Shown in pieces: positions 1 through 64,000 of a stretch of 64,000 nt of DNA. Each line of letters opens with the position of its first letter. Position 1 is the first letter of the stretch. The stretch comes from an uncultured Bacteroidia bacterium (GTDB taxonomy: Bacteria; Bacteroidota; Bacteroidia; NS11-12g; UBA9320). Position numbers and translations under genes: made by a program. A model generated the notes under the pieces. It was given only the letters and a program-made list of their open reading frames with translations. It ran no database searches and had not been told where the DNA came from. The stretch is from assembly GCA_943787465.1 (NCBI GenBank), contig CALSMN010000001.1, positions 124,001 through 188,000 on the forward strand, given 5' to 3'.

Positions 1-1131
1 TTAGATAGTGGAGATCGATTCGCGGCAGATTATATAGCTAAAAAATTCAGTTCTTTTAACTTAAAAAAATTTACAAAAAACTATCAACATCCCGTTTCTT
101 TATCTGTGAATACTATTCCAAAATCTGATGTATTAATTGATGGAAAAGAGCTTATACCAGGCTTAGATTATTTAATTTCCCCTAGTGCTAATTCAATTTC
201 AGGTGATTATTTGATATTTTATATTTCACCTAAAATATTAAATGCTCCTAAATTGGTTTCTAAGGTAAAAAAAGCCATTAAAAGAGGATATGTGCCCGTG
301 GTACCTGTATATGATTCAAAAAATGGTGAATTGGAAAAAAAAATTCAGACACTCCGATTAATATCAAAAAATAAACCCATTATTTTCTTGAAGAAACAAT
401 TGATTTGGAGTGTATCTACTCACCAGTCGAATAGCACAGAAATATGGATGATTGACTCTTCTTTTAATCGATTCTCAAAGCAAATACATATGAATGTAGT
501 TTCTAAATTCATACCTACGTATACAACCAGTAATGTCATTGGGTATGTTGAAGGAACTATTATCCCAGATAGTTTTATTATTTTATGTGGTCATTATGAT
601 CACTTAGGTAGAATGGGTGAAGCTGTATTTTACGGAGCCAATGATAATGCCAGCGGCATCGCCATGTTGTTAGATCTCGCTTCTTATTTTTCAAGGAACC
701 CACAGAAATACAGCATAGCATTTGTAGCGTTTGGAGCGGAAGAAGCAGGATTATTGGGTTCTTTAGCCTATGTAAAACAGCCTCAAATACCGTTAAACCA
801 AACTAAGTTTGTATTTAACATGGATTTAATGGGATCGGGTCATGAAGGAGCAACGATAGTCAATGGTAAAATTTATACGGAATATTATGAAAAATTAAAC
901 CAAATAAATACAAAAATGAAATATTTACCATCCCTAAAAGCAAGAGGAAAAGCAGCCAATAGTGATCATTATTTTTTTAGTGAGGCAGGTGTTCCTTCAT
1001 TTTTTATTTATCTGATGGGTGATTATAAATATTATCATGTTCCAGATGATAATCCGACTCATCTTAAGCTAGGTCATTATTATACTCAAAGCTATTTATT
1101 AATTAGTGATTTTATCATGAGTTTAAATTAG
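1..1131 (+). CDS. M28 family zinc aminopeptidase-like protein (5' end outside window)
   Basis: This is a partial CDS. The frame is open from base 1, and the residues before the GTG at 106 (DSGDRFAADYI...) already fit the family, so the true start lies upstream of the window. The C-terminal half carries the co-catalytic zinc ligands of peptidase family M28: GHYDHLG (near base 590), NDNASG, the GAEEAGLLGS Glu pair, NMDLMG, and a late YYHVPDD histidine. About 376 residues are visible. The upstream part probably belongs to a PA-like insert or N-terminal region. Such proteins are usually exported and trim N-terminal residues from peptides, but the signal peptide is not visible here. The family call is firm. 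Substrate is unknown. Confidence 0.88.
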   Translation, partial: LDSGDRFAADYIAKKFSSFNLKKFTKNYQHPVSLSVNTIPKSDVLIDGKELIPGLDYLISPSANSISGDYLIFYISPKILNAPKLVSKVKKAIKRGYVPVVPVYDSKNGELEKKIQTLRLISKNKPIIFLKKQLIWSVSTHQSNSTEIWMIDSSFNRFSKQIHMNVVSKFIPTYTTSNVIGYVEGTIIPDSFIILCGHYDHLGRMGEAVFYGANDNASGIAMLLDLASYFSRNPQKYSIAFVAFGAEEAGLLGSLAYVKQPQIPLNQTKFVFNMDLMGSGHEGATIVNGKIYTEYYEKLNQINTKMKYLPSLKARGKAANSDHYFFSEAGVPSFFIYLMGDYKYYHVPDDNPTHLKLGHYYTQSYLLISDFIMSLN

Positions 1132-1206
1132 TGAAAATAGCTTTCAAATAATATAGCTTTATTTATAACTTTTTAAATCTTTGAACGTTTTTAAATAATA
1201 CAAACC

Positions 1207-1935
1207 ATGAATAAAATTAAAATTTCTATCGTTTTTGGATTCTTACTTCTATTATTCGCTTGTGGAGCACAAAACAATAAACCTATAGATGGGAAAGGAG
1301 AAAAAATAGATTCTAAGACCTTTCAAGCGAAAATAGACTCTACTATTAACCATACTGTTATTGATGTAAGAACAGCAGAAGAATTTTCTACAAGTCATAT
1401 TCGAGAAGCCATTAATATTAATATACAGTCTTCTGAATTTGATAATAAGGTAGCCTTACTAGACAAATCAAGTACCTTGTTTGTATATTGTTATTCGGGT
1501 GGAAGAAGTAAAACAGCTAGCAATGCACTTCGATCATTAGGGTTTGAGGTTTATGAGCTTGATGGAGGTCTTTTGAAATGGCAATCAACAGGGCTGCCAT
1601 TAGAGGTTTCCTCAAAAAAACCAATGACAGGATATACTATGGATACGTATAAGACAGCTATAAATGCACACAAATTAACTCTTGTTGATTTTTATGCCCC
1701 GTGGTGCGGTCCTTGTAAAATGATGAGTCCACATATAGAATCATTGCGTTCTAAATATGGACCTAATCTATCCATTGTTAAGGTGGATACAGACAAAAGC
1801 ATTGAAGTGTCTCAATATTTCAAGATTAGTGCCATTCCACTAATCAAAATTTATAATAATGGCAAAGAGGTATACAGCAAAATGGGTTATCATACAGAGG
1901 AAGCCATAGAGCTTGCATTAAAACCCTATTTGTAG
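1207..1935 (+). CDS. Lipoprotein with fused rhodanese and thioredoxin domains
   Basis: The N-terminus is a lipoprotein signal (hydrophobic stretch ending LLFAC, Cys about residue 19), so the protein is predicted to be membrane-anchored outside the cytoplasm. Residues about 35-130 form a rhodanese domain: VIDVRTAEEF, then the active-site loop YCYSGGRS with its catalytic Cys, then LDGGLLKW. Residues about 140-242 form a thioredoxin domain with the CGPC redox motif in FYAPWCGPCKMM and the cis-Pro in SAIPLI. The fusion suggests periplasmic sulfane-sulfur transfer coupled to thiol reduction or isomerisation; that role is inferred. The gene stands alone between the peptidase and the convergent thiL. 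Confidence 0.9.
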   Translation: MNKIKISIVFGFLLLLFACGAQNNKPIDGKGEKIDSKTFQAKIDSTINHTVIDVRTAEEFSTSHIREAININIQSSEFDNKVALLDKSSTLFVYCYSGGRSKTASNALRSLGFEVYELDGGLLKWQSTGLPLEVSSKKPMTGYTMDTYKTAINAHKLTLVDFYAPWCGPCKMMSPHIESLRSKYGPNLSIVKVDTDKSIEVSQYFKISAIPLIKIYNNGKEVYSKMGYHTEEAIELALKPYL

Positions 1936-1943
1936 AAAGATAT

Positions 1944-2990
1944 TCATTCGAATGACTTAAAATTTTCCCATCCTTGGGCTTCCAAGGGTACAACATTACC
2001 AGATTTTGTAATGAGCTCCCTGCCTTCATGTTCGTCTGTACAATATCCAATTACTGAGAGATCCATAGAGTTCTTAATTTTATCATAATCCTTTTGAGTA
2101 ATTGTAAATAATAGTTCATAATCTTCACCACCGTTCATGGCACAAGTAGTCGGTGATAAATTGAATTCAAGAGCAGTATCATAGGTTTGTTGATCTATAG
2201 GAACTTTATCCTCATATATTTTTACACCAACATTCGAATTTTTACTCAAATGAAATAATTCACTGGATAACCCATCAGATATATCTATCATAGAACTAGG
2301 AATAACTTGTAATTCTTCCAATAAATCAATAATATCTTTTCTTGCTTCGGGCCTTAACTGTCTTCCAACAATGTAGTCTTTACCCTCTAAATCAGGTTGC
2401 ATGTCTTTGGATTCTAAAAACACTTGTTTTTCTCTTTCTAAAACTTGAAGCCCCATATATGCGCCGCCTAAATCACCGGAAACACATATTAAATCTCCTA
2501 CTTTTGCTCCTGATCTTTTAACTATATATTTTTCATCTGCATATCCAATAACGGTGATAGATATCACCAATCCAGTTACCGAGGTGCTAGTGTCTCCTCC
2601 AATTAATTCTAGATCATATTTTTCACATGCAGCTCGAACCCCAACATACAATTCTTCGACAGCTTGAAGTGAATATTTACTTGATATAGCAATGGATACT
2701 AATACTTGAGAAGCTTTGACATTCATCGCACAAATGTCACTTACATTGGATGCTATAGCTTTATAGCCAACATGAACTAACGGGGCATACATTAGGTCAA
2801 AATGGATATTTTCAATAAGCATATCTGTACTAATTACTTGCTGTTTACCTCCGCAATCAATAATTGCAGCATCGTCTCCAATGCTTTGTTTTGTTTCCTT
2901 TTTTGTAATTGTAAATGATTTTGTGAGGTGCTCAATTAGTCCAAATTCTCCTAATGAATTTATATGAGCTTTATCTTTATGTTCAAACAT
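1944..2990 (-). CDS. thiL: Thiamine-monophosphate kinase
   Basis: ThiL phosphorylates thiamine monophosphate to thiamine diphosphate using ATP, the last step of cofactor synthesis. The N-terminus has the typical GEFGLIEHLTK, then GDDAAIID and STDMLIENIHF, which contribute Mg-ATP ligands, SNVSDICAMN, GGDTS, DISDGLSSEL and NGGEDYELLF. The start at 2990 (MFEHKDK) gives 348 aa, the family's usual length. An upstream in-frame ATG at 3032 would add 14 residues and overlap the divergent comF start, so it is less likely. The 3' end lies 8 bp from the convergent rhodanese-thioredoxin gene. No TPP riboswitch is visible upstream. Confidence 0.93.
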   Translation of the reverse strand: MFEHKDKAHINSLGEFGLIEHLTKSFTITKKETKQSIGDDAAIIDCGGKQQVISTDMLIENIHFDLMYAPLVHVGYKAIASNVSDICAMNVKASQVLVSIAISSKYSLQAVEELYVGVRAACEKYDLELIGGDTSTSVTGLVISITVIGYADEKYIVKRSGAKVGDLICVSGDLGGAYMGLQVLEREKQVFLESKDMQPDLEGKDYIVGRQLRPEARKDIIDLLEELQVIPSSMIDISDGLSSELFHLSKNSNVGVKIYEDKVPIDQQTYDTALEFNLSPTTCAMNGGEDYELLFTITQKDYDKIKNSMDLSVIGYCTDEHEGRELITKSGNVVPLEAQGWENFKSFE

Positions 2991-3035
2991 AATATACTTG
3001 CGAAGTTCTTTCATTTCTTTTAAATTGTGCATGTT

Positions 3036-3722
3036 ATGAAAAAAATTTTTGACTCGTTTACTCAGATGTTATTTCCTAATCTATGTATTTGTTGTTCGGG
3101 TTTCTTAAGTTTCCAAGAAAAGAATATTTGTACTTTATGCCATTATACGTTGCCTAAGTTTGAGTATAATACAATTGAAAATTCGCTTCAAAAGAAATTT
3201 TGGGGGAGATTACCTGTAGCGTATAGTTTTGCATATCTGGCTTATAAATCCAACAATAATGTGCAGAAAATCCTGCGTCATATCAAATATCAAAGGAACA
3301 AAAGCCTAGGTTTTGAAATGGGAAAAGCTCTTGGTGAAATGATATTTAATTTAAATATGAATCTTAGTTTTGATTATATAATACCTGTACCTCTGCATTC
3401 TAGACGACTTAAATCTAGAGGATATAATCAAGCAGAAATCATTGCAAATGGTGTTTCTAGTGTACTCAATATTCCATTACTCAGAAGTGCAATACTCAGG
3501 ATTCACGATAATACTTCTCAAACGTCTAAAAGTAGATTTGAAAGACATATAGATTCTCATGACATCTTTATAAATGCTTCCGATATAGATTTAGAAGGAA
3601 AGCATATTTTAATTGTAGATGACGTAATCACAACTGGCTCTACACTAATAAGTTGCGGTTCTACCCTGTTAAAAATTAACAATATAAAGTTAAGCTTGGC
3701 TTCTTTAGCTGTTGCAATTTGA
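3036..3722 (+). CDS. ComF family phosphoribosyltransferase-like protein
   Basis: Residues 15-45 hold a four-cysteine zinc ribbon (LCICC...NICTLC) followed by a type I phosphoribosyltransferase fold. VPLHSRRLKSRGYNQAE is the ComFC signature, and ILIVDDVITTGSTL is the PRPP-binding loop. ComF proteins are linked to DNA uptake in competent bacteria, although many Bacteroidota carry them without proven competence; comEC is also present in this window at 46849. I start at the ATG at 3036 (MKKIFDSF, 228 aa). A GTG at 3027 would add three residues and overlap the longer thiL version. The gene is divergent from thiL with about 45 bp between the chosen starts. Confidence 0.88.
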   Translation: MKKIFDSFTQMLFPNLCICCSGFLSFQEKNICTLCHYTLPKFEYNTIENSLQKKFWGRLPVAYSFAYLAYKSNNNVQKILRHIKYQRNKSLGFEMGKALGEMIFNLNMNLSFDYIIPVPLHSRRLKSRGYNQAEIIANGVSSVLNIPLLRSAILRIHDNTSQTSKSRFERHIDSHDIFINASDIDLEGKHILIVDDVITTGSTLISCGSTLLKINNIKLSLASLAVAI

Positions 3723-3731
3723 ATCAGTATT

Positions 3732-6164
3732 TTAGTTTATTATCAACTTTTCAGAAAAGAGGTTGTTACAAAATACGAAGTAAACTCCTTTGGGAAGTTC
3801 ATTTAGGTTGATTTCTTCAGTAATATTAGGAAGAATATCTGTTCTTTTTACTTTTTGTCCAACACTATTGACAATCTGAACGGATAAAGTACCTTTAGAA
3901 CTATTACTTATGTGTATTTCTCCATTAGCAGGATTTGGGCTAATAGTAAGCAATTTTGGACCTTTTTTATTGGGTATGCCGTTTACTACACCCAATGTTT
4001 CTTCGACATCAGTACAGGCAGTGTTAGTTACAATTGGTTCTTCGTATAGACCGTCAGTATAGGAAAAGTATATTAATGCTGTATTGCATATTTGTTGTCC
4101 AATTTGCAATGAATTTGGTAATAGATTCAGAGTATAATCAACGAAGGCTTTTGATTCATTTTCTTGTTCACTGCTATTTTTTAGTAATATATTTTCCCAT
4201 CGAGTAACAAGTTTGGCTGTGTAGTCTCCATTAATATTTCTGGTATACTCATAAGTTGTTCTTGGTTTAGCTTCCGGGTGACTAGTTACAGTCTCCACAC
4301 CAAATTTACTGATTATGATAGAAGGATCTAATTCGTCTACCAATGTAATACCGACAACTTCAAAGTTAGAATTATTCTTTATACCTATTTTATAAGCCAA
4401 CTTATCAATAGTTGGATTTACCTTACTTCCATCCAAACAGTATTTATAATTATCTGATGTTTCACCTTCTGTAAATGACAATATTGCTTGGTTATTAGAC
4501 ATATTTTGGTCAGTTACATTCTCAGATAAAACTAATTCTGAGCGAATAATTAAATTTTCAGAGCCCTTAACTTTACATACAATATCAAAATGTAAACGGT
4601 CATTAGCGCTCACATTTACAGTGTATGTAATAATATTATTTGTATAGGATTGATAGGGTATTTCACTTGATATTAAGTTCAAATTAGGTCCTAAATCAAT
4701 AGTCACTACCGCGTCTGAAATAGGCTGACTTCCCTCATTTGTTATAGCAATATTAATAGTTTTTTGATCACCCACTAAAGCATTAATTCCCTGATTATCA
4801 GATAAATAAATAGACCCATCTGATATGCCAACAGCTTGATTTACACCTAAGGCAGTACCATAATAAGTTTTGAATTCAGATGTGTTTATTATGACATCAG
4901 GACATGTTGGATTGAAATGCTGATATTTTTGGGCATTAATATGATGTGTTTGATTATCAACATGTAAATACAATTGACCCGTATAATCCGTTTGAAATAT
5001 GTTTTTAAAATTGTCTAATTTCACTGGATAATTAGTCATCCAAGGCTCGTCAGAGTCTTTAATACAATCGGAATTTTTATCATTAAATACACGAATATTA
5101 AGTTGGGCCCTGTCTGTATAAACCTCGCCTATATAATTTAATTTACCGTTGTCTGTAAAATCTCCAGACAAAATGATACTTTCTTTCCAAGCATATAGCT
5201 GTTGCACACTGCTTAAATTGAGTTTGGTAGGTTGCCATTTTATACCATCATATAAGAGAAGGTTATATTTTTGATGGTTAAGAGTATCAGTAAACTGGCC
5301 AAGTGCAAATAAGGTATTTTTGAGATTTGCAAATTGACGAACTTCATAGATTTCCATATGAAGTAAACCATCTGAAATATCCTGCCAAACCCCATTTTTA
5401 CTAATTTTAAATTTTGATTCATCAAATTTTGATTCTCCATACATGACAACTTCGTCTTTGAATTGACCAATAGTTATGTTTTGTCCTAAAAATGGCGGAT
5501 AATTGGCTGCCTCCCAAATGTTACCGTTCCATGTTACCAATGATAAATTATCGGAACTAGGGTTTGTGAACTTTCCAGTTGCGTAAAGTTTTTGATTGTA
5601 GTACACTGCACTTAAAAAGGTATTATCATACGTTTTCAGAGCAATGGCGTTACCTTCTGGACTCCATCCATTATCAATGTACTGAATAATATTGTAAGTC
5701 TGTTTGTTAGCGATGTATTTACCCAAACATTTTAACACACCATTTTCTATAAAAAACTGTTTAATAGATAGACTTTTATTCACCAAGTCATTTGAAATAT
5801 CTGTCCAACCTTGTTCCCATTTCAGGATGTAACTTTTATCACTTGTTGTTTCTCTATTTTCATAGCCTACAGCAAGATAAATTACGTCATTAAATGAAAT
5901 TATATCTAAAATTTTAAATTCGCCATCGGAGGTTATACCAGTCTTCTGAAGATTAGGTGAAGTAATTTTGTTCCAAAAATGACCATTCCAAGTTTGAACA
6001 TTTATTTGACCATTTCTATCATCAAATGCAACGACTAGACCATTGTTGTGTTTGTATATTTTATCTGGAGCATACGGCAATCCTATTCCCATAGGACTGA
6101 GCACTTGTCCAAGCAAAGATTGACTAGCTAGAATAAAGAAGATATTTAAAATATATTTCTTCAT
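3732..6164 (-). CDS. T9SS type A sorting domain protein with propeller-like and DUF11/DUF7619-like domains
   Basis: This is an 810-aa secreted protein. It has a signal peptide (about residues 1-20, ending LLGQ) and roughly 350 residues of repeated WNG-x-W-like strands (VTWNGNIWEA, LLYDGIKWQP) that look like a beta-propeller. An SdrD-B-like segment (VFNDKNSDCIKDSDEPW) follows, then DUF11/DUF7619-like beta-sandwiches (ITNEGSQPISDAVVTIDLG). The C-terminal 75 residues contain SPNPANGEIHISN and end PKGVYFVFCNNLFSEKLIIN, a T9SS type A sorting signal, so the protein should cross the outer membrane and be attached or released. It overlaps the upstream anti-sigma-like gene by 4 bp, which implies co-transcription with the ECF sigma gene. 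Its ligand or function is unknown. Confidence 0.85.
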   Translation of the reverse strand: MKKYILNIFFILASQSLLGQVLSPMGIGLPYAPDKIYKHNNGLVVAFDDRNGQINVQTWNGHFWNKITSPNLQKTGITSDGEFKILDIISFNDVIYLAVGYENRETTSDKSYILKWEQGWTDISNDLVNKSLSIKQFFIENGVLKCLGKYIANKQTYNIIQYIDNGWSPEGNAIALKTYDNTFLSAVYYNQKLYATGKFTNPSSDNLSLVTWNGNIWEAANYPPFLGQNITIGQFKDEVVMYGESKFDESKFKISKNGVWQDISDGLLHMEIYEVRQFANLKNTLFALGQFTDTLNHQKYNLLLYDGIKWQPTKLNLSSVQQLYAWKESIILSGDFTDNGKLNYIGEVYTDRAQLNIRVFNDKNSDCIKDSDEPWMTNYPVKLDNFKNIFQTDYTGQLYLHVDNQTHHINAQKYQHFNPTCPDVIINTSEFKTYYGTALGVNQAVGISDGSIYLSDNQGINALVGDQKTINIAITNEGSQPISDAVVTIDLGPNLNLISSEIPYQSYTNNIITYTVNVSANDRLHFDIVCKVKGSENLIIRSELVLSENVTDQNMSNNQAILSFTEGETSDNYKYCLDGSKVNPTIDKLAYKIGIKNNSNFEVVGITLVDELDPSIIISKFGVETVTSHPEAKPRTTYEYTRNINGDYTAKLVTRWENILLKNSSEQENESKAFVDYTLNLLPNSLQIGQQICNTALIYFSYTDGLYEEPIVTNTACTDVEETLGVVNGIPNKKGPKLLTISPNPANGEIHISNSSKGTLSVQIVNSVGQKVKRTDILPNITEEINLNELPKGVYFVFCNNLFSEKLIIN

Positions 6165-7429
6165 TTTTTATTCAGTTTTACGTTGGTTATAATATTTATC
6201 CCATAGGAATAAGGTCTTGACAAAATGGCATTTGTTTTTTTGTCGTTCAAAGCATTTAAATTGACGGCATAATTGGGTTCTAAACCAATTACTAAACGCG
6301 GTTTATTATAGTATAATCCAGTTTTTATACTTGTTGCTATATTTTGATTATTAAACGTCAAATTCGTTAAATCATCTAATTTTAGGTTTAAAAAGTTACC
6401 TTTTTTACCCTCTCTTTTTGTAAGTGACATCAGGGATAACCCGAATTGCGTCCTTATTTCAAAGTTAGTAGAAATTGATTGCCTATATCCAATATTTAAT
6501 GGAATTTCAATAAAATGATACAAATTTGACCCAGTAAAGGTGATGTTTTCGTATGCCAATGGGTTAAGAGGAGCATAATCAGTAATTTTACCATTTGTCA
6601 CAATTGGGAATTCCGTAATGGTATAATTATAGTTGATTTGTTCAGATCGTTGGGTTGAGTACACACCGCTACTAAAAAACAATTTGGAATTGAAATGATA
6701 AACTAAATCTAAACCTAAACTGGTTGTATATGCGGCATCTTCTTTACTTTCAATAAATTGTTTAAAATTACGATTTATCAACCCAGATAGCGCTTTATTT
6801 TCTTTTAAGTATTTGTGGGTTATGGCAGGAGTGAAAGCTATACCATATTCCCAATTTTTATGATTTTTTGAGTGTGTCTGTTTGCTTACTTTTAGATTAT
6901 TTTGATAAAATATTAATTCTGGTTTTATTTTAATTTTCTTGTGCGCATATAGTTGACACATTTTAACTCTTTGCAGAGACGTGAATGTACTTTTTTGGTC
7001 ATCCAATATATTTAGTTTAACTGGTTTATATTCCGGCTTTTTATTTATTTTTTTTCCAGTTTCTATTTTAGATTCAACATCATCTTTTTTACCCGTTGAT
7101 ATATCTTCTTTTTCTCTGTTTATATCTATTAATTTTTCACTGGTCTCTATTTGTTCTTTTAGAGGATCATTACCATGTATACTTGTTACCTTTTGTGAGC
7201 TATTAGAATTTTGTAACGTATCTGAATAATCTTTTTGTCTAGTTATAGTGTAGCTTACGGCAGTAAAAATAGATAAAGCAAGAAAAAACCACATTCCGAT
7301 AATGCGGTTTTTTCTATACTTTAATCTTTGTTCAATGGCATTCCAATCAGAAGCATCAGCCATGGCATTGGCGGGCACATCGGCTGCTGCCTTTTTTAGA
7401 ATACTATCGATTTGCTTTAAATTATCCAA
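6161..7429 (-). CDS. Membrane-anchored protein with anti-sigma-like N-terminus and outer-membrane-barrel-like C-terminus
   Basis: Residues 1-42 are short, helical and cytoplasmic-looking (MDNLKQIDSILKKAA, SDWNAIEQRLKYRK). Residues about 43-62 form one transmembrane helix, and about 65-150 are a charged Lys/Glu-rich linker. From about residue 185 onward there are alternating beta-strands typical of Bacteroidota porin-family barrels (FFSSGVYSTQ, IEIPLNIGYRQ, PRLVIGLEPNYAV). The gene lies 11 bp downstream of an ECF sigma gene, so the N-terminus is a good candidate anti-sigma segment. That assignment rests on position and architecture, not on a recognised zinc-binding anti-sigma motif. It overlaps the downstream T9SS cargo gene by 4 bp. 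It could also be a plain 'outer membrane beta-barrel protein' with an unusual anchor. Confidence 0.68.
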   Translation of the reverse strand: MDNLKQIDSILKKAAADVPANAMADASDWNAIEQRLKYRKNRIIGMWFFLALSIFTAVSYTITRQKDYSDTLQNSNSSQKVTSIHGNDPLKEQIETSEKLIDINREKEDISTGKKDDVESKIETGKKINKKPEYKPVKLNILDDQKSTFTSLQRVKMCQLYAHKKIKIKPELIFYQNNLKVSKQTHSKNHKNWEYGIAFTPAITHKYLKENKALSGLINRNFKQFIESKEDAAYTTSLGLDLVYHFNSKLFFSSGVYSTQRSEQINYNYTITEFPIVTNGKITDYAPLNPLAYENITFTGSNLYHFIEIPLNIGYRQSISTNFEIRTQFGLSLMSLTKREGKKGNFLNLKLDDLTNLTFNNQNIATSIKTGLYYNKPRLVIGLEPNYAVNLNALNDKKTNAILSRPYSYGINIITNVKLNKK

Positions 7430-7440
7430 TCTAAATTAAT

Positions 7441-7974
7441 TTACTTTTTACGCTTAAGCTTCGCGTTCAACAATGAACGCCCCCTAGAAAGTCTACTTTT
7501 AGATGATCCCTCACTGATACCTAATTGCTTAGCTATATCTTTATGAGACAATCCATCAATGGCATATAAATTTAGTACGACCTTATAAATATCAGGTAGT
7601 TCATTTAATGCATTAATTACTATTTTGGCGTCTATTTCTTCATTGGGTACTTCTTCACTCATTTCTGCTTTTTCAAAATTCGTGTCGAATTCATAATGAT
7701 TGTATTTGTTTCTACCTAAGCGTTGTTTATTTAAAGCGATATTTATAAAAATTCGTGTCATCCACGTATCTATTTTACTATTTCCTTTAAATGATTTTAT
7801 ACTCGTAAAAACTTTATAGTATCCATCTTGTAGAAGATCTTTTGCATCTTCTTGATTTTTACAATATCTTATACAAACAGCCATCATCTTATTGGCATAC
7901 TTTTCAAAGAGCATTTTTTGTGCAGATCGATCGTGTTCCTTACATCGTCGTATAAGTTCTTCTTCACTTATCAA
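7441..7974 (-). CDS. ECF-type RNA polymerase sigma factor
   Basis: A 177-aa sigma-70 family protein with only regions 2 and 4. Region 2 includes FEKYANKMMAVCIRYCKN, then DLLQDGYYKVF and IDTWMTRIFINIALN. Region 4 is a helix-turn-helix with LPDIYKVVLNLY, LSHKDIAKQLGISEGSSKSR and LSRGRSLL. Such factors redirect RNA polymerase in response to envelope or other signals. It is the first gene of a probable three-gene operon with the anti-sigma-like barrel protein and the T9SS cargo protein. The region between it and the terminator at 8039 carries no other gene. Confidence 0.93.
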   Translation of the reverse strand: MISEEELIRRCKEHDRSAQKMLFEKYANKMMAVCIRYCKNQEDAKDLLQDGYYKVFTSIKSFKGNSKIDTWMTRIFINIALNKQRLGRNKYNHYEFDTNFEKAEMSEEVPNEEIDAKIVINALNELPDIYKVVLNLYAIDGLSHKDIAKQLGISEGSSKSRLSRGRSLLNAKLKRKK

Positions 7975-8029
7975 TTTGCGTATGTATTAATATTAGACAC
8001 GACTAAACTATAATGGTTGCAAACTAAAG

Positions 8030-8068
8030 CAAAAAAAAAGCTCTCCGTATTGGAGAGCTTTTTTTTTG
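8030..8068 (-). terminator. Rho-independent terminator of the 8081 gene
   Basis: An 8-bp GC-rich stem (AGCTCTCC / GGAGAGCT, 8039-8059) is flanked by a run of A on one side and T on the other. On the minus strand it lies just after the stop of the 1384-aa gene and before the ECF sigma gene, which it insulates. The symmetric tracts would also work in the other direction. Confidence 0.88.
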
Positions 8069-8080
8069 GATGACTAATCC

Positions 8081-11000
8081 TTAGTTATTTAGGATAATTT
8101 TCTTGGTAATGATAGTACCATTAAGGCTCATTTTCAAGTAGTACATTCCATTTGCATTTCCTTCAAGGTTTACTGCGAATGATCCGTTTTGTACTTTTCC
8201 GTTTACCACGGTAGCTACCTGCTGTCCCATTGTATTGAAGATGCCTATGTTCACTTCTTCATTTTCTGGAAGATTAACCTGTACATTAACCGGTCCGTTG
8301 GTTGGGTTTGGAGATACTTGAATCATATCTGCCAAGGCTAAGTCACTAATTCCATTCACCAATACCTGGTGATCGTAGTCTACATCAAAGTATAGTGTAA
8401 ATTCTCTAGACTCATTTCCTGAGTTATCAGCTGTTTTGAAGATTACAGAATATAATCCCGCTTCTTGTAAATTCAAATCATTGAATACCAAGCTGTGGTT
8501 CATTCGTAAATCTGCTGGTGCATCATAGTTGTCTGAGAAGTTCACAAAGTTGATAGCATTCACTTTAGAACCTACGCCTATTTTAACGATACCTCCTGCT
8601 TTACCCGTAATTACCGGTGCAACATCATCAATCACATGTACTGTTCTCACTTTTACCGATACGTTACCTGCAGCATCTGTTGCTGTGTAGGTATCTTCAT
8701 AGGTGCCTAATGTATACGCATCTACGTTTGATGTACTCGTTAAACTGATTTGTGTGTTGTTGTATAAGTTATCCGATGCACTCGCATTTACTGGAGTGTA
8801 CGGGGTGTTTACACGGTGATTGATTACATCTAGTGTACGTAAATCAATGACAGGCGGTACATAATCTCTCACTACATAATCAATACACTGTGTAGAAACA
8901 TTTCCACTCTCATCGGTTGCTGTATACGTCACAGATGTAGTTCCTTGGAATCGCGTATCTACAGATGCTCCTCCGTTGCTTGCTGCAGGATTTGCTTTAA
9001 ACTCTAATCCGTTTCCAATGCTATTGTAGTTATCCGTTGCTAAAGTTACATCGGCAAAGATGTTTTGAAGTTGTACTTCTACCGTCCAGCAAGTCGTTGA
9101 TTTATCTGCATTTGGATTATCAATGACAGGTACCTGTGTATCTACAACACGTACTATTCGAGTAGCAGTGGATGCATTACCTTGGTTATCACGTACACTA
9201 TATGTAATGGTGTAATCGCCCAATACTTCTACATTTACTTCTCCAGATACCACAATGGCACTAGAAATATTTCCTTCTTTGTTGTCTATCGCTGTTGCGG
9301 GTAGATCAATCCATGCTGTTCCTACCTCAATGGTCGTATCTGCTGAACCAGTAACTGTAATCACAGGTGCTGTTTGATCCGATACTACATAAACTACTCT
9401 AGTTACAGGATCTGCTGCATTTCCAGATGCATCCATGGCATTGTAGATTTCGTAGTAGATACCTGGTAAGGTCTGATCCACATCTGAAGTTTGTTTCACA
9501 TTTGCTGTGATATCTCCTTGTGATGGGTCTGTTGCTGTAGCTCCAGCAGATGCATAGTTGATGTCTGCTACGGTGGCTACTTGCTCAATGTATACGGTAT
9601 CTGCATCAATCAAGGTAATGTATGGCATATCTCCATCGTTCATTACACGGATTGCATAATCTTCAAACTCGCCAATTCGGTTAGCATTGGCATTGCTTGA
9701 TGCACCACATGGCTCATTATCGTCAGCATTGTAAGATACACCTACACGCATACGTGTGGTGGCTTCAAATGCGTCATCGATGGTTGGTACGGTAAAGCTA
9801 CCCGTCCAGCTTAACGTATTGGCCGCTGATTCAGTACCTACTAACTCTCCAGCGTCATCAAAGTCACCATCTACGTTCCAGTCGATCCATACTTTTCGGT
9901 TCATCTTGTTAACCGCTGTGTTTCTAGCGATTTCAAAATGGTATGTTCCTCCAAAGTTGAGTGATGTCGTAGCATCTGCGGTATAATCGGTATATTCTAC
10001 ACCAGACTCACTGCTATTCTCATATTTAGAACCCGTAATTGGATTACTGATGCTTACATAGTTGATGCCGATATCCTCTGAAGTAGTTACCCCAATAACA
10101 GGCTCACAGTGTGATACTACAATGATATAGGCTGTTTTTACTACGGTAGCTTCTGAAGCTGCTTCATCTACGCTGTTGTATCCTCTACACTGTACGGTAT
10201 ATGTACCGGGTGTGTTGAAGGTAAATGAACGCACATTAGATGTTGTTGCAGATGGAGCATTAGGCGTTACATCTGTTCCATTATTAGGGAAGAACGTCCA
10301 CTCCCAGTTGTTGGCCTTATCGCTAGAAGCGGTAAAGGTTACCTCACCGCCTAATGAAGGACGTCGAGTACTTGCCACAAAGTCTAAATTAGTAGGGGTA
10401 TTGGGAGCCACAACCGTGAAGGTATAGCTCTTCGTGCTGGTTCTACCATCACATGCTATTACTTTAAGTTCTAAGGTATAGGTTCCGTTAGTTAAGAACG
10501 TATACGAGAAATCACGTGTATTAGCAGATGTATTGTCTGGACCGGTTAGTGTCCACTCAAAAGCGGTGCTTCCTTCTGCATTTAATGAGGTATTGGTAAA
10601 CTCAACATATACTGCATTGTATAAGGTAGTAGATGGGAAACTATAATCAGCAAGAGGTGCATCTGCAGAACCGGCTACGCTCGTCCAATTGGCTGCAAAT
10701 CCTCCAGCAGTTGTTCCCGTTGTAGATGTCCACAAAAGATACATCGCTCCTGAATTGGCCGTAATCGCTCCTGTAGGTGCATTACCTGAAGTGAAGCCAT
10801 TACCCGTATGTAAAGGAGTACCTAATGCATTTACACCATCATATATTTTAAGGGTGGCATTGGAATTTAAATCAAAGGATGTAAAATCTAGCGTAACGCT
10901 CTTTGCACCACAAGGAGCAATAAGCGCTTCAGTCGTTTTATTATTACCATAGTTACCATTCTGTCCACCATCATCATAAATGGTTCCAGCAGATACACTG

Positions 11001-12235
11001 ATTACGTTGGCAGGTAAAGCAGTACCAGCTCCCATGTTATAACTGGATCGTTGAACGGTTACATATCCCATTTTAGGCGTTTGTACTTGACCAGGTATAC
11101 TATTGGATGCCGTTAAATATACATCCCATACTCCGATGTCTACAGCACCGAAATAATTACCCGTATTTACCAATGGGTTTTTGTTTAAGAATGGATCGCC
11201 TCCGCGAAGAACGCCTTGGTCATCTCCATCGATGGTATCATTGGTTAATGGGTTCACAAACACCCAATCCCAATACGTAGCACCGTTAGTGCTTAAATCG
11301 GTCAATTTAACCGTTTCAAAGATTTCGTATACGCTCTTATCAGCAACAAAGTCCGACTTAGGAGGAGCAGTTGGGCTGATAATGGTAATTTGTTTAGTAG
11401 TAGAATCGCTACCATTACAATTGGTACTCACCAATTTTACATCATACGTACCCGTAGCAGCAAATACATGGTTCACATTGGTTGAGGTGTACGTTGTACC
11501 ATCCATAGACCAATTGTGAGAAATATACCCTGCTTGATTTGAATTTTTGAAAGTAACCGGAGTACCCACATACGCGGTATCTGGTCTTAGGAAATCACTT
11601 GTAGTTGATGTAGGAACGATATAGTCACAGGTATAATCTTCGGTTTCACCATAGTATAATTGATTGCTGTGGTTTGTACTAGTCATGCCATAACCATATT
11701 GGTAATCTGTTCTTACACGCATGCGAACAGTGTTGGTAGAGCCACTACAAGGAACTGTAAATTGGCGACTTGTTAACGAATTATATCCAATACTCCAACG
11801 ATTTGGCACAACAAATTCGCCAGCATCAGCAAAATCTTTGTCACCATTGAAATCTATCCATACACCACAAAAAATATTGTATCCATTATATCCTCCTGGA
11901 TTGGATTGTCTTATTTTGATAGTGTAGGTAGAACCAGCACTTAAGTCAAAAGCGCTTTTTGATTCCACCAAGGTGTAATGTCCATTACGAACCGGATTGT
12001 TACATCCATCAGAATTTTTGCTGTAAATGACATTTCCATTAGCATCTTCAATTACTATTTCTTCAATAGCGCCATACCTAAGAGCTGTTGCACTGTACGC
12101 GCAACCAAAAATGTGGTTGGGTTGAGAATAGCTTTGAGCAGATGCTCCAAAAGTGAGTAGCAGCAAAGATAGAGATGTTAAAACTTTGCTAATCAATCGT
12201 TTAAAGATTGAAAATTGAGTATTTGTTTTTACCAT
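8081..12235 (-). CDS. Giant T9SS-secreted adhesin-like protein (GEVED, PKD, CUB, DUF5011-like domains)
   Basis: A 1384-aa multidomain surface protein. A signal peptide ends near residue 33 (LLLTFGASAQ). A first GEVED domain (WIDFNGDKDFADAGEF ... GETEDYTC) covers about residues 130-205, followed by PKD-like domains. A CUB-like segment (about 410-520; LKIYDGVNALGTPL) is followed by two more PKD-like domains. A second GEVED domain (WIDWNVDGDFDDAGEL ... GEFEDYAI) lies near 790-880, then several bacterial Ig/DUF5011/HYR-type repeats (YTITYSVRDNQGN, VTYTATDESGN, YEDTYTATDAAGN). The C-terminal T9SS type A sorting domain starts VSPNPTNGPVN and ends ITKKIILNN. Such proteins usually serve adhesion or polymer binding. 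The gene is visibly less AT-rich than its neighbours, as is common for long adhesins. It is monocistronic. Confidence 0.88.
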   Translation of the reverse strand: MVKTNTQFSIFKRLISKVLTSLSLLLLTFGASAQSYSQPNHIFGCAYSATALRYGAIEEIVIEDANGNVIYSKNSDGCNNPVRNGHYTLVESKSAFDLSAGSTYTIKIRQSNPGGYNGYNIFCGVWIDFNGDKDFADAGEFVVPNRWSIGYNSLTSRQFTVPCSGSTNTVRMRVRTDYQYGYGMTSTNHSNQLYYGETEDYTCDYIVPTSTTSDFLRPDTAYVGTPVTFKNSNQAGYISHNWSMDGTTYTSTNVNHVFAATGTYDVKLVSTNCNGSDSTTKQITIISPTAPPKSDFVADKSVYEIFETVKLTDLSTNGATYWDWVFVNPLTNDTIDGDDQGVLRGGDPFLNKNPLVNTGNYFGAVDIGVWDVYLTASNSIPGQVQTPKMGYVTVQRSSYNMGAGTALPANVISVSAGTIYDDGGQNGNYGNNKTTEALIAPCGAKSVTLDFTSFDLNSNATLKIYDGVNALGTPLHTGNGFTSGNAPTGAITANSGAMYLLWTSTTGTTAGGFAANWTSVAGSADAPLADYSFPSTTLYNAVYVEFTNTSLNAEGSTAFEWTLTGPDNTSANTRDFSYTFLTNGTYTLELKVIACDGRTSTKSYTFTVVAPNTPTNLDFVASTRRPSLGGEVTFTASSDKANNWEWTFFPNNGTDVTPNAPSATTSNVRSFTFNTPGTYTVQCRGYNSVDEAASEATVVKTAYIIVVSHCEPVIGVTTSEDIGINYVSISNPITGSKYENSSESGVEYTDYTADATTSLNFGGTYHFEIARNTAVNKMNRKVWIDWNVDGDFDDAGELVGTESAANTLSWTGSFTVPTIDDAFEATTRMRVGVSYNADDNEPCGASSNANANRIGEFEDYAIRVMNDGDMPYITLIDADTVYIEQVATVADINYASAGATATDPSQGDITANVKQTSDVDQTLPGIYYEIYNAMDASGNAADPVTRVVYVVSDQTAPVITVTGSADTTIEVGTAWIDLPATAIDNKEGNISSAIVVSGEVNVEVLGDYTITYSVRDNQGNASTATRIVRVVDTQVPVIDNPNADKSTTCWTVEVQLQNIFADVTLATDNYNSIGNGLEFKANPAASNGGASVDTRFQGTTSVTYTATDESGNVSTQCIDYVVRDYVPPVIDLRTLDVINHRVNTPYTPVNASASDNLYNNTQISLTSTSNVDAYTLGTYEDTYTATDAAGNVSVKVRTVHVIDDVAPVITGKAGGIVKIGVGSKVNAINFVNFSDNYDAPADLRMNHSLVFNDLNLQEAGLYSVIFKTADNSGNESREFTLYFDVDYDHQVLVNGISDLALADMIQVSPNPTNGPVNVQVNLPENEEVNIGIFNTMGQQVATVVNGKVQNGSFAVNLEGNANGMYYLKMSLNGTIITKKIILNN

Positions 12236-12275
12236 AATAATTAGTTAGTTACGTTCAATAAATTGTTTATAATTT

Positions 12276-12283
12276 CAAATATA
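12276..12283 (-). promoter_or_regulatory. Candidate -7 element upstream of the adhesin gene
   Basis: The minus strand reads TATATTTG, an exact match to the Bacteroidota -7 consensus TAnnTTTG. It sits 41 bp upstream of the ATG at 12235. No TTG lies at the expected -33 spacing, so this is a partial match. Confidence 0.45.
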
Positions 12284-12415
12284 TAAAATTAGACACGGAT
12301 TTGTTAAATAGTTGCAAAAAAAAATGAAATTATTTCTGCGGTTAAAAAATAGTCATTGGATAATTTTTGGCTTCACTGTATTTTATTAAAATCTATTTAC
12401 ATTCGAAACCTTACT

Positions 12416-15400
12416 ATGCATTTTTCAGAAATTTATAAAAAACTAAATCATAATCAACAAAAAGCCGTAGACAAGATTGATGGTACAGTAATGGTAGTTG
12501 CCGGACCTGGAACAGGAAAAACAGAAGTGTTGGGGGCTAGAATTGCAAACATATTATTACATACTGACACACAACCTGAAAATATACTTTGTCTTACATT
12601 CACCGAGGCAGCAACTACTGAATTAAGAAAGCGACTGAATTCTTTTATTGGTTCTGCGTCTTATAAAGTAAATATTTACACGTATCACAGCTTTTGTAAT
12701 ATGGTCATACAAGAAAACAAAGATGTTTTTGGCATACAGCATTTAGAAGCTATTTCTGAATTGGAAGTCATTGAAGTTTTACGAGAAATTATTGATGAGT
12801 TACCTAATCAGAGTCTTTTGAAAAGATATGTAGGTGATGTTTATTATGAAGTACGACCTTTACGTAACTTATTTGGTTTATTAAAAAAGGATAACTTGTC
12901 TTCTGCAGATATTGCTATGAAAATTAAAGTAGCAAAATCAGAAGCACTCAATGATGAAAGCTTTTATTACAAAAGAAAAACAGGTAACAAGCTAGCTGGA
13001 GATCTAAATGAAAAAAAATATGCGCTTTTTTCCAAGGGATTGGATAAACTGAAGGAGGCCTCTCAGCTTTTAGACGTATATGAGCAAAAATTGAAAATAA
13101 GAAATCGATATGATTTTAACGATATGCTTCGATGGGTTTTGAATGTATTTCAGAGTGATGAAACATTACTATTAAAATATCAAGAAGCATTTCACTATTT
13201 TTTAGTTGACGAGTATCAGGATACGAATGGAATCCAGAATGATTTGCTTTATGTATTGATAAATTATTGGGAAAACCCAAATGTATTTGTTGTGGGGGAT
13301 GACGATCAATCCATATTCAAGTTTCAAGGAGCCAATGTTGAAAATATTCGTAATTTTTATCTGAAATATAGGCCCTTCGTAAATTTAGTTGTATTGGATC
13401 AAAATTATCGTTCAAGCCAACATATTTTGGATGCAAGTAATTATTTAATTCAAAACAATAATGAAAGGTTAGTGGGTATTATTCCAGATATTAATAAAAA
13501 TATTGTAGCTTCTAATTCAGATATAGCAACCATTCATCCAGCAATACATGTAATGGAGTACCCGAATACATTTCACGAAATTGTAAGCTTAACAACCAAG
13601 TTGAAAGATTTGGTCAATCAGGGCGTTTCCTTATCTGACATAGGTATATTGTATAGAAAACATAGTCAAAGTATTGAATTAATTAAATACTTAGAACGTG
13701 AGGGAATAAGTTACAGTGTTGCCAAGACCCAGGATGTATTACAAGTGCCAATTGTTAATCAACTCAATACTTTTCTTACCTATATTGCCTGTGAGGCTAA
13801 AAAATTAGATAGTGGTCATCATTTACTTTTTTCTATCATGTATTCACATGATTTTAACCATATTACTTCACTTGATATTGGAAAAATGAGCAATCAGATT
13901 TCAAAAGACAAAAGTAGAGGATGGAGAGAGCAGCTTCATAATATTGATTCACAACTAGATATATCCCATGAGAGTGTGCACGAACTAAAGCTCTTTTTAA
14001 AAGATATCGATTATTGGGTTAAGGAGCTACACAAAACTACACTACAAGATTTTGTAGAAAAATTTATGTCAAAATTAGGGTTTGTTTCTGATTCATTAAA
14101 AAGTCAAGATGCCAATTTCAAAATACAATGCCTAAAAACATATTATAATTTTCTGAAGGAAGAAACAGCAAGAAATCCTTATTTGCTCTTGACTGAATTT
14201 TTAGAAAAAATAGAGCTACTTAAAGTTAACAAAATTGGTTTAAAGTTAAATAAAATAATATATGGTGTAAATGGTGTCAATTTAATGACGGTTCATAGTT
14301 CTAAGGGGTTGCAATTTGATTACGTTTTCATGATTGGATGTACTGAAAATAATTGGGAGAAAGAAAAAAATGATTTACCATTCAGACTAAATATCATATT
14401 GCCAGGTGAGCCTAAAGAAGCGCTGAAAGAAGAATCTAGAAGACTTTTTTATGTTGGTTTAACTCGCGCACGAAAACACTTAGAACTAAGCTATTTTGAA
14501 AAAGACGAAAAAGAAAAACCAATAGTTCGAAGTTTATTTGTAGAAGAAGTACTTGAAAGCAAAACTTGTGACGTAGAAAATGTGTTTGCATCAGAATCAG
14601 ACATACTTCATTTTTTTGATTTTATGTTGCAACCCAAAGAACAGAAAGTACTTTCTTTATATCATCAGGATTTTGTCAAAAAAGAAGTAGAAAACTTTAG
14701 GATGAGTGCTACCAATTTAAACAGTTATCTTAAATGTCCTGTTTCATTTTTTTATCAAAATATTATACGAGTACCTTCAGCTAAAAACGACACTATGACT
14801 TTTGGTTCTGCTATTCATGCAGCATTAGATGAACTTTATAATTCGTCTAGATCAGTAGGTTCATCAGAAGATGCAATTGATATTTTAAGGAATACATTTA
14901 CCCAAAAAATGAAAGCAAGCAGAGAATCATTTACTGACGCAAACTTTGAAAGACGTATATTTTATGGAAATACTATTTTATCAAAGTATTATAAAGCATA
15001 TGAAAACGAAATTAAAAAAGAGGTAAATGTTGAAACTGAAGTGTATTTAAATAATTGTGAGATCGAGGGAATACCTATTCGAGGCCAAATCGACAAATTA
15101 GTTCTCAACGGAAGAGAGGCACATGTCGTTGATTTTAAAACAGGCCAATATAAATATGGTAAAACAAAAATTAATCCTCCAATAAGTCTTGAAGATAATC
15201 CCCATGAGAAAAATTTTGAAAAAAGATGTGGTGGAGATTATTGGCGACAAATTTTATTTTATAAAGCACTTTTAGAGAGTAATAAATCAAATCCTATTAC
15301 AGTGTTATCTGGAGAAATAGATTTTATAGAGCCAGTTGATGATACATTTAAAAAACATACTATTAATTTTAATGAGGAGGAATATATGTTTGTTAAAAAT

Positions 15401-15499
15401 CAAATTAAAGATAGCTACCAACGTATCCAGAATTTAGAATTCGATCAGGGTTGTAACGAAGATGATTGCTATTGGTGCTCATTTAATACTTATTCATAG
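12416..15499 (+). CDS. UvrD/PcrA-type helicase fused to a RecB-like PD-(D/E)XK nuclease
   Basis: A 1027-aa SF1A helicase-nuclease. The helicase motifs are in order: Walker A AGPGTGKTEV, TFTEAA, VDEYQDTN (motif II), GDDDQSIFKFQGA, LDQNYRSS, MTVHSSKGLQFDYVF and YVGLTRARKHLEL. The C-terminal 270 residues contain a RecB-type nuclease: GSAIHAALDEL, GQIDKLVL, VVDFKTGQ and the QxxxY helix RQILFYKAL. A Cys in LKCPVSFF plus a C-terminal Cx4Cx2C (CNEDDCYWC) could hold a 4Fe-4S cluster, as in AddB/Cas4-type nucleases. The family suggests DNA end processing or repair. The start at 12416 (MHFSEIYKKL) is preferred over an upstream TTG at 12356 because homology begins there. No AddA/AddB partner is adjacent. 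Confidence 0.9.
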   Translation: MHFSEIYKKLNHNQQKAVDKIDGTVMVVAGPGTGKTEVLGARIANILLHTDTQPENILCLTFTEAATTELRKRLNSFIGSASYKVNIYTYHSFCNMVIQENKDVFGIQHLEAISELEVIEVLREIIDELPNQSLLKRYVGDVYYEVRPLRNLFGLLKKDNLSSADIAMKIKVAKSEALNDESFYYKRKTGNKLAGDLNEKKYALFSKGLDKLKEASQLLDVYEQKLKIRNRYDFNDMLRWVLNVFQSDETLLLKYQEAFHYFLVDEYQDTNGIQNDLLYVLINYWENPNVFVVGDDDQSIFKFQGANVENIRNFYLKYRPFVNLVVLDQNYRSSQHILDASNYLIQNNNERLVGIIPDINKNIVASNSDIATIHPAIHVMEYPNTFHEIVSLTTKLKDLVNQGVSLSDIGILYRKHSQSIELIKYLEREGISYSVAKTQDVLQVPIVNQLNTFLTYIACEAKKLDSGHHLLFSIMYSHDFNHITSLDIGKMSNQISKDKSRGWREQLHNIDSQLDISHESVHELKLFLKDIDYWVKELHKTTLQDFVEKFMSKLGFVSDSLKSQDANFKIQCLKTYYNFLKEETARNPYLLLTEFLEKIELLKVNKIGLKLNKIIYGVNGVNLMTVHSSKGLQFDYVFMIGCTENNWEKEKNDLPFRLNIILPGEPKEALKEESRRLFYVGLTRARKHLELSYFEKDEKEKPIVRSLFVEEVLESKTCDVENVFASESDILHFFDFMLQPKEQKVLSLYHQDFVKKEVENFRMSATNLNSYLKCPVSFFYQNIIRVPSAKNDTMTFGSAIHAALDELYNSSRSVGSSEDAIDILRNTFTQKMKASRESFTDANFERRIFYGNTILSKYYKAYENEIKKEVNVETEVYLNNCEIEGIPIRGQIDKLVLNGREAHVVDFKTGQYKYGKTKINPPISLEDNPHEKNFEKRCGGDYWRQILFYKALLESNKSNPITVLSGEIDFIEPVDDTFKKHTINFNEEEYMFVKNQIKDSYQRIQNLEFDQGCNEDDCYWCSFNTYS

Positions 15500-15561
15500 A
15501 AGATATTTTAGGCTCTATATATTTAGATAGGCTTTTTAACCCATCATAACAAAACAAATAA

Positions 15562-15569
15562 TACCTTTG
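15562..15569 (+). promoter_or_regulatory. Candidate -7 element upstream of nfu
   Basis: TACCTTTG matches TAnnTTTG exactly and ends 18 bp before the ATG at 15588. No TTG lies at the -33 distance. Confidence 0.45.
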
Positions 15570-15587
15570 TAATGTTAAAATAAAAGT

Positions 15588-16151
15588 ATGGAATTATCAG
15601 AAATAGTTACCGTTTACTCCGAAAAAACTCCAAATCCTGAGTCAATGAAGTTTGTTGCTAACAAAATGATTTTGCCAAACGATAGTATTGATTTTAGAAC
15701 AAAAGAAAATCTTGAAAATTGTCCAATGGCTGAGGAGCTGTTTACATATGATTTTGTAAAAGGGGTTTTTATAATGAATAATTTTGTTTCAGTAACTAAA
15801 AAACAAGAATATGATTGGTTTGATATTATTCCTGAACTGAAAAAGTTTGTTCAAACTTATTTGGAATCTGAAAAACCCATAGTTACGATTAAAGAAAATC
15901 TTACACAAGAAGAAGAGTCAGAAGTGGTAATTAAAATCAAACAGCTATTAGAAGATCATGTAAAACCTGCAGTGGAAATGGATGGTGGAGCTATTGATTT
16001 TAAGAGTTTCGAAAAAGGGGTGGTGACAGTTTCTATGAAAGGTTCATGTAGTGGTTGTCCAAGTAGCACACTCACCTTGAAGGCAGGAATAGAAAATTTA
16101 TTGAAGCGAATGATACCTGAAGTGGAATCTGTAGAAGCAGAAGCGGCCTGA
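15588..16151 (+). CDS. Nfu-type iron-sulfur cluster carrier protein
   Basis: A 187-aa protein with an Nfu N-terminal domain (residues about 8-95; EKTPNPESMKFV, then FVKGVFIMNNFVSVTK) and a C-terminal NifU-like domain (about 110-185). The latter has the CxxC cluster-binding motif in MKGSCSGCPSSTLTLK. It would accept Fe-S clusters from a scaffold and deliver them to apoproteins in the cytoplasm. A second, shorter Nfu protein lies beside Mrp at 44559. The 3' end is 1 bp from the convergent accC. Confidence 0.92.
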   Translation: MELSEIVTVYSEKTPNPESMKFVANKMILPNDSIDFRTKENLENCPMAEELFTYDFVKGVFIMNNFVSVTKKQEYDWFDIIPELKKFVQTYLESEKPIVTIKENLTQEEESEVVIKIKQLLEDHVKPAVEMDGGAIDFKSFEKGVVTVSMKGSCSGCPSSTLTLKAGIENLLKRMIPEVESVEAEAA

Positions 16152-16152
16152 C

Positions 16153-17499
16153 TTAATTTATTTTATTAATATCAAAAGTCTCCATAAACTTAGTTGTGAA
16201 GTTTCCAGCTTTAAAATCAGGATCTCTCATAAGCTTAAGGTGAAGGGGTATTGTAGTCTTGATTCCTTCCACAACAAATTCGGATAAGGCTCGTTCCATT
16301 TTTAAAATACATTCCTCTCTTGTTTGAGCAGAAACGATGAGTTTTGCAACCATAGAATCGTAATGTGGCGGAATGGTATATCCGGCATAAATATGAGTGT
16401 CTACACGAACACCATGACCTCCTGGTTTGTGTAATACATCAATTTTTCCTGGACTTGGTCTAAAATCATTAAATGGGTCTTCAGCATTTATTCTACATTC
16501 AATAGAATGTTTTTGAGGTAAATAGTTTTGACCACTGATTGGGTGACCAGCAGCAATTTTAATTTGCTCTTTGATTAGGTCAAAATTGATTATTTCTTCA
16601 GTTACAGGGTGTTCTACTTGAATTCTCACATTCATTTCCATGAAGTAGAAGTTTTTGTATTTATCTACTAAAAACTCAACTGTACCAACACCTTCATAAT
16701 TTATGGCTTCACCTGCTTTAATTGCAGCTTCTCCCATTTTATTTCTTAATTCTTCATCAGCAAATGGAGAGGGTGCTTCTTCTATTAGTTTTTGATGTCT
16801 CCGTTGTATTGAACAATCTCGTTCAGATAAATGACATACTTTTCCATATTGATCTCCAGCTATTTGGATTTCAATGTGGCGGGGCTCTTCAACAAATTTT
16901 TCAAGATACATTCCATCATTACCAAAAGCTGCTTTTGATTCAGTTCTTGCACTGCTCCAGGCTTCGTCAAAATCTTCATCTTTCCAAATGAGTCGCATAC
17001 CTCTTCCACCACCTCCAGCTGTAGCTTTTAACATAACTGGATAACCAATATTTTTTGCAATTTTCTTACCTTCTTTAACATCTTTTAAAAGCCCTTCTGA
17101 TCCAGGTACACAGGGCACTCCAGCAGCTATCATGGTTGCTTTGGCATTCGATTTATCTCCCATTCCCTCAATCATTTCTGGACTCGCACCAATGAATTTA
17201 ATGCCATGATCTCTACACATTTCTGAAAATCGTGCATTTTCTGACAGAAAACCATATCCTGGATGAATGGCATCGGCATTGGTTATTTCTGCAGCCGCTA
17301 TAATATTAGGCATGTTTAAGTAGGATAATGTACTTGATGGAGGACCAATACAAACGGCTTCATCGGCAAACTTTACATGTAAACTGTCTTGATCAGCTGT
17401 AGAATATACAGCAACAGTTGCTATACCCATTTCTTTACAAGTTCTAATTACACGAAGTGCTATTTCGCCTCTGTTTGCGATTAATATCTTTTTAAACAT
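16153..17499 (-). CDS. accC: Biotin carboxylase subunit of acetyl-CoA carboxylase
   Basis: This subunit carboxylates biotin on AccB using ATP and bicarbonate, the first half-reaction of malonyl-CoA synthesis. The 448-aa length is typical. It begins [19 protein letters not shown] and has [10 protein letters not shown], the glycine-rich ATP-grasp loop [11 protein letters not shown], and the catalytic region [16 protein letters not shown] with its Glu/Arg residues. It lies 15 bp downstream of accB and is the last gene of the DUF177-rpmF-plsX-fabH-accB-accC operon. Confidence 0.97.
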
Positions 17500-17514
17500 A
17501 GGAGTTTTGACTAA

Positions 17515-17994
17515 TTAGTTTGGCTCGATGATGAATAGGGGTTGGTCATATTCAACGGGTTGTGAATCTTCTACCAATACTTTTACAATTTTACCACTAA
17601 CTTCTGATTCTATTTCGTTAAAAAGTTTCATGGCTTCTATGATACATAAAACTTGGCCTTTTTCTATAATGTCACCTACTTCAACAAAAACAGGTTTGTC
17701 TGGTGATGATTTTCGATAGAATGTACCAATCATGGGAGATTTAATTGCCTCCGTATTATCTGCACTTTCAGCAGGTTTAGATGGTTCTGCAGGGGTATTT
17801 ACCTGTTGTGCTTCAATCGATTGTGTCTGAGGGGCAACAATTTCTTGAACCATAACAGGTGGTGTTGCTATAGCCGTATTGTTTTGGTTGTTACGTTTGA
17901 TTTTGATTTTAAAATCTTTTTGTTCAATAGCTACCTCATCAACTTTTGAAGACGAAATAAATTTGATTAAAGTCTGAATTTCTTTTAAGTCCAT
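17515..17994 (-). CDS. accB: Biotin carboxyl carrier protein of acetyl-CoA carboxylase
   Basis: A 159-aa carrier. It has a helical N-terminal domain (MDLKEIQTLIKFISSS), a Pro/Ala/Glu-rich linker (residues about 50-80) and a C-terminal biotinyl domain. The biotin-attachment Lys is in IIEAMKLFNEIE, and the domain ends in the usual QPLFIIEPN. It shuttles the carboxyl group between AccC and the carboxyltransferase. It is followed by accC after 15 bp and preceded by fabH. Confidence 0.96.
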   Translation of the reverse strand: MDLKEIQTLIKFISSSKVDEVAIEQKDFKIKIKRNNQNNTAIATPPVMVQEIVAPQTQSIEAQQVNTPAEPSKPAESADNTEAIKSPMIGTFYRKSSPDKPVFVEVGDIIEKGQVLCIIEAMKLFNEIESEVSGKIVKVLVEDSQPVEYDQPLFIIEPN

Positions 17995-18036
17995 ATCTTT
18001 AAATTCTTAAGCGAAAATAGTATATTATTTTATAAT

Positions 18037-19023
18037 CTATTGTGAATTATATGCCCATTTCAAATATATAGCACCCCAAGTAAAGCCTCCTCCAAATGCT
18101 GCTAAGACTATATTGTCTCCTTTTTTAAATTTAGATTCAAAATCAGAGAAAAGTAATGGAATGGTTCCAGCAGTAGTATTACCATACTTTTTAATATTTA
18201 TGAGCACCTTGTGTTCATCAAGTTCCATTCTTTTAGCAGTTGCGTCAATAATTCTTAAGTTGGCTTGATGAGCACATAAAAAATCAATATCATCTCCAGT
18301 TAGATTATTTCTATCCATAATTTCTCTGCTAACTTCTGCCATATTAGTAACTGCAAATTTGAAAACTGTTTTTCCTTCTTGGAATACGTAATGCATTCTT
18401 TTATCTATAGTTTCATGTGTTGGTGGATGTAATGATCCTCCTGCCTTTTGGTGGAGGTAATCAAGTCCAATTCCATCTGATTTTAAAATACTATCTATTA
18501 TACCATCTTCATCTTCACTTGACTCTAATAGAACAGCACCACCACCATCTCCAAATATTACGCATGTATTTCGATCTTGATAGTCAACTATAGCTGACAT
18601 TTTATCAGCTCCACAAACGATTACTTTTTTATGTTTTCCAGATTCAATAAATTTTGCCCCTGTATCTAAAGCATATAAAAATCCAGAACATGCCGCACTC
18701 ATATCAAAACCCCATGAATTGATAGCACCAATTTTGTGTGAAACAATGTTGGCTGTAGCAGGAAAAACATGATCAGGAGTTACAGTGGCGACTATAATCA
18801 AATCAATTTCTTGTACGTTAATTTTTCTTTTCTCAAGGATTTGTTTTATGGCTTCAACACATATATCACTGGTAGCTTTTCCATCTTCTAATATCCTACG
18901 TTCTTTAATTCCAGTTCTTGATTGTATCCACTCATCGGAGGTGTCTACCATATTTTCAAGTTCTTTGTTAGTAAGGATTTTTTCAGGAACATACCCACCG
19001 ACTGCTGTTATAGCTGCTCTCAT
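18037..19023 (-). CDS. fabH: Beta-ketoacyl-ACP synthase III
   Basis: FabH starts fatty acid synthesis by condensing acetyl-CoA (or a branched acyl-CoA) with malonyl-ACP. The 328-aa protein has the N-terminal ITAVGGYVPEKILTN and the Cys-His-Asn triad: Cys in MSAACSGFLYAL, His in CAHQANLRII and Asn in YGNTTAGTIP. FGDGGGAVLLE is the family's glycine-rich segment. It lies 7 bp downstream of plsX and within the lipid operon. Primer preference cannot be read from the sequence. Confidence 0.97.
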   Translation of the reverse strand: MRAAITAVGGYVPEKILTNKELENMVDTSDEWIQSRTGIKERRILEDGKATSDICVEAIKQILEKRKINVQEIDLIIVATVTPDHVFPATANIVSHKIGAINSWGFDMSAACSGFLYALDTGAKFIESGKHKKVIVCGADKMSAIVDYQDRNTCVIFGDGGGAVLLESSEDEDGIIDSILKSDGIGLDYLHQKAGGSLHPPTHETIDKRMHYVFQEGKTVFKFAVTNMAEVSREIMDRNNLTGDDIDFLCAHQANLRIIDATAKRMELDEHKVLINIKKYGNTTAGTIPLLFSDFESKFKKGDNIVLAAFGGGFTWGAIYLKWAYNSQ

Positions 19024-19030
19024 TTTTGGA

Positions 19031-19978
19031 TTAAATTATTGAAGTTTCAGAAATTGATTGTTCAATTTTAGAAATTAATTCTGATTCTACTATATTTTTT
19101 GATAGTTTTATCATATTCAAAAAAGTTTTTTTATTTGAAATGCCATGGCCAACAATTACTGTTTTCTTGATTCCAAGAATTGGTGTGCCACCATAATTTT
19201 GGAAGTTGAATTTACCAAGGAAGTCGTCTTCAACACCCCTTTTTAGGAGATTATAAAAAAACCCTTCACATGTTTTAACAATAACATTTCCAGTAAATCC
19301 GTCACATACAGCTACATCAACATTATCATTAAAGAGATCTCGTCCTTCTACATTTCCTATAAATTGGATTCCTTTTTGATTTTTCAGAATAGGATATGCA
19401 GCTTTGGTGGTTACATTTCCTTTCTCTGCTTCTTCACCAATATTTACTAATCCGACACGAGGATTAGCAAATCCATATACAGCTTTAGCGTACTCACTTC
19501 CAAGGATTGCAAATTTTGATAGCGTTTCAGGTTTTACGTCACTATTAGCACCAACATCAACTAAAACACCCGTTTTACCACTTTGTTGTGGGAGCACTGA
19601 TGATAAAGCAGGTCTTTCAATACCGGGTATAGGTTTTACGTTATAAAGTGCAGAAACCATCATTGCACCGGTATTACCAGCTCCAAGAAAAGCATCAATT
19701 TTTTCCTCAGCAAGGTAATGCATTCCAACATTTATACTAGAATCTTTTTTAGCAGCAACAGCCTTAGTGGCATGTTCTCCCATTCCAATGCTGTCACCAG
19801 TATGTATCACTGTAATGTTGGGAAGGTCCAAATCTGTTACATACTCTTTTAATGCTTTGGCCTCACCAAAAACAAAAAAATGAGCATCGCAGTCTTTCTC
19901 AGATGCTTTATGAACAACTGCTTTAATACATTCTTCGGGAGCAAAATCACCCCCCATGGCATCTATGCCAATATTCAT
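19031..19978 (-). CDS. plsX: Phosphate acyltransferase PlsX
   Basis: PlsX converts acyl-ACP to acyl-phosphate, the acyl donor used by PlsY in phospholipid synthesis. The 315-aa length is normal. It begins MNIGIDAMGGDFAPEE and has GAGNTGAMM, LVDVGANSDVKPE, LVNIGEEAEKG and VCDGFTGNVIVKT, all family signatures. It is a soluble, peripheral membrane enzyme. It is flanked by rpmF (6 bp upstream) and fabH, the conserved bacterial order. Confidence 0.97.
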   Translation of the reverse strand: MNIGIDAMGGDFAPEECIKAVVHKASEKDCDAHFFVFGEAKALKEYVTDLDLPNITVIHTGDSIGMGEHATKAVAAKKDSSINVGMHYLAEEKIDAFLGAGNTGAMMVSALYNVKPIPGIERPALSSVLPQQSGKTGVLVDVGANSDVKPETLSKFAILGSEYAKAVYGFANPRVGLVNIGEEAEKGNVTTKAAYPILKNQKGIQFIGNVEGRDLFNDNVDVAVCDGFTGNVIVKTCEGFFYNLLKRGVEDDFLGKFNFQNYGGTPILGIKKTVIVGHGISNKKTFLNMIKLSKNIVESELISKIEQSISETSII

Positions 19979-19984
19979 ATCGAA

Positions 19985-20167
19985 TTATTCAGCGTTAGAT
20001 TCAAGAACTTGTATACCACGATACATTCCTGTTTCCAAGTTTAATCTATGATATAGGTGAACCTCTCCAGTAGATGGGTCTCTGTGGAGTTGTCTATTGC
20101 CTAACTTGTAATGAGTTCTTCTTTTGTCTCTTCTTGTTTTTGAAATCTTACGTTTAGGATGTGCCAT
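19985..20167 (-). CDS. rpmF: 50S ribosomal protein L32
   Basis: A 60-aa basic ribosomal protein beginning [20 protein letters not shown], the universal L32 N-terminus. The zinc-binding cysteines of some L32 proteins are absent, as is common in Bacteroidota. It lies 1 bp downstream of the DUF177 gene and upstream of plsX, linking ribosome and lipid synthesis in one operon. Confidence 0.97.
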
Positions 20168-20168
20168 T

Positions 20169-20666
20169 TTATTTTTCTATTAATTTTTTAAGTTCTGACC
20201 ATCGTTCATCTACCGCATTATTTTTGTGGGCATTAGGATGGTTTATTTTACATTCATATTGAGTTATAGAGTTTTTGCAAATTATTCGCGTTGGCATATC
20301 TAAACAGATTTGCTCGTATATGGGATCATAAACAGAAAAAATAGGATGATTTATGGACAAATAATTTTCTTCCTTTAACAAATCATCATTTAAAGTTAGT
20401 TTGAGTACATCTTGCCGTACAGAATTAACTTTTATCTTAATATCATTTAAGCATCGCTCACACAGAGAATTAATGTGACCATTCAATGAATAATCAAGCA
20501 CTAAAGTGTTTTCAAATTTTTCACATTGAACGATAACTTCAACCTCTCCTTGATCGAATAAGCTATTATCTTTTAACTCAAAGAACGTATCTTTTAATTG
20601 AAATTTAAAACTATCTTTTTCGTTTTTAAATTTATTAAAATCGATATCAAAGTCAGACAATTTCAT
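20169..20666 (-). CDS. DUF177 (YceD) family protein
   Basis: A 165-aa member of the YceD/DUF177 family, which precedes rpmF in many bacteria and is implicated in large-subunit rRNA/ribosome maturation. A CxxC-like pair (CERCLND) near residue 70 and a later Cys pair (residues about 131-142) could bind a metal. The order DUF177-rpmF-plsX is the strongest evidence. It is the first gene of the lipid operon, with a -7 element just upstream. Confidence 0.85.
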
Positions 20667-20680
20667 CTTCCAAAAGTTTG

Positions 20681-20688
20681 CAAAGATA
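20681..20688 (-). promoter_or_regulatory. Candidate -7 element of the DUF177-rpmF-fab/acc operon
   Basis: The minus strand reads TATCTTTG, an exact TAnnTTTG match 15 bp upstream of the ATG at 20666. No TTG lies at the -33 spacing. The predicted leader is only about 8-10 nt. Confidence 0.45.
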
Positions 20689-20724
20689 TTTATTTTGAAT
20701 TAAATAGTAAATAATAAGGTATAC

Positions 20725-21798
20725 TTATCTCAAATTTGGCACACCAATACTGAATTTTTCTCTTTTGTGATCCTTAAATTTTAATTGCTCAAACGAATTA
20801 TCATAAAAATTTAGTCGATTACGTCGAATTTTTTTAATCAAATAAAGTGCACTAATAAAGGATGAGATGTCTGCTATTCCCTGTCCTGCTATATCATAAG
20901 CAGTACCATGATCAGGAGATGTACGTACTATAGGCAACCCAGCGGTATAATTAATACCATCTGCAAATGATAATTGTTTAAAAGGAATGAGAACTTGGTC
21001 ATGATACATACCAATAACGGCATCAAAATTTTTTATATTTTGAGAACCAAAAAAACCGTCTGGCGCATATGGTCCAATGGCCATAATTCCTAGCTCTTGT
21101 GCTTGTTTAATGGCTGGAGCAATAATTTCCTTTTCTTCACTTCCAATTAATCCGTTATCTCCTCCATGGGGGTTAATTCCAAGGACTGCCAATTTAGGTT
21201 TAGAAATAGCAAAATCTGCTTTGAGATAATCGTGCATTGCCTTGATATGATTTATTATACCTTCTGAGGTCAACTTATTTACAACATCATTTAAGGGTGT
21301 ATGACCAGTCACCATAGACACTTTAAGGCTATCATCCATTAATATCATTAGTACATTGGATTCAAATACTTTAGCAAAGAATTGTGTGTGTCCATTAAAT
21401 TCTAAGCCACTATCAGCAGCTGTTTTTTTATCAATTGGACAAGTAACAATATCTGTTATGATGCCAGCTTTTACATCCTCAACGGATAATTGAAGTGCAT
21501 CGAAAGCAAATTTACCAGCTTGTTGACTAGGAGTTCCGGGAGTAATGTTAATACGTTCGTTGCTACAGTTTCTAATATTAATTTGATTTGTTCTAATATC
21601 AGATTTGTTTCTAACGATATTTAAATTGAGTGGTGCAACGCCAAATAAATCGGTATAAAAATTCAATACATAGGTGTTGGCATATACAACTGGTGTGCAA
21701 TAATTGAGGATTAACTCGTTAGATAGAGCTTTTATTACTAGTTCGGGTCCAATACCATTAAAATCTCCTATAGTGATACCAATTACAGGTTTATTCAT
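20725..21798 (-). CDS. pdxA: 4-hydroxythreonine-4-phosphate dehydrogenase
   Basis: PdxA oxidises 4-phosphohydroxy-threonine in the DXP-dependent route to pyridoxal phosphate. It begins MNKPVIGITIGDFNGIGPE. The metal-binding histidines are in FNGHTQFFAK, GINPHGGDNGLIG and GMYHDQVLIPFK, followed by RTSPDHGTAYDIAG. I use the ATG at 21798 (357 aa) rather than a GTG at 21807, because the GTG overlaps the -7 element at 21807-21814. The gene is transcribed away from rpoD. Confidence 0.95.
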   Translation of the reverse strand: MNKPVIGITIGDFNGIGPELVIKALSNELILNYCTPVVYANTYVLNFYTDLFGVAPLNLNIVRNKSDIRTNQINIRNCSNERINITPGTPSQQAGKFAFDALQLSVEDVKAGIITDIVTCPIDKKTAADSGLEFNGHTQFFAKVFESNVLMILMDDSLKVSMVTGHTPLNDVVNKLTSEGIINHIKAMHDYLKADFAISKPKLAVLGINPHGGDNGLIGSEEKEIIAPAIKQAQELGIMAIGPYAPDGFFGSQNIKNFDAVIGMYHDQVLIPFKQLSFADGINYTAGLPIVRTSPDHGTAYDIAGQGIADISSFISALYLIKKIRRNRLNFYDNSFEQLKFKDHKREKFSIGVPNLR

Positions 21799-21806
21799 TA
21801 TACGCA

Positions 21807-21814
21807 CAAAGATA
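21807..21814 (-). promoter_or_regulatory. Candidate -7 element of pdxA
   Basis: The minus strand reads TATCTTTG, a consensus -7 box 9 bp upstream of the ATG at 21798. It implies a nearly leaderless transcript and excludes the upstream GTG start. Confidence 0.45.
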
Positions 21815-21966
21815 CATTTTCTAGATACTTCTATCTTTATTTAGTGATGAATAATAACATTAAGTCATCAATTGAATTTTATAAAAATAGGATTAGGCAT
21901 AATTTTTGCTATAGTGTAAAGCCCCTAAAATCAATATAAATAATTCAAATTTTGCAGTATTTAAGT

Positions 21967-21974
21967 TAACTTTG
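21967..21974 (+). promoter_or_regulatory. Candidate -7 element of rpoD
   Basis: TAACTTTG matches TAnnTTTG, 49 bp upstream of the rpoD ATG. A TTTG at 21951 is too close (12 bp) to act as the -33 box, so the match is partial. The rest of the 21815-22022 gap shows no gene. Confidence 0.4.
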
Positions 21975-22022
21975 CAAATTCTATTTTATTAGCTTTTCAA
22001 AAAGCACTACTACAATTTAAAA

Positions 22023-22886
22023 ATGAGACAGTTAAAAATATCAAAACAGTTTACTAATAGGGAGAATAAATCTCTTGATAAATACCTTAATGAAATTAGT
22101 AAAGTGGCTATGATTGATGCCCAAGAAGAGGTCGAGTTAGCACAAAGAATTAGGGATGGTGACCAAGCTGCATTAGAAAAGTTGGTGAATGCAAATCTAC
22201 GTTTTGTGGTGTCTGTTTCTAAGCAATATCAAAACCAAGGTTTAACCTTGGGCGACTTAATCAACGAAGGGAATCTTGGCCTAATAAAAGCCGCTAAACG
22301 TTTTGATGAAACTAGAGGTTTTAAATTTATTTCATATGCAGTATGGTGGATTCGTCAATCCATACTTCAAGCGTTAGCTGACCAATCTCGTATTGTTCGA
22401 TTACCACTTAACAAGGTAGGTAGTATTGGTAGAATTAGTGCTGCTGCAGCTCGTTTGGAACAATTGCAGGAGCGCGAACCAACACCCGAAGAAATAGCCA
22501 AAGAGCTAGAGATTAGTATCACTGAAGTTGAGAATGCATTTAAATCAAGTGGTAGACATCTTTCGATTGATGCTCCTTTAATTGAAGGAGAAGATAATAG
22601 TTTATTGGGAGTTTTAGATAACAATGACGAACCCAACCCGGATCAACCTTTGATGGATGAATCTCTTCGTAAAGAAATTAATAGAGTAATATCTACTTTA
22701 TCCGAAAAAGAACGAGATGTTTTAAAATATTATTATGGTCTAGATGGTGGACCGGCGCATACACTGGAAGATATTTCTGACAAAGTAGGTTTAACCCGAG
22801 AGCGAGTTCGTCAAATTAAAGAAAAAGCTTTACGAAGACTAAGAAAATCCAGTAAAAGCAAAATCTTAAAATCATACTTAGGGTAG
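22023..22886 (+). CDS. rpoD: Primary sigma factor (RpoD/SigA)
   Basis: A 287-aa housekeeping sigma factor, the short form typical of Bacteroidota (no region 1.1). It begins [20 protein letters not shown]. Region 1.2/2 has [14 protein letters not shown] and [16 protein letters not shown]. The -10 recognition region is [17 protein letters not shown]. Region 3 has [13 protein letters not shown], and region 4 ends in the helix-turn-helix [20 protein letters not shown]. It recognises the TTG / TAnnTTTG promoters seen in this window. A weak hairpin follows the gene. Confidence 0.96.
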
Positions 22887-22907
22887 TGAGTATACTTATA
22901 AAATAAA

Positions 22908-23600
22908 TCAAGCTATCTTGAAGATTGCTTTTTTTATTTGTTCATAGGAAAGATAACAGATTTCATACATTAAAAAATAGTATAAAAAATCTTCTATTGG
23001 AATCGTCAAAAAACGAATACCTAAATTTTCCGCATTGTTATACCATACGATTGGATTATCAGTAAAGTACCCTGTTAGAACTCCGTTTACTAGTGTAAAT
23101 GGCATTAAAATAATGACATAGCTTGTGTAAAATATTCCTTTATTGGGTGCTTTCAAAAAAACAGCCAAACTGGTTGTTAATATTACTAAAATAGAAACGG
23201 TGCAAGTATATAATTTCGGATAACCTATAATTAAAAAAAGAGTAGCAATTCCGATCATCATGTAATCTAATATATACTCAATCTTTTGCAGATAATTTGG
23301 TGCTTTGAGAACTACCAATTGGTCATATAGAAACATAAAAGCATAGGGTACACATATAAAAAATAACCATTCTTCTATGGGTAAATGGAATATGTCAATT
23401 CCGATCAGAAAGTCAGAATTAAACCCCCATATTTTTTGATAGGCAAACCAAATATCCCATGATAAAACACAAAAAAAAAGAATGATAATGGATATGAAAA
23501 GTGGTTTCCATCGTTTATAAAAGTGACCTGTTTTATTGAAGCTTAGTAAAAAAGGGATGCTTAAAGTTCCAAGATTAATCCACAGATATAGTAAATTCAT
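22908..23600 (-). CDS. Fused CrtYcd-type lycopene beta-cyclase
   Basis: A 230-aa integral membrane protein with about six to seven hydrophobic helices. It holds two copies of the lycopene cyclase domain found in heterodimeric CrtYc/CrtYd: the first with FHLPIEEWLFFICVPYAFMF (residues about 69-88), the second with IPIEDFLYYFLMYE (about 200-213). The conserved PIEE/PIED acidic residues are present in both. It would cyclise lycopene ends to give beta-carotene. It overlaps the end of crtZ by one base and is the last gene of the carotenoid operon. Confidence 0.9.
   Translation of the reverse strand: MNLLYLWINLGTLSIPFLLSFNKTGHFYKRWKPLFISIIILFFCVLSWDIWFAYQKIWGFNSDFLIGIDIFHLPIEEWLFFICVPYAFMFLYDQLVVLKAPNYLQKIEYILDYMMIGIATLFLIIGYPKLYTCTVSILVILTTSLAVFLKAPNKGIFYTSYVIILMPFTLVNGVLTGYFTDNPIVWYNNAENLGIRFLTIPIEDFLYYFLMYEICYLSYEQIKKAIFKIA
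22910..22937 (+). terminator. Probable terminator of rpoD
   Basis: An imperfect hairpin (AAGCTATCTTGAAGATTGCTT, one mismatch) is followed by a run of T on the plus strand. It overlaps the last codons of the convergent lycopene cyclase gene. It is weaker than the other terminators in the window. Confidence 0.5.
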
Positions 23601-24055
23601 TACTTGGCATTTTTAAAATACTTAAAAGGAACAACCAACATACCAAAGCATTCTCCAAACTCCTTATTTAAATGTTTATGATGGACTTTGTGAGCTTTCC
23701 GAATAGCCTTCAAATACTTGTGATTAGTTCGCTTAAAAAGATTAAAACGCTGGTGTATAAATATGTCGTGTACCAAGAAGTAAGCGACGCCATATAATGC
23801 AATACCAATGCCTATAAAAAAAAGAAAAAAGTATGCAGTCACACTACTACCAACGATAAAACAAATAGCACTAGGGATTGCGAAAATTAGAAAGAAAGCG
23901 TCATTTTTTTCAAAAAAGCCGGGATTAACTTGATGATGATCCTCATGTAATTTCCATAAAAATCCGTGCATAATATATTTGTGCGTAAACCAGGCTACAA
24001 ACTCCATGAACACAAAAGTGATTATTGTGATTATAGTATATTTAAGATAAATCAT
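23600..24055 (-). CDS. crtZ: Beta-carotene hydroxylase CrtZ (fatty acid hydroxylase superfamily)
   Basis: A 151-aa membrane di-iron hydroxylase. Histidine clusters are visible in order: HKYIMHG, HEDHHQ, HDIFIHQRF and HKVHHKH, which match the CrtZ pattern. It adds 3-hydroxyls to beta-ionone rings, so with the cyclase it should make zeaxanthin by way of cryptoxanthin. Four hydrophobic segments are present. It overlaps crtB by 4 bp upstream and the cyclase gene by one base downstream. Confidence 0.93.
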   Translation of the reverse strand: MIYLKYTIITIITFVFMEFVAWFTHKYIMHGFLWKLHEDHHQVNPGFFEKNDAFFLIFAIPSAICFIVGSSVTAYFFLFFIGIGIALYGVAYFLVHDIFIHQRFNLFKRTNHKYLKAIRKAHKVHHKHLNKEFGECFGMLVVPFKYFKNAK

Positions 24056-24894
24056 AAAAAGTAGGAACCTAATGAAAGTCTAACCTTTGATGTAAATAGT
24101 AATCTAAATTTAGTGGTATTGGGAACTCTTAATCGTTTATTAAGCAATTCATCAAAACTAGCATTTTCCAATTTTTTAAAAAGTTTAAAATAGTATCGAT
24201 AAGCAGTATAAACACCATATTTTGAGTTAGATGGAAGTTGATTGATAGCATCTAAAGCCTGAACAAAATCTTGATTAATATCATCTTCAATTTTTCGTTT
24301 TAGTTCAGGTGTCCATTCTTGATCATTCATACCAGGAAAATAAATTCGGCCCAAGGTTTCCTTGTCTGCTTTTAAATCACGTAAAAAATTTACTTTTTGA
24401 AAAGCAGCACCCAGACTCATTGCTCCAGATTTTAAGCTTTCGTATTTTGATGTATCTCTATTGCAAAAAATCTTCAAACACATTAATCCAACGACTTGTG
24501 CGCTACCAAGTATGTATTTATCAAAGGTTTCCTGATTATATTTTTGATCCTCTAAATCCATAACCATACTGTCAAAAAAGGAATGAATCAACCAGTGATC
24601 AATTTGATAATAATTAACAGCATGTTGAAAACTGTTAAGAATGGGATTTAGGCTAATTTTTTCATCAATTGCTCTAAAAGTTTGAGCTCTAAAATCGTTT
24701 AACAACTCTTTTTTGTTAAATTCATGAAATGTATCCACTATTTCATCGGCAAGTCTTACCAATCCATATACGGCATATACAGGTTGTCGAATTTCTTTAT
24801 GAAGCATTTTAATTCCTAATGAAAAGGATGTGCTATATTCATTAGTAACAATCTTGCTTGTTTTTAGCGATATTTTATCATATAAATCTTTCAT
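24052..24894 (-). CDS. crtB: Phytoene synthase
   Basis: CrtB joins two geranylgeranyl diphosphates head to head to form phytoene. The 280-aa protein has the first Asp-rich motif in VRLADEIVDTFH and the second in FLRDLKADKETLGRIYFP, both Mg-diphosphate ligands, and the preceding GAAFQKVNFLRD helix. The family also includes squalene synthases, but the position between crtI and crtZ settles the role. It overlaps crtI and crtZ by 4 bp each. Confidence 0.95.
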   Translation of the reverse strand: MKDLYDKISLKTSKIVTNEYSTSFSLGIKMLHKEIRQPVYAVYGLVRLADEIVDTFHEFNKKELLNDFRAQTFRAIDEKISLNPILNSFQHAVNYYQIDHWLIHSFFDSMVMDLEDQKYNQETFDKYILGSAQVVGLMCLKIFCNRDTSKYESLKSGAMSLGAAFQKVNFLRDLKADKETLGRIYFPGMNDQEWTPELKRKIEDDINQDFVQALDAINQLPSNSKYGVYTAYRYYFKLFKKLENASFDELLNKRLRVPNTTKFRLLFTSKVRLSLGSYFL

Positions 24895-26372
24895 GACAGT
24901 TTGTGTTCTTGGTTTATAAGGTTAGCCACTATTTTTCCAGAGATTATGGATGGTGGTACACCTGGACCGGGCACGGTCAGTTGACCAATATAATATAAAT
25001 TTTTCAATTTTTTGTTTTTGCACCTCGGTTTTAGAATAGCTGTTTGCCTCAAAGTGTTAGCTAATCCATAGGCGTTCCCTTTAAAAGAGTGATATTCAGT
25101 AATAAAATCTGAATGAGCAAAACTTTCAAAAACCTCAATATGAGGTCTAATATCTACTCCGATATGTTTTTCAAGTCTGTTGCAGATCATAGTAAAATAT
25201 TGTTCTTTGATAGATTCGGTATCACTTAATTCAGTTGAAACTGGAACCAAGAAGAATAAATTCTCTTTTCCTTTTGGGGCAACACTAGAATCAGTAATAC
25301 TTGGACTGCATATATAGAACAATGGTTTCTTGGGCCATTGGTGCGTATCGTAAATCTCTACAGCATGCTCATTGAAATCCTCATCAAAAAATAAGTTATG
25401 ATGTTTGATGCCTTTTAATCGTGTATTCAATCCAACATAATAAAGTAGGCTACTGGGGGCCATAGTTCTACTTTCCCAATAAGAATTTGAATAAATTCGA
25501 TATGGTTTAGGTAGTAGTTTTTGTTCAGTATGATGATAATCTGCACCGCTAACAATAACATCAGCACTGTGTTTTTTTCCATTGACCACAACACCCACAC
25601 AACTGTTATTTTCTATCAGAATTTCTTCTACGGCTGCATTTGTATTGAATTTTACATTGAGTCCTTTAGCAATAGATACCATTGCTTGAACAATATTATT
25701 CATACCACCCATTGGGTACCATGTACCCATGACCATATCAGCATAATTCATCAAACTATATAATGCTGGAGTATTTCGAGGTTTAGCTCCTAAAAATAGT
25801 ACCGGAAATTCCAAAAGTTCAATCAGTCTAGGATGGGTAAAATAGCGTCTGATATGTTTGCTTATAGATTTAAATAAATCAAGTGACATTGCTTTTTTAG
25901 CAATACCTAAACTAATGAATTCTATGTAAGAAAGAGAAGGTTTGGTAACAAAATCATTCATTCCCACCTCGTATTTTATTTTTGCTTGATGTAGGAATTC
26001 TTGTAATTTTTTTCCAGAACCCTTTTCGTACTTTTCAAAATACGTATATAATTCCTCAATCTGAGCGGGGATATCATCAGGCTTATCTTTCCAGAATACT
26101 CTGTAACTTGGATCAAGACGTATTAAATCATAGTGTTTTTCCACACAGGTATTAAAATCGGCATAAAATCTTTCAAAAACATCGGGCATCCAATACCAAC
26201 TTGGACCCATGTCAAAAACAAATCCGTTTATTTCTTTTGATCTGGCTCTTCCTCCCAAGGAATTATTTTTTTCGAATACTTCGACAGTGTATCCCATCTT
26301 TGCTAGATAGCAAGCATTGGATAGAGAAGAAAAACCTGAACCTATGATGGCAATATTTACCTGATTTGGCAT
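24891..26372 (-). CDS. crtI: Phytoene desaturase
   Basis: A 493-aa FAD-dependent desaturase that turns phytoene into lycopene. The N-terminal dinucleotide-binding motif is IAIIGSGFSSLSNACYLAK, followed by VEVFEKNNSLGGRARS and the substrate-region FDMGPSWYWMPDVFE. The C-terminal flavin motif is YIGQLTVPGPGVPPSIISGK. It lies 23 bp downstream of the MerR regulator and overlaps crtB by 4 bp. The number of desaturation steps cannot be deduced from sequence alone, but the cyclase downstream implies lycopene. Confidence 0.95.
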   Translation of the reverse strand: MPNQVNIAIIGSGFSSLSNACYLAKMGYTVEVFEKNNSLGGRARSKEINGFVFDMGPSWYWMPDVFERFYADFNTCVEKHYDLIRLDPSYRVFWKDKPDDIPAQIEELYTYFEKYEKGSGKKLQEFLHQAKIKYEVGMNDFVTKPSLSYIEFISLGIAKKAMSLDLFKSISKHIRRYFTHPRLIELLEFPVLFLGAKPRNTPALYSLMNYADMVMGTWYPMGGMNNIVQAMVSIAKGLNVKFNTNAAVEEILIENNSCVGVVVNGKKHSADVIVSGADYHHTEQKLLPKPYRIYSNSYWESRTMAPSSLLYYVGLNTRLKGIKHHNLFFDEDFNEHAVEIYDTHQWPKKPLFYICSPSITDSSVAPKGKENLFFLVPVSTELSDTESIKEQYFTMICNRLEKHIGVDIRPHIEVFESFAHSDFITEYHSFKGNAYGLANTLRQTAILKPRCKNKKLKNLYYIGQLTVPGPGVPPSIISGKIVANLINQEHKLS

Positions 26373-26395
26373 TAAAACGTGTAAAGTTACGATAA

Positions 26396-27271
26396 TTAAT
26401 GATGATTTCTTAAATCATGTATGGTTGAGATGAATTGAATGTTTGAATCTTTATAATTTGTTTGATAAATGTCAGGGAGGCCATGAACAAGAATTTTTTT
26501 GCCGTGAAATTTTTTAATAAGTGTATTTAAATAAGTTTCTATTCTGTTTTTAGAACGATATATAGTGAATGCACAAACAATGGTATTTGCATCAGTATTT
26601 GAACAGCATTCTTCAACATCCTCAAGTGGAACATTTGCCCCCAAGTAGATACATTCTTTGTTTTCTTTTCTGAGTATGTAATAGGAATAAAGTAGTCCAA
26701 TTTCGTGAAATTCAGTTTCTGGTAAATATAAAACGTATCGGTCTTTGGAGTGAACAAATGGAAGATTATTGATTGCAGAAAATAGTTTTTGTCTTACTAA
26801 CTGACTAGTAAAATGTTCGTGAGAAGGATTAAGTTTATCAATAGTCCACATCAATCCTATTTTAATTAGTAGTGGACTTATAATTGTTTCTATGGTTTCT
26901 TCAGTACCAAATTCATGGATGCTTTTTTGGTAAACAGATTCAAATAATTGGTTATCACATTTGAGCGTAGCAATTATTAAATCACTGATAATATTGGATT
27001 TAGCAGCATCTATGTTTTGTTTTTGTAAATCTTCAATCATTGTATTCAAATCTTTTGAAGACAATGCACTTGCTTTACTTATTTTCATGCCATGATCTAA
27101 TACAGAAACCAAATTCAGTAGCTTTTTTAAATCATCATGATCATAGTATCGAATGTTGGTTGGTGTTCGTTTGGGTTCAAATATGGCATACCGTTTTTCC
27201 CAAGTCCTAATCGTATGTGCTTTTATGCCACTAATATTTTCTAAATCCTTTATACTCAGTGCATTATTCAT
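26396..27271 (-). CDS. CarH/LitR-like MerR regulator with B12-binding domain
   Basis: A 291-aa predicted light-responsive repressor. Residues 5-70 are a MerR helix-turn-helix (IKDLENISGIKAHTIRTWEK, with a YYDHDDLKKL wing). Residues about 90-170 are the helical cap, with the CarH-type Wx9EH motif (W142, E152-H153). Residues about 178-291 are a Rossmann B12-binding domain with ExHxxG (E187-F-H189-E-I-G192), His189 being the predicted lower cobalt ligand. In known CarH proteins adenosylcobalamin drives tetramer formation on DNA, and light breaks it up. It heads the carotenoid operon. The residue after W142 is Thr, where Thermus CarH has the His that binds cobalt after photolysis. Confidence 0.88.
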   Translation of the reverse strand: MNNALSIKDLENISGIKAHTIRTWEKRYAIFEPKRTPTNIRYYDHDDLKKLLNLVSVLDHGMKISKASALSSKDLNTMIEDLQKQNIDAAKSNIISDLIIATLKCDNQLFESVYQKSIHEFGTEETIETIISPLLIKIGLMWTIDKLNPSHEHFTSQLVRQKLFSAINNLPFVHSKDRYVLYLPETEFHEIGLLYSYYILRKENKECIYLGANVPLEDVEECCSNTDANTIVCAFTIYRSKNRIETYLNTLIKKFHGKKILVHGLPDIYQTNYKDSNIQFISTIHDLRNHH

Positions 27272-27366
27272 GTAAGTAAACTCTTTCTACTAACATAATA
27301 CAACATTAGATGCCATTTTGTTTGAAAATATGTGTAAAAATAAAAAATGAATTTTACTAAATCGGA

Positions 27367-27507
27367 TTAAAGCCAACCCATATCAACTTTCGTTTTATTT
27401 TTTTTACTGCATTGATTTCTGGCCGAACATGATGAGAGAATCATGATGACTGAGAATAAAAAAATAAGAAGCAAACTAATTGTCCTTTTCCGAAACATTC
27501 TATTCAT
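27367..27507 (-). CDS. Tiny predicted lipoprotein (46 aa)
   Basis: A short gene starting at the ATG at 27507 (or 27498). Its N-terminus is basic (MNRMFRKR), followed by a hydrophobic stretch and a lipobox ILSSC with the Cys at residue 27. The mature part is 20 residues with a second Cys, a run of Lys/Asn, and the ending VDMGWL. It follows the arginase-like gene by 19 bp on the same strand, so the two are probably co-transcribed. The lipoprotein architecture is clear, but I recognise no named family and expression is unproven. The rest of 27272-27526 is the upstream region of the carotenoid operon. Confidence 0.6.
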   Translation of the reverse strand: MNRMFRKRTISLLLIFLFSVIMILSSCSARNQCSKKNKTKVDMGWL

Positions 27508-27526
27508 TAACGATCAGTTTAACAAC

Positions 27527-28615
27527 TTATTTTAATAATTTTAGAGCATTTAAATATCTTTCAGGGGTTTCTCCATTGGCTGCTACCATGTAGTCATCAT
27601 AGGAGCATGGGATAGTTATGGCTAAGTCACTATTTTCAGGTTCTGCTGGATGTTCGATTTTCATCCACCATCGAGATGTACGTTTGCTCTTTAAAAAAAG
27701 TATGGGTGTATTATGTTCACTGAAGTCACACCGGTATTTTACAAATTCATTATGAAGGTTGGGTTTATCATTTTTTCTGTTCGTTATACCATCCAAATAA
27801 TACCATAAAATTTGAGCGCACATAGATGCTGTAAGATCCCTGGCGTCTAAACTAGGTTCGAACCCCCACAACCCAAAGCAAGAAATATCATCACTCATCC
27901 CTGCATATCTTGCAATTTGGCATGCCTCATCACTATTTAAACCACTTGGATTAACCCTTATCTTACCAGGTGCACAGGATGTTTTGATAGCATTTATATC
28001 AAACAATAGAAGCTGACTCTCTCTTAAGTACAATTCTACATTTTCAATTGTGTTTTTTAGTTCACCAAGCCGTAATTGACTAAATTGGTCTTTTTCGATT
28101 ATTAAACTGACATCTGGTGACACAAAATGGATTTGATGAGCTAAACAATGGATTTGTTTTATGGCTACATCAGGTAGAGAAAAAAAGTGGTTATCATTTT
28201 CTTTTTTAATGCCTACTAAATCTGGGGAAACATACGATATTTCTATTTCTTTATAATGATCTTTTAACCCTCTTCCAAGCGCATTTATATATGGCATTCG
28301 TAAACCAAGTACGATTGTCATAATATTTAATTCTTTAAGTTCACTGATCACAAGTTCAAGCGCTGCTAATATTTCGTTTTGATCGCTCGCTGCAATATTT
28401 CCAAGATCAACAATTTGATTTTTTAATTGGCTACCTATGCTATGTTCATATAATTGACTTCGAACAATATTGCTATCCTCATGAACACCAATTATGGCAA
28501 TTTTAGCATTTTCTAAAGTAGGAAATTTATTCAGATGGAAATCAACTACATATCCGAGTTGATCGGGGTTGTAATTAAATTCAATATCTATTTTATTGAA
28601 GTAATGTTCTATCAT
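27527..28615 (-). CDS. Arginase/formimidoylglutamase-fold protein, metal ligands degenerate
   Basis: A 362-aa protein of the ureohydrolase fold: IAIIGVHEDSN near the N-terminus, a central LLLFDINAIKTSCAPG that corresponds to the SxDxDxxDP-type segment, and a late GFEPSLDARDLTASMCAQI that matches the final Glu-containing helix. In active enzymes the metals are held by GG(D/S)H, DxHxD and DxD. Here the first site reads LGLRMPY, the second SYVSPDL, and the third has Asn in place of the second Asp. It is therefore probably not a standard Mn-dependent hydrolase. Such degenerate arginase-family proteins occur in Bacteroidota and are often named formimidoylglutamase. Its role is unknown. Confidence 0.78.
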   Translation of the reverse strand: MIEHYFNKIDIEFNYNPDQLGYVVDFHLNKFPTLENAKIAIIGVHEDSNIVRSQLYEHSIGSQLKNQIVDLGNIAASDQNEILAALELVISELKELNIMTIVLGLRMPYINALGRGLKDHYKEIEISYVSPDLVGIKKENDNHFFSLPDVAIKQIHCLAHQIHFVSPDVSLIIEKDQFSQLRLGELKNTIENVELYLRESQLLLFDINAIKTSCAPGKIRVNPSGLNSDEACQIARYAGMSDDISCFGLWGFEPSLDARDLTASMCAQILWYYLDGITNRKNDKPNLHNEFVKYRCDFSEHNTPILFLKSKRTSRWWMKIEHPAEPENSDLAITIPCSYDDYMVAANGETPERYLNALKLLK

Positions 28616-28634
28616 TAAATATATTCGTATGATA

Positions 28635-28642
28635 CAAAATTA
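28635..28642 (-). promoter_or_regulatory. Candidate -7 element of the arginase-like gene
   Basis: The minus strand reads TAATTTTG, an exact TAnnTTTG match 20 bp upstream of the ATG at 28615, in the 40-bp gap to the divergent SDR gene. No -33 TTG is seen. Confidence 0.4.
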
Positions 28643-28655
28643 AACGAACTATCAC

Positions 28656-29663
28656 ATGATTTTTGCTATAACAGGTGCAAATGGTTTTCTAGGTGTACAT
28701 ATTATTCATCACTTACTTGAACAAAATCATGTCATTTGGGCTATTTATAGAGACAAAGCCTCATTTGAGGAATATGAATTAGTAAAATCCAATTATAATA
28801 TTGACGAATCAAAGTATGCAAACCTGAATTGGGTGTCCTGCGAACTCTACGATATTTTAGGTTTAAAAGAAATTTTTTCAAAATGTGACTATGTTATCCA
28901 TGCTGCAGGTTTAATTTCCTATTTCAAAAAGGACAAAATGAAGCTTCTTCAAGTTAATTACAATTACACTAAAAATGTGGTCAATGTTGCTTTAGCTTCT
29001 CAAGTCAAAAAGTTATTGTATTGCAGTAGTATTTCAGCTATTTCTAAATCAAGTTCAACTTTATTTTCAGATGAAACCAGTTCATGGTCTTCAACAAAAC
29101 CACATAGTTTTTATGGATATACCAAACATCTTGGTGAGCTTGAATTATGGAGAGCCAAAGAGGAAGGTCTTGATGTCGTTGTTGTAAATCCAGGAATTAT
29201 TTTAGGTTATGGTGACTGGGATAGCGGTTCTTCTCAATTATTTAAAAATGCAAATAACGCTTTTCCATTTTACAGCAACGGAGTTACGGGTTTTGTGGGT
29301 GTGAAAGATGTTTCTAGAATTATTGAAAAATTATGTTTATCCGATGTTGTTGGCGAGCGTTTTATTCTTGTTTCTGAGAACAAATCATTCAAAGAAATTG
29401 CGTTTATGATGGCAGATCAATTTCATAAAAAAAGGCCATACCTTGAGGTTAAGGGATTTCTTTATTGGATAATTTATGGAATCATTAGCATTCAAGAATT
29501 TTTTAAGATGGGTAAATTCTTAAGTAAAGAAACGGTTAAATCAAGCGTATCATCGCAATTATACTCCAATGAAAAAATATCACAACTTCATAATTGGGAG
29601 TTTGAATTGATAGATTCAGTGATTGAAGATGCTTGCATCGGATATAAAAAAAGTCCTTCATAA
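28656..29663 (+). CDS. NAD(P)-dependent extended SDR (epimerase/dehydratase or reductase)
   Basis: A 335-aa extended short-chain dehydrogenase. The cofactor loop is ITGANGFLGVHIIHHL. VIHAAGLISY is the conserved alanine segment, a Ser cluster (CSSISAIS) supplies the catalytic Ser, and YGYTKHLGE is the YxxxK active site. The overall pattern resembles dihydroflavonol-4-reductase-like SDRs rather than sugar-nucleotide epimerases. The substrate is unknown. It is divergent from the arginase-like gene. Its stop codon lies inside the loop of the shared terminator. Confidence 0.85.
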   Translation: MIFAITGANGFLGVHIIHHLLEQNHVIWAIYRDKASFEEYELVKSNYNIDESKYANLNWVSCELYDILGLKEIFSKCDYVIHAAGLISYFKKDKMKLLQVNYNYTKNVVNVALASQVKKLLYCSSISAISKSSSTLFSDETSSWSSTKPHSFYGYTKHLGELELWRAKEEGLDVVVVNPGIILGYGDWDSGSSQLFKNANNAFPFYSNGVTGFVGVKDVSRIIEKLCLSDVVGERFILVSENKSFKEIAFMMADQFHKKRPYLEVKGFLYWIIYGIISIQEFFKMGKFLSKETVKSSVSSQLYSNEKISQLHNWEFELIDSVIEDACIGYKKSPS

Positions 29664-29680
29664 CTATGAAGGACTTTTAA
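29646..29680 (-). terminator. Terminator of prs-rplY, shared with the convergent SDR gene
   Basis: A 10-bp perfect stem (AAGTCCTTCA / TGAAGGACTT, 29651-29676) is followed on the minus strand by seven T residues. On the plus strand the T run is only four bases, so it acts mainly for rplY but could serve both directions. Confidence 0.85.
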
Positions 29681-29696
29681 GTTGATTCAATACGAA

Positions 29697-30311
29697 TTAT
29701 TCTGAAGTTTCTTCTTCAGTTTCTGCTTCTTCAGAATCGCTAACATCATTTCCAGCGGCACTTCTAGCAGCTCTCGTTACGATACAAGAAACGATGGAGT
29801 TATTTTCAGAATCTAGAAGTGTAAGATTATCTAGGCTAATGTCTTTAACTTTAACGCTTTTTCCAATCTCTAATTCACTAATATTTACCTCAATGTATTC
29901 TGGAAAATCAGAAATCAATCCAAAAACGTTCAATTTCTTAATTTTTAGTTGAAGCTTACCACCAGCAATAACACCAGGAGAGTTTCCTACTATTTTTACT
30001 GGTACAGGAATGGATAGAGGACTATTTTCATTTACCTCATAAAAATCTGCATGAATAATATCCTCAGATACAGGATGAAATTGTAGTTCTTGTACTTTAG
30101 CTAATTTTTTGTTATTACCAATAGATACTTGAACTAAGTATGTATTTGGTGTATAAACTAAATGTTTAAAATCTGCTTGATAAACTGAAAAATGTGTGTT
30201 CTCATTTTTACCATAAATTACACAAGGTACTTTTCCTTCTTTTCTAACTTGCTTAGTGGCGGATTTTCCTAATTTTTCTCGGACGTCGCCTTTTAATGCT
30301 ATAACTTTCAT
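29697..30311 (-). CDS. rplY: 50S ribosomal protein L25 / general stress protein Ctc
   Basis: A 204-aa long-form L25 that binds 5S rRNA. The N-terminal L25 domain has RKEGKVPCVIYGKNENTHFS, followed by HADFYEVNENSPL. The C-terminal TL5-type beta domain has GVIAGGKLQLKIKKLNV and VKDISLDNLTLLD. The protein ends in a Glu/Ser-rich tail (SDSEEAETEEETSE) common in Bacteroidota. It lies 21 bp downstream of prs, a conserved pair. Confidence 0.95.
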   Translation of the reverse strand: MKVIALKGDVREKLGKSATKQVRKEGKVPCVIYGKNENTHFSVYQADFKHLVYTPNTYLVQVSIGNNKKLAKVQELQFHPVSEDIIHADFYEVNENSPLSIPVPVKIVGNSPGVIAGGKLQLKIKKLNVFGLISDFPEYIEVNISELEIGKSVKVKDISLDNLTLLDSENNSIVSCIVTRAARSAAGNDVSDSEEAETEEETSE

Positions 30312-30332
30312 TTTTAATGTTTTTTCTATGGG

Positions 30333-31304
30333 TTATATTAATTCTTGTTGGTATGTGTCAGATATATTAAATAATGAACTTATAGATCCAAATTCACTGA
30401 CATTTCTGATAGCGTTGGCAAATAGATTATCAACGCTTAGCACTTTTATTTTGCTATAATTTCCACTTTTTAGTGGGATAGTATCGCAAAGCATAATTTC
30501 TTCTAAGACTGAATTTTCTAAGTTTACGTAGGCATTTCCACTTAATACAGGATGAGTACAAACGGCTCTTACAGATTTTGCTCCTTTTTCTTTAATAAGT
30601 GCGGCAGCTTTGCATAGCGTATTTGCAGTGTCACAGATATCGTCAATAAGTACAACATCTTTACCTTTTACATCACCAATTACGGTCATAGATGCTATTT
30701 CATTAGCACGTTTTCTTGCTTTGTCACAAATCACCATTTCTACACCCAAGTATTTGGCAAATTCTCGAACTCTCTTCGTCGCGCCAACATCTGGAGCAGC
30801 TAACAATAAATCATTGGTTTGTATACTTTTAATGTAGGGTATGAAAATCACAGTAGAATCTAAATGATCTACTGGGATGTCAAAAAACCCTTGAATCTGT
30901 GGTGCATGAAGATCCATAGTCATTACACGATCGGCTCCAGCAGCAGTAAGAATATTTGCAACCATTTTAGAGCTTATAGGTACTCGAGGTTTGTCTTTTC
31001 GATCTTGTCGTGCTAAACCAAAGTAAGGTATAACTGCAACTACCTTGTGAGCTGAAGCTCTTTTGGCTGCATCAATGAGCATGAGCAATTCCATAAGGTT
31101 ATCCGCTGGGGGCATAGTTGACTGAATGATAAAAACATCGCAACCGCGAACTGTTTCGTCAATGCAGGGTTGAAATTCTCCATCACTAAAACTATTCAGA
31201 GATACTTTTCCAATATTTTGGCCGTAGGATTTAGCAATTCTTTCAGCAATACCTTGCGATCCTGATCCAGCAAAAATTTTTACTTTATTTATAAATGAAG
31301 GCAT
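30333..31304 (-). CDS. prs: Ribose-phosphate pyrophosphokinase
   Basis: Prs makes PRPP from ribose-5-phosphate and ATP for nucleotide, His, Trp and NAD synthesis. The 323-aa protein has the SFSDGEFQPCIDETVRGCDV N-terminal region, GLARQDRKDKPRVPIS (the ATP loop), DLHAPQIQGFFDIPVDHL, and the PRPP-binding loop VVLIDDICDTANTL. It is co-transcribed with rplY. Confidence 0.96.
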   Translation of the reverse strand: MPSFINKVKIFAGSGSQGIAERIAKSYGQNIGKVSLNSFSDGEFQPCIDETVRGCDVFIIQSTMPPADNLMELLMLIDAAKRASAHKVVAVIPYFGLARQDRKDKPRVPISSKMVANILTAAGADRVMTMDLHAPQIQGFFDIPVDHLDSTVIFIPYIKSIQTNDLLLAAPDVGATKRVREFAKYLGVEMVICDKARKRANEIASMTVIGDVKGKDVVLIDDICDTANTLCKAAALIKEKGAKSVRAVCTHPVLSGNAYVNLENSVLEEIMLCDTIPLKSGNYSKIKVLSVDNLFANAIRNVSEFGSISSLFNISDTYQQELI

Positions 31305-31386
31305 ATTCTTTGTTTTACTTTCACTACCTATTCAGGTAATTATCATAAACTATTGGAATACTATATCCGTTAGAGTATGTTTTAAA

Positions 31387-31415
31387 GAGAAGAAAGGTAA
31401 TAAACCTTTCTTCTC
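31387..31415 (-). terminator. Probable terminator after tRNA-Gln
   Basis: A perfect 12-bp stem (GAGAAGAAAGGT / ACCTTTCTTCTC) with a 5-nt loop lies 8 bp after the tRNA 3' end on the minus strand. The T tract after it is short (TTTAAAA). It could instead be a processing hairpin. Confidence 0.6.
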
Positions 31416-31423
31416 ATAATTTG

Positions 31424-31496
31424 TTGGCCGACCAGGGCTCGAACCTGGACTCTTCTGTACCAAAAACAGACGTGTTGCCAGTTACACCATCAGCCA
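31424..31496 (-). tRNA. tRNA-Gln (anticodon TTG)
   Basis: A 73-nt cloverleaf on the minus strand. The acceptor stem is TGGCTGA / TCGGCCA. The anticodon stem is TCTGT / ACAGA with loop TTTTGGT, giving anticodon TTG (reads CAA). The T arm is CCAGG TTCGAGC CCTGG. The discriminator is A, and no CCA is encoded. A consensus promoter lies directly upstream. Confidence 0.95.
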
Positions 31497-31506
31497 TTAA
31501 TGGGTG

Positions 31507-31537
31507 CAAATTTACAATTGTTTTTTTTAATTTGCAA
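31507..31537 (-). promoter_or_regulatory. tRNA-Gln promoter (TTG-N20-TAAATTTG)
   Basis: On the minus strand, TTG (31537-31535) and TAAATTTG (31514-31507) are separated by 20 nt, a full Bacteroidota promoter. It ends 10 bp before the tRNA and overlaps the recQ stop codon region. Confidence 0.8.
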
Positions 31538-33719
31538 CATCACTCATGAATTGAATTTGGAAAATTTTCATTTCTTCATGAGTAAACTCCCCATTAAATT
31601 CTTGGACTGCTGCATCAATACTTCCGGTATCTTCTGATTTAAAGTATTCATATATTTCATCTCGCCCTTCTTCATCAATAATCTCATCAATGTAATACAT
31701 TAAGTCTACTTGAGTTCCTGAGAAAACAATGGCTTCTAGCTCTTCAATCAATTCTTCATATTCTAATCCTTGCCCTTTTGCAATATCTTCTATTGATACT
31801 TTTTTATCAATATTTTGTATGATATGAATTTTACGAGCACTTTTATTTACTACAGACTTAAGTACTAGATCATCAGGACGTTCTATGTTATTTTTTTCTA
31901 CATAATCTGCAATAAGTTCAATAAATGCTATTCCAAATTTTTGTGCTTTGTTTTTTCCTACACCTGTAATATTTTCCATTTCGTCCATGGTAATAGGATA
32001 CTTGAAAGCCATATCTTCTAAAGAGGTTTCTTGGAAAATGACATAGGGTGGAAGTCCCATTTCTTGAGCTACAGTTTTTTGCAAATCTTTCAGCTGTCTA
32101 TAAAGTTCTTTATCATAAACAGCTTCAATTTGTATGGTATTAAAATCGGCATCACTAATTGGTTCATATTCCTTATCTAAAGAGATATTTACAGGTTTCG
32201 GTTTTGATAAAAAATCAAGCCCTTGTTTACTGATAGATAATAAACCATACAGTTCAATATTTTTATGAATTAGATTATTTATCTGTCCGAAACGAATCAA
32301 CGTTTTCCAGTAATTCTCGCTTTTTTCCTTTCCAATCCCAAAGTATTCAAATAAATTATGTTTATATGCTTTTACTTCTTGAGTAGCCTTGCCCAACAGA
32401 ATATGAATGATGTGTTTTAAATCAACTTTACCATCAGTAAGTTTTATAATTTCAAGTGCTGTAGAAAGTGAATTAGTGGCATCTATTGTTTCTCTGGGAT
32501 TACGACAATTATCACACATTTTATTACAGTTATCCTCATCGAAATTTTCCCCAAAATAGTGCAATAAAGATTTTCTTCTGCATTGTGAGGATTCAGCAAA
32601 AAAAGCCATTTCTGAAATGAGCTGTGTGCCAATTTCTCTTTCTGCAACAGGTTTGTCTTTTAAAAATTTTTCAAGTTTTTCAGTATCTTTTGGATTAAAA
32701 AATAAGATGCAATCGCCCTCCATTCCATCTCTTCCTGCTCGCCCTGTTTCTTGATAATACCCTTCCAATGATTTAGGGACATCATAATGAATGACAAAAC
32801 GTACATCTGGTTTATCTATACCCATACCAAAAGCAATAGTTGCACATATTACATCGGCATCTTCCATTAAAAATTTATCTTGGTTGGAAGCTCGAGTTTT
32901 TGCATCTAAACCTGCATGGTAGGGTAATGCATTAATACCATTGGCGATTAGAATTTCTGAAACCTCTTCTGTTTTTTTTCTGCTTAAGCAGTATACAATA
33001 CCGCTTTTCCCTTTCTTTTTATTTATAAAAGAAATAAGGTCTTTCATCGTTTGTGCCTTACTTCCTTTAGGAAGAACTTCGTAGTATAAATTGCTTCGAT
33101 TAAATGATGATTTGAACACTTGAGCATCTAGCATGTTCAAACTTTTTTGAATATCCATTTGTACTTTAGGTGTAGCCGTAGCAGTCAATGCTACCATCGG
33201 TACGTCATCAATTTCTTTTACAATTTGTTTTATACGTCTATATTCGGGTCTAAAATCATGTCCCCATTCCGAGATACAGTGCGCTTCATCTACAGCAACA
33301 AAGCTTACTTTGACAGATCGTAAGAATTCAATTGTATCATCTTTTTTTAATGTTTCAGGAGCCACATAGAGCATTTTAGTGCGACCTTCGGACACATCTT
33401 TTTTTACTTTTTCAGATTGGGTTTTTGTTAATGATGAATTTAAAAAATGAGCAACAGAATCACTTTCCCCAAATCCACGAATTGCATCAACTTGATTTTT
33501 CATTAATGCAATCAATGGAGATATTATGATAGCAGTACCACCACTTATAAGTGCAGGCAATTGGTAACAAAGCGATTTTCCAGCTCCAGTCGGCATGATA
33601 ACAAAACAATCTTTTCCCTTAAGAATGGTAGATATTACCTCTTCTTGCATTCCTTTGAAAGAATCAAATCCAAAGAATTCCTTTAAACTTGATTTCAAAT
33701 CCACATTTTTTGTAGTCAT
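31527..33719 (-). CDS. recQ: ATP-dependent DNA helicase RecQ
   Basis: A 730-aa SF2 helicase (3'-5') for recombination and fork repair. Motif 0/I is FKGMQEEVI...MPTGAGKSLCYQLPAL. Motif II is VDEAHCISEWGHDFRPEY. SAT-like VALTATATP follows, and motif VI is QETGRAGRDG. The RQC zinc-binding cysteines lie in SQCRRK ... CNKMCDNCRNP. An HRDC domain (GVGKNKAQKFG) follows, then a C-terminal helix-turn-helix-like extension typical of Bacteroidota. The start at 33719 (MTTKNVDLKSS) matches relatives. An in-frame ATG at 33755 would add 12 residues. Confidence 0.95.
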   Translation of the reverse strand: MTTKNVDLKSSLKEFFGFDSFKGMQEEVISTILKGKDCFVIMPTGAGKSLCYQLPALISGGTAIIISPLIALMKNQVDAIRGFGESDSVAHFLNSSLTKTQSEKVKKDVSEGRTKMLYVAPETLKKDDTIEFLRSVKVSFVAVDEAHCISEWGHDFRPEYRRIKQIVKEIDDVPMVALTATATPKVQMDIQKSLNMLDAQVFKSSFNRSNLYYEVLPKGSKAQTMKDLISFINKKKGKSGIVYCLSRKKTEEVSEILIANGINALPYHAGLDAKTRASNQDKFLMEDADVICATIAFGMGIDKPDVRFVIHYDVPKSLEGYYQETGRAGRDGMEGDCILFFNPKDTEKLEKFLKDKPVAEREIGTQLISEMAFFAESSQCRRKSLLHYFGENFDEDNCNKMCDNCRNPRETIDATNSLSTALEIIKLTDGKVDLKHIIHILLGKATQEVKAYKHNLFEYFGIGKEKSENYWKTLIRFGQINNLIHKNIELYGLLSISKQGLDFLSKPKPVNISLDKEYEPISDADFNTIQIEAVYDKELYRQLKDLQKTVAQEMGLPPYVIFQETSLEDMAFKYPITMDEMENITGVGKNKAQKFGIAFIELIADYVEKNNIERPDDLVLKSVVNKSARKIHIIQNIDKKVSIEDIAKGQGLEYEELIEELEAIVFSGTQVDLMYYIDEIIDEEGRDEIYEYFKSEDTGSIDAAVQEFNGEFTHEEMKIFQIQFMSDVAN

Positions 33720-33812
33720 ATTTACTTTTTCCGATAATTTTTTAAATAACGACACTAATATAATACTGTTTGTACCACTTGCAGAAATTATTTTTTAATT
33801 TGCATAAATTAT

Positions 33813-34799
33813 ATGTCAGAATATAAAGATATTCTTCAAATTGGGAGAGATACTATTTTACTGGAGAGTCAGAGTTTAAAAAAATTGAGTGATTTATTGG
33901 GTGACAATTTTGTAAATGTAGTGAATCATATACTTGTTTCAGATGGAAGAGTTGTCGTTACTGGGATTGGGAAAAGTGCAATTATTGGTCAGAAGATAGT
34001 TGCTACGTTTAACAGTACGGGTACACCTGCATTATTCATGCATGCTGCTGACGCAATACATGGTGATTTGGGGATGATTCAACAAGATGATGTCGTAATT
34101 TGTATTTCGAAAAGTGGAACAAGTCCAGAGATTATTGCCCTTGTTCCGTCCATAGCTAATGGAGGCAATATGTTGGTTGGTATTACTGGAAATATGAATT
34201 CTTTTTTAGCTAAAAATAGCAATTATGTTTTAGACACAACTGTAGATTTAGAAGCATGTCCAAATAATCTTGCACCAACCACAAGTACTACTGCTCAGTT
34301 AGCAATGGGGGATGCTTTAGCTGTAGCGCTTATTAAATGTCGGAATTTTAAATCGGAAGATTTTGCTAAATATCATCCAGGTGGCGCTTTAGGGAAAAAG
34401 TTATATCTCACCCTCAATGATTTGGCTAACAAGAACGCATTACCATCTGTTGATCAAGATGAAATATTGCCACGATGTATTCTTGCTATGACTAATGGAA
34501 GAATGGGTGCTGTAGTTGTTACCTCTGATTCAGAGTTAGTAGGGATTATTACTGATGGAGATTTACGAAGAATGCTTGAACAAGGCGCAGCGATGGTTTC
34601 TAAAGTATTGACAGGAAGTCATTTTAAAGCAAAAGAAATTATGACTTCAAACCCTCAAACAATGAACGGAAATAGGTTGGCTATTGATGGGGTTAAATTT
34701 TTAAAAGAAAAGAAAATAAATCATATCATTTTAGTTGAAAATAGTAGACCTACTGGTATGATCCATATCCAAGATTTAATTAAAGAGGGATTGTTATGA
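33813..34799 (+). CDS. kdsD: D-arabinose-5-phosphate isomerase (KpsF/GutQ family)
   Basis: A 328-aa enzyme that interconverts ribulose-5-phosphate and arabinose-5-phosphate, the first step to Kdo for lipopolysaccharide. The SIS domain has VVVTGIGKSAIIGQK, CISKSGTSPEII and the conserved TTSTTAQLAMGDALAVAL. Two CBS domains follow (residues about 205-328; VGIITDGDLRRM, IHIQDLIKEGL). The next gene, manC, starts within its last codons (4-bp overlap), the start of a polysaccharide operon. Confidence 0.93.
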   Translation: MSEYKDILQIGRDTILLESQSLKKLSDLLGDNFVNVVNHILVSDGRVVVTGIGKSAIIGQKIVATFNSTGTPALFMHAADAIHGDLGMIQQDDVVICISKSGTSPEIIALVPSIANGGNMLVGITGNMNSFLAKNSNYVLDTTVDLEACPNNLAPTTSTTAQLAMGDALAVALIKCRNFKSEDFAKYHPGGALGKKLYLTLNDLANKNALPSVDQDEILPRCILAMTNGRMGAVVVTSDSELVGIITDGDLRRMLEQGAAMVSKVLTGSHFKAKEIMTSNPQTMNGNRLAIDGVKFLKEKKINHIILVENSRPTGMIHIQDLIKEGLL

Positions 34800-35881
34800 A
34801 AATATTAAAAGATACGTACGCAATTATTTTAGCTGGTGGTATTGGAAGTCGTTTTTGGCCGGTTAGTAGGGTGTCCAAGCCCAAACAATTTGTTGATATA
34901 CTGGGTACGGGAAGAACTCTAATACAAGATGCCTATGATCGATTTTTGAATATAGTTCCAGCAGAAAACATATTCATAATTACGAATAGAAATTATGAGC
35001 ATTTAGTAAAAGAGCAATTACCATTTATATCTGACAATCAAATATTAGGTGAACCTTTGGGTAAAAATACTGCAGCTTGTGCTGCATATGCAGCACATAA
35101 AATATCAGAAATATCAGAAAAAGGTGTGCTAATAGTTGCACCAAGTGACCATTTAATTCAAGATAATAATACATTTATTCATAAAATACATGTAGCAACT
35201 AAATATGCTAGAGAAAATGATGCATTAGTGACCTTGGGTATCAAGCCTCATAGACCTGATACAGGTTATGGATATATTCAGTATGAGTCAAAGGAAGTTA
35301 TGCCGGGTATTAATAAGGTGAAAACGTTTACTGAAAAACCACCTTTAGAATTAGCTGAAAAATTTTTAGACAGCGGTGATTTTTTATGGAATAGTGGAAT
35401 GTTTGTTTGGAGTGTTCCCACTATATTAAAAGCATTAAATAGTTATTTGCCGGAGTTAAATTTAAGTTTTTCTGAAGTAAAAGGAGCTTATAATACTGCA
35501 ATAGAGCATACTCATATTGATCGAATTTATACATCAATCACAAGTATTTCTATTGATAATGGATTACTTGAAAAAGCAGACAATGTGTATGTATTACCTT
35601 CAGATTTTGGCTGGAGTGATTTGGGAACATGGAAAAGTGTTCATGAAAATTTACATAATGACACCTCAAATACTGTTTTGAATGCCAACCTGCATGCTAT
35701 CAATGCAAATAATAACCTAGTTGTAAGTGACAAACATAAATTAGTCGTCTTGAAGGATTTAGATGGATACTTTGTCATAGATACGGAAGATGCATTACTA
35801 ATCTGTAGAAAAGATCAAGAACAGGAAGTAAAAGAAATAGTTGCCAATATTCGCAAACAATACAAAGGCAAATACAACTGA
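34796..35881 (+). CDS. manC: Mannose-1-phosphate guanylyltransferase
   Basis: A 361-aa nucleotidyltransferase that makes GDP-mannose from mannose-1-phosphate and GTP. It starts with the binding loop ILAGGIGSRFWPVSRVSKPK, and has GEPLGKNTAACAAYAA, APSDHLI, KTFTEKPPLELAEKF, WNSGMFVWS and SDFGWSDLGTW. It lacks the C-terminal isomerase domain of bifunctional ManC proteins. GDP-mannose would feed surface polysaccharide synthesis. It overlaps kdsD by 4 bp and the SGNH gene by 1 bp. Confidence 0.94.
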   Translation: MKILKDTYAIILAGGIGSRFWPVSRVSKPKQFVDILGTGRTLIQDAYDRFLNIVPAENIFIITNRNYEHLVKEQLPFISDNQILGEPLGKNTAACAAYAAHKISEISEKGVLIVAPSDHLIQDNNTFIHKIHVATKYARENDALVTLGIKPHRPDTGYGYIQYESKEVMPGINKVKTFTEKPPLELAEKFLDSGDFLWNSGMFVWSVPTILKALNSYLPELNLSFSEVKGAYNTAIEHTHIDRIYTSITSISIDNGLLEKADNVYVLPSDFGWSDLGTWKSVHENLHNDTSNTVLNANLHAINANNNLVVSDKHKLVVLKDLDGYFVIDTEDALLICRKDQEQEVKEIVANIRKQYKGKYN

Positions 35882-37017
35882 TGCTTTGTCATTTCATATC
35901 TATATGTATGCTTTTGTATCCCAATATAGATCATGAAAAGTCAGATACCACTCATGATAGTATCGTCAATGTAAAATCACTTTACTCATTTTTTGAGGAT
36001 TTAGCATTAATCAGTGAAGCCAATCAGATTGTATCAATTTTGCATATTGGGGACTCTCATATTCAAGCAGATTATTTTACAGGAAAGCTTAGAAAAAATT
36101 TTCAAAATCAATTTGGTAATTCTGGGAGGGGGTTAGTTTTCCCATATACTATAGCTAATAGTAATGGATCATCAGATGTAAAATTTGATCATCAAGGGGA
36201 TTGGAATTTACTATCTAAAAGAAAAAAAAACAATCAGGCAAAAACTGGGATTTTAGGTTATACTTTATGGCCTGGATCTAATGCAAAATTTTCAATTCAA
36301 GTAGATTATAACGGGCCTTCAAAATTTTCTAAAATCATACTTTGGGACACATTCGGTACTTTTTTGCCATTTAATAATAAATCAATTGTTACATGGGAGC
36401 GAAAAAGCGGTTATACCGAAATTAGTTCAACATCACCATTGCATCAAATTGATTTTAAATCAACGCATTCCTCAGGTGATCAGCCTACACTTAATGGTAT
36501 CGTTTTACAAAATGATTCTGTAGGTATTTTGTATCACGCTGCAGGAATTAACGGAGCGACAGTAGCTCAATATTTACTGTCTGATTTCAGCCAAAATATT
36601 ATAGATTTAAATCCTAATTTATTAATTATTAGTCTTGGAACGAATGATTGTTATACCACTATTAATCAGTTTTGTGCAAGTTGTGTTAAAGAGAATTATA
36701 GGATTTTAATTCGTAGAATTAGGATCAACAATCCAACATTACCTATTCTATTAAGCACACCTCCAGATCATTTTTATAAGCGTAAATATGATAATGTTAA
36801 CATAGAATCATTGAGGAAAGTATTGCATGAATTAGTATATGAGGAAAACGTAGCTTTATGGGATTTATTTCAGATAATGGGGGGATCAAATTCAATTTTA
36901 GATTGGCAAAAGCAAGGTTTAGCAGCCAAGGATTTAATTCATTTCTCTGTAAAAGGTTATGAAAAACAAGGTGATTTATTATATCAAACATTGATGAAAT
37001 ACTATCCATTAGAGTAA
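35881..37017 (+). CDS. SGNH/GDSL-family hydrolase, probable polysaccharide O-acyl transfer partner
   Basis: A 378-aa protein with the SGNH blocks: block I ILHIGDSHIQADYFTG with the catalytic Ser, block III LIISLGTNDC, and block V DLIHFSVKGYEKQG with the Asp-His pair. The N-terminus (MLCHFISICMLLYPN) is a weak signal sequence, so export is likely but not certain. It overlaps manC by one base and is followed 6 bp later by an MBOAT acyltransferase. Pairs of this type (AlgI with AlgJ/AlgX) acetylate exported polysaccharides, so it probably moves or removes acyl groups on a surface glycan. Confidence 0.83.
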   Translation: MLCHFISICMLLYPNIDHEKSDTTHDSIVNVKSLYSFFEDLALISEANQIVSILHIGDSHIQADYFTGKLRKNFQNQFGNSGRGLVFPYTIANSNGSSDVKFDHQGDWNLLSKRKKNNQAKTGILGYTLWPGSNAKFSIQVDYNGPSKFSKIILWDTFGTFLPFNNKSIVTWERKSGYTEISSTSPLHQIDFKSTHSSGDQPTLNGIVLQNDSVGILYHAAGINGATVAQYLLSDFSQNIIDLNPNLLIISLGTNDCYTTINQFCASCVKENYRILIRRIRINNPTLPILLSTPPDHFYKRKYDNVNIESLRKVLHELVYEENVALWDLFQIMGGSNSILDWQKQGLAAKDLIHFSVKGYEKQGDLLYQTLMKYYPLE

Positions 37018-37023
37018 ATAATT

Positions 37024-38529
37024 ATGTTGAATGTTGATAATATATTTCGCTTTTCAGCAAATAGCCCATTGATATTTAGTCAGTATTTATTTTTACTCTT
37101 TTTTACGATGATGTATGGGATTTATTGCCTCATTCATACACACAATCGTTTACGAAACATATACTTACTTGCCTTCAGTTTATTTTTTTATTATAAATGT
37201 AGTGGTTTTTATTTTTTGATTCTGTTATTGAGTATAGTTCTAGATTATTTTTATGGCTTTTTAATTGATAGAAATGAAGGAATACGTCGAAAATTTTTTC
37301 TTTTTTTAAGTATCTTATCGAATTTAGGTCTTCTCTTTTACTTTAAGTATTCCTATTTTATTGTGGATATCATAAATCAACTGATCGGAATACATTTTCA
37401 ACCTGTTAATTTTATAGCCATATGGTCTAATTCATTATTTCAATCGGGATTTGATATAACTGAAATTATCCTACCGGTTGGGATATCGTTCTATACATTC
37501 CAAACTTTGAGTTACAGTATAGATATTTACAGAAGGAATGTTGAACCATGCAAAGATTTTTTTGATTTCGCTTTTTTTGTTTCTTTTTTCCCACAATTAG
37601 TTGCTGGACCTATTGTGAGGGCAATAGACTTTATACCCCAAATAAGAAAACCTTTTTTGTTAAGTAAAAGAGAGTTCAGTTTGGCAGTTTTACTGATTAT
37701 TGGAGGCTTAGTAAAAAAAGTTCTAATAAGCGACTACATTAGTATAAATTTCGTAGATCGAGTTTTTGAGTCTCCTGAGCTTTATACAGGTTTTATGAAC
37801 CTTATGGCTGTTTATGGCTATACTATTCAAATATACTGCGACTTTTCTGGGTATTCAGATATGGCTATTGGCCTTGCAGCTTTGCTTGGATTCAAACTTC
37901 CAATCAACTTCAACAGTCCATATAAAGCTACTTCAATAACTGATTTTTGGAGAAAATGGCATATTTCTTTATCCTTATGGTTAAAGGATTATTTATATAT
38001 TCCGTTAGGAGGAAATCGAAAAGGAAAACTTCGTTCTGTGATAAATATTCTAATTACTATGATATTAGGGGGACTATGGCATGGTGCTGCTCTAAAGTTT
38101 ATTATTTGGGGGCTGATACACGGAATAGGTTTAACTATTCATAAAATTTGGGGTAGTGCTTTAAACATTGGGAAAAATATTAGTTGGACAATAATTTCAT
38201 GGGCGATTACATTTCATTTTGTTGCATTTTCATGGATGTATTTCAGGGCATCCAGTATAGAAATAGTCAATATTATGATTCAAAAAGTAGTGTACACCTT
38301 TAATTTTTGGGGTATTTCTGATCGCATAACGGGATATTGGAAACCCTTTTTATGTATAGGTTTGGGTTTTCTCCTTCATTTTATACCTGATCGTTTCAAG
38401 GAAAATATAAGAATCTACTATTCTAGAATACCAGTTTTTATTCAAGTAATAGTATTTAGCCTAATTATTTTTATCATCTTTCAAGTCAGATCTACGACCA
38501 TTCAGCCATTTATTTATTTTCAATTTTAA
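37024..38529 (+). CDS. MBOAT family O-acyltransferase (AlgI/DltB-like)
   Basis: A 501-aa membrane protein with about 10-12 hydrophobic helices. The family signature is visible: PVGISFYTFQTLSYSIDIYR, FFPQLVAGPIVRA, YCDFSGYSDMAIGLAALLGF, ITDFWRKWHISLS, WLKDYLYIPLGGNRKG, and the active-site His in ILGGLWHGAALKFIIWGLIHG. It would carry acyl (often acetyl) groups across the inner membrane to a partner such as the SGNH protein just upstream. The glycan modified is unknown. Confidence 0.93.
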   Translation: MLNVDNIFRFSANSPLIFSQYLFLLFFTMMYGIYCLIHTHNRLRNIYLLAFSLFFYYKCSGFYFLILLLSIVLDYFYGFLIDRNEGIRRKFFLFLSILSNLGLLFYFKYSYFIVDIINQLIGIHFQPVNFIAIWSNSLFQSGFDITEIILPVGISFYTFQTLSYSIDIYRRNVEPCKDFFDFAFFVSFFPQLVAGPIVRAIDFIPQIRKPFLLSKREFSLAVLLIIGGLVKKVLISDYISINFVDRVFESPELYTGFMNLMAVYGYTIQIYCDFSGYSDMAIGLAALLGFKLPINFNSPYKATSITDFWRKWHISLSLWLKDYLYIPLGGNRKGKLRSVINILITMILGGLWHGAALKFIIWGLIHGIGLTIHKIWGSALNIGKNISWTIISWAITFHFVAFSWMYFRASSIEIVNIMIQKVVYTFNFWGISDRITGYWKPFLCIGLGFLLHFIPDRFKENIRIYYSRIPVFIQVIVFSLIIFIIFQVRSTTIQPFIYFQF

Positions 38530-38549
38530 CGTTTATATTTTTATAATGT

Positions 38550-39054
38550 ATGAAAACAGATTTAATACAAGACCAAAAAAAGCGATGTCCTTGGTGTTTG
38601 AAAGATGAACAATATGTTCACTATCACGATGAGGAATGGGGTGAGGTTTGTCATGATGATTCTACCTTATTTGAATTTTTACTTTTGGAAACATTTCAGG
38701 CTGGCTTAAGTTGGCACACAATTCTTAAAAAGAGAGAAAATTTTAGATCTGCTTTTGATCAATTTGATGTATAATTTAATTGCTTCATATAACGATTTAA
38801 AAGTCCATGAACTTATGAAAAATGCCAGTATAATTCGACATAAAGCTAAAATTTTAGCAGCTATTCGCAATGCTCAAAAATTTATTCAGATACAATGATG
38901 AGTATGGAAGTTTTGACAGGTACATTTGGCAATTCACTAATTTCAAATTGTCATCCACATGATTCTTACATTACCAAATGAAAAAATATCTTCGAAAGCA
39001 TGTATTAAAGACATAAACAATCGTCCGAAGGTTGTTATGCTTATGGAGCACTAA
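38550..39054 (+). pseudogene. tag: Decayed DNA-3-methyladenine glycosylase I (tag)
   Basis: The first 74 codons (38550-38774) read as an intact Tag N-terminus: RCPWC with a Zn-type Cys, YHDEEWGEVCHDD, and LETFQAGLSWHTILKKREN with the catalytic Glu. Then a one-base shift near 38772 moves the reading frame to NLIASYNDLKVHELMKNASI and IIRHKAKILAAIRNAQKF. A second one-base shift near 38896 leads to DEYGSFDRYIWQFTN. After that, only fragments of the C-terminal zinc region remain. The gene would excise 3-methyladenine, but two shifts and a decayed end argue that it is inactive. It follows the MBOAT gene by 20 bp. Confidence 0.85.
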
Positions 39055-39063
39055 GCGAGGCTC

Positions 39064-39312
39064 TTATGAACTATATGGTGGTAGCGTTTTATTCGTATTT
39101 TTGGAAACAACTACTCCATGAAGCATTATTATCGCCGTCATCCTTTCTAGCAGAGTGTAAAATGCAAAGAAGACATTCCTACCTATAATTTCAATACTGC
39201 TCGTTGTAAATTTAGCACTCCTGCCAATGTAACTGACCAAACGTGTCCATCTAACAATTGAATTGGTATTTTGACATATGTAACTATATTCTTCAACATT
39301 ATACAATCCCAT
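39064..39312 (-). pseudogene. Possible remnant of a HigB/RelE-type toxin
   Basis: A minus-strand open frame of 82 codons whose C-terminal half reads IEIIGRNVFFAFYTLLERM, then IIMLHGVVVSKNTNKTLPP. This resembles the end of phage-Gp49/HigB-type toxins, which typically read EIR...FRVFYFF...IVLLHGFxKKTxKTP. The N-terminal half is not recognisable and no antitoxin gene is adjacent. It lies in a decaying gap (39055-39491) with no other feature than a 7-bp inverted repeat at 39324-39338. This is a weak resemblance judged by eye. Confidence 0.25.
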
Positions 39313-39491
39313 AATATTATTTGAACCTTGGCAAGGTTAAAAAATTATTACCACTGGACATTAAAGCAGATCTCTACGTATAATATTAGACCATAAACAG
39401 TAACCAGTAATCTACCTCTTTTTTGGAATAACGTATAACAATATTAACCTCCATCAAAATCTATTTGCTTTAATAAAATTTTTTGTGTAGT

Positions 39492-39869
39492 TTAGTTATT
39501 GGAAACTTTTGCAGTGTCATAGTTTATTAAATCTTTGGAAAGGAATTCTTGAAGCGTCATTGTTGTCATTTCCATTCGATACCACTTCTTACCTTGTAGA
39601 TATTCTAAATTATCCCCAGGTTTCATCTTTTCAAAGGCATATTCAAATGTTTGAAAAGGAGTGTTTGTGGTGAGTCCGTCGTTATTGTCGCTACCATTAT
39701 CGGAAACATAATAAGTCAGAGATGCTCCAGTATTGCATCCTCTACAATCAATTCCCGTAGGAGAGCTAGTTACCTTTCCATCGCCTAAAATAGTAACATC
39801 AATAGTTGATTGAGCAAAAATGACTCCACTTAACAAGAAAAAAAAGCAGTTTGATAAAAGTCTAACCAT
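39492..39869 (-). CDS. Short secreted protein, truncated beta-helix-like remnant
   Basis: A 125-aa protein with a clear signal peptide (MVRLLSNCFFFLLSGVIFAQ). A segment VTILGDGKVTSSPTGIDCRG resembles secreted beta-repeat modules. It is followed by YYVSDNGSDNNDGLTTNTPF and FEYAFEKMKPGDN, the usual opening of right-handed beta-helix (pectate-lyase-like) proteins. The helix itself is missing: the frame ends after 45 more residues (FLSKDLINYDTAKVSNN). It is probably the stump of a longer gene, next to the tag pseudogene. The start at 39869 is chosen because the -7 element at 39900-39907 overlaps an in-frame ATG at 39902. Confidence 0.55.
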   Translation of the reverse strand: MVRLLSNCFFFLLSGVIFAQSTIDVTILGDGKVTSSPTGIDCRGCNTGASLTYYVSDNGSDNNDGLTTNTPFQTFEYAFEKMKPGDNLEYLQGKKWYRMEMTTMTLQEFLSKDLINYDTAKVSNN

Positions 39870-39899
39870 AGCCAAAAAGTTTTTATTTAAAATAAAATA

Positions 39900-39907
39900 C
39901 AAAGGTA
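39900..39907 (-). promoter_or_regulatory. Candidate -7 element of the 39492 gene
   Basis: The minus strand reads TACCTTTG, a TAnnTTTG match 31 bp upstream of the ATG at 39869. It rules out the ATG at 39902 as the start. No -33 TTG is seen. Confidence 0.45.
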
Positions 39908-40007
39908 ATAAAAATTAAAAAATAGCGATCATTTGATGATTATATCTGATGATATATGAGCTTTTATTGAATTTTATACGGTTCTACTTCCATGAAGCCA
40001 TTTTTGT

Positions 40008-40015
40008 TAATTTTG
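40008..40015 (+). promoter_or_regulatory. Candidate -7 element of the 40024 gene
   Basis: TAATTTTG matches TAnnTTTG, 8 bp before the ATG at 40024. If used, the transcript would be nearly leaderless. No -33 TTG is found, and it could be chance in this AT-rich stretch. Confidence 0.3.
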
Positions 40016-40023
40016 TTCTATTC

Positions 40024-40497
40024 ATGAGCTCAATAAAGTGGCATTCAGTATTTGGTTTTATGGTAACTCTGATTCTGTCTTTTATGATAGCGAGCAATAT
40101 TGAATCGTATCGGAATCCAGATAGTGTTAATTTTTTAAGAGAAAGTCTTTTAACATCCATAGAGGCTCAATCTACCGATTTGCCTGATCCTAATTTAAAG
40201 AGAGTTTATAAAAATTTTATGGAAGATATTGAAGCCAATTTAATAGAAGTTAAATACAAAAAAGTTAGCTTATTTCGAATGATAGGTTGTATTGTTGCAC
40301 TCATTGGAGGTATTTTTCTTCGTAAAATGAAACAGATTGGCCTTCATTTATTCATATCAGGAAATATTTTTGTATTGGGGGCTACTTTTTATGTCTTCCA
40401 TTTTGGATTGTCAGGTTGGATGATGAATGTTAGCTACCTCATATTCAGTATGATTACCTCCTTATTTTATATCGTAAAAAGAGATCAACTTATTTAA
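40024..40497 (+). CDS. Membrane protein of unknown function
   Basis: A 157-aa protein with one N-terminal transmembrane helix (FGFMVTLILSFMIAS), a soluble helical segment of about 60 residues (SNIESYRNPDSVNFL...), and three more hydrophobic helices in the C-terminal half (IGCIVALIGGIFL, LFISGNIFVLGATFYVF, NVSYLIFSMITSLFYIV). I recognise no family. An upstream in-frame ATG at 39949 would add 25 residues; the -7 element at 40008 favours 40024 but does not prove it. The stop overlaps the start of the radical SAM gene by one base, so the two are probably translated together. Confidence 0.65.
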   Translation: MSSIKWHSVFGFMVTLILSFMIASNIESYRNPDSVNFLRESLLTSIEAQSTDLPDPNLKRVYKNFMEDIEANLIEVKYKKVSLFRMIGCIVALIGGIFLRKMKQIGLHLFISGNIFVLGATFYVFHFGLSGWMMNVSYLIFSMITSLFYIVKRDQLI

Positions 40498-41522
40498 TGT
40501 CCATAAAAGCGCAATTAACGGATGGTCTTTATTACTTAAGAACGCTCCGCCCCAAACGATTGATCAATGCAGCTCAAATTTTATTTAGTTATTACCTAAG
40601 TAAGGCTACAAAAAAAAATTTTCATGTTGGTTATCCAATTGCTATTTCTATAGAACCCACTACCAGTTGTAATCTTCGTTGTCCAGAATGCCCAAGTGGT
40701 CTACGTTCATTTTCGCGCCCTATTGGGATGCTAGCTCCCGATCTAAATCAATCTATCATTGATCAATTGTCCAATGAATTAACCTATATTACCTATTATT
40801 TTCAGGGCGAGCCATACTTGAACAAAGATTTTTTATCAATGGTAAGCTATGCTTCAAGTCAAAATATATATACAGCTACATCAAGTAATGCACATTATTT
40901 AAATGATAACAACTGTAGAGATACTGTAGAAAGTGGTTTAAAAAGGTTGATTATATCAATAGACGGAACAAATCAAGAAAGTTATGGAAAATATCGATTG
41001 GGTGGTGACTATAAAAAAGTCATAGCGGGAACAAAAAAAATGGTCCACTGGAAGAAAAAATTAAAATCCAAAACTCCATTTATAATTTGGCAGTTTATAG
41101 TGTTTGGTCACAATGAGCATGAAGTGGATGAAATTCAAAAATTAGCAAAGGAAATAGGTGTAGATCATTTATCACTTAAAACAGCTCAGATTTATAATTT
41201 TGAATCAGGTAGTGATTTGTTGCCAAAAGATCCAAAGTATTCCAGATACATCAAGAAAGGCCTTTCCTACAAAATTAAAAATGGTTTGTTGAGCCACTGC
41301 TGGCGAATGTGGCATGCCTGTGTTATTACTTGGGATGGAAAGGTTGTTCCGTGTTGTTTTGACAAAGATGGAACCTATCAAATAGGAGAATTAAACCAAA
41401 AAGCATTTAAAAAAATATGGAGAGGGGAGGAGTATGCTCGCTTTAGAAAATTGATTTTAAGGAGCAGAAAAAATATTGATATCTGTCAAAATTGTTCAGA
41501 AGGGACCAATATTATGGCATAA
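40497..41522 (+). CDS. Radical SAM/SPASM domain protein
   Basis: A 341-aa radical SAM enzyme. The SAM-cluster motif CxxxCxxC is in SCNLRCPECPSG (residues about 57-66). YYFQGEPYLNKDF and IISIDGTNQESYGKYR are typical barrel segments. The C-terminal region has SPASM-type cysteines (HCWRMWHACVITWDGKVVPC and ICQNCSEG) for auxiliary Fe-S clusters. Such enzymes modify peptides, nucleosides or lipids. The substrate is not indicated, as no precursor peptide is visible nearby. It overlaps the upstream membrane protein gene by one base. Confidence 0.88.
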   Translation: MSIKAQLTDGLYYLRTLRPKRLINAAQILFSYYLSKATKKNFHVGYPIAISIEPTTSCNLRCPECPSGLRSFSRPIGMLAPDLNQSIIDQLSNELTYITYYFQGEPYLNKDFLSMVSYASSQNIYTATSSNAHYLNDNNCRDTVESGLKRLIISIDGTNQESYGKYRLGGDYKKVIAGTKKMVHWKKKLKSKTPFIIWQFIVFGHNEHEVDEIQKLAKEIGVDHLSLKTAQIYNFESGSDLLPKDPKYSRYIKKGLSYKIKNGLLSHCWRMWHACVITWDGKVVPCCFDKDGTYQIGELNQKAFKKIWRGEEYARFRKLILRSRKNIDICQNCSEGTNIMA

Positions 41523-41581
41523 AAATATTTTTTTGAAGTTTAGTCATAATAATGTAATATTGCTAAAACAATTAAGCCATT

Positions 41582-43099
41582 ATGCATCAAAATTTACACA
41601 AAATAACTTTTTTATTTTTATTGTTCTTTACGTTTTCTTCCAATGCACAAACTTCTTACAAGAAGTATGGTATTGAGGTAAATGGTGGACTTCGTGAATA
41701 TCATGGCGACTTAGGTTCCGCACTATATTTCAAAAATAGCCCTGATTATCAAGGCATTGGAGGAGCTTTTGGAATGTACATAAATTCTTCTTTCGATGTA
41801 AATATTTATGGAGGTGCTGGTGATATTGGTTTTTACAAAACAGTTTGGGACGTTCAAAGGGCAGATTATAGCAGAGTTGGTTTCAGATCTCGTGTTACAG
41901 AGGGTATGATTGGGCTAACCTACAAATTAAATAATGGGTATATTCTTGATGAAGATGTTCGTTTCAAACCTTTCTTGAGAGCAGGCTGGGGAGCTATGTC
42001 GTCTGTATCTAAGTTTACACCATTAACATTAACACCTGAATATGAAGGGTATTCATTAGACCGATCTTGGATTGCCTCGCATTGGAATGCAGGATTAGGA
42101 TTGAAAATTGGTGTTACAGATGCTATTGACCTAGTCATTAGTGAGCAATTTAATTACTCTTTTGATGACAATTACGATGCAAGTCCATATATGCCAGCTG
42201 GTGCAAGATTAAACAGTGCTGCAGAAGGCAATAAACCACTTCATGATATCTATGCCTACCATTCTTTCGGTATTGTGTTTAACTTCGGTGGTGATGGAGG
42301 AAGTTCATACAGAATTAAGGATGAGGATGGTGATGGTATTGCTAATAAATTTGATATGTGTCCAAACACACCTGAAAATTATGCTGTTGATACAGTGGGT
42401 TGTCCAATGGACGACGATAATGACGGTATTATTAATGAAGAGGATAAATGTCCAAATACGCCAGGATTACCTCAATTTAATGGATGTCCTGATACAGATG
42501 GTGATGGAATTACAGATGCAGAAGATAATTGTCCTAAAGTTCCAGGATTAGCTGAATTTAAAGGTTGTCCAGACTCTGACGGTGATGGGATTACGGATGC
42601 GGATGATAAATGCCCTTTAAAATCAGGCACTCTTGAGGGTCAAGGTTGTCCAGATTCGGATGGTGATGGAGTGTATGATCATTTGGATGTTTGCCCCACA
42701 GTTGCTGGTATAAAAGAGAATAAAGGATGTCCAGAAATAAAGCAAGAAGTTAAAGAAAAAATAAAATTAGCCGCTAAAGGTATTTTCTTTGAAACAGGCA
42801 AAGAAGTGTTGAAAACAGAATCTTTTGAGAATTTAGATGTTCTGGCAGAAATTTTAAATGAGTACAAAGAAGCTAAAGTTATTATAGAAGGACATACAGA
42901 TAATCAAGGTGACGATGCTGATAATTTATTACTCTCACAAAAAAGAACGGAGTCAGTTAAGAATTATTTAATTACTAAAGGAATATCACCAGAAAGAATG
43001 TCTGCAATAGGATATGGAGAAACTAAGCCAGTTGCTGACAACTCCACTCGAAGAGGGAGATCATTCAATCGACGAGTTGATTTTAAATTGGTATATTAA
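41582..43099 (+). CDS. OmpA family outer membrane protein with thrombospondin type 3 repeats
   Basis: A 505-aa outer membrane protein. It has a signal peptide (ending FSSNAQ) and an N-terminal beta-barrel-like region (residues about 25-240; YGIEVNGGLREYHGDLG). Five calcium-binding type 3 repeats follow (DEDGDGIANKFDMCP, DDDNDGIINEEDKCP, DTDGDGITDAEDNCP and so on). The C-terminal OmpA domain (about 395-505) has IIEGHTDNQGDDADN and YGETKPVADNSTRRGRSFNR for peptidoglycan binding. It probably links the outer membrane to the cell wall. A strong terminator follows. Confidence 0.93.
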   Translation: MHQNLHKITFLFLLFFTFSSNAQTSYKKYGIEVNGGLREYHGDLGSALYFKNSPDYQGIGGAFGMYINSSFDVNIYGGAGDIGFYKTVWDVQRADYSRVGFRSRVTEGMIGLTYKLNNGYILDEDVRFKPFLRAGWGAMSSVSKFTPLTLTPEYEGYSLDRSWIASHWNAGLGLKIGVTDAIDLVISEQFNYSFDDNYDASPYMPAGARLNSAAEGNKPLHDIYAYHSFGIVFNFGGDGGSSYRIKDEDGDGIANKFDMCPNTPENYAVDTVGCPMDDDNDGIINEEDKCPNTPGLPQFNGCPDTDGDGITDAEDNCPKVPGLAEFKGCPDSDGDGITDADDKCPLKSGTLEGQGCPDSDGDGVYDHLDVCPTVAGIKENKGCPEIKQEVKEKIKLAAKGIFFETGKEVLKTESFENLDVLAEILNEYKEAKVIIEGHTDNQGDDADNLLLSQKRTESVKNYLITKGISPERMSAIGYGETKPVADNSTRRGRSFNRRVDFKLVY

Positions 43100-43123
43100 T
43101 ACAACTAAAACTAAATATAACTG

Positions 43124-43155
43124 AATTGGGGCAGCTAGGCTGCCCCAATTTTTTA
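43124..43155 (+). terminator. Terminator of the OmpA gene
   Basis: A perfect 12-bp stem (AATTGGGGCAGC / GCTGCCCCAATT) with a 3-nt loop is followed by TTTT. It lies 25 bp after the OmpA stop codon. Confidence 0.92.
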
Positions 43156-43194
43156 TGGATGTATAATTTTATCTATTTAGAAATATTTATTATT

Positions 43195-43202
43195 TAGCTT
43201 TG
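43195..43202 (+). promoter_or_regulatory. Candidate -7 element of the DUF6787-mrp-nfu operon
   Basis: TAGCTTTG matches TAnnTTTG, 16 bp before the GTG at 43219. No -33 TTG is found. It lies just after the OmpA terminator, as expected for a new transcription unit. Confidence 0.5.
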
Positions 43203-43218
43203 CCTCCATATCTAAATA

Positions 43219-43530
43219 GTGAATCTAACCAATAAACTGAAAGAGAAATGGGGTATTCAATCAAACTTAACATTGATTTGGATTTTTATCATTTTTGCTA
43301 TAACAGGTTCCTCTATTGTATTTGTCCGAAAACCAATTACACTCTTTTTATTTAATAAAGCCAATTATTCAGAATTACATTGGTATGAACTTATCGTAAC
43401 TATTGTTCTTGTTTATTTTGTTTATCAGATATTTCTGTTTGTTATAGGTACCTTATTAGGACAACACAAATTTGTAAAATGGTTTGTCATGAAAATGAAT
43501 AAGAGACTTTTGTTTTACAAGAAAAAATGA
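43219..43530 (+). CDS. Small membrane protein, probable DUF6787 family
   Basis: A 103-aa protein with two transmembrane helices (LTLIWIFIIFAITGSSIVFV and IVTIVLVYFVYQIFLFVIG), a short linker with KPITLFLF between them, and a basic C-terminus (MNKRLLFYKKK). The pattern agrees with the small Bacteroidota DUF6787 proteins, some of which are mislabelled as diacylglyceryl transferase. It starts at GTG, placed 16 bp after a -7 element. It overlaps mrp by 4 bp. The family assignment is from memory of the pattern and is not certain. Confidence 0.6.
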   Translation: MNLTNKLKEKWGIQSNLTLIWIFIIFAITGSSIVFVRKPITLFLFNKANYSELHWYELIVTIVLVYFVYQIFLFVIGTLLGQHKFVKWFVMKMNKRLLFYKKK

Positions 43531-44534
43531 ATAATAAAGAAATATTAAAAGCTTTAAGTTATGTAGAAGATCCGGATTTAAAAAAAGATTTGGTAAGCCT
43601 AAATATGATCCAAAATATCGAAATAGAAGAGAATACTATCTTTTTTGATTTGGTACTTACTACTCCAGCTTGTCCATTAAAAGATACCATTGCCAATGCG
43701 TGCAAGAATGCTATTAAAACCATGGTAAATAAGGAGGCCATTATAAAAATTAATATTACTTCAAATGTGCAACAAAGCCGAGACAATAATTCAGTTTTGT
43801 CAGGTATAAAAAATATTGTAGCAGTGGCCTCTGGAAAAGGAGGTGTTGGAAAGAGTACTGTTGCTATTAATTTAGCTAAAACACTCGCAAAAGCTGGGGC
43901 CAAAGTGGGATTGTTAGATGCGGATATTCATGGGCCTTCAATCCCTACACTTTTGAATACGAAAGATCGTAAACCGCTTATGGATGGTGAGTTAATGAAA
44001 CCCATTGAAGTAGAGGGTATTCAAACGATGAGTATGGCTTATTTAGTTGAGCGAAAACAAGCATTAGTCTGGAGAGGTCCTATGTTGTCTAAGGCTATTT
44101 CTCAATTTTGTAGTGATGTAAAATGGGGTAGTTTAGACTATCTTTTTGTAGACTTACCGCCGGGAACAGGAGACATTCATTTAAGTATTATTCAACACAT
44201 ACCTCTAAGTGGTGTTGTACTCGTAACTACACCAGAAGAAGTTGCTGTTTCTGATACAAGGAAAGCTATAGATATGTTTCAAAATCCACACATCGCTCAA
44301 AATATGATTGGTTTGATTGAAAATATGAGCTTTTTCCAACCTAACGATGATGGCAAAAAGTATTATATCTTTGGTCAAGGTGGTGGACAACAATTATGTG
44401 ATGAGGCCGGTATTGATTTCTTAGGAGAAATTCCAATAAAAGAAAATAAAACCTTTGCAAATTTGGAAGCAAATTACTTGTCAATTACGGGTAAAATTGT
44501 ACAGAAACTATCCATATTAGCAGCTAATCAGTAA
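43527..44534 (+). CDS. Mrp/NBP35 family Fe-S cluster carrier ATPase
   Basis: A 335-aa P-loop ATPase. The N-terminal MIP18-like (DUF59) domain (residues 1-80; LSYVEDPDLKKDLVSL, TTPACPLKD) is followed by the deviant Walker A SGKGGVGKSTVAINLA, LLDADIHGPSIPTL and VDLPPGTGDIHLS. It loads or carries 4Fe-4S clusters. The CxxC motif found in many Mrp C-termini is not visible here. The short Nfu gene follows 24 bp later, a functional pairing that supports the Fe-S role. Confidence 0.9.
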   Translation: MNNKEILKALSYVEDPDLKKDLVSLNMIQNIEIEENTIFFDLVLTTPACPLKDTIANACKNAIKTMVNKEAIIKINITSNVQQSRDNNSVLSGIKNIVAVASGKGGVGKSTVAINLAKTLAKAGAKVGLLDADIHGPSIPTLLNTKDRKPLMDGELMKPIEVEGIQTMSMAYLVERKQALVWRGPMLSKAISQFCSDVKWGSLDYLFVDLPPGTGDIHLSIIQHIPLSGVVLVTTPEEVAVSDTRKAIDMFQNPHIAQNMIGLIENMSFFQPNDDGKKYYIFGQGGGQQLCDEAGIDFLGEIPIKENKTFANLEANYLSITGKIVQKLSILAANQ

Positions 44535-44558
44535 AATTGCAATACATTTGAATAGAAT

Positions 44559-44789
44559 ATGGTGTCTACCGAGTCAAAAATTGAAGAAGCCCTGAATAGT
44601 ATTCGACCTTTTCTACAACAAGATGGGGGGGATGTAGAATTTATATCTTATCAAAATAAGGTAGTGTCTTTAAGATTATTAGGAGCCTGTAGTACTTGTA
44701 ATATTAGTCATTTAACTATGAAAGCGGGCATCGAAGAAAGCATTAAAAAATTACTCCCTGAAGTTGAATCAGTTTTAGCTATAGAGTAA
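44559..44789 (+). CDS. Short Nfu (NifU C-terminal domain) protein
   Basis: A 76-aa protein consisting only of a NifU C-terminal domain. It has IRPFLQQDGGDVEFISY, the cluster-binding CxxC in LGACSTCNISHLTMKAG, and IEESIKKLLPEVESV. It would carry a 4Fe-4S cluster as a dimer. It lies 24 bp downstream of mrp in one operon. The two-domain Nfu at 15588 is a second member of the family in this window. Confidence 0.92.
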   Translation: MVSTESKIEEALNSIRPFLQQDGGDVEFISYQNKVVSLRLLGACSTCNISHLTMKAGIEESIKKLLPEVESVLAIE

Positions 44790-44803
44790 GATACGCATCG
44801 TTT

Positions 44804-45664
44804 GTGAAACGATTGAGCATATATCATGCATTAATTAAGTTTACCAATACATTCAGTCTATTAGTTGCCCTCGGGACCTTTTCTTTATATCTCTATTTTA
44901 GCAAAAGATATGATGTTCAGCCTAATTTTATAGTTGGTGCTGGATTATCATTAGGAACTTGGATAATTTATACAATCGATCATTTATTGGATGCAATACA
45001 GCTCAAAGAACATGCAAGTTCTACAAGGCATAGGTATCATTTTTATAAACATCGTCAAATTATATTTATTGTTTTCATTTCTATATTCATCTTACTGGTA
45101 TTATCTCTAAAATTATCCAGAATATATTATACCTACGTATTTTGTTTATCTATTTTAACCGTAATTCATTTTTTAATGAATTATATCATATCAAGGAGGC
45201 ATTTAAAATTACGATTATTTAAAGAAATATATATTGCACTTGTGGTTACTATTGGTTTTGTGATTACACCAGTCCTTGAACATTACTCAGAAATTAATTT
45301 ACCATATATTTTTGGAGTCTTTGGAGTTCTATATTTAATAAATCTTGCTAATCTTTTCATTTTTTCTTACTTCGATAGGTTGTCTGATCAAAAAGATAAA
45401 ATGTTATCAATTGCTCATTTTTATTCTCCAAAAAAATTGAAACAGTTTATTCAAATAGGAATTGGACTATCCATATTTTTAACCTTTATCTTGTTGGTTA
45501 ATGGAATTATAAGCTGGATTGATGGCTTTGTTTTTCTACCTATGCAGTTATCACTGCTTTTGATAATTATCAAACCATCCTTGTTCATTATAAACGACCA
45601 GTATCGCTTTTATGGAGATTTGATATATTTATATCCTATTATTACTTTCCCATTCCTTCATTAA
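44804..45664 (+). CDS. Membrane protein, distant UbiA-like prenyltransferase fold
   Basis: A 286-aa protein with about eight hydrophobic helices. Two short acidic motifs resemble degenerate UbiA signatures: IIYTIDHLLDAIQLKE after the second helix, where active enzymes have NDxxDxxxD, and FSYFDRLSDQKDK in the second half, where they have DxxxD. The spacing fits the UbiA fold, but the first motif is short of acidic residues, so catalysis is uncertain. It lies 14 bp downstream of the short nfu gene. Its 3' end overlaps the convergent thymidine kinase gene by 23 bp. Confidence 0.6.
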   Translation: MKRLSIYHALIKFTNTFSLLVALGTFSLYLYFSKRYDVQPNFIVGAGLSLGTWIIYTIDHLLDAIQLKEHASSTRHRYHFYKHRQIIFIVFISIFILLVLSLKLSRIYYTYVFCLSILTVIHFLMNYIISRRHLKLRLFKEIYIALVVTIGFVITPVLEHYSEINLPYIFGVFGVLYLINLANLFIFSYFDRLSDQKDKMLSIAHFYSPKKLKQFIQIGIGLSIFLTFILLVNGIISWIDGFVFLPMQLSLLLIIIKPSLFIINDQYRFYGDLIYLYPIITFPFLH

Positions 45665-46208
45665 AACACTTTCTGCATCGTGGTTCATATAGCTCTTTCT
45701 GACCAAGTTCTACTTGTTCATTTTTGTTATAAAACTTAAATGAAAATTGTGCTTCAGAACCACACTGTACACAGATGGCATGAACCTTAGTTACTAGTTC
45801 GGCAATAGCTATTAATTGAGGCATAACACCGAAAGGCTGACCTTTAAAGTCCATATCAAGTCCAGCAACAATCACCCGTTTATTTTGATTAGCTAATGTA
45901 TTACATACATCTATTAATTTAGAATCAAAGAATTGAGCTTCATCGATTCCTATGACTTCAAAAGTGTCGGTATAATTCAGGATATCTTCTGATTTATCGA
46001 TAGGCAATGAATCTAAATGATTATCATCATGCGACACAATTTTTTCTTGGTGATATCGAGTTTCCATTTGCGGTTTGAAGATACAAACATTTTGATGTGC
46101 AATTTTGGCTCGTTTTATTCTGCGAATTAATTCTTCTGTTTTCCCTGAAAACATAGAACCACAAACAACCTCAATCCAGCCATTATTATTTTTTGCTTTA
46201 GTATACAT
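45642..46208 (-). CDS. tdk: Thymidine kinase
   Basis: A 188-aa type II thymidine kinase for nucleoside salvage. Walker A is CGSMFSGKTEELIRR. IGIDEAQFFD is the Walker B/catalytic segment. GLDMDFKGQPFGVM and the lasso region follow. Zinc cysteines appear in CVQCGSEAQF and PRCRKCF. It is divergent from the 46266 gene by 57 bp and convergent with the UbiA-like gene. Confidence 0.95.
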   Translation of the reverse strand: MYTKAKNNNGWIEVVCGSMFSGKTEELIRRIKRAKIAHQNVCIFKPQMETRYHQEKIVSHDDNHLDSLPIDKSEDILNYTDTFEVIGIDEAQFFDSKLIDVCNTLANQNKRVIVAGLDMDFKGQPFGVMPQLIAIAELVTKVHAICVQCGSEAQFSFKFYNKNEQVELGQKELYEPRCRKCFNEGMGK

Positions 46209-46265
46209 GCTGTTAGCAATGAGGTTTCGAATGTAATATTATTTGATTTTATTCGTAGGATAAAA

Positions 46266-46835
46266 ATGAGCCGAACCAAAATACACCAAAACATAAATGA
46301 TCTTTTACTCACTCTAAGTAATGACAACACTAGACTCAGTCTTCATCCTGAAAAATTATCTTCATTAGATATAGATACTTTCAAGAAGCATTGTATAGAA
46401 CTATATGAAAATATCAATCATCTGACTTTGGAGTCTGAGGTGGTTTCTCAAGAATCGATTCAATCCTCAAATAAACCTGAAATCACCAAATTAAGTCTTA
46501 TTCAAACTGAAAACAAACCAGTTCCCCAACCTATGGTTGATCGGTTATCGGAAGTTTTAGAAGAGGACGAAAAACTATCGTTATTTGAAAAATTCAGTAA
46601 TACACCTATCAAAAATATTGCAAAAGGAATGTCAGTAGCTAAGCGATTTGAATTTCAAAATGTGTTTTTCAAGAGTGATATGAATGCTTATTCTGAATTT
46701 ATTCAAAAAATAGATTCAGTAACGAGCATTGATGAAGCTTTAGAGATTTATAAATCTTACAAATCAGCATTAGAATGGGAAAATGAGGATTTATTAGATG
46801 AACTTAAGGCATTGATATATCGTAAATATGGATGA
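46266..46835 (+). CDS. Conserved hypothetical protein of Bacteroidota
   Basis: A 189-aa soluble protein. The N-terminal half is low in structure and charged (NDNTRLSLHPEKLSS). The C-terminal 90 residues, with LFEKFSNTPIKNIAKGMSVA, FEFQNVFFKSDMNAYSEFI and NEDLLDELKALIYRKYG, match a family often seen in Bacteroidota genomes with no assigned function. No membrane segment or enzyme motif is seen. ComEC starts 13 bp downstream, so the two may be co-transcribed. Confidence 0.75.
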   Translation: MSRTKIHQNINDLLLTLSNDNTRLSLHPEKLSSLDIDTFKKHCIELYENINHLTLESEVVSQESIQSSNKPEITKLSLIQTENKPVPQPMVDRLSEVLEEDEKLSLFEKFSNTPIKNIAKGMSVAKRFEFQNVFFKSDMNAYSEFIQKIDSVTSIDEALEIYKSYKSALEWENEDLLDELKALIYRKYG

Positions 46836-46848
46836 TGTACTTTAAATA

Positions 46849-48807
46849 GTGTATACATGGAGGCACATACCGCTTCTAAAATTTCTGGTTCCTTTTATTC
46901 TTGGAATATATGTATCAACATATAAATACATTACTACACCTTGGGCCATTACTTTAAGTACTGTCTTCCTAATATTATTAATAGTCTTACATTTTTATTT
47001 AAAGAAAAATCTAAATTGGTTTTTCATACAGATTAGTTCTGTTATTGCATTATGTCTTATGTTTTGTATGGGTGTAATCTTAACAAGAGCCCATTCGGAG
47101 ATACATTATCAAAACCATTTTTCTAAAAATAACAGACATTATTGTATTGTTAAAATAGTTGAGGTACCCAAGGTAAAAGAAAAAGTTATTTCGTTAAAAG
47201 TAGATGTGATTCAAACATTTGATTCTGTTTCTTCGATACGGACTCAAGGGAGGGCTAACCTTTATATAGCGAGGAACAATAAAAGTAAAGAATTAGACTA
47301 TGGTGATGTTTTGATTGTGAATAATTTTTTTAAGTTGTATGAAGAACCAATGCATTCCAGTCATTTTGATTTTAAAAAACATTATTTCAATCAAGGAATT
47401 TACCATCAAGCTTTTCTAGACTCAAGTCATTGGGTAAAAACTTCATGGAAAGATACTCACTATTTAAAAGCATTTGGATATTACTGGCAATCTATACTTA
47501 AAGAAATATTTAAAATTCATATTGAAGATCCTGCAACTCGGGGTGTAGCAGAAGCAGTTATTTTTGGTTACAAAGAAGAACTAGATGATGAATGGCTTGC
47601 CGCATTTTCAAAAACAGGAACAATGCATGTATTGGCGGTATCTGGTTTGCACGTGGGTATTTTATATATTTTTATAGGGCTGATATTGGGGATAAAAAGG
47701 AGTGTTGGCTATTCTCTGATATTTAAGTCCTTAATTATTTTAATTTGTTTATTTTTTTATGCATTACTTACCGGTTTTTCACCTTCAGTGTCTCGAGCAG
47801 CTATTATGTTTGGAACTGTGATTTGCGGAAAAGCAATTTATCGACAATCAAGCATATATAATTCTCTTACAGTTGCTTGTTTTATATTATTACTGATTAA
47901 TCCTCTGAATATTTATCATGTTGGTTTTCAATTTTCATTTATTGCTGTTTGGGGTATCATCTATTTTAAAGACGGCATTCATCAACTTTGGCCAGAGACC
48001 AACTACTTTTTAGATAAAATTTTCTTATTGTTGAGTATTAGTATAGCAGCACAGATTGCTACTTTTCCACTAGGGCTATATTACTTTCATCAGTATCCTA
48101 GTTTATTTATGTTATCAAATCTGATGGTTATTCCCTGTGTTTCAATAATATTACATCTGGGCATTGGATTTATCATAGTCGCTCCATTCTCATACCAGAT
48201 AGGTCAGCTGTTTTCAAAATTGATAGAAATTTATATTCAATTTATGGCTAACGCAGTGAATACTATTCAGCATATACCGTTTGCTTTTTTTGATACGGTT
48301 CATATCACTCTAATTCAGACATTCATATTATATGTGGGAATAATTATAATCAGTGTAACTATAAAATATCGATGGAAGTTTGGCTTGGTTCTCTGTTTTT
48401 GCTGTGTATTGTTTTTTATTTCAGAAGATTGGAGATATTTACAGCATAGTAGATTACCAGAAGTTGTAATTCTCAAAAAGTATCCAAAACCTATCCTAGT
48501 ATTTAAATCCAGAAATCAGGCAACTTTTTTAGTTTCGGATGATTTCACTAAAAATGACAATCAATGGAAATATTTAGTTAGACCCTACATGATTGCTAAC
48601 CGATTATCTAAAAACATTATTTGTTTTCCTATTTCAGGAATCAATCAATACGCAAAAGTAGGTACTATCTACACGTTAGGAAAAGGGATGGTTTGGTTTG
48701 AAGGTAAATCATATTATATGAATGAAAAATGGATTTCTAATCCCACAACTATTAAAGTAGATTACATTCTAAATCCATCAGATAATAATTTTAGGATTAT
48801 TAGATAA
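46849..48807 (+). CDS. ComEC/Rec2 family DNA uptake channel protein
   Basis: A 652-aa membrane protein. An N-terminal DUF4131-like region (two hydrophobic helices and a periplasmic OB-like segment, residues about 50-200) is followed by the Competence domain (about 215-500) with FSKTGTMHVLAVSGLHVGIL, the family's strongest signature, and GFSPSVSRAAIM. There is no C-terminal metallo-beta-lactamase domain, as is common in Bacteroidota. It would form the inner-membrane channel for transforming DNA. The start is GTG. A ComF-type gene is present at 3036, but competence is not shown. Confidence 0.9.
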   Translation: MYTWRHIPLLKFLVPFILGIYVSTYKYITTPWAITLSTVFLILLIVLHFYLKKNLNWFFIQISSVIALCLMFCMGVILTRAHSEIHYQNHFSKNNRHYCIVKIVEVPKVKEKVISLKVDVIQTFDSVSSIRTQGRANLYIARNNKSKELDYGDVLIVNNFFKLYEEPMHSSHFDFKKHYFNQGIYHQAFLDSSHWVKTSWKDTHYLKAFGYYWQSILKEIFKIHIEDPATRGVAEAVIFGYKEELDDEWLAAFSKTGTMHVLAVSGLHVGILYIFIGLILGIKRSVGYSLIFKSLIILICLFFYALLTGFSPSVSRAAIMFGTVICGKAIYRQSSIYNSLTVACFILLLINPLNIYHVGFQFSFIAVWGIIYFKDGIHQLWPETNYFLDKIFLLLSISIAAQIATFPLGLYYFHQYPSLFMLSNLMVIPCVSIILHLGIGFIIVAPFSYQIGQLFSKLIEIYIQFMANAVNTIQHIPFAFFDTVHITLIQTFILYVGIIIISVTIKYRWKFGLVLCFCCVLFFISEDWRYLQHSRLPEVVILKKYPKPILVFKSRNQATFLVSDDFTKNDNQWKYLVRPYMIANRLSKNIICFPISGINQYAKVGTIYTLGKGMVWFEGKSYYMNEKWISNPTTIKVDYILNPSDNNFRIIR

Positions 48808-48885
48808 ATTTGAAAACTAATAGTTTAAATATTACCTCACACAACATGCTCAATACTATATTTTAATATTTTTTCAATTTTATGA

Positions 48886-48916
48886 TTGATAATTAAAAAA
48901 TAATTGTTTAAATTTG
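48886..48916 (+). promoter_or_regulatory. Promoter of the T9SS beta-helix gene (TTG-N20-TAAATTTG)
   Basis: TTG at 48886-48888 and TAAATTTG at 48909-48916 are 20 nt apart, a full Bacteroidota promoter. It overlaps an in-frame start at 48904 and therefore supports the ATG at 48961, with a leader of about 38 nt. Confidence 0.75.
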
Positions 48917-48960
48917 ATGCACTTAAATTATTAAGAAACATAACAATCTATCTTAAGCGT

Positions 48961-50298
48961 ATGAAAAAAAATTACAAACGAAATTGGCTTTTCAAATTAA
49001 AAACAGCTTTTGTTTTTGGATCTCTGCTTTTTGCAGGTTCAGCAATGGCTCAACTTAGTGGTACGTATACCATCAACTCTGCCTCTTCAACGAGCGGCAC
49101 AAATTATAGTAGTTTTGGTGCTTTTGCATCGGCAATTAACTCCAGTGGAGTTTCAGGACCAGTTACAGTGAATGTTGTTAAGGGTTCTGGACCGTATGTC
49201 GAAAAAGTAACGTTTACTGCAAGCGGTACTTCAAGTAATACTATTACCATCAATGGTAATGGTGAGACAATCCGAAACACGGGTACAATAATCTACATGA
49301 ATGGTGCAGATTATTTCACATTTGATAACCTTGATATCGTAAACACAGGTACGGGAACAGGTACACGTTGTTTCACATTCAATAGAGGTGCAAATTACAA
49401 CACCATCAAAAATTCAAACTTGACGATTTCAAGATACACCTCAACTAGTAATTCTACTGCATATGTTGCTTTTAGTAATAGTTTAACAGGAAGAAGTACT
49501 GGAAATCATGGATCATACAATGTGATTGAAAACAACGTAATGAGCAATGGTACTTCATCATCTGCTGGACCATACTATGGTGTAATGGATTATAGAAGTT
49601 CATCTACTAAAGGTATTGGTAACATAGTGAAAGACAATGATATTCATGATATTTATTATTATGCGATGTATAACTACTATGTTGAAGGTTTCCAATTTAA
49701 TAACAACGACGTTAAATTTCGAAGTAATGCCAATTATGGCTATGTTGTATACGGATACCAATGTTCGACTAGTTCGCTTCAAATTCAAGCAAACGACAAC
49801 GTAGTAGAAAATCAATCATTAGGATATTACTTCTACGGTATCTATTTCTACTATACTTCTGGTACATCTAGTTTACCTGCTCAGCAAAATGGAAACAGAT
49901 TTAGTGATATAACTGCTAGTTATTATGTTTACTCTGTAAGAGCTTATTACTATTCTGGAAATGCTGAAATCATAGGCAATGAATTGTATAAATGTTCGGC
50001 AGGTTACTATGTATATGGTCCATACGCATACTATTCAGACAATGTAGTTGTTTCAGAAAATACAGTACACGACAACACTGCTAGTTATGGAGTGTATGGA
50101 ATGTATTTTTACTATGCAAATGAGTCTCAGTTAGTAAATAATACAGTTTACAATAACAAAGGTGGATATTATAACTACGGTATGATCAGTGGATATTCTA
50201 ATGATGTTCTCATAGCTCATAATACATTGGTTATGAACACGGATGTAGATTATTACATATATGGTTTGTATCATTATAACTATAATGTCTCCAACTAA
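48961..50298 (+). CDS. T9SS-secreted beta-helix/PKD protein, 5' part (frameshifted)
   Basis: The 5' part of a gene that continues in another frame up to 53086. The start MKKNYKRNWLFKLKTAFVF opens a signal peptide ending GSAMAQ. Then comes a right-handed parallel beta-helix (residues about 35-445) with typical IENNV, IVKDNDIHD and VSENTVHDN strands. The second half carries about six Tyr-rich repeats such as GYYFYGIYFYY, YYVYGPYAYYSDN, YGVYGMYFYYANE and YYIYGLYHYNYN. The frame stops at 50298, seven codons after the last such repeat, and the sequence resumes in frame +1 (NVNIKNNITYITG), so one base was gained, or two lost, between about 50261 and 50298. Confidence 0.8.
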   Translation: MKKNYKRNWLFKLKTAFVFGSLLFAGSAMAQLSGTYTINSASSTSGTNYSSFGAFASAINSSGVSGPVTVNVVKGSGPYVEKVTFTASGTSSNTITINGNGETIRNTGTIIYMNGADYFTFDNLDIVNTGTGTGTRCFTFNRGANYNTIKNSNLTISRYTSTSNSTAYVAFSNSLTGRSTGNHGSYNVIENNVMSNGTSSSAGPYYGVMDYRSSSTKGIGNIVKDNDIHDIYYYAMYNYYVEGFQFNNNDVKFRSNANYGYVVYGYQCSTSSLQIQANDNVVENQSLGYYFYGIYFYYTSGTSSLPAQQNGNRFSDITASYYVYSVRAYYYSGNAEIIGNELYKCSAGYYVYGPYAYYSDNVVVSENTVHDNTASYGVYGMYFYYANESQLVNNTVYNNKGGYYNYGMISGYSNDVLIAHNTLVMNTDVDYYIYGLYHYNYNVSN

Positions 50299-53086
50299 TG
50301 TCAATATTAAAAACAACATAACGTACATTACAGGAACTTCAAATTTCAATTATACTCACTATGGCATCTACTGTCCATACAACACAACTTCAATGGATTT
50401 TGAAAACAACGTAATGTATGCGACTACTCCAACCGGGTATTATGCGATGTCATCTTTGTATAATGCATGGTCGGGATGGATCAATAACTCTGGAGCAGAA
50501 GGTGATGTATTCGCTGACCCAATGTTCGGAGGTATTACTAAAGGAGATATTAAACCAACCAATCCTAAGATTGCCAATATGGGTACTCCTGATTTAGCCA
50601 AATTGGATTACGATGGAGTAACACGTACTGCTTGTGGTCCAGATCCAGGAGCATATGAGTTTTTTATCGATCACAGTGTTTCAAATTTAGGAACTATTCC
50701 TACTTCAATCTGTGGTAACCAATCTACCGATATATCTTTAGATATCACTAACGGTGCTTCTGTTAAATTGTACGATTTAGGTGTTTTTTACAGCGTAAAT
50801 GGAAAAACTACTGATGCTGTAGTTGATAGTATTGATGCAAGCACAAAAGCAAATTACAAATTTGAAATGTCTCCGGTGTTCCATACCCCTGGTGACAACA
50901 TTATAGAGGTTGGATTATTGTGTGACGATGATGCGTCAAACAACCTTCTCACACATACTATTAATGTAATAGCATCTCCACAAGGAAGTGCGTTGTCTCA
51001 AGGGGCTACATTTAACGGATATTATAATACAGGGGATGTTTTAGATCCAGATGCAACGGTTAAAACATATATCTGTGATTACGACATATCTAGACCAGCT
51101 AAATATACTTCTGCAGGTCCAGGTGCTGATTACACCTATTCTTTGAGTGCAATGGATGATAATATGATGGATGTCACTACGGCTGGTTTCAATTACACAG
51201 GTAGTGATGAATACTTTAGTATTAATCCGGATGATTCTCTTGCTGGTAGAACGATATTCATGGAAGTGACTACACTCGACAATAACACCGGTTGTGATTC
51301 TACTTTCGGACGATATGTGTATGTACCCCATGTACCCGTACCCTCATTTAATGCTTCTAATATTTGTTTAGGCGATGTAGCTCAGTTCAAGAATACAACT
51401 ACTCTTGGAGGTACAACGGGTTATATTTTGACAAATTGGGAATTTGATGATCCAGATCCATCTGTTACAGATGATAATTCTGATATCAAAGATGGATTTT
51501 GGCAGTACACTACTTATGGTAAAGATGTACAAGTAGTAATGACGGTATCCAATGGTAATTTCCCATTATTTGAAAGAAATGATACAAACCTCATTAACGT
51601 AACGCCAAAACCAGAGGTAGATTTCAAAGTGTTAAATGCTTGTGAAGGATCACCAATCAGAATCAATAACAATACTACATTACCTGTAGCAAATACGATT
51701 ACGTATGAATGGGATTTTGGTGGAGAAGCTACTTATGCTTCAAAAGAACCTTCACATACTTTCAGTACACCAGGTCAGCGTAAGATAACTGTTGTAGCGA
51801 GTTCTAATGGATGTTCTGCAGCGTTAACTAAAAACGCATACCAGTTCGAAATGCCTACAGCGTCTTATACAAGCGAGGGAGAGTGTAACTTTGTAAATGT
51901 TGACTTTATGAATACCTCTACTATTGCTAATGGAGCTAATATGGGTTTTGCATGGGATTTCAATGGTGAGGGCATATCTAGGGAGTCAGATCCTTCGTTT
52001 GCTTTTGCAACACCAGGAACTAAAACGGTAACCTTAACAGCTACTTCTGAATTTGGATGTGTAAATATTTACACCGGCCAAGTTTCTTTGAAAGAATCTC
52101 CAGAAGCTGATTTCTCATGGGATGCTGCATGTAACTTAACACCTATCAACTTTACGATTACCGGTTCATTACCAGATGGTGGAGCAAACAGTTCATATGA
52201 ATGGGATTTTGCTGGCGAAGCTTCAGCTCAACAAGCAGATCCTTCTCACTTATTTGCAAAGGTTGGTCCTAAGATAGTGAAGTTAACAATCTCTGATTTA
52301 AATGGATGTTCAAGTTCTATTGTCAAAGAAGTGAACGTTGTATTACAAGCTATTGCTGATTTTGATATATCTTCAATCTGTGAAGGAGACGAAGCTGTAT
52401 TTACAAACAAATCAACGGTTGCGGCTGGTAACTTAACATACGAGTGGACGTTTGGTGACGGTGCTACTAGTACTGATTTATCTCCAACCCATAATTATGC
52501 ATCTGCAAAAAGCTACAATGTTAAATTGAAAGCAATTGTTGAAGGTGGATGTAGTGATGAGGTAACTTACCCAATCGTGGTTAACCCTGCACCAGATGTA
52601 ACCTTTACTGTAAATAAAGATGGTAGAACGGTGGTTTGTGATGGACCTACTGGAAACGATGTGTATCGTTGGACTTTCGGTGACGGAAGTAAAGATCAAT
52701 CAGAAGACCCTACATACACTTATGAGAATGTTGATAACGGAACATTTACGATCTGTTTAGCAACTAAAAAAGGAGAATGTTGGAATGATGCTTGTGAGGA
52801 TATCACCATCAATCTTGCAGGAATCGAAGATTTAACTCAAAACAATGACATGATTAGTGTATATCCTAACCCAACTTCAGGTAAATTCAACGTTGTAGTT
52901 GAAAATGCAAATAATGTAGTGGTTAAAGTAGGAGATATTCTTGGCAATGTTTTAGATGTGAATGTGATCGATAACTTGAACGGTACGTATGGTGTAGATA
53001 TGTCAGCGGTTGCTGATGGTGTATACTTTGTACAAGTTAAGAACGATAACTTCTACGCTACGAAGAGAATCACCGTTTCTAAATAA
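50261..53086 (+). CDS. T9SS-secreted beta-helix/PKD protein, 3' part with sorting domain
   Basis: The continuation of the 48961 gene. An ATG near its beginning is in a frame that only becomes sensible after about 50285, so it is not a real start. It contains the end of the beta-helix (IKNNITYITG, DFENNVMYATTPT, GPDPGAYEFF), a CARDB-like domain, and then four to six PKD-like repeats (YEWDFGGEATY, FAWDFNGEG, YEWDFAGEAS, YEWTFGDGAT, YRWTFGDGSK). The C-terminal T9SS type A sorting domain has VYPNPTSGKFNVVVEN and ends VKNDNFYATKRITVSK. The long intact 3' part suggests a recent mutation or a sequencing error. The joined protein would be about 1375 aa. Confidence 0.82.
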   Translation: MVCIIITIMSPTNVNIKNNITYITGTSNFNYTHYGIYCPYNTTSMDFENNVMYATTPTGYYAMSSLYNAWSGWINNSGAEGDVFADPMFGGITKGDIKPTNPKIANMGTPDLAKLDYDGVTRTACGPDPGAYEFFIDHSVSNLGTIPTSICGNQSTDISLDITNGASVKLYDLGVFYSVNGKTTDAVVDSIDASTKANYKFEMSPVFHTPGDNIIEVGLLCDDDASNNLLTHTINVIASPQGSALSQGATFNGYYNTGDVLDPDATVKTYICDYDISRPAKYTSAGPGADYTYSLSAMDDNMMDVTTAGFNYTGSDEYFSINPDDSLAGRTIFMEVTTLDNNTGCDSTFGRYVYVPHVPVPSFNASNICLGDVAQFKNTTTLGGTTGYILTNWEFDDPDPSVTDDNSDIKDGFWQYTTYGKDVQVVMTVSNGNFPLFERNDTNLINVTPKPEVDFKVLNACEGSPIRINNNTTLPVANTITYEWDFGGEATYASKEPSHTFSTPGQRKITVVASSNGCSAALTKNAYQFEMPTASYTSEGECNFVNVDFMNTSTIANGANMGFAWDFNGEGISRESDPSFAFATPGTKTVTLTATSEFGCVNIYTGQVSLKESPEADFSWDAACNLTPINFTITGSLPDGGANSSYEWDFAGEASAQQADPSHLFAKVGPKIVKLTISDLNGCSSSIVKEVNVVLQAIADFDISSICEGDEAVFTNKSTVAAGNLTYEWTFGDGATSTDLSPTHNYASAKSYNVKLKAIVEGGCSDEVTYPIVVNPAPDVTFTVNKDGRTVVCDGPTGNDVYRWTFGDGSKDQSEDPTYTYENVDNGTFTICLATKKGECWNDACEDITINLAGIEDLTQNNDMISVYPNPTSGKFNVVVENANNVVVKVGDILGNVLDVNVIDNLNGTYGVDMSAVADGVYFVQVKNDNFYATKRITVSK

Positions 53087-53107
53087 TTTAATCAAAATAA
53101 ATTTAAG

Positions 53108-53140
53108 AAGCCCTTCATCATTTGATGAAGGGCTTTTTAT
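53108..53140 (+). terminator. Terminator of the T9SS beta-helix gene
   Basis: A 12-bp stem (AAGCCCTTCATC / GATGAAGGGCTT) with a 4-nt loop is followed by TTTTTATTT. It lies 22 bp after the stop codon and just before tatD. Confidence 0.92.
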
Positions 53141-53153
53141 TTGCAAAAAACAA

Positions 53154-53918
53154 ATGATTATAGACACTCACGCACATCTTTATGCTTCAGACTTTAAAGA
53201 AGATATTGATGCTGTAAAATATCGAGCGATTCAAGCTGGTTTACAACATATTTTGCTGCCCAATATTGATGTAGATAGTATCGACCCGATGAATGCGTTA
53301 GTTGATACTGATCCCAAATTTTTCAAACGGATGATGGGTCTTCATCCCTGTTCAGTTGATGCTAATTATATCGATCAATTAGCGCGTATTCATGATGAAT
53401 TACTTGCTAAACCCTGTATTGCTGTAGGAGAAATTGGGATTGATTTATATTGGGATCAAACCTATGTTAAAGAGCAAGAAGACGCTTTTTTAACACAATG
53501 TCAATGGGCATTAGATCACGACTTACCGATCGTCATACATTCACGTAATTCTACCGATTTGATTGTAGATTTAATACATCATCATTATCCTTTTCAACTA
53601 AGTGGAGTTTTTCACTGTTTCGTTGGCGATTCTAGTCAAGCACATCAAATAATCGATATGGGTTTTTATTTGGGTTTAGGTGGAGTTTTAACTTTCAAAA
53701 ATTCAGATTTGCGATCGCAAATCCACAATGTACCAATTGATAATATTATTTTAGAAACAGATGCACCCTATTTAGCTCCCGTTCCTTTTAGAGGAAAAAG
53801 AAATGAATCTGCACATATATCTTATGTTGCCCAAACCTTATCGACGGTATTACATATCCCTTTGATGTCTATTTATAAGATTACTACAGACAATGCCTTG
53901 CAGTTATTTAAATTATAA
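53154..53918 (+). CDS. TatD family metal-dependent DNase
   Basis: A 254-aa TIM-barrel hydrolase. The metal ligands are visible: DTHAHLYA at the N-terminus, the Glu in AVGEIGIDLYWD, HSRNS, VFHCFVGD and the Asp in LETDAPYLAP, followed by the PFRGKRNE signature. Family members are 3'-5' DNA exonucleases or deacylases. The ATG at 53154 fits the family start. An upstream in-frame start at 53010 would run through the preceding gene and terminator. No strong promoter is visible after the terminator. Confidence 0.93.
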   Translation: MIIDTHAHLYASDFKEDIDAVKYRAIQAGLQHILLPNIDVDSIDPMNALVDTDPKFFKRMMGLHPCSVDANYIDQLARIHDELLAKPCIAVGEIGIDLYWDQTYVKEQEDAFLTQCQWALDHDLPIVIHSRNSTDLIVDLIHHHYPFQLSGVFHCFVGDSSQAHQIIDMGFYLGLGGVLTFKNSDLRSQIHNVPIDNIILETDAPYLAPVPFRGKRNESAHISYVAQTLSTVLHIPLMSIYKITTDNALQLFKL

Positions 53919-53928
53919 CCATCTTTGC
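53899..53928 (+). promoter_or_regulatory. tRNA-Ser promoter (TTG-N19-CATCTTTG)
   Basis: TTG at 53899-53901 and CATCTTTG at 53921-53928 are 19 nt apart, with one mismatch to TAnnTTTG. The -7 box ends 12 bp before the tRNA, and the promoter starts inside the 3' end of tatD. Confidence 0.7.
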
Positions 53929-53940
53929 ATTGGTTAATAA

Positions 53941-54031
53941 GGAGAGGTGTCCGAGTGGCTTAAGGAGCACGCTTGGAAAGCGTGTGTACACCAAAAGTGT
54001 ACCGAGGGTTCGAATCCCTCTCTCTCCGCCA
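53941..54031 (+). tRNA. tRNA-Ser (anticodon GGA)
   Basis: A long-variable-arm tRNA. The acceptor is GGAGAGG / TCTCTCC. The anticodon stem CACGC / GCGTG encloses loop TTGGAAA, giving anticodon GGA (reads TCC/TCT). A variable arm (TGTACACCAAAAGTGTACC) of the class II type follows, then T arm GAGGG TTCGAAT CCCTC. The discriminator is G and the CCA end is encoded (54029-54031). Confidence 0.96.
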
Positions 54032-54044
54032 TTTTTGTATCATC

Positions 54045-54788
54045 ATGCGTAAAGGACCTACCATAGTATTTATACTTTTTATCTTTTGGTTTTTTACTTC
54101 AAGTTGGTTTTATGTTTTTCATATAAAAGATGCCTATCCAGATAGATACGCATTAGCCGAAGATAATTATCCCATATTCTTTAAGATTAACAGCTTTGAT
54201 GCTATGAAAGGAAATAATTTTAACACTTATAAATCGGATTTACTTTTAAGTATAAATTCTACACATAAACTACTGATTACGGGTGTTTATTCACCCAACG
54301 AAGTCAATTCCTCTCGATTTGATAATCTAGGTTTGGCAAGAGCGTATCGCTTTTCACAAATGTTTCCAGAAATAGATAGCAATTTTTTGGTTTTTAATTC
54401 AGCGGTTTTAGATAGCATTTCAGAAATTAAATTTAAAAAATCATTATGGTCTTCAATGGTGAATACTAGAGTATTGACTCAAAATCAAACTGTCCAAGAA
54501 ACAAAATACGGAGCAGATATTTTTTATAATGGACCATATTTTAATACTCAATTAGAAGCCTATTTACAATTTTTATCCTTCGAATATTCCTTGTCTGACA
54601 TACAAATCCAAGAAGTCTCCAATGAACCTATTGATACCAGTTTTAACAAGTCTATTCAAATCAGGGACAAATTGCTTAGTCTAAATATTGATTCCAACCA
54701 CCTTTTAATACTCCCCTATGTATTAGACAGTACACAAAGTTCACATATTAAAATTTTCATTCATGATACTAAATCAAATACAAACTGA
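54045..54788 (+). CDS. Membrane-anchored protein with OmpA-like features, function unknown
   Basis: A 247-aa protein with one N-terminal transmembrane/signal helix (IVFILFIFWFFTSSWFYVF). The extracytoplasmic region contains LLLSINSTHKLLITGVYSPNE and LGLARAYRFSQMF, which resemble the strand-loop-helix of OmpA C-terminal domains (xIxGHTDxxG ... LSxxRA). A second similar unit lies near residues 180-245. Peptidoglycan binding is therefore possible but not shown. An in-frame ATG at 53973 lies inside the tRNA gene and is rejected. It overlaps the 54763 gene by 26 bp. Confidence 0.6.
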   Translation: MRKGPTIVFILFIFWFFTSSWFYVFHIKDAYPDRYALAEDNYPIFFKINSFDAMKGNNFNTYKSDLLLSINSTHKLLITGVYSPNEVNSSRFDNLGLARAYRFSQMFPEIDSNFLVFNSAVLDSISEIKFKKSLWSSMVNTRVLTQNQTVQETKYGADIFYNGPYFNTQLEAYLQFLSFEYSLSDIQIQEVSNEPIDTSFNKSIQIRDKLLSLNIDSNHLLILPYVLDSTQSSHIKIFIHDTKSNTN

Positions 54789-55002
54789 AAAAATATTTGA
54801 AGGACCTGGGCAGTCACATTTGTCCACCTATGTTCTAGAAATTTCTATTATACTCATCATTACTTTTATTTTTGGATATTTATTTTCAAGATTGCTTATT
54901 TCTTCTCACAAACGTGAAATGGAAGATTTAAGGAGAGAAAATGAGGTCTTAACTGAAAAAATTCGTCTACTGAGTTCAGAGTCAAAACACTTCATAGAAT
55001 AA
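54763..55002 (+). CDS. Small single-pass membrane protein with a coiled-coil tail
   Basis: A 79-aa protein. A short N-terminal segment (MILNQIQTEKIFEGPG) precedes one transmembrane helix (residues about 29-46; ISIILIITFIFGYLFS). The C-terminal tail is highly charged and helical (KREMEDLRRENEVLTEKIRL), probably a coiled coil on the cytoplasmic side. It overlaps the OmpA-like gene upstream, so the two may work together in the envelope. I recognise no named family. Its 3' end is 5 bp from the convergent nucleotidyltransferase gene. Confidence 0.65.
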   Translation: MILNQIQTEKIFEGPGQSHLSTYVLEISIILIITFIFGYLFSRLLISSHKREMEDLRRENEVLTEKIRLLSSESKHFIE

Positions 55003-55006
55003 AAAG

Positions 55007-55501
55007 CTACTCTTTTTTTATTTTTTGAATATAATTTGTGCTACTATATCCTTTTAAAAAGGGGATAACTTTAACCATTCCTCCATTTTTTAGTATTTGA
55101 CTTGCACCAACAATGGTATCAATTGAATAGTCACCTCCTTTTACCAAAACGTCAGGCTGAATTTTCTTTATTAAATGGATTGGGGTTTCCTCATCAAATA
55201 AAATTACAGCATCGACAAATTGCAGTGAGGCAAGTTTTGTTATGCGTGATTCTTCATCAATGATTGGGCGTTTGGGTCCCTTGAGTTTAGTTACAGACGT
55301 ATCCGTATTTACTCCAATGATTAATTTATCTCCTAAGTCTGCAGCCTTACATAAATAATCAATATGTCCCAGATGTAAAATGTCAAAACAACCATTCGTA
55401 AATACAATTTTCTTATGATGATTTTTCCATCGTATCACATCTATGGATAATGTTTCTATAGATTTATATTGTTTTGCGGCAATTTTTTTATTCCAAGTCA
55501 T
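55007..55501 (-). CDS. D-glycero-beta-D-manno-heptose 1-phosphate adenylyltransferase (RfaE2/HldE C-terminal type)
   Basis: A 164-aa nucleotidyltransferase. The HxGH motif is in FTNGCFDILHLGHIDYL. KLKGPKRPI and VLVKGGDYSIDTIVGA are the family's substrate loops. It would make ADP-heptose for lipopolysaccharide. It overlaps the upstream flippase-like gene by 14 bp, in the order panD-flippase-hldE2. Other cytidylyltransferase-fold enzymes share the HxGH motif, but the KGGDY segment supports RfaE2. Confidence 0.88.
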   Translation of the reverse strand: MTWNKKIAAKQYKSIETLSIDVIRWKNHHKKIVFTNGCFDILHLGHIDYLCKAADLGDKLIIGVNTDTSVTKLKGPKRPIIDEESRITKLASLQFVDAVILFDEETPIHLIKKIQPDVLVKGGDYSIDTIVGASQILKNGGMVKVIPFLKGYSSTNYIQKIKKE

Positions 55502-56483
55502 TCTTTTTTAATGTTCTAGTTTTTAAAATTACATAAAAGATTGATATAATTCCTACTCCAATGATTACTATAAACTGAATTGCGTGAGTGATTAGGGTAT
55601 ATGATTTTGCTACAAGTTCATTTATATTATAAATATCCAATGCCGATGGGACTAAAACTTCAAATGTACCAACACCTCCTGGAATAGGAACAATCATAGC
55701 AGCAGTTCCAAAAAGTAAAACAGTCAAACCGGCTGACATTCCAAGATGTGATGTGCCTGCAAGAGCGTAAAAAACAAAATAGGGCATTAGAAAATACATG
55801 ATCCAAATTCCTATACTGTATATCATAAATAATGATTTCCTTTTAAGGCTAAAAACAGTTTTTACCCCATCAATTATACCTTCCGTAAATGATTTGAATT
55901 TTCGTATGATTGGCAATTGATAAAACCACTCTCGCTTTTTATATATCCAGTAAAGAATAACAATTCCTATAGAGAAAAATATACCTATCGTTCCCATTTG
56001 AGTCAGTGATGTATGACCCCATAGTTCATTCACTTGATCAAAGATGATGTTGAACTGTATGATAAAGATACACATCGCAAGTATTATAGTGATAATCAGA
56101 TCAACAATACGCTCTACTAAGACAGTTCCTACCAACTTATTAAAAGGGATTTTTTCTAATTTGCTTAATACAGCTGGACGAGTTATTTCGCCAACACGGG
56201 GCAATGCCATATTTACTAAATATCCAATAATTACAGCATGAAAACTACTAGCAACCGATGCTTTATATTGCATGGGTTCAAGAAGTAAATTCCAGCGTAA
56301 TGCGCGTAAAAAATGGCTTATTATTCCAGCAAGCATTGACATGAAAATCCAGAATGGATTAGCTTGTTTTATGGTATTCCATAATTGATATGGATCTTCA
56401 TTGCTGATAGCCCAATAGAATAAGACACCCCCAAGTGTTAGGAATAACACAGTGTTAAAAGCTGTTTTTACATTTTTATTCAA
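55488..56483 (-). CDS. Lysylphosphatidylglycerol synthase/flippase-like (UPF0104) membrane protein
   Basis: A 331-aa polytopic protein with about eight hydrophobic helices. The UPF0104/LPG synthase TM-domain signature is visible: [50 protein letters not shown], and the late [10 protein letters not shown]. Such proteins lie in lipid or glycan transport settings, but their substrate is usually unknown. It overlaps the panD gene by 8 bp and the hldE2-like gene by 14 bp. Confidence 0.87.
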
Positions 56484-56829
56484 GTATGAGTTTATTATTT
56501 TTATCGGGGAAGGCTAAATAGGGCTTGAATGTTTTAGCTGCTTCAAATTCCATGTGAGCAAATGAAATAATTATCACAATATCTCCTTTGGCTGCTTTTC
56601 TAGCAGCAGCACCATTTAGACAGACCATTCCGCTTCCTCTTTCTCCTTTTATTACATACGTTTCAATACGTTCACCGTTATTATTGTTTACTATAAGCAC
56701 CTTTTCACCTTCTATTAAATTAGCTGCCTCCATTAAGTCCAGATCAATGGTAATGCTACCCACATAATCCAACTCTGTTTGAGTGATTTTGGCTCGGTGA
56801 ATTTTTGATTTTAATACTTCAATAATCAT
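56476..56829 (-). CDS. panD: Aspartate 1-decarboxylase
   Basis: PanD makes beta-alanine from aspartate for pantothenate and CoA. It is made as a proenzyme and cleaves itself at Gly-Ser to form a pyruvoyl group. The cleavage site is visible in [14 protein letters not shown] (residues about 20-33). [17 protein letters not shown] and [15 protein letters not shown] are also typical. The 117-aa length is normal. A -7 element lies 16 bp upstream. Confidence 0.95.
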
Positions 56830-56845
56830 ACTTGGATACGCTTTG

Positions 56846-56853
56846 CAAATTTA
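56846..56853 (-). promoter_or_regulatory. Candidate -7 element of the panD operon
   Basis: The minus strand reads TAAATTTG, a TAnnTTTG match 17 bp upstream of the panD ATG. No -33 TTG is seen. Confidence 0.45.
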
Positions 56854-56885
56854 AATTTATTTGATGGATAAGTGTTTTAAGATCG

Positions 56886-58235
56886 TTAATTAATGATTAA
56901 TGAGAAAAATTGCCTCACGTCAGATACTTTTTGAATTTTAATAGAATACGCTTTTTGATTAATATCTAATTGATCACTTAGAATAATCTGTTTAAATCCT
57001 AATTTTTCTGCTTCTTTTATGCGTTGGTCTATTCGGTTTACTCCTCTAATTTCACCACTTAAACCTATTTCTCCAGCGAATACCATTTTGTGAGATAAAG
57101 CAAAATTTTCGAGGCTAGATACAATTGAAGCTGCAATTCCTAAATCACTTGCAGGATCATTAATTTTTAAACCACCAGCGATATTTACAAACACATCTTG
57201 TTGCGATAATTTATAACCACATCGTTTTTCAAGAACAGCCAACAACATATTAAGCCTTTTAATATCATACCCATTTGTATTTCTTTGTGGATTTCCATAA
57301 ACAGCGGTGCTGACTAATGCTTGCGTTTCTATCATAAGACTTCTATTTCCCTCTAACGATGCAACAACACCAATACCAGATAAATTGTCACTTCTTTGAT
57401 TGATGAGAATTTCTGAGGGATTATCTACTTCTCGCATTCCTTCAGCTGTCATTTCGTATATGCCAAGCTCTAGAGAATTTCCAAATCTATTTTTTAATGT
57501 ACGCAGAATTCTATAATTATTTTGATTCTCACCTTCAAATTGTAAAACCGTGTCAACCATGTGTTCCAAAAGTTTAGGGCCAGCAAGCTGTCCTTCCTTG
57601 GTTATATGACCCACTAAAATTATTGGTAGTCCATGTTGTTTGGCATATTGAACGAGTAGGGCACAACTTTCTCTAACTTGAGATACAGTACCTGGAGTAG
57701 AATCAAGAAATTTGCTATAAATGGTTTGTATGGAGTCTATGATAACAAATGAAGGATTGACTTCCTTAAATTTTGCTTTAATTGTTTCTATACATGTTTC
57801 ATTGAGTAGTAAGCAATTTTCATTGGTAATACCAATTCTGTCTGCCCTCATTTTAATTTGAGTTAGACTCTCCTCCCCACTTACATATAGCACTTTTTTA
57901 TTCATACGGAGTGCAGTTTGAAGAAGCAATGTAGACTTACCAATACCTGGTTCACCACCTAAGAGTACAACAGAACCACGAACAATACCTCCGCCTAAGA
58001 CTCTATTTAATTCAGTGCCAGGCACTTTAATTCGTTGTAAAATGACACCATCAACTTTTGATACAGGGGTAACGATTCCTTCTATATCACTCAAGTTTAA
58101 CATGGGTGCTTTGGCTTTAGTTACGATTTCTTCTTGAATACTATTATAAACACCACAAGAGAAGCATTTACCCATCATTTTAGGATAATTACTTCCGCAA
58201 TTGGAGCAAATAAAAACAGATTTAGTCTTAGCCAT
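56886..58235 (-). CDS. radA: DNA repair protein RadA
   Basis: A 449-aa RecA-like ATPase that helps recombination and branch migration. It has a zinc finger (CSNCGSNYPKMMGKCFSCG) at residues about 10-28, Walker A GGEPGIGKSTLLLQ, the RadA-specific KNRFG motif in RTLKNRFGNSLELG, and a C-terminal Lon-like domain (residues about 280-449; VNIAGGLKINDPASDLG, FAGEIGLSGEIRGV). It reads toward panD, whose promoter region lies just beyond its stop. Confidence 0.95.
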   Translation of the reverse strand: MAKTKSVFICSNCGSNYPKMMGKCFSCGVYNSIQEEIVTKAKAPMLNLSDIEGIVTPVSKVDGVILQRIKVPGTELNRVLGGGIVRGSVVLLGGEPGIGKSTLLLQTALRMNKKVLYVSGEESLTQIKMRADRIGITNENCLLLNETCIETIKAKFKEVNPSFVIIDSIQTIYSKFLDSTPGTVSQVRESCALLVQYAKQHGLPIILVGHITKEGQLAGPKLLEHMVDTVLQFEGENQNNYRILRTLKNRFGNSLELGIYEMTAEGMREVDNPSEILINQRSDNLSGIGVVASLEGNRSLMIETQALVSTAVYGNPQRNTNGYDIKRLNMLLAVLEKRCGYKLSQQDVFVNIAGGLKINDPASDLGIAASIVSSLENFALSHKMVFAGEIGLSGEIRGVNRIDQRIKEAEKLGFKQIILSDQLDINQKAYSIKIQKVSDVRQFFSLIIN

Positions 58236-58365
58236 TTACTTAAAATAGTATTTCAATAAACGAAAATGAGCTTTTTTATCTACTATATGAAAGATTAAAT
58301 CGGAGATTAATACGTTTCTATTAAAAAATAAAAATTGAAATGGATAAAGCATGCGAAGATTTTTC

Positions 58366-58373
58366 TATTTTTG
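58366..58373 (+). promoter_or_regulatory. Candidate -7 element of the exbB operon
   Basis: TATTTTTG matches TAnnTTTG, 28 bp before the ATG at 58402. An in-frame ATG at 58351 lies upstream of this box, which supports 58402 as the start. No -33 TTG is seen. Confidence 0.45.
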
Positions 58374-58401
58374 CCAGCGATACATTCTAAAATATATAAA
58401 A

Positions 58402-59241
58402 ATGAAAAAAATCACATCATTGTTAATGTTAGTTTTCCTTATGACGTTCAGTGTCTTGTTTACCAACGCTCAAGTTAATACTAGCGAATCTAAGGACACA
58501 TCTTCAGAAAATGTTGATTCTTCAAAAACTACGACTACACCTGCTGAAGAAATTCAGGAAGAGGTTATTTCAGAAGTTACTACAGAGGAAGCTGAGGAAG
58601 AAAGTGGCATACAAGTGTTAAAGAAAAAGTTTATTGAAGGTGGAGCTGGTTTTATGTCACTACCATTAATTTGTTTAATTCTTGGGTTAGCTATTGCTAT
58701 TGAGCGAATTATTTCCCTCTTTTGGATGAGCATTAATAATGATAAATTTATTTTGGAAATCGAGCAAGAAGTTGCTGAAGGAAATATCGAAGCAGCAAAA
58801 GAACTTTGTAGAAATACTCGAGGACCAGTAGCTAGCATTTTTTATCAAGGCCTAGATCGATCAGATCAAGGGTCTATAGACGTAGTTGAAAAATCAGTAG
58901 TTAGTTATGGTTCAGTTCAGATGGGTCAATTAGAGCGAGGTTTAGTTTGGTTGTCTTTATTTATAGCACTAGCCCCAATGCTTGGTTTCATGGGAACGGT
59001 AATTGGTATGATTGATGCATTTGACGCTATCAAGGCAGCAGGTGATATTTCGCCAAGCGTTGTAGCTGACGGTATATCTGTGGCACTTTTAACCACAGTT
59101 GCGGGTCTTATAGTCGCTATTATCCTACAGATATTTTATAACTTTATCACATCTAAAATTGATGGAATTGTAAATGGTATGGAGGATGCTTCAATTTCTC
59201 TTGTAGATATACTTGTAAAAAATAAAGTAGTAAAAGCATAA
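58402..59241 (+). CDS. MotA/TolQ/ExbB proton channel family protein
   Basis: A 279-aa inner-membrane protein with a signal-like N-terminal helix (ending FTNAQ) and an acidic Ser/Thr/Glu-rich stretch (residues about 20-75). Three transmembrane helices of the ExbB/TolQ type follow. The family block LGFMGTVIGMIDAFDAIKAA is clear, as are VVADGISVALLTTVAGLIVA and GPVASIFYQGL. It would form the proton channel that powers an outer-membrane or motility process. The next gene starts within its stop codon, and two ExbD genes follow. Confidence 0.92.
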   Translation: MKKITSLLMLVFLMTFSVLFTNAQVNTSESKDTSSENVDSSKTTTTPAEEIQEEVISEVTTEEAEEESGIQVLKKKFIEGGAGFMSLPLICLILGLAIAIERIISLFWMSINNDKFILEIEQEVAEGNIEAAKELCRNTRGPVASIFYQGLDRSDQGSIDVVEKSVVSYGSVQMGQLERGLVWLSLFIALAPMLGFMGTVIGMIDAFDAIKAAGDISPSVVADGISVALLTTVAGLIVAIILQIFYNFITSKIDGIVNGMEDASISLVDILVKNKVVKA

Positions 59242-59654
59242 TGTTAAAGTTTGGAAGAATAATTTTTTATGCCATTATTGTACTACTAGTTATCACTTTT
59301 GTGTCTAAAGTCATCCGTGATGATTTTGCTGGAAGTGCAATGGGTATTTGGTTTGCATTAACATTAGTTGTGGGTGCATTAGTATCGATTGTTGTGTCAT
59401 CCGTAATGTATTTAATAAATAACCCTAAGTCATCTAAAAGTTTATTGATTGGTACTGGTGTAATAGCAATCATTTGTATTATTGCTTATTCGGCTTCTTC
59501 AGGCGTAATTGATGAAAGTTATGAGAAGTATAATATAACACAAGTAAGTCAGTCTAAATTGATTGATATGGGTCTTTACCTAACACTTACTCTAGGAGTG
59601 ACAGCTATAGTTTCTATAATTGTTTCAGAAGCAGTAGCGTTATTTAAAAATTAA
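59241..59654 (+). CDS. Small membrane protein of the exbB-exbD cluster
   Basis: A 137-aa protein with four hydrophobic helices (IIFYAIIVLLVITFV, IWFALTLVVGALVSIVVSSV, LLIGTGVIAIICIIAYSA, MGLYLTLTLGVTAIVSIIVS) and a short hydrophilic loop (SGVIDESYEKYNI). It overlaps exbB by one base and is followed by exbD after 1 bp, so it is probably a component of the same energy-transducing complex. I recognise no named family. Confidence 0.72.
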   Translation: MLKFGRIIFYAIIVLLVITFVSKVIRDDFAGSAMGIWFALTLVVGALVSIVVSSVMYLINNPKSSKSLLIGTGVIAIICIIAYSASSGVIDESYEKYNITQVSQSKLIDMGLYLTLTLGVTAIVSIIVSEAVALFKN

Positions 59655-59655
59655 T

Positions 59656-60210
59656 ATGGCAAGTAGAAGAAGAGATATTCCAGAAATTAATGCCGGGTCT
59701 ATGGCAGATATCGCCTTCTTGCTTTTGGTGTTTTTTTTGGTCACGACAACAATGGATATTCCTACGGGTCTTCAAGTAGCCCTGCCACCAATATCTGAAG
59801 AACCACCCGAAGATAGTAAACAAAAGAAACGTGAAGTTTTAGAAGTATTAGTAAATGCTGCAGATCAATTATTGGTAGAGGGTTCTCCTTTAACTATTGA
59901 TAAATTACAGCAAAAGACCGTAGATCACTTAACGAATGAAGGTAAAGATCCTACGCTTTCTACCACATCAACCACTGCTATTGTATCATTAAAAAATGAT
60001 AGAGGTACATCGTATGACATGTATGTTCAAGTGTATAACGAACTTACCGCTGCATATAATCGAGTTCGTGACGATTACTCTATGCAACAATATGGTAAGA
60101 AGTATACAGAGCTTGACCCTCAAAGAGATAAAGATAAAATTAAAGAGGTAAAGAAGAAATATCCTCGTAAACTATCAGAAGCAGAACCCGTTAGTATAGG
60201 AGCACAGTAA
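59656..60210 (+). CDS. ExbD/TolR family protein (first copy)
   Basis: A 184-aa protein with a short basic N-terminus (MASRRRDIPEINAGS) and one transmembrane helix containing the key Asp: MADIAFLLLVFFLVTTTM. A periplasmic domain follows (residues about 45-135) with VEGSPLTIDKLQQ. A Lys/Arg-rich tail (KEVKKKYPRKLSEAE) ends the protein. It works with the ExbB-like channel; the Asp carries protons. It overlaps the second exbD by one base. Confidence 0.92.
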   Translation: MASRRRDIPEINAGSMADIAFLLLVFFLVTTTMDIPTGLQVALPPISEEPPEDSKQKKREVLEVLVNAADQLLVEGSPLTIDKLQQKTVDHLTNEGKDPTLSTTSTTAIVSLKNDRGTSYDMYVQVYNELTAAYNRVRDDYSMQQYGKKYTELDPQRDKDKIKEVKKKYPRKLSEAEPVSIGAQ

Positions 60211-60671
60211 TGTCAAAATTTAAAAAAGATGGTGGAAGACCCACCCCAGCAATCAACACATCTGCACTTCCAGATATTGTTTTTATGTTACTCTTCTTTT
60301 TTATGGTAGCTACTAAAATGAGAGATAAAGAGATGAAGGTGCAAACTCAACTCCCACAAGCTACAGAAGTTGAAAAACTTGAAAAAAAATCTAGACTCCA
60401 TTACATTTTTGTTGGGCCACCATTGAATGAAAGTTTTGGAACTACACCCCGAATTCAATTAGATGATGCTTTTGCCACCATTGACGATATTCAACAGTAC
60501 ATTACTTTAAAAAATAACGAGAAGGACGAAAAAGAAATCCCCTTTATGACCACTTCCCTAAAAGCTGATAAGACAGTTAAAATGGGAATCGTTACTGATA
60601 TTAAACAAGAACTAAGAAAAGTAAATGCTTTAAAACTAAGTTATACTGCATCTAAAGAAGTAAAAGACTAA
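60210..60671 (+). CDS. ExbD/TolR family protein (second copy)
   Basis: A 153-aa protein. The transmembrane helix has the conserved Asp in ALPDIVFMLLFFFMVATKM. The periplasmic part has LPQATEVEKLEKKSRLHYIF and MTTSLKADKTVKMGIVTDIK, typical of ExbD. It differs clearly from the first copy in both the helix and the tail, suggesting a hetero-oligomeric complex rather than simple gene duplication. It is the fourth gene in the exbB cluster. Confidence 0.92.
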   Translation: MSKFKKDGGRPTPAINTSALPDIVFMLLFFFMVATKMRDKEMKVQTQLPQATEVEKLEKKSRLHYIFVGPPLNESFGTTPRIQLDDAFATIDDIQQYITLKNNEKDEKEIPFMTTSLKADKTVKMGIVTDIKQELRKVNALKLSYTASKEVKD

Positions 60672-60719
60672 AAATAAGTATTCATAATATGGAAAGAGAG
60701 CTGAAGCCCTCTTCTCTAT

Positions 60720-61733
60720 TTGAAATCCTACATATTCAAGCATTTAATTGAGGAAGTGAAGGAAGACATTCTATCCTATATCAAATCTCCCATTCAGGAA
60801 GAGCTTCAAATTTTTGAAAAAAAATTTAAGGCCAGTGTAAAAAGTAATGTCTCATTACTTGATACCATTATGGGATACATTGTAAAGCGAAAAGGGAAAC
60901 AAATGCGCCCTATATTGGTTCTGCACTGTGCCAAACTTTTTGGGGACATTAATGAAACAACCTATCGCGGAGCTTCACTTGTTGAACTTTTACACACGGC
61001 TACTTTGGTACATGACGATGTAGTTGATGAGTCTAATTTACGAAGAGGTTTTTTTTCAATAAATGCTTTATGGAAAAATAAAGTGGCCGTTTTAGTTGGA
61101 GATTATTTACTATCCAAGGGTTTATTATTATCGTTAAAAAATAAAGATTTTCAATCTTTAGAAATTTTGTCTTCTGCTGTTGAGCAAATGAGTGAGGGAG
61201 AGCTTCTACAAATGGAAAAAGCTAGAAAATTAGATATTACAGAGGAAATTTATTTTGATATTATTACCAAAAAAACAGCATCGCTAATCGCTAGTTGTTG
61301 TGGTATTGGTGCATTCAGCACTTCAAAGGACAATGAAATATTAAAACAAGTAATGATTATGGGAGAAGCCATTGGTGTTGCCTTCCAAATTAAAGATGAT
61401 CTTTTTGATTATGGTGACAACAAAGTGGGCAAACCTACCGGTATTGATATTATTGAGAAAAAGATGACCTTACCGCTTATTCACGCTCTAAATCTAAGTA
61501 CACCTTCCGAAAAAAGGCATATACTTAAAATATTGAATAAGGATAAAAAAACGAAGAACGAAATTCAAGAGATTATAACTTTTGTTAAATCCAAAGAGGG
61601 GATTCAATATGCCTATAATAAAATGCTCGAATACAAAAAGATATCTGAGGAAATACTCTATAGTATCCCAACCCAACATTCCACAGAATATTTAGCTGCG
61701 TTAATTAACTTTGTCATAGAAAGGAAAAGATAA
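60720..61733 (+). CDS. Polyprenyl diphosphate synthase
   Basis: A 337-aa trans-prenyltransferase. The first Asp-rich motif is in LVHDDVVDESNLRRG, and the second is FQIKDDLFDYGDN, followed by GKPTGIDIIEKKMTLP. The KGKQMRPILVLHC segment before the first motif matches medium-chain (C30-C45) enzymes. It could make octaprenyl-type diphosphate for menaquinone, or geranylgeranyl diphosphate for crtB; motif spacing alone does not decide. The start codon is TTG at 60720. An ATG at 60689 is in another frame and stops after 20 codons. Confidence 0.88.
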   Translation: MKSYIFKHLIEEVKEDILSYIKSPIQEELQIFEKKFKASVKSNVSLLDTIMGYIVKRKGKQMRPILVLHCAKLFGDINETTYRGASLVELLHTATLVHDDVVDESNLRRGFFSINALWKNKVAVLVGDYLLSKGLLLSLKNKDFQSLEILSSAVEQMSEGELLQMEKARKLDITEEIYFDIITKKTASLIASCCGIGAFSTSKDNEILKQVMIMGEAIGVAFQIKDDLFDYGDNKVGKPTGIDIIEKKMTLPLIHALNLSTPSEKRHILKILNKDKKTKNEIQEIITFVKSKEGIQYAYNKMLEYKKISEEILYSIPTQHSTEYLAALINFVIERKR

Positions 61734-63365
61734 TTAGTTTAAGCCTAACACTTTTATTCCTTGCTCAAAAATAATATCTACAGGAATATCTTTATTGGAT
61801 AATCGATCAAGATCTTTTTGAAGATTTTCAGGAATTATTCCCTCATTAGCCATTAACTCCATTACTTTTTCTTTATCTCCATCACCTTGAAGTTGGAGAA
61901 TAAGACTAGATAATCCTTGAATAGCATTCTTCATTTTTTCTAAATTTACGGTATAAGTACCATCAGAATTTCTTGTAAATGCATGGTGCTTATTGAAATA
62001 ATTGAATCTTACCATATTAGCTTTTCCGTGTGCACTACTTGCTCCAAATCGAACCGATCGAAAAATACCAGCCAGAAAAGTCACATAATAATCCATCAAT
62101 TCTCCTTCCTTGAGAAGTCCTTGTTCTTTTAGTTGTGTAATCATATGTAGTCCTAAAATATCAGCTTTCCCTTCTTCTAATGCACTATAGGTTTCTCCTA
62201 ATGCTTCTCTTACAGAACCTTTTCCGTTAATTGTTTCTTTAATTCCTAATCCATGAGCTACCTCATGAAACATAGTATTACTAAAAAATGCATTAAAAGT
62301 GACATGTTTTAGTTGCTCTTTATCAATTAGTTCTTTAGATAAAGGGGTCAGTATATGATCAAACTTTGCTTTCATCGCATTTTTAAGCTGACTTCGCCTT
62401 GCACCATACTCCAATTGAATACCTTCATCATTTGGAAGGTTAACAGCGATAGTTTTACTCCCCGAATTACAATCTCCGGCATAATATATGACATCATATG
62501 CATTTAGTTGTGCTGCGTCTGTGTTTGGTTTTTCTTTTTTATAAGCCAAAGGCACAGGAAGGTTAGCTTGTAGCTGGGGAAGTAAATCAATATATTTTTC
62601 TAGCTTTTTACTCCATACTTTATCTTTGACTAAGATATATGCTTCATAGGCTGTTCTATAATTGTATAAGGCATCCTCATAGTGCTCAATGGGTCCAATA
62701 ATGATGTCCAAAGTATTATTTTTCATGCTAATCCACGCTATATCGCTTGCATTGAATTCATCATTTAATAAAGCCTTTGCTCGTAACTCTAAATAGTTTT
62801 GGAGTTCTTTGTCTTCACAAACCTCAGCGGCTTCGAGTAGATGTCCTGAGGCAGCTTCTAATTTATCTCTAAAAAATTCATGATAAGGGATAGTGAATAG
62901 TTTACCCATTTCATCTCTTCTCACCATGGAGTATAAATCCTTTTCATCAGGTAATCCAAGTTCCTCAAATTCTTCTTTAGTCATATCTGAAGGATAAAAA
63001 TTAGCACCGAGCGGTTTTAATTCTATGTGATCTAGAAATGGTGCATTATTATTCAAACGATCCCATGGACCATAGTTTATTTCTGTAAACCGACGTAATT
63101 CAGGATTTGAGATAGTGGCCATTAAAGCTTCTTTGTTCCCATAGGCTTGTATCCAAAAAAGATCGTTCATAATATCAGCAGCAGCAAATAAATTAGGCAA
63201 CATTTTCTTTTCAGAAGCGGAAAGAATAGATAAATCTGTGGTTAATTTAACCGAGACATATTTGCTTGCGATTTGGTCAGTACCTTGAACATCATCAGAT
63301 GGGCTATCCATACATGATGAAATTAGAAGTAGCATACTCAATAGACTTGTGATGGGTTTAATCAT
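61734..63365 (-). CDS. M49-like (dipeptidyl peptidase III) lipoprotein zinc peptidase
   Basis: A 543-aa lipoprotein (signal ending LLISSCMDS, Cys at about residue 18). The zinc site is MFHEVAHGLGIKETI with HExxH, and the third ligand is in SALEEGKADILGLHM, the EEGKAD motif of family M49. Classic DPP III enzymes have HExxGH with one more residue; HExxH variants are known in bacterial members. The protein would cleave dipeptides from peptide N-termini outside the cytoplasm. Many Bacteroidota copies are mislabelled as dihydrofolate reductase. It is convergent with the polyprenyl synthase gene and stands alone. Confidence 0.86.
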   Translation of the reverse strand: MIKPITSLLSMLLLISSCMDSPSDDVQGTDQIASKYVSVKLTTDLSILSASEKKMLPNLFAAADIMNDLFWIQAYGNKEALMATISNPELRRFTEINYGPWDRLNNNAPFLDHIELKPLGANFYPSDMTKEEFEELGLPDEKDLYSMVRRDEMGKLFTIPYHEFFRDKLEAASGHLLEAAEVCEDKELQNYLELRAKALLNDEFNASDIAWISMKNNTLDIIIGPIEHYEDALYNYRTAYEAYILVKDKVWSKKLEKYIDLLPQLQANLPVPLAYKKEKPNTDAAQLNAYDVIYYAGDCNSGSKTIAVNLPNDEGIQLEYGARRSQLKNAMKAKFDHILTPLSKELIDKEQLKHVTFNAFFSNTMFHEVAHGLGIKETINGKGSVREALGETYSALEEGKADILGLHMITQLKEQGLLKEGELMDYYVTFLAGIFRSVRFGASSAHGKANMVRFNYFNKHHAFTRNSDGTYTVNLEKMKNAIQGLSSLILQLQGDGDKEKVMELMANEGIIPENLQKDLDRLSNKDIPVDIIFEQGIKVLGLN

Positions 63366-63430
63366 AATACTGCGAAGATAAAAAACTCATATGGAATGAA
63401 AGATTTTTAAGGAATTGATCTAGGAGTATT

Positions 63431-63438
63431 TACCTTTG
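63431..63438 (+). promoter_or_regulatory. Candidate -7 element of ybaB
   Basis: TACCTTTG matches TAnnTTTG, 8 bp before the ATG at 63447, which implies a very short leader. The nearest TTG (63415) is only 13 bp upstream of the box, so the -33 element is not clear. Confidence 0.45.
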
Positions 63439-63446
63439 CGGTATCC

Positions 63447-63752
63447 ATGTTTGGACTTAATAAAATTAAAGAGACAAAGGAAAAAGCCATGCAAATGAAA
63501 TCTGCATTAGCACAATTGAATTTTGAAGGAAATTCCACTAATGGGATGGTCACGATTCAATGTACCGGAGATAAACGTTTCCATTCTCTAGAAATTAATG
63601 ATAGTATTTTTAAGATAAGATCTCGTGAAGAAGTTCAAATCATGATACTCGAGGCGATTGACCAAGCTCAATTAAAAGCAGATCAAAAAATCAAAGAAGA
63701 GATGAATAAAATTATGCCTAATATTCCAGGCATGGATGATTTAGGATTCTAA
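63447..63752 (+). CDS. YbaB/EbfC family nucleoid-associated protein
   Basis: A 101-aa dimeric DNA-binding protein. The family pattern is visible: an N-terminal helix (KIKETKEKAMQMKSALAQL), the central sheet GMVTIQCTGDKRFHSLEIND, and a C-terminal helix (VQIMILEAIDQAQLKADQKI) ending in IPGMDDLGF. Such proteins organise the nucleoid and affect gene expression. Its last 12 bp overlap the convergent alkyltransferase-like gene. Confidence 0.92.
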   Translation: MFGLNKIKETKEKAMQMKSALAQLNFEGNSTNGMVTIQCTGDKRFHSLEINDSIFKIRSREEVQIMILEAIDQAQLKADQKIKEEMNKIMPNIPGMDDLGF

Positions 63753-64000
63753 ATTTAAATGGATTGATGGATCCCAAAAATAGACATCCAAGTCTATTAC
63801 TTGATTATTGGCAATAGGAATTCCTTCCATTTTTAATCGTTGTGCCATTGGATTTTCTATTGAAAAGTGATATTTCCCAGTTAATAGTCCATTCCTGTTT
63901 ACAACACGATGAGCAGGAACTTCAGGATGAATCTGATGAGTCTTGTTAAGGGCCCAACCTACCATGCGTGCAGATTTAACAGAACCCAAATATTTACCAA
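63741..64000 (-). CDS. MGMT/alkyltransferase-like (ATL) protein (5' end outside window)
   Basis: A partial CDS; the frame is open to the right edge (GKYLGSVKSARMVGWALN). It matches the DNA-binding C-terminal domain of O6-alkylguanine-DNA alkyltransferases: SARMVGWALNKT, then EVPAHRVVNRNGLLTG. The active-site Cys of the PCHR motif is replaced by Ala (PAHR), as in alkyltransferase-like proteins, so it should bind damaged guanine and flag it for repair without transferring the alkyl group. The overlap with ybaB is 12 bp. Confidence 0.85.
   Translation of the reverse strand, partial: GKYLGSVKSARMVGWALNKTHQIHPEVPAHRVVNRNGLLTGKYHFSIENPMAQRLKMEGIPIANNQVIDLDVYFWDPSIHLNLES

Follow-up and report, generated by a model that had tools for sequence, protein, structure and literature searches.

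Three adjacent genes at this locus raise the question of whether a single polypeptide can join an anti-sigma function at the inner membrane to a barrel in the outer membrane, and how the T9SS-sorted surface protein encoded beside it is involved. They lie on the minus strand of the window (the whole 64,000 bp stretch analyzed here), in the 5′ to 3′ order ECF sigma factor, 422-aa membrane/barrel protein and 810-aa T9SS cargo; all features described below are on that strand. The Das-like sigma gene (bp 7441–7974, TTG start) encodes 177 amino acids with Pfam matches to Sigma70_r2 (1.4e-11) and Sigma70_r4_2 (2.6e-16), and in profile libraries without ECF-group models its matches are to the generic sigma-70 ECF models only. 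A gap of 11 bp (7430–7440) separates it from the gene for the Dma-like dual-membrane anti-sigma protein (6161–7429, 422 aa, TTG start), which overlaps the T9SS cargo gene (3732–6164, 810 aa, ATG start) by 4 bp (6161–6164). The original prediction had all of these details right. The TTG starts at 7974 and 7429 are weak, and the one on the sigma gene is retained in almost all relatives in the family (L036–L061), where the cargo start is mostly ATG; the ratio of the products may be set by such weak starts. We put the probability at roughly 60% that T9SS surface proteins are served here by a dedicated sigma/anti-sigma switch of the Dma type; the propeller protein encoded by the third gene is its candidate partner.

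The AlphaFold model of the 422-aa protein, built with 27 homologs, has a helix at residues 3–16 and a long helix at 26–72 that holds the hydrophobic stretch 44–63 (the predicted inner-membrane helix, bp 7241–7300). A disordered tether follows (residues 66–187, bp 6869–7234; pLDDT <50 over 68–187), which is the least conserved part of the protein at 13% mean identity, and then eight long strands within 192–420 at pLDDT 92–98, modeled as an OmpA/OprF-like barrel (residues 190–420, bp 6170–6862) with four outward loops. The predicted cytoplasmic anti-sigma helices (residues 1–43, bp 7301–7429) are modeled at moderate pLDDT (55–80); in alignment A1 their W29 and L36 are nearly invariant and their end is basic. 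Because this basic run directly precedes the membrane stretch, the positive-inside rule puts the N-terminus on the cytoplasmic side and the tether on the periplasmic side, and therefore barrel loops L1 to L4 should face outward. In VIA-align comparisons the barrel matches that of OprF with Z 18.4 (rmsd 2.1 over 131 residues) and OmpA with Z 17.1. At the level of profiles the window's own 422-aa protein has no significant Pfam match, 13 of the 27 homologs match OMP_b-brl_2 (best 2.4e-9), and a PDB sequence search with the family gave nothing credible. The models thus support one chain that combines a predicted segment in the inner membrane with a C-terminal barrel of outer-membrane type; the barrel-like C-terminus that had been proposed is borne out by structure prediction of this protein alone, and its joining to an inner-membrane segment by AlphaFold and VIA-align together. 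The N-terminal helices would bind the sigma factor. The suggestion that this architecture was undescribed is not supported, since it matches the published Dma class of B. thetaiotaomicron, whose members have an N-terminal anti-sigma domain, a membrane helix, a long disordered tether and a C-terminal barrel (PMC13088901). The 422-aa protein shares the C-terminal barrel, disordered tether, single predicted TM helix and adjacent ECF sigma gene, and is called Dma-like here from its predicted anatomy and its context.

The 810-aa protein carries a signal peptide and matches Por_Secre_tail (PF18962, E = 1.6e-11), TIGR04183 (35.2 bits, cut-off 23), DUF11 and DUF7619. The TIGR04183/PF18962 domain together with a T9SS in its own genome, where SprA (TIGR04189) scores 2434 bits and about 60 T9SS-tail proteins are encoded, places it among the type A T9SS cargoes. 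AlphaFold models it at a mean pLDDT of 87.6 as a seven-bladed beta-propeller (about residues 21–361, bp 5082–6104; seen in the strand pattern of the model at pLDDT about 90, with Kelch and integrin-alpha matches), an Ig-like stalk of SdrD-like, DUF11 and DUF7619 domains (bp 3954–5081, from domain matches and the model) and a terminal type A sorting domain (bp 3735–3953). Its closest solved structures are integrin alpha chains, which likewise combine a propeller with Ig-like domains, a resemblance that does not imply similar function.

The window's family comprises 35 genomes here, the window's own among them, and 31 of these have a match to the 422-aa protein; in one of the 31 the match is to an unrelated locus that lacks a sigma gene. 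At all 26 further loci with all three positions on the contig the order of the triad is the same (24 intact and two with a split frame), and the cargo is 802–816 aa long where it is intact; nearly all of these loci adjoin comF and thiL. The triad is thus not a chance arrangement. In genome G009, which is nearly closed, the anti-sigma gene is present as two ORFs (142 + 309 aa), the break falling in the tether region (L045, 8206–9550), and in another genome, at L051 (5855–8262), the cargo gene is split into 409 + 393 aa; either errors of sequencing or genuine breaks could account for this. A second, diverged copy of the triad occurs in some genomes (L064, L069, L071, L235 and L238), and other Dma-like pairs in the family have different third genes (L233, L236 and L237). 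One of the latter is in the window's own genome, where a second sigma gene has a Dma-like neighbor (L233, 1628–3626, on G000 C1) and has neither the promoter described below nor a T9SS gene directly downstream. Another sigma/anti-sigma-like pair, on C4 of the same genome (L234, 3088–10000), has behind it the gene for a surface-type protein of 1720 aa or more and is possibly a further variant on the same theme. Dma-like proteins without a neighboring sigma gene occur at L193 and L205 in two related genomes. No sigma gene accompanies five Dma-like matches (L065, L067, L070, L072 and L073) that adjoin a 980-aa peptidase or a thiolase gene, and these five were excluded from the trees.

Across the class, the Dma profile was matched in 108 of 295 genomes. 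Of 60 loci from other genera of the class, 57 have a sigma gene immediately upstream of the Dma-like gene, but only 14 of the 58 with a visible neighbor have a T9SS-tail protein immediately downstream; the pairing of sigma and anti-sigma genes is thus general, whereas the T9SS cargo belongs to a subset of loci and is no regular component of Dma signaling. When 76 loci were labeled by their third gene and placed on a tree made from the sigma factors alone, the propeller-type label required three changes against a mean of 23.5 for shuffled labels (none of 500 shuffles was as low), and 27 of the 29 propeller-type loci fell in a single group with members in five families (SH-aLRT 93), while the remaining two are long branches. 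From this coherence on a sigma-only tree it follows that the triad has been inherited as a unit over a long time, and the expected conservation of gene order in relatives is confirmed by both the 26 further loci and the single sigma clade. The host is a marine Bacteroidota in which the three-gene switch is old and well conserved, and the propeller cargo looks to be a dedicated, apparently new, partner gene in this subset.

An ECF-type promoter, TGCAACCATT-N-GTGTCTA, lies just upstream of the sigma gene (bp 7994–8021), which would make the operon autoregulated; it was recognized by its match to the consensus. It is near-invariant in this position, and nearly all relatives have TTGCAACC(A/T)TT and then GTGTCTAA or a close variant. 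The same motif, here TGCAACTATT-N-GTGTCTA (bp 12290–12316), is found before the gene that precedes the operon (bp 8081–12235), which encodes a 1384-aa T9SS surface protein with GEVED, PKD and Ig-like domains; its domains and the common promoter make it the predicted main output. Between this gene and the sigma operon a terminator-like hairpin and T run is seen in the sequence (8031–8060), and an equivalent is visible in most relatives.

Pattern searches for the regulon gave a narrow result. GCAAC-N13..17-GTGTCWA matches three times in the window's genome, at the two promoters and once in coding sequence; the match at G000 C4:393185 lies inside an ORF and was rejected. A stricter motif gave 19 matches and no control matches in 34 genomes. 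The motif precedes the sigma gene in 31 of 36 propeller-type loci, where 0.1 would be expected, and in four of 38 loci with unrelated third genes. The looser TGCAAC-N-GTC, which in the genome of the window matches 40 times against 41 times for the control, showed no enrichment and was rejected as a regulon motif; those of its further matches that were inspected fall within coding sequence or point toward no gene. In family f2 the sigma promoters instead have GCGTCAT as their −10 element, and this pattern has one further site in each of genomes G035 and G036, before an unlinked GEVED homolog (that of G036 is 1366 aa long, 34% identical, and in tandem). Such a joint change of promoters in trans is the best evidence for control of the surface-protein gene by the sigma factor. 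Elsewhere in the relatives, seven of ten further assessable non-coding sites precede T9SS-tail proteins or GEVED homologs, of which each genome encodes only about 58–150. The GEVED gene itself is duplicated or triplicated in tandem at L039, L045, L046, L053 and L270, with near-identical C-termini among the copies. The sigma factor thus appears to have a sharp predicted regulon, GCAAC-N-GTGTCTAA, that looks to be new. Surface proteins had been proposed as the regulated product, and the common and specific promoter agrees with this; the wider idea of a circuit that senses T9SS output as a whole fares less well, since two promoters set against about 60 T9SS-tail proteins suggest a local circuit of the sigma factor's own operon and one adjacent T9SS protein.

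Whether the cargo is what the barrel senses was approached through conservation and covariation. The outer loops of barrels are usually their most variable part; in the alignment of this barrel the conservation of loops L1, L3 and L4 is close to that of the strands, and their lengths hardly change. Saturation could mimic covariation, so the plain distance correlations were redone with rank and cubic terms, controlling for two flanking genes. Over 21 related genomes, and with segments of unequal length, barrel distances gave a rank partial correlation of 0.58–0.60 with the propeller, compared with 0.33 with the sigma factor, 0.33 with the protein's own N-terminus and 0.15 with the sorting domain; distances of the N-terminus gave 0.37 with the sigma factor and 0.21–0.24 with the propeller. 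This barrel–propeller covariation is modest, and when only the genus is considered the barrel correlates no less with ThiL than with the cargo. The gene for the cargo keeps its place immediately after the anti-sigma gene, and overlaps it in the window. Together these indirect and weak signs suggest the propeller cargo as a ligand of the barrel. As the barrel's dedicated outer partner, whether ligand or co-receptor reporting the state of the surface, the 810-aa propeller is the leading candidate, with a chance that falls a little short of even.

In the mechanism that we propose, the N-terminal helices of the 422-aa protein would keep the ECF sigma factor bound at the inner membrane, while the protein's disordered tether would cross the periplasm and end in the eight-stranded outer-membrane barrel, which is predicted with high confidence. 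Perturbation of the barrel or tether would free the sigma factor, as inferred from Dma1 and Dma2, and the freed factor would transcribe its own operon and the 1384-aa GEVED neighbor from the GCAAC-N-GTGTCTAA promoters, for which the comparative evidence is strong. The 810-aa protein, once exported by the T9SS, may report the state of the surface at the barrel. The fullest form of this proposal, in which the T9SS-exported propeller is a dedicated extracellular Dma-type ligand that sets a cytoplasmic sigma factor through one two-membrane chain and that sigma factor then governs the T9SS surface coat, is put forward tentatively.

The locus might instead be a plain Dma switch, its barrel sensing a glycan, envelope stress or lipid state and its propeller cargo being merely another co-transcribed output, and this must be taken seriously though we would bet slightly against it. 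The third genes at other Dma loci vary (lipoproteins, other T9SS proteins and unrelated genes), and the third gene of the Dma2 operon is dispensable for the OMV effect, the authors of that 2026 paper proposing a glycan as what the barrel senses (PMC13088901). T9SS-tail proteins also lie behind the additional promoter sites of relatives, so that serving as an output is the common fate. However, other outputs move, whereas the propeller cargo tracks one sigma clade over five families and is always behind the anti-sigma gene, and the covariation with the propeller and the conserved outer loops also speak for a partner rather than a mere product.

Two further alternatives bear on what is sensed and on the chain itself. 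By analogy with PorA-PorXY-SigP, unexported or unprocessed cargo at the barrel might free the sigma factor, making the system a feedback monitor of T9SS traffic. PorA of P. gingivalis, a T9SS-tail protein confined to Porphyromonas, stands upstream of an ECF sigma factor and has a proposed feedback role (PMC7712824), and T9SS genes of Flavobacterium psychrophilum are transcribed from an ECF-type promoter that contains a CGT box (PMC9723704). The predicted regulon here, however, contains no T9SS machinery, its two promoters lie before cargo or the operon itself, and the looser motif is not enriched (40 against 41); a genome-wide monitor appears weakened as the main reading by a regulon of two predicted promoters, and we consider it unlikely. 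The 422-aa protein might also fail to span two membranes, if its hydrophobic helix were a late signal peptide or were clipped and the barrel were separate from a short inner-membrane anti-sigma peptide. Its two regions of very unequal conservation with a poorly conserved linker between them, and the G009 gene with its break in the tether region, could be read this way, but nearly all relatives have a single unbroken frame, the conserved N-terminal region has a basic inner flank, and the layout equals that of the published Dma class, all of which make this quite improbable.

If this switch operates as proposed, a co-encoded and co-inherited propeller protein on the outside of the cell becomes a candidate for what Dma barrels sense, and would be the first identified signal for any of them. 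It would give Bacteroidota a compact way to fit their surface proteins to actual T9SS delivery. The two-promoter regulon could serve as a reporter, and the sigma/promoter pairs that shift together between families offer ready tests of ECF specificity. Elsewhere in the window, bp 22,908–26,372 hold what by eye is a carotenoid-pathway-like run of ORFs (membrane cyclase-like, hydroxylase-like, synthase-like and desaturase-like), adjoined by a MerR-like regulator at 26,396–27,271.

Several known systems resemble parts of this locus. FecA/FecR/FecI likewise combines an outer-membrane barrel, an inner-membrane anti-sigma factor and an ECF sigma factor, but as three separate proteins with a TonB-dependent transporter, whereas here there is one chain with an eight-strand barrel; FecIR-type surface signaling was rejected on account of this barrel and of a profile search that gave no FecR, STN or TonB-receptor match in any of the three genes. 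In PorA-PorXY-SigP of Porphyromonas gingivalis a T9SS-tail surface protein signals to an autoregulated ECF sigma factor, as in the model here, but through a two-component system with an unknown envelope link, and T9SS machinery is what it controls. The 810-aa protein has the signal peptide, Ig-like stalk and Por_Secre_tail of type A T9SS cargo, and differs from other such cargo in being locked into a sigma/anti-sigma operon. The closest parallel is the Dma family (Dma1/Das1, from a PNAS 2024 paper as cited in PMC13088901, and Dma2/Das2), in which one membrane helix, a tether, a barrel and an adjacent ECF sigma gene are found as they are here, along with an anti-sigma N-terminus, which for the protein here is a predicted one; the sigma genes are of the ECF21 group and the class is found only in Bacteroidota (PMC13088901). 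The core idea of a dual-membrane anti-sigma architecture is thus already known from this class. Dma2 too is part of a three-gene operon, and its deletion mainly alters that operon, itself a main target as is predicted here, and PULs (PMC13088901). No paper treating Dma together with T9SS was found in the literature searched, and the text with both terms merely cites the Dma work. Known Dma regulons are NigD or PULs and the B. thetaiotaomicron proteins are known for vesiculation, unlike the role proposed here, where the third gene codes for a propeller cargo of the T9SS and surface proteins of that system make up the predicted regulon; the subfamily appears to be a variant in which a Dma switch is tied to T9SS surface proteins and has a propeller protein as its candidate partner.
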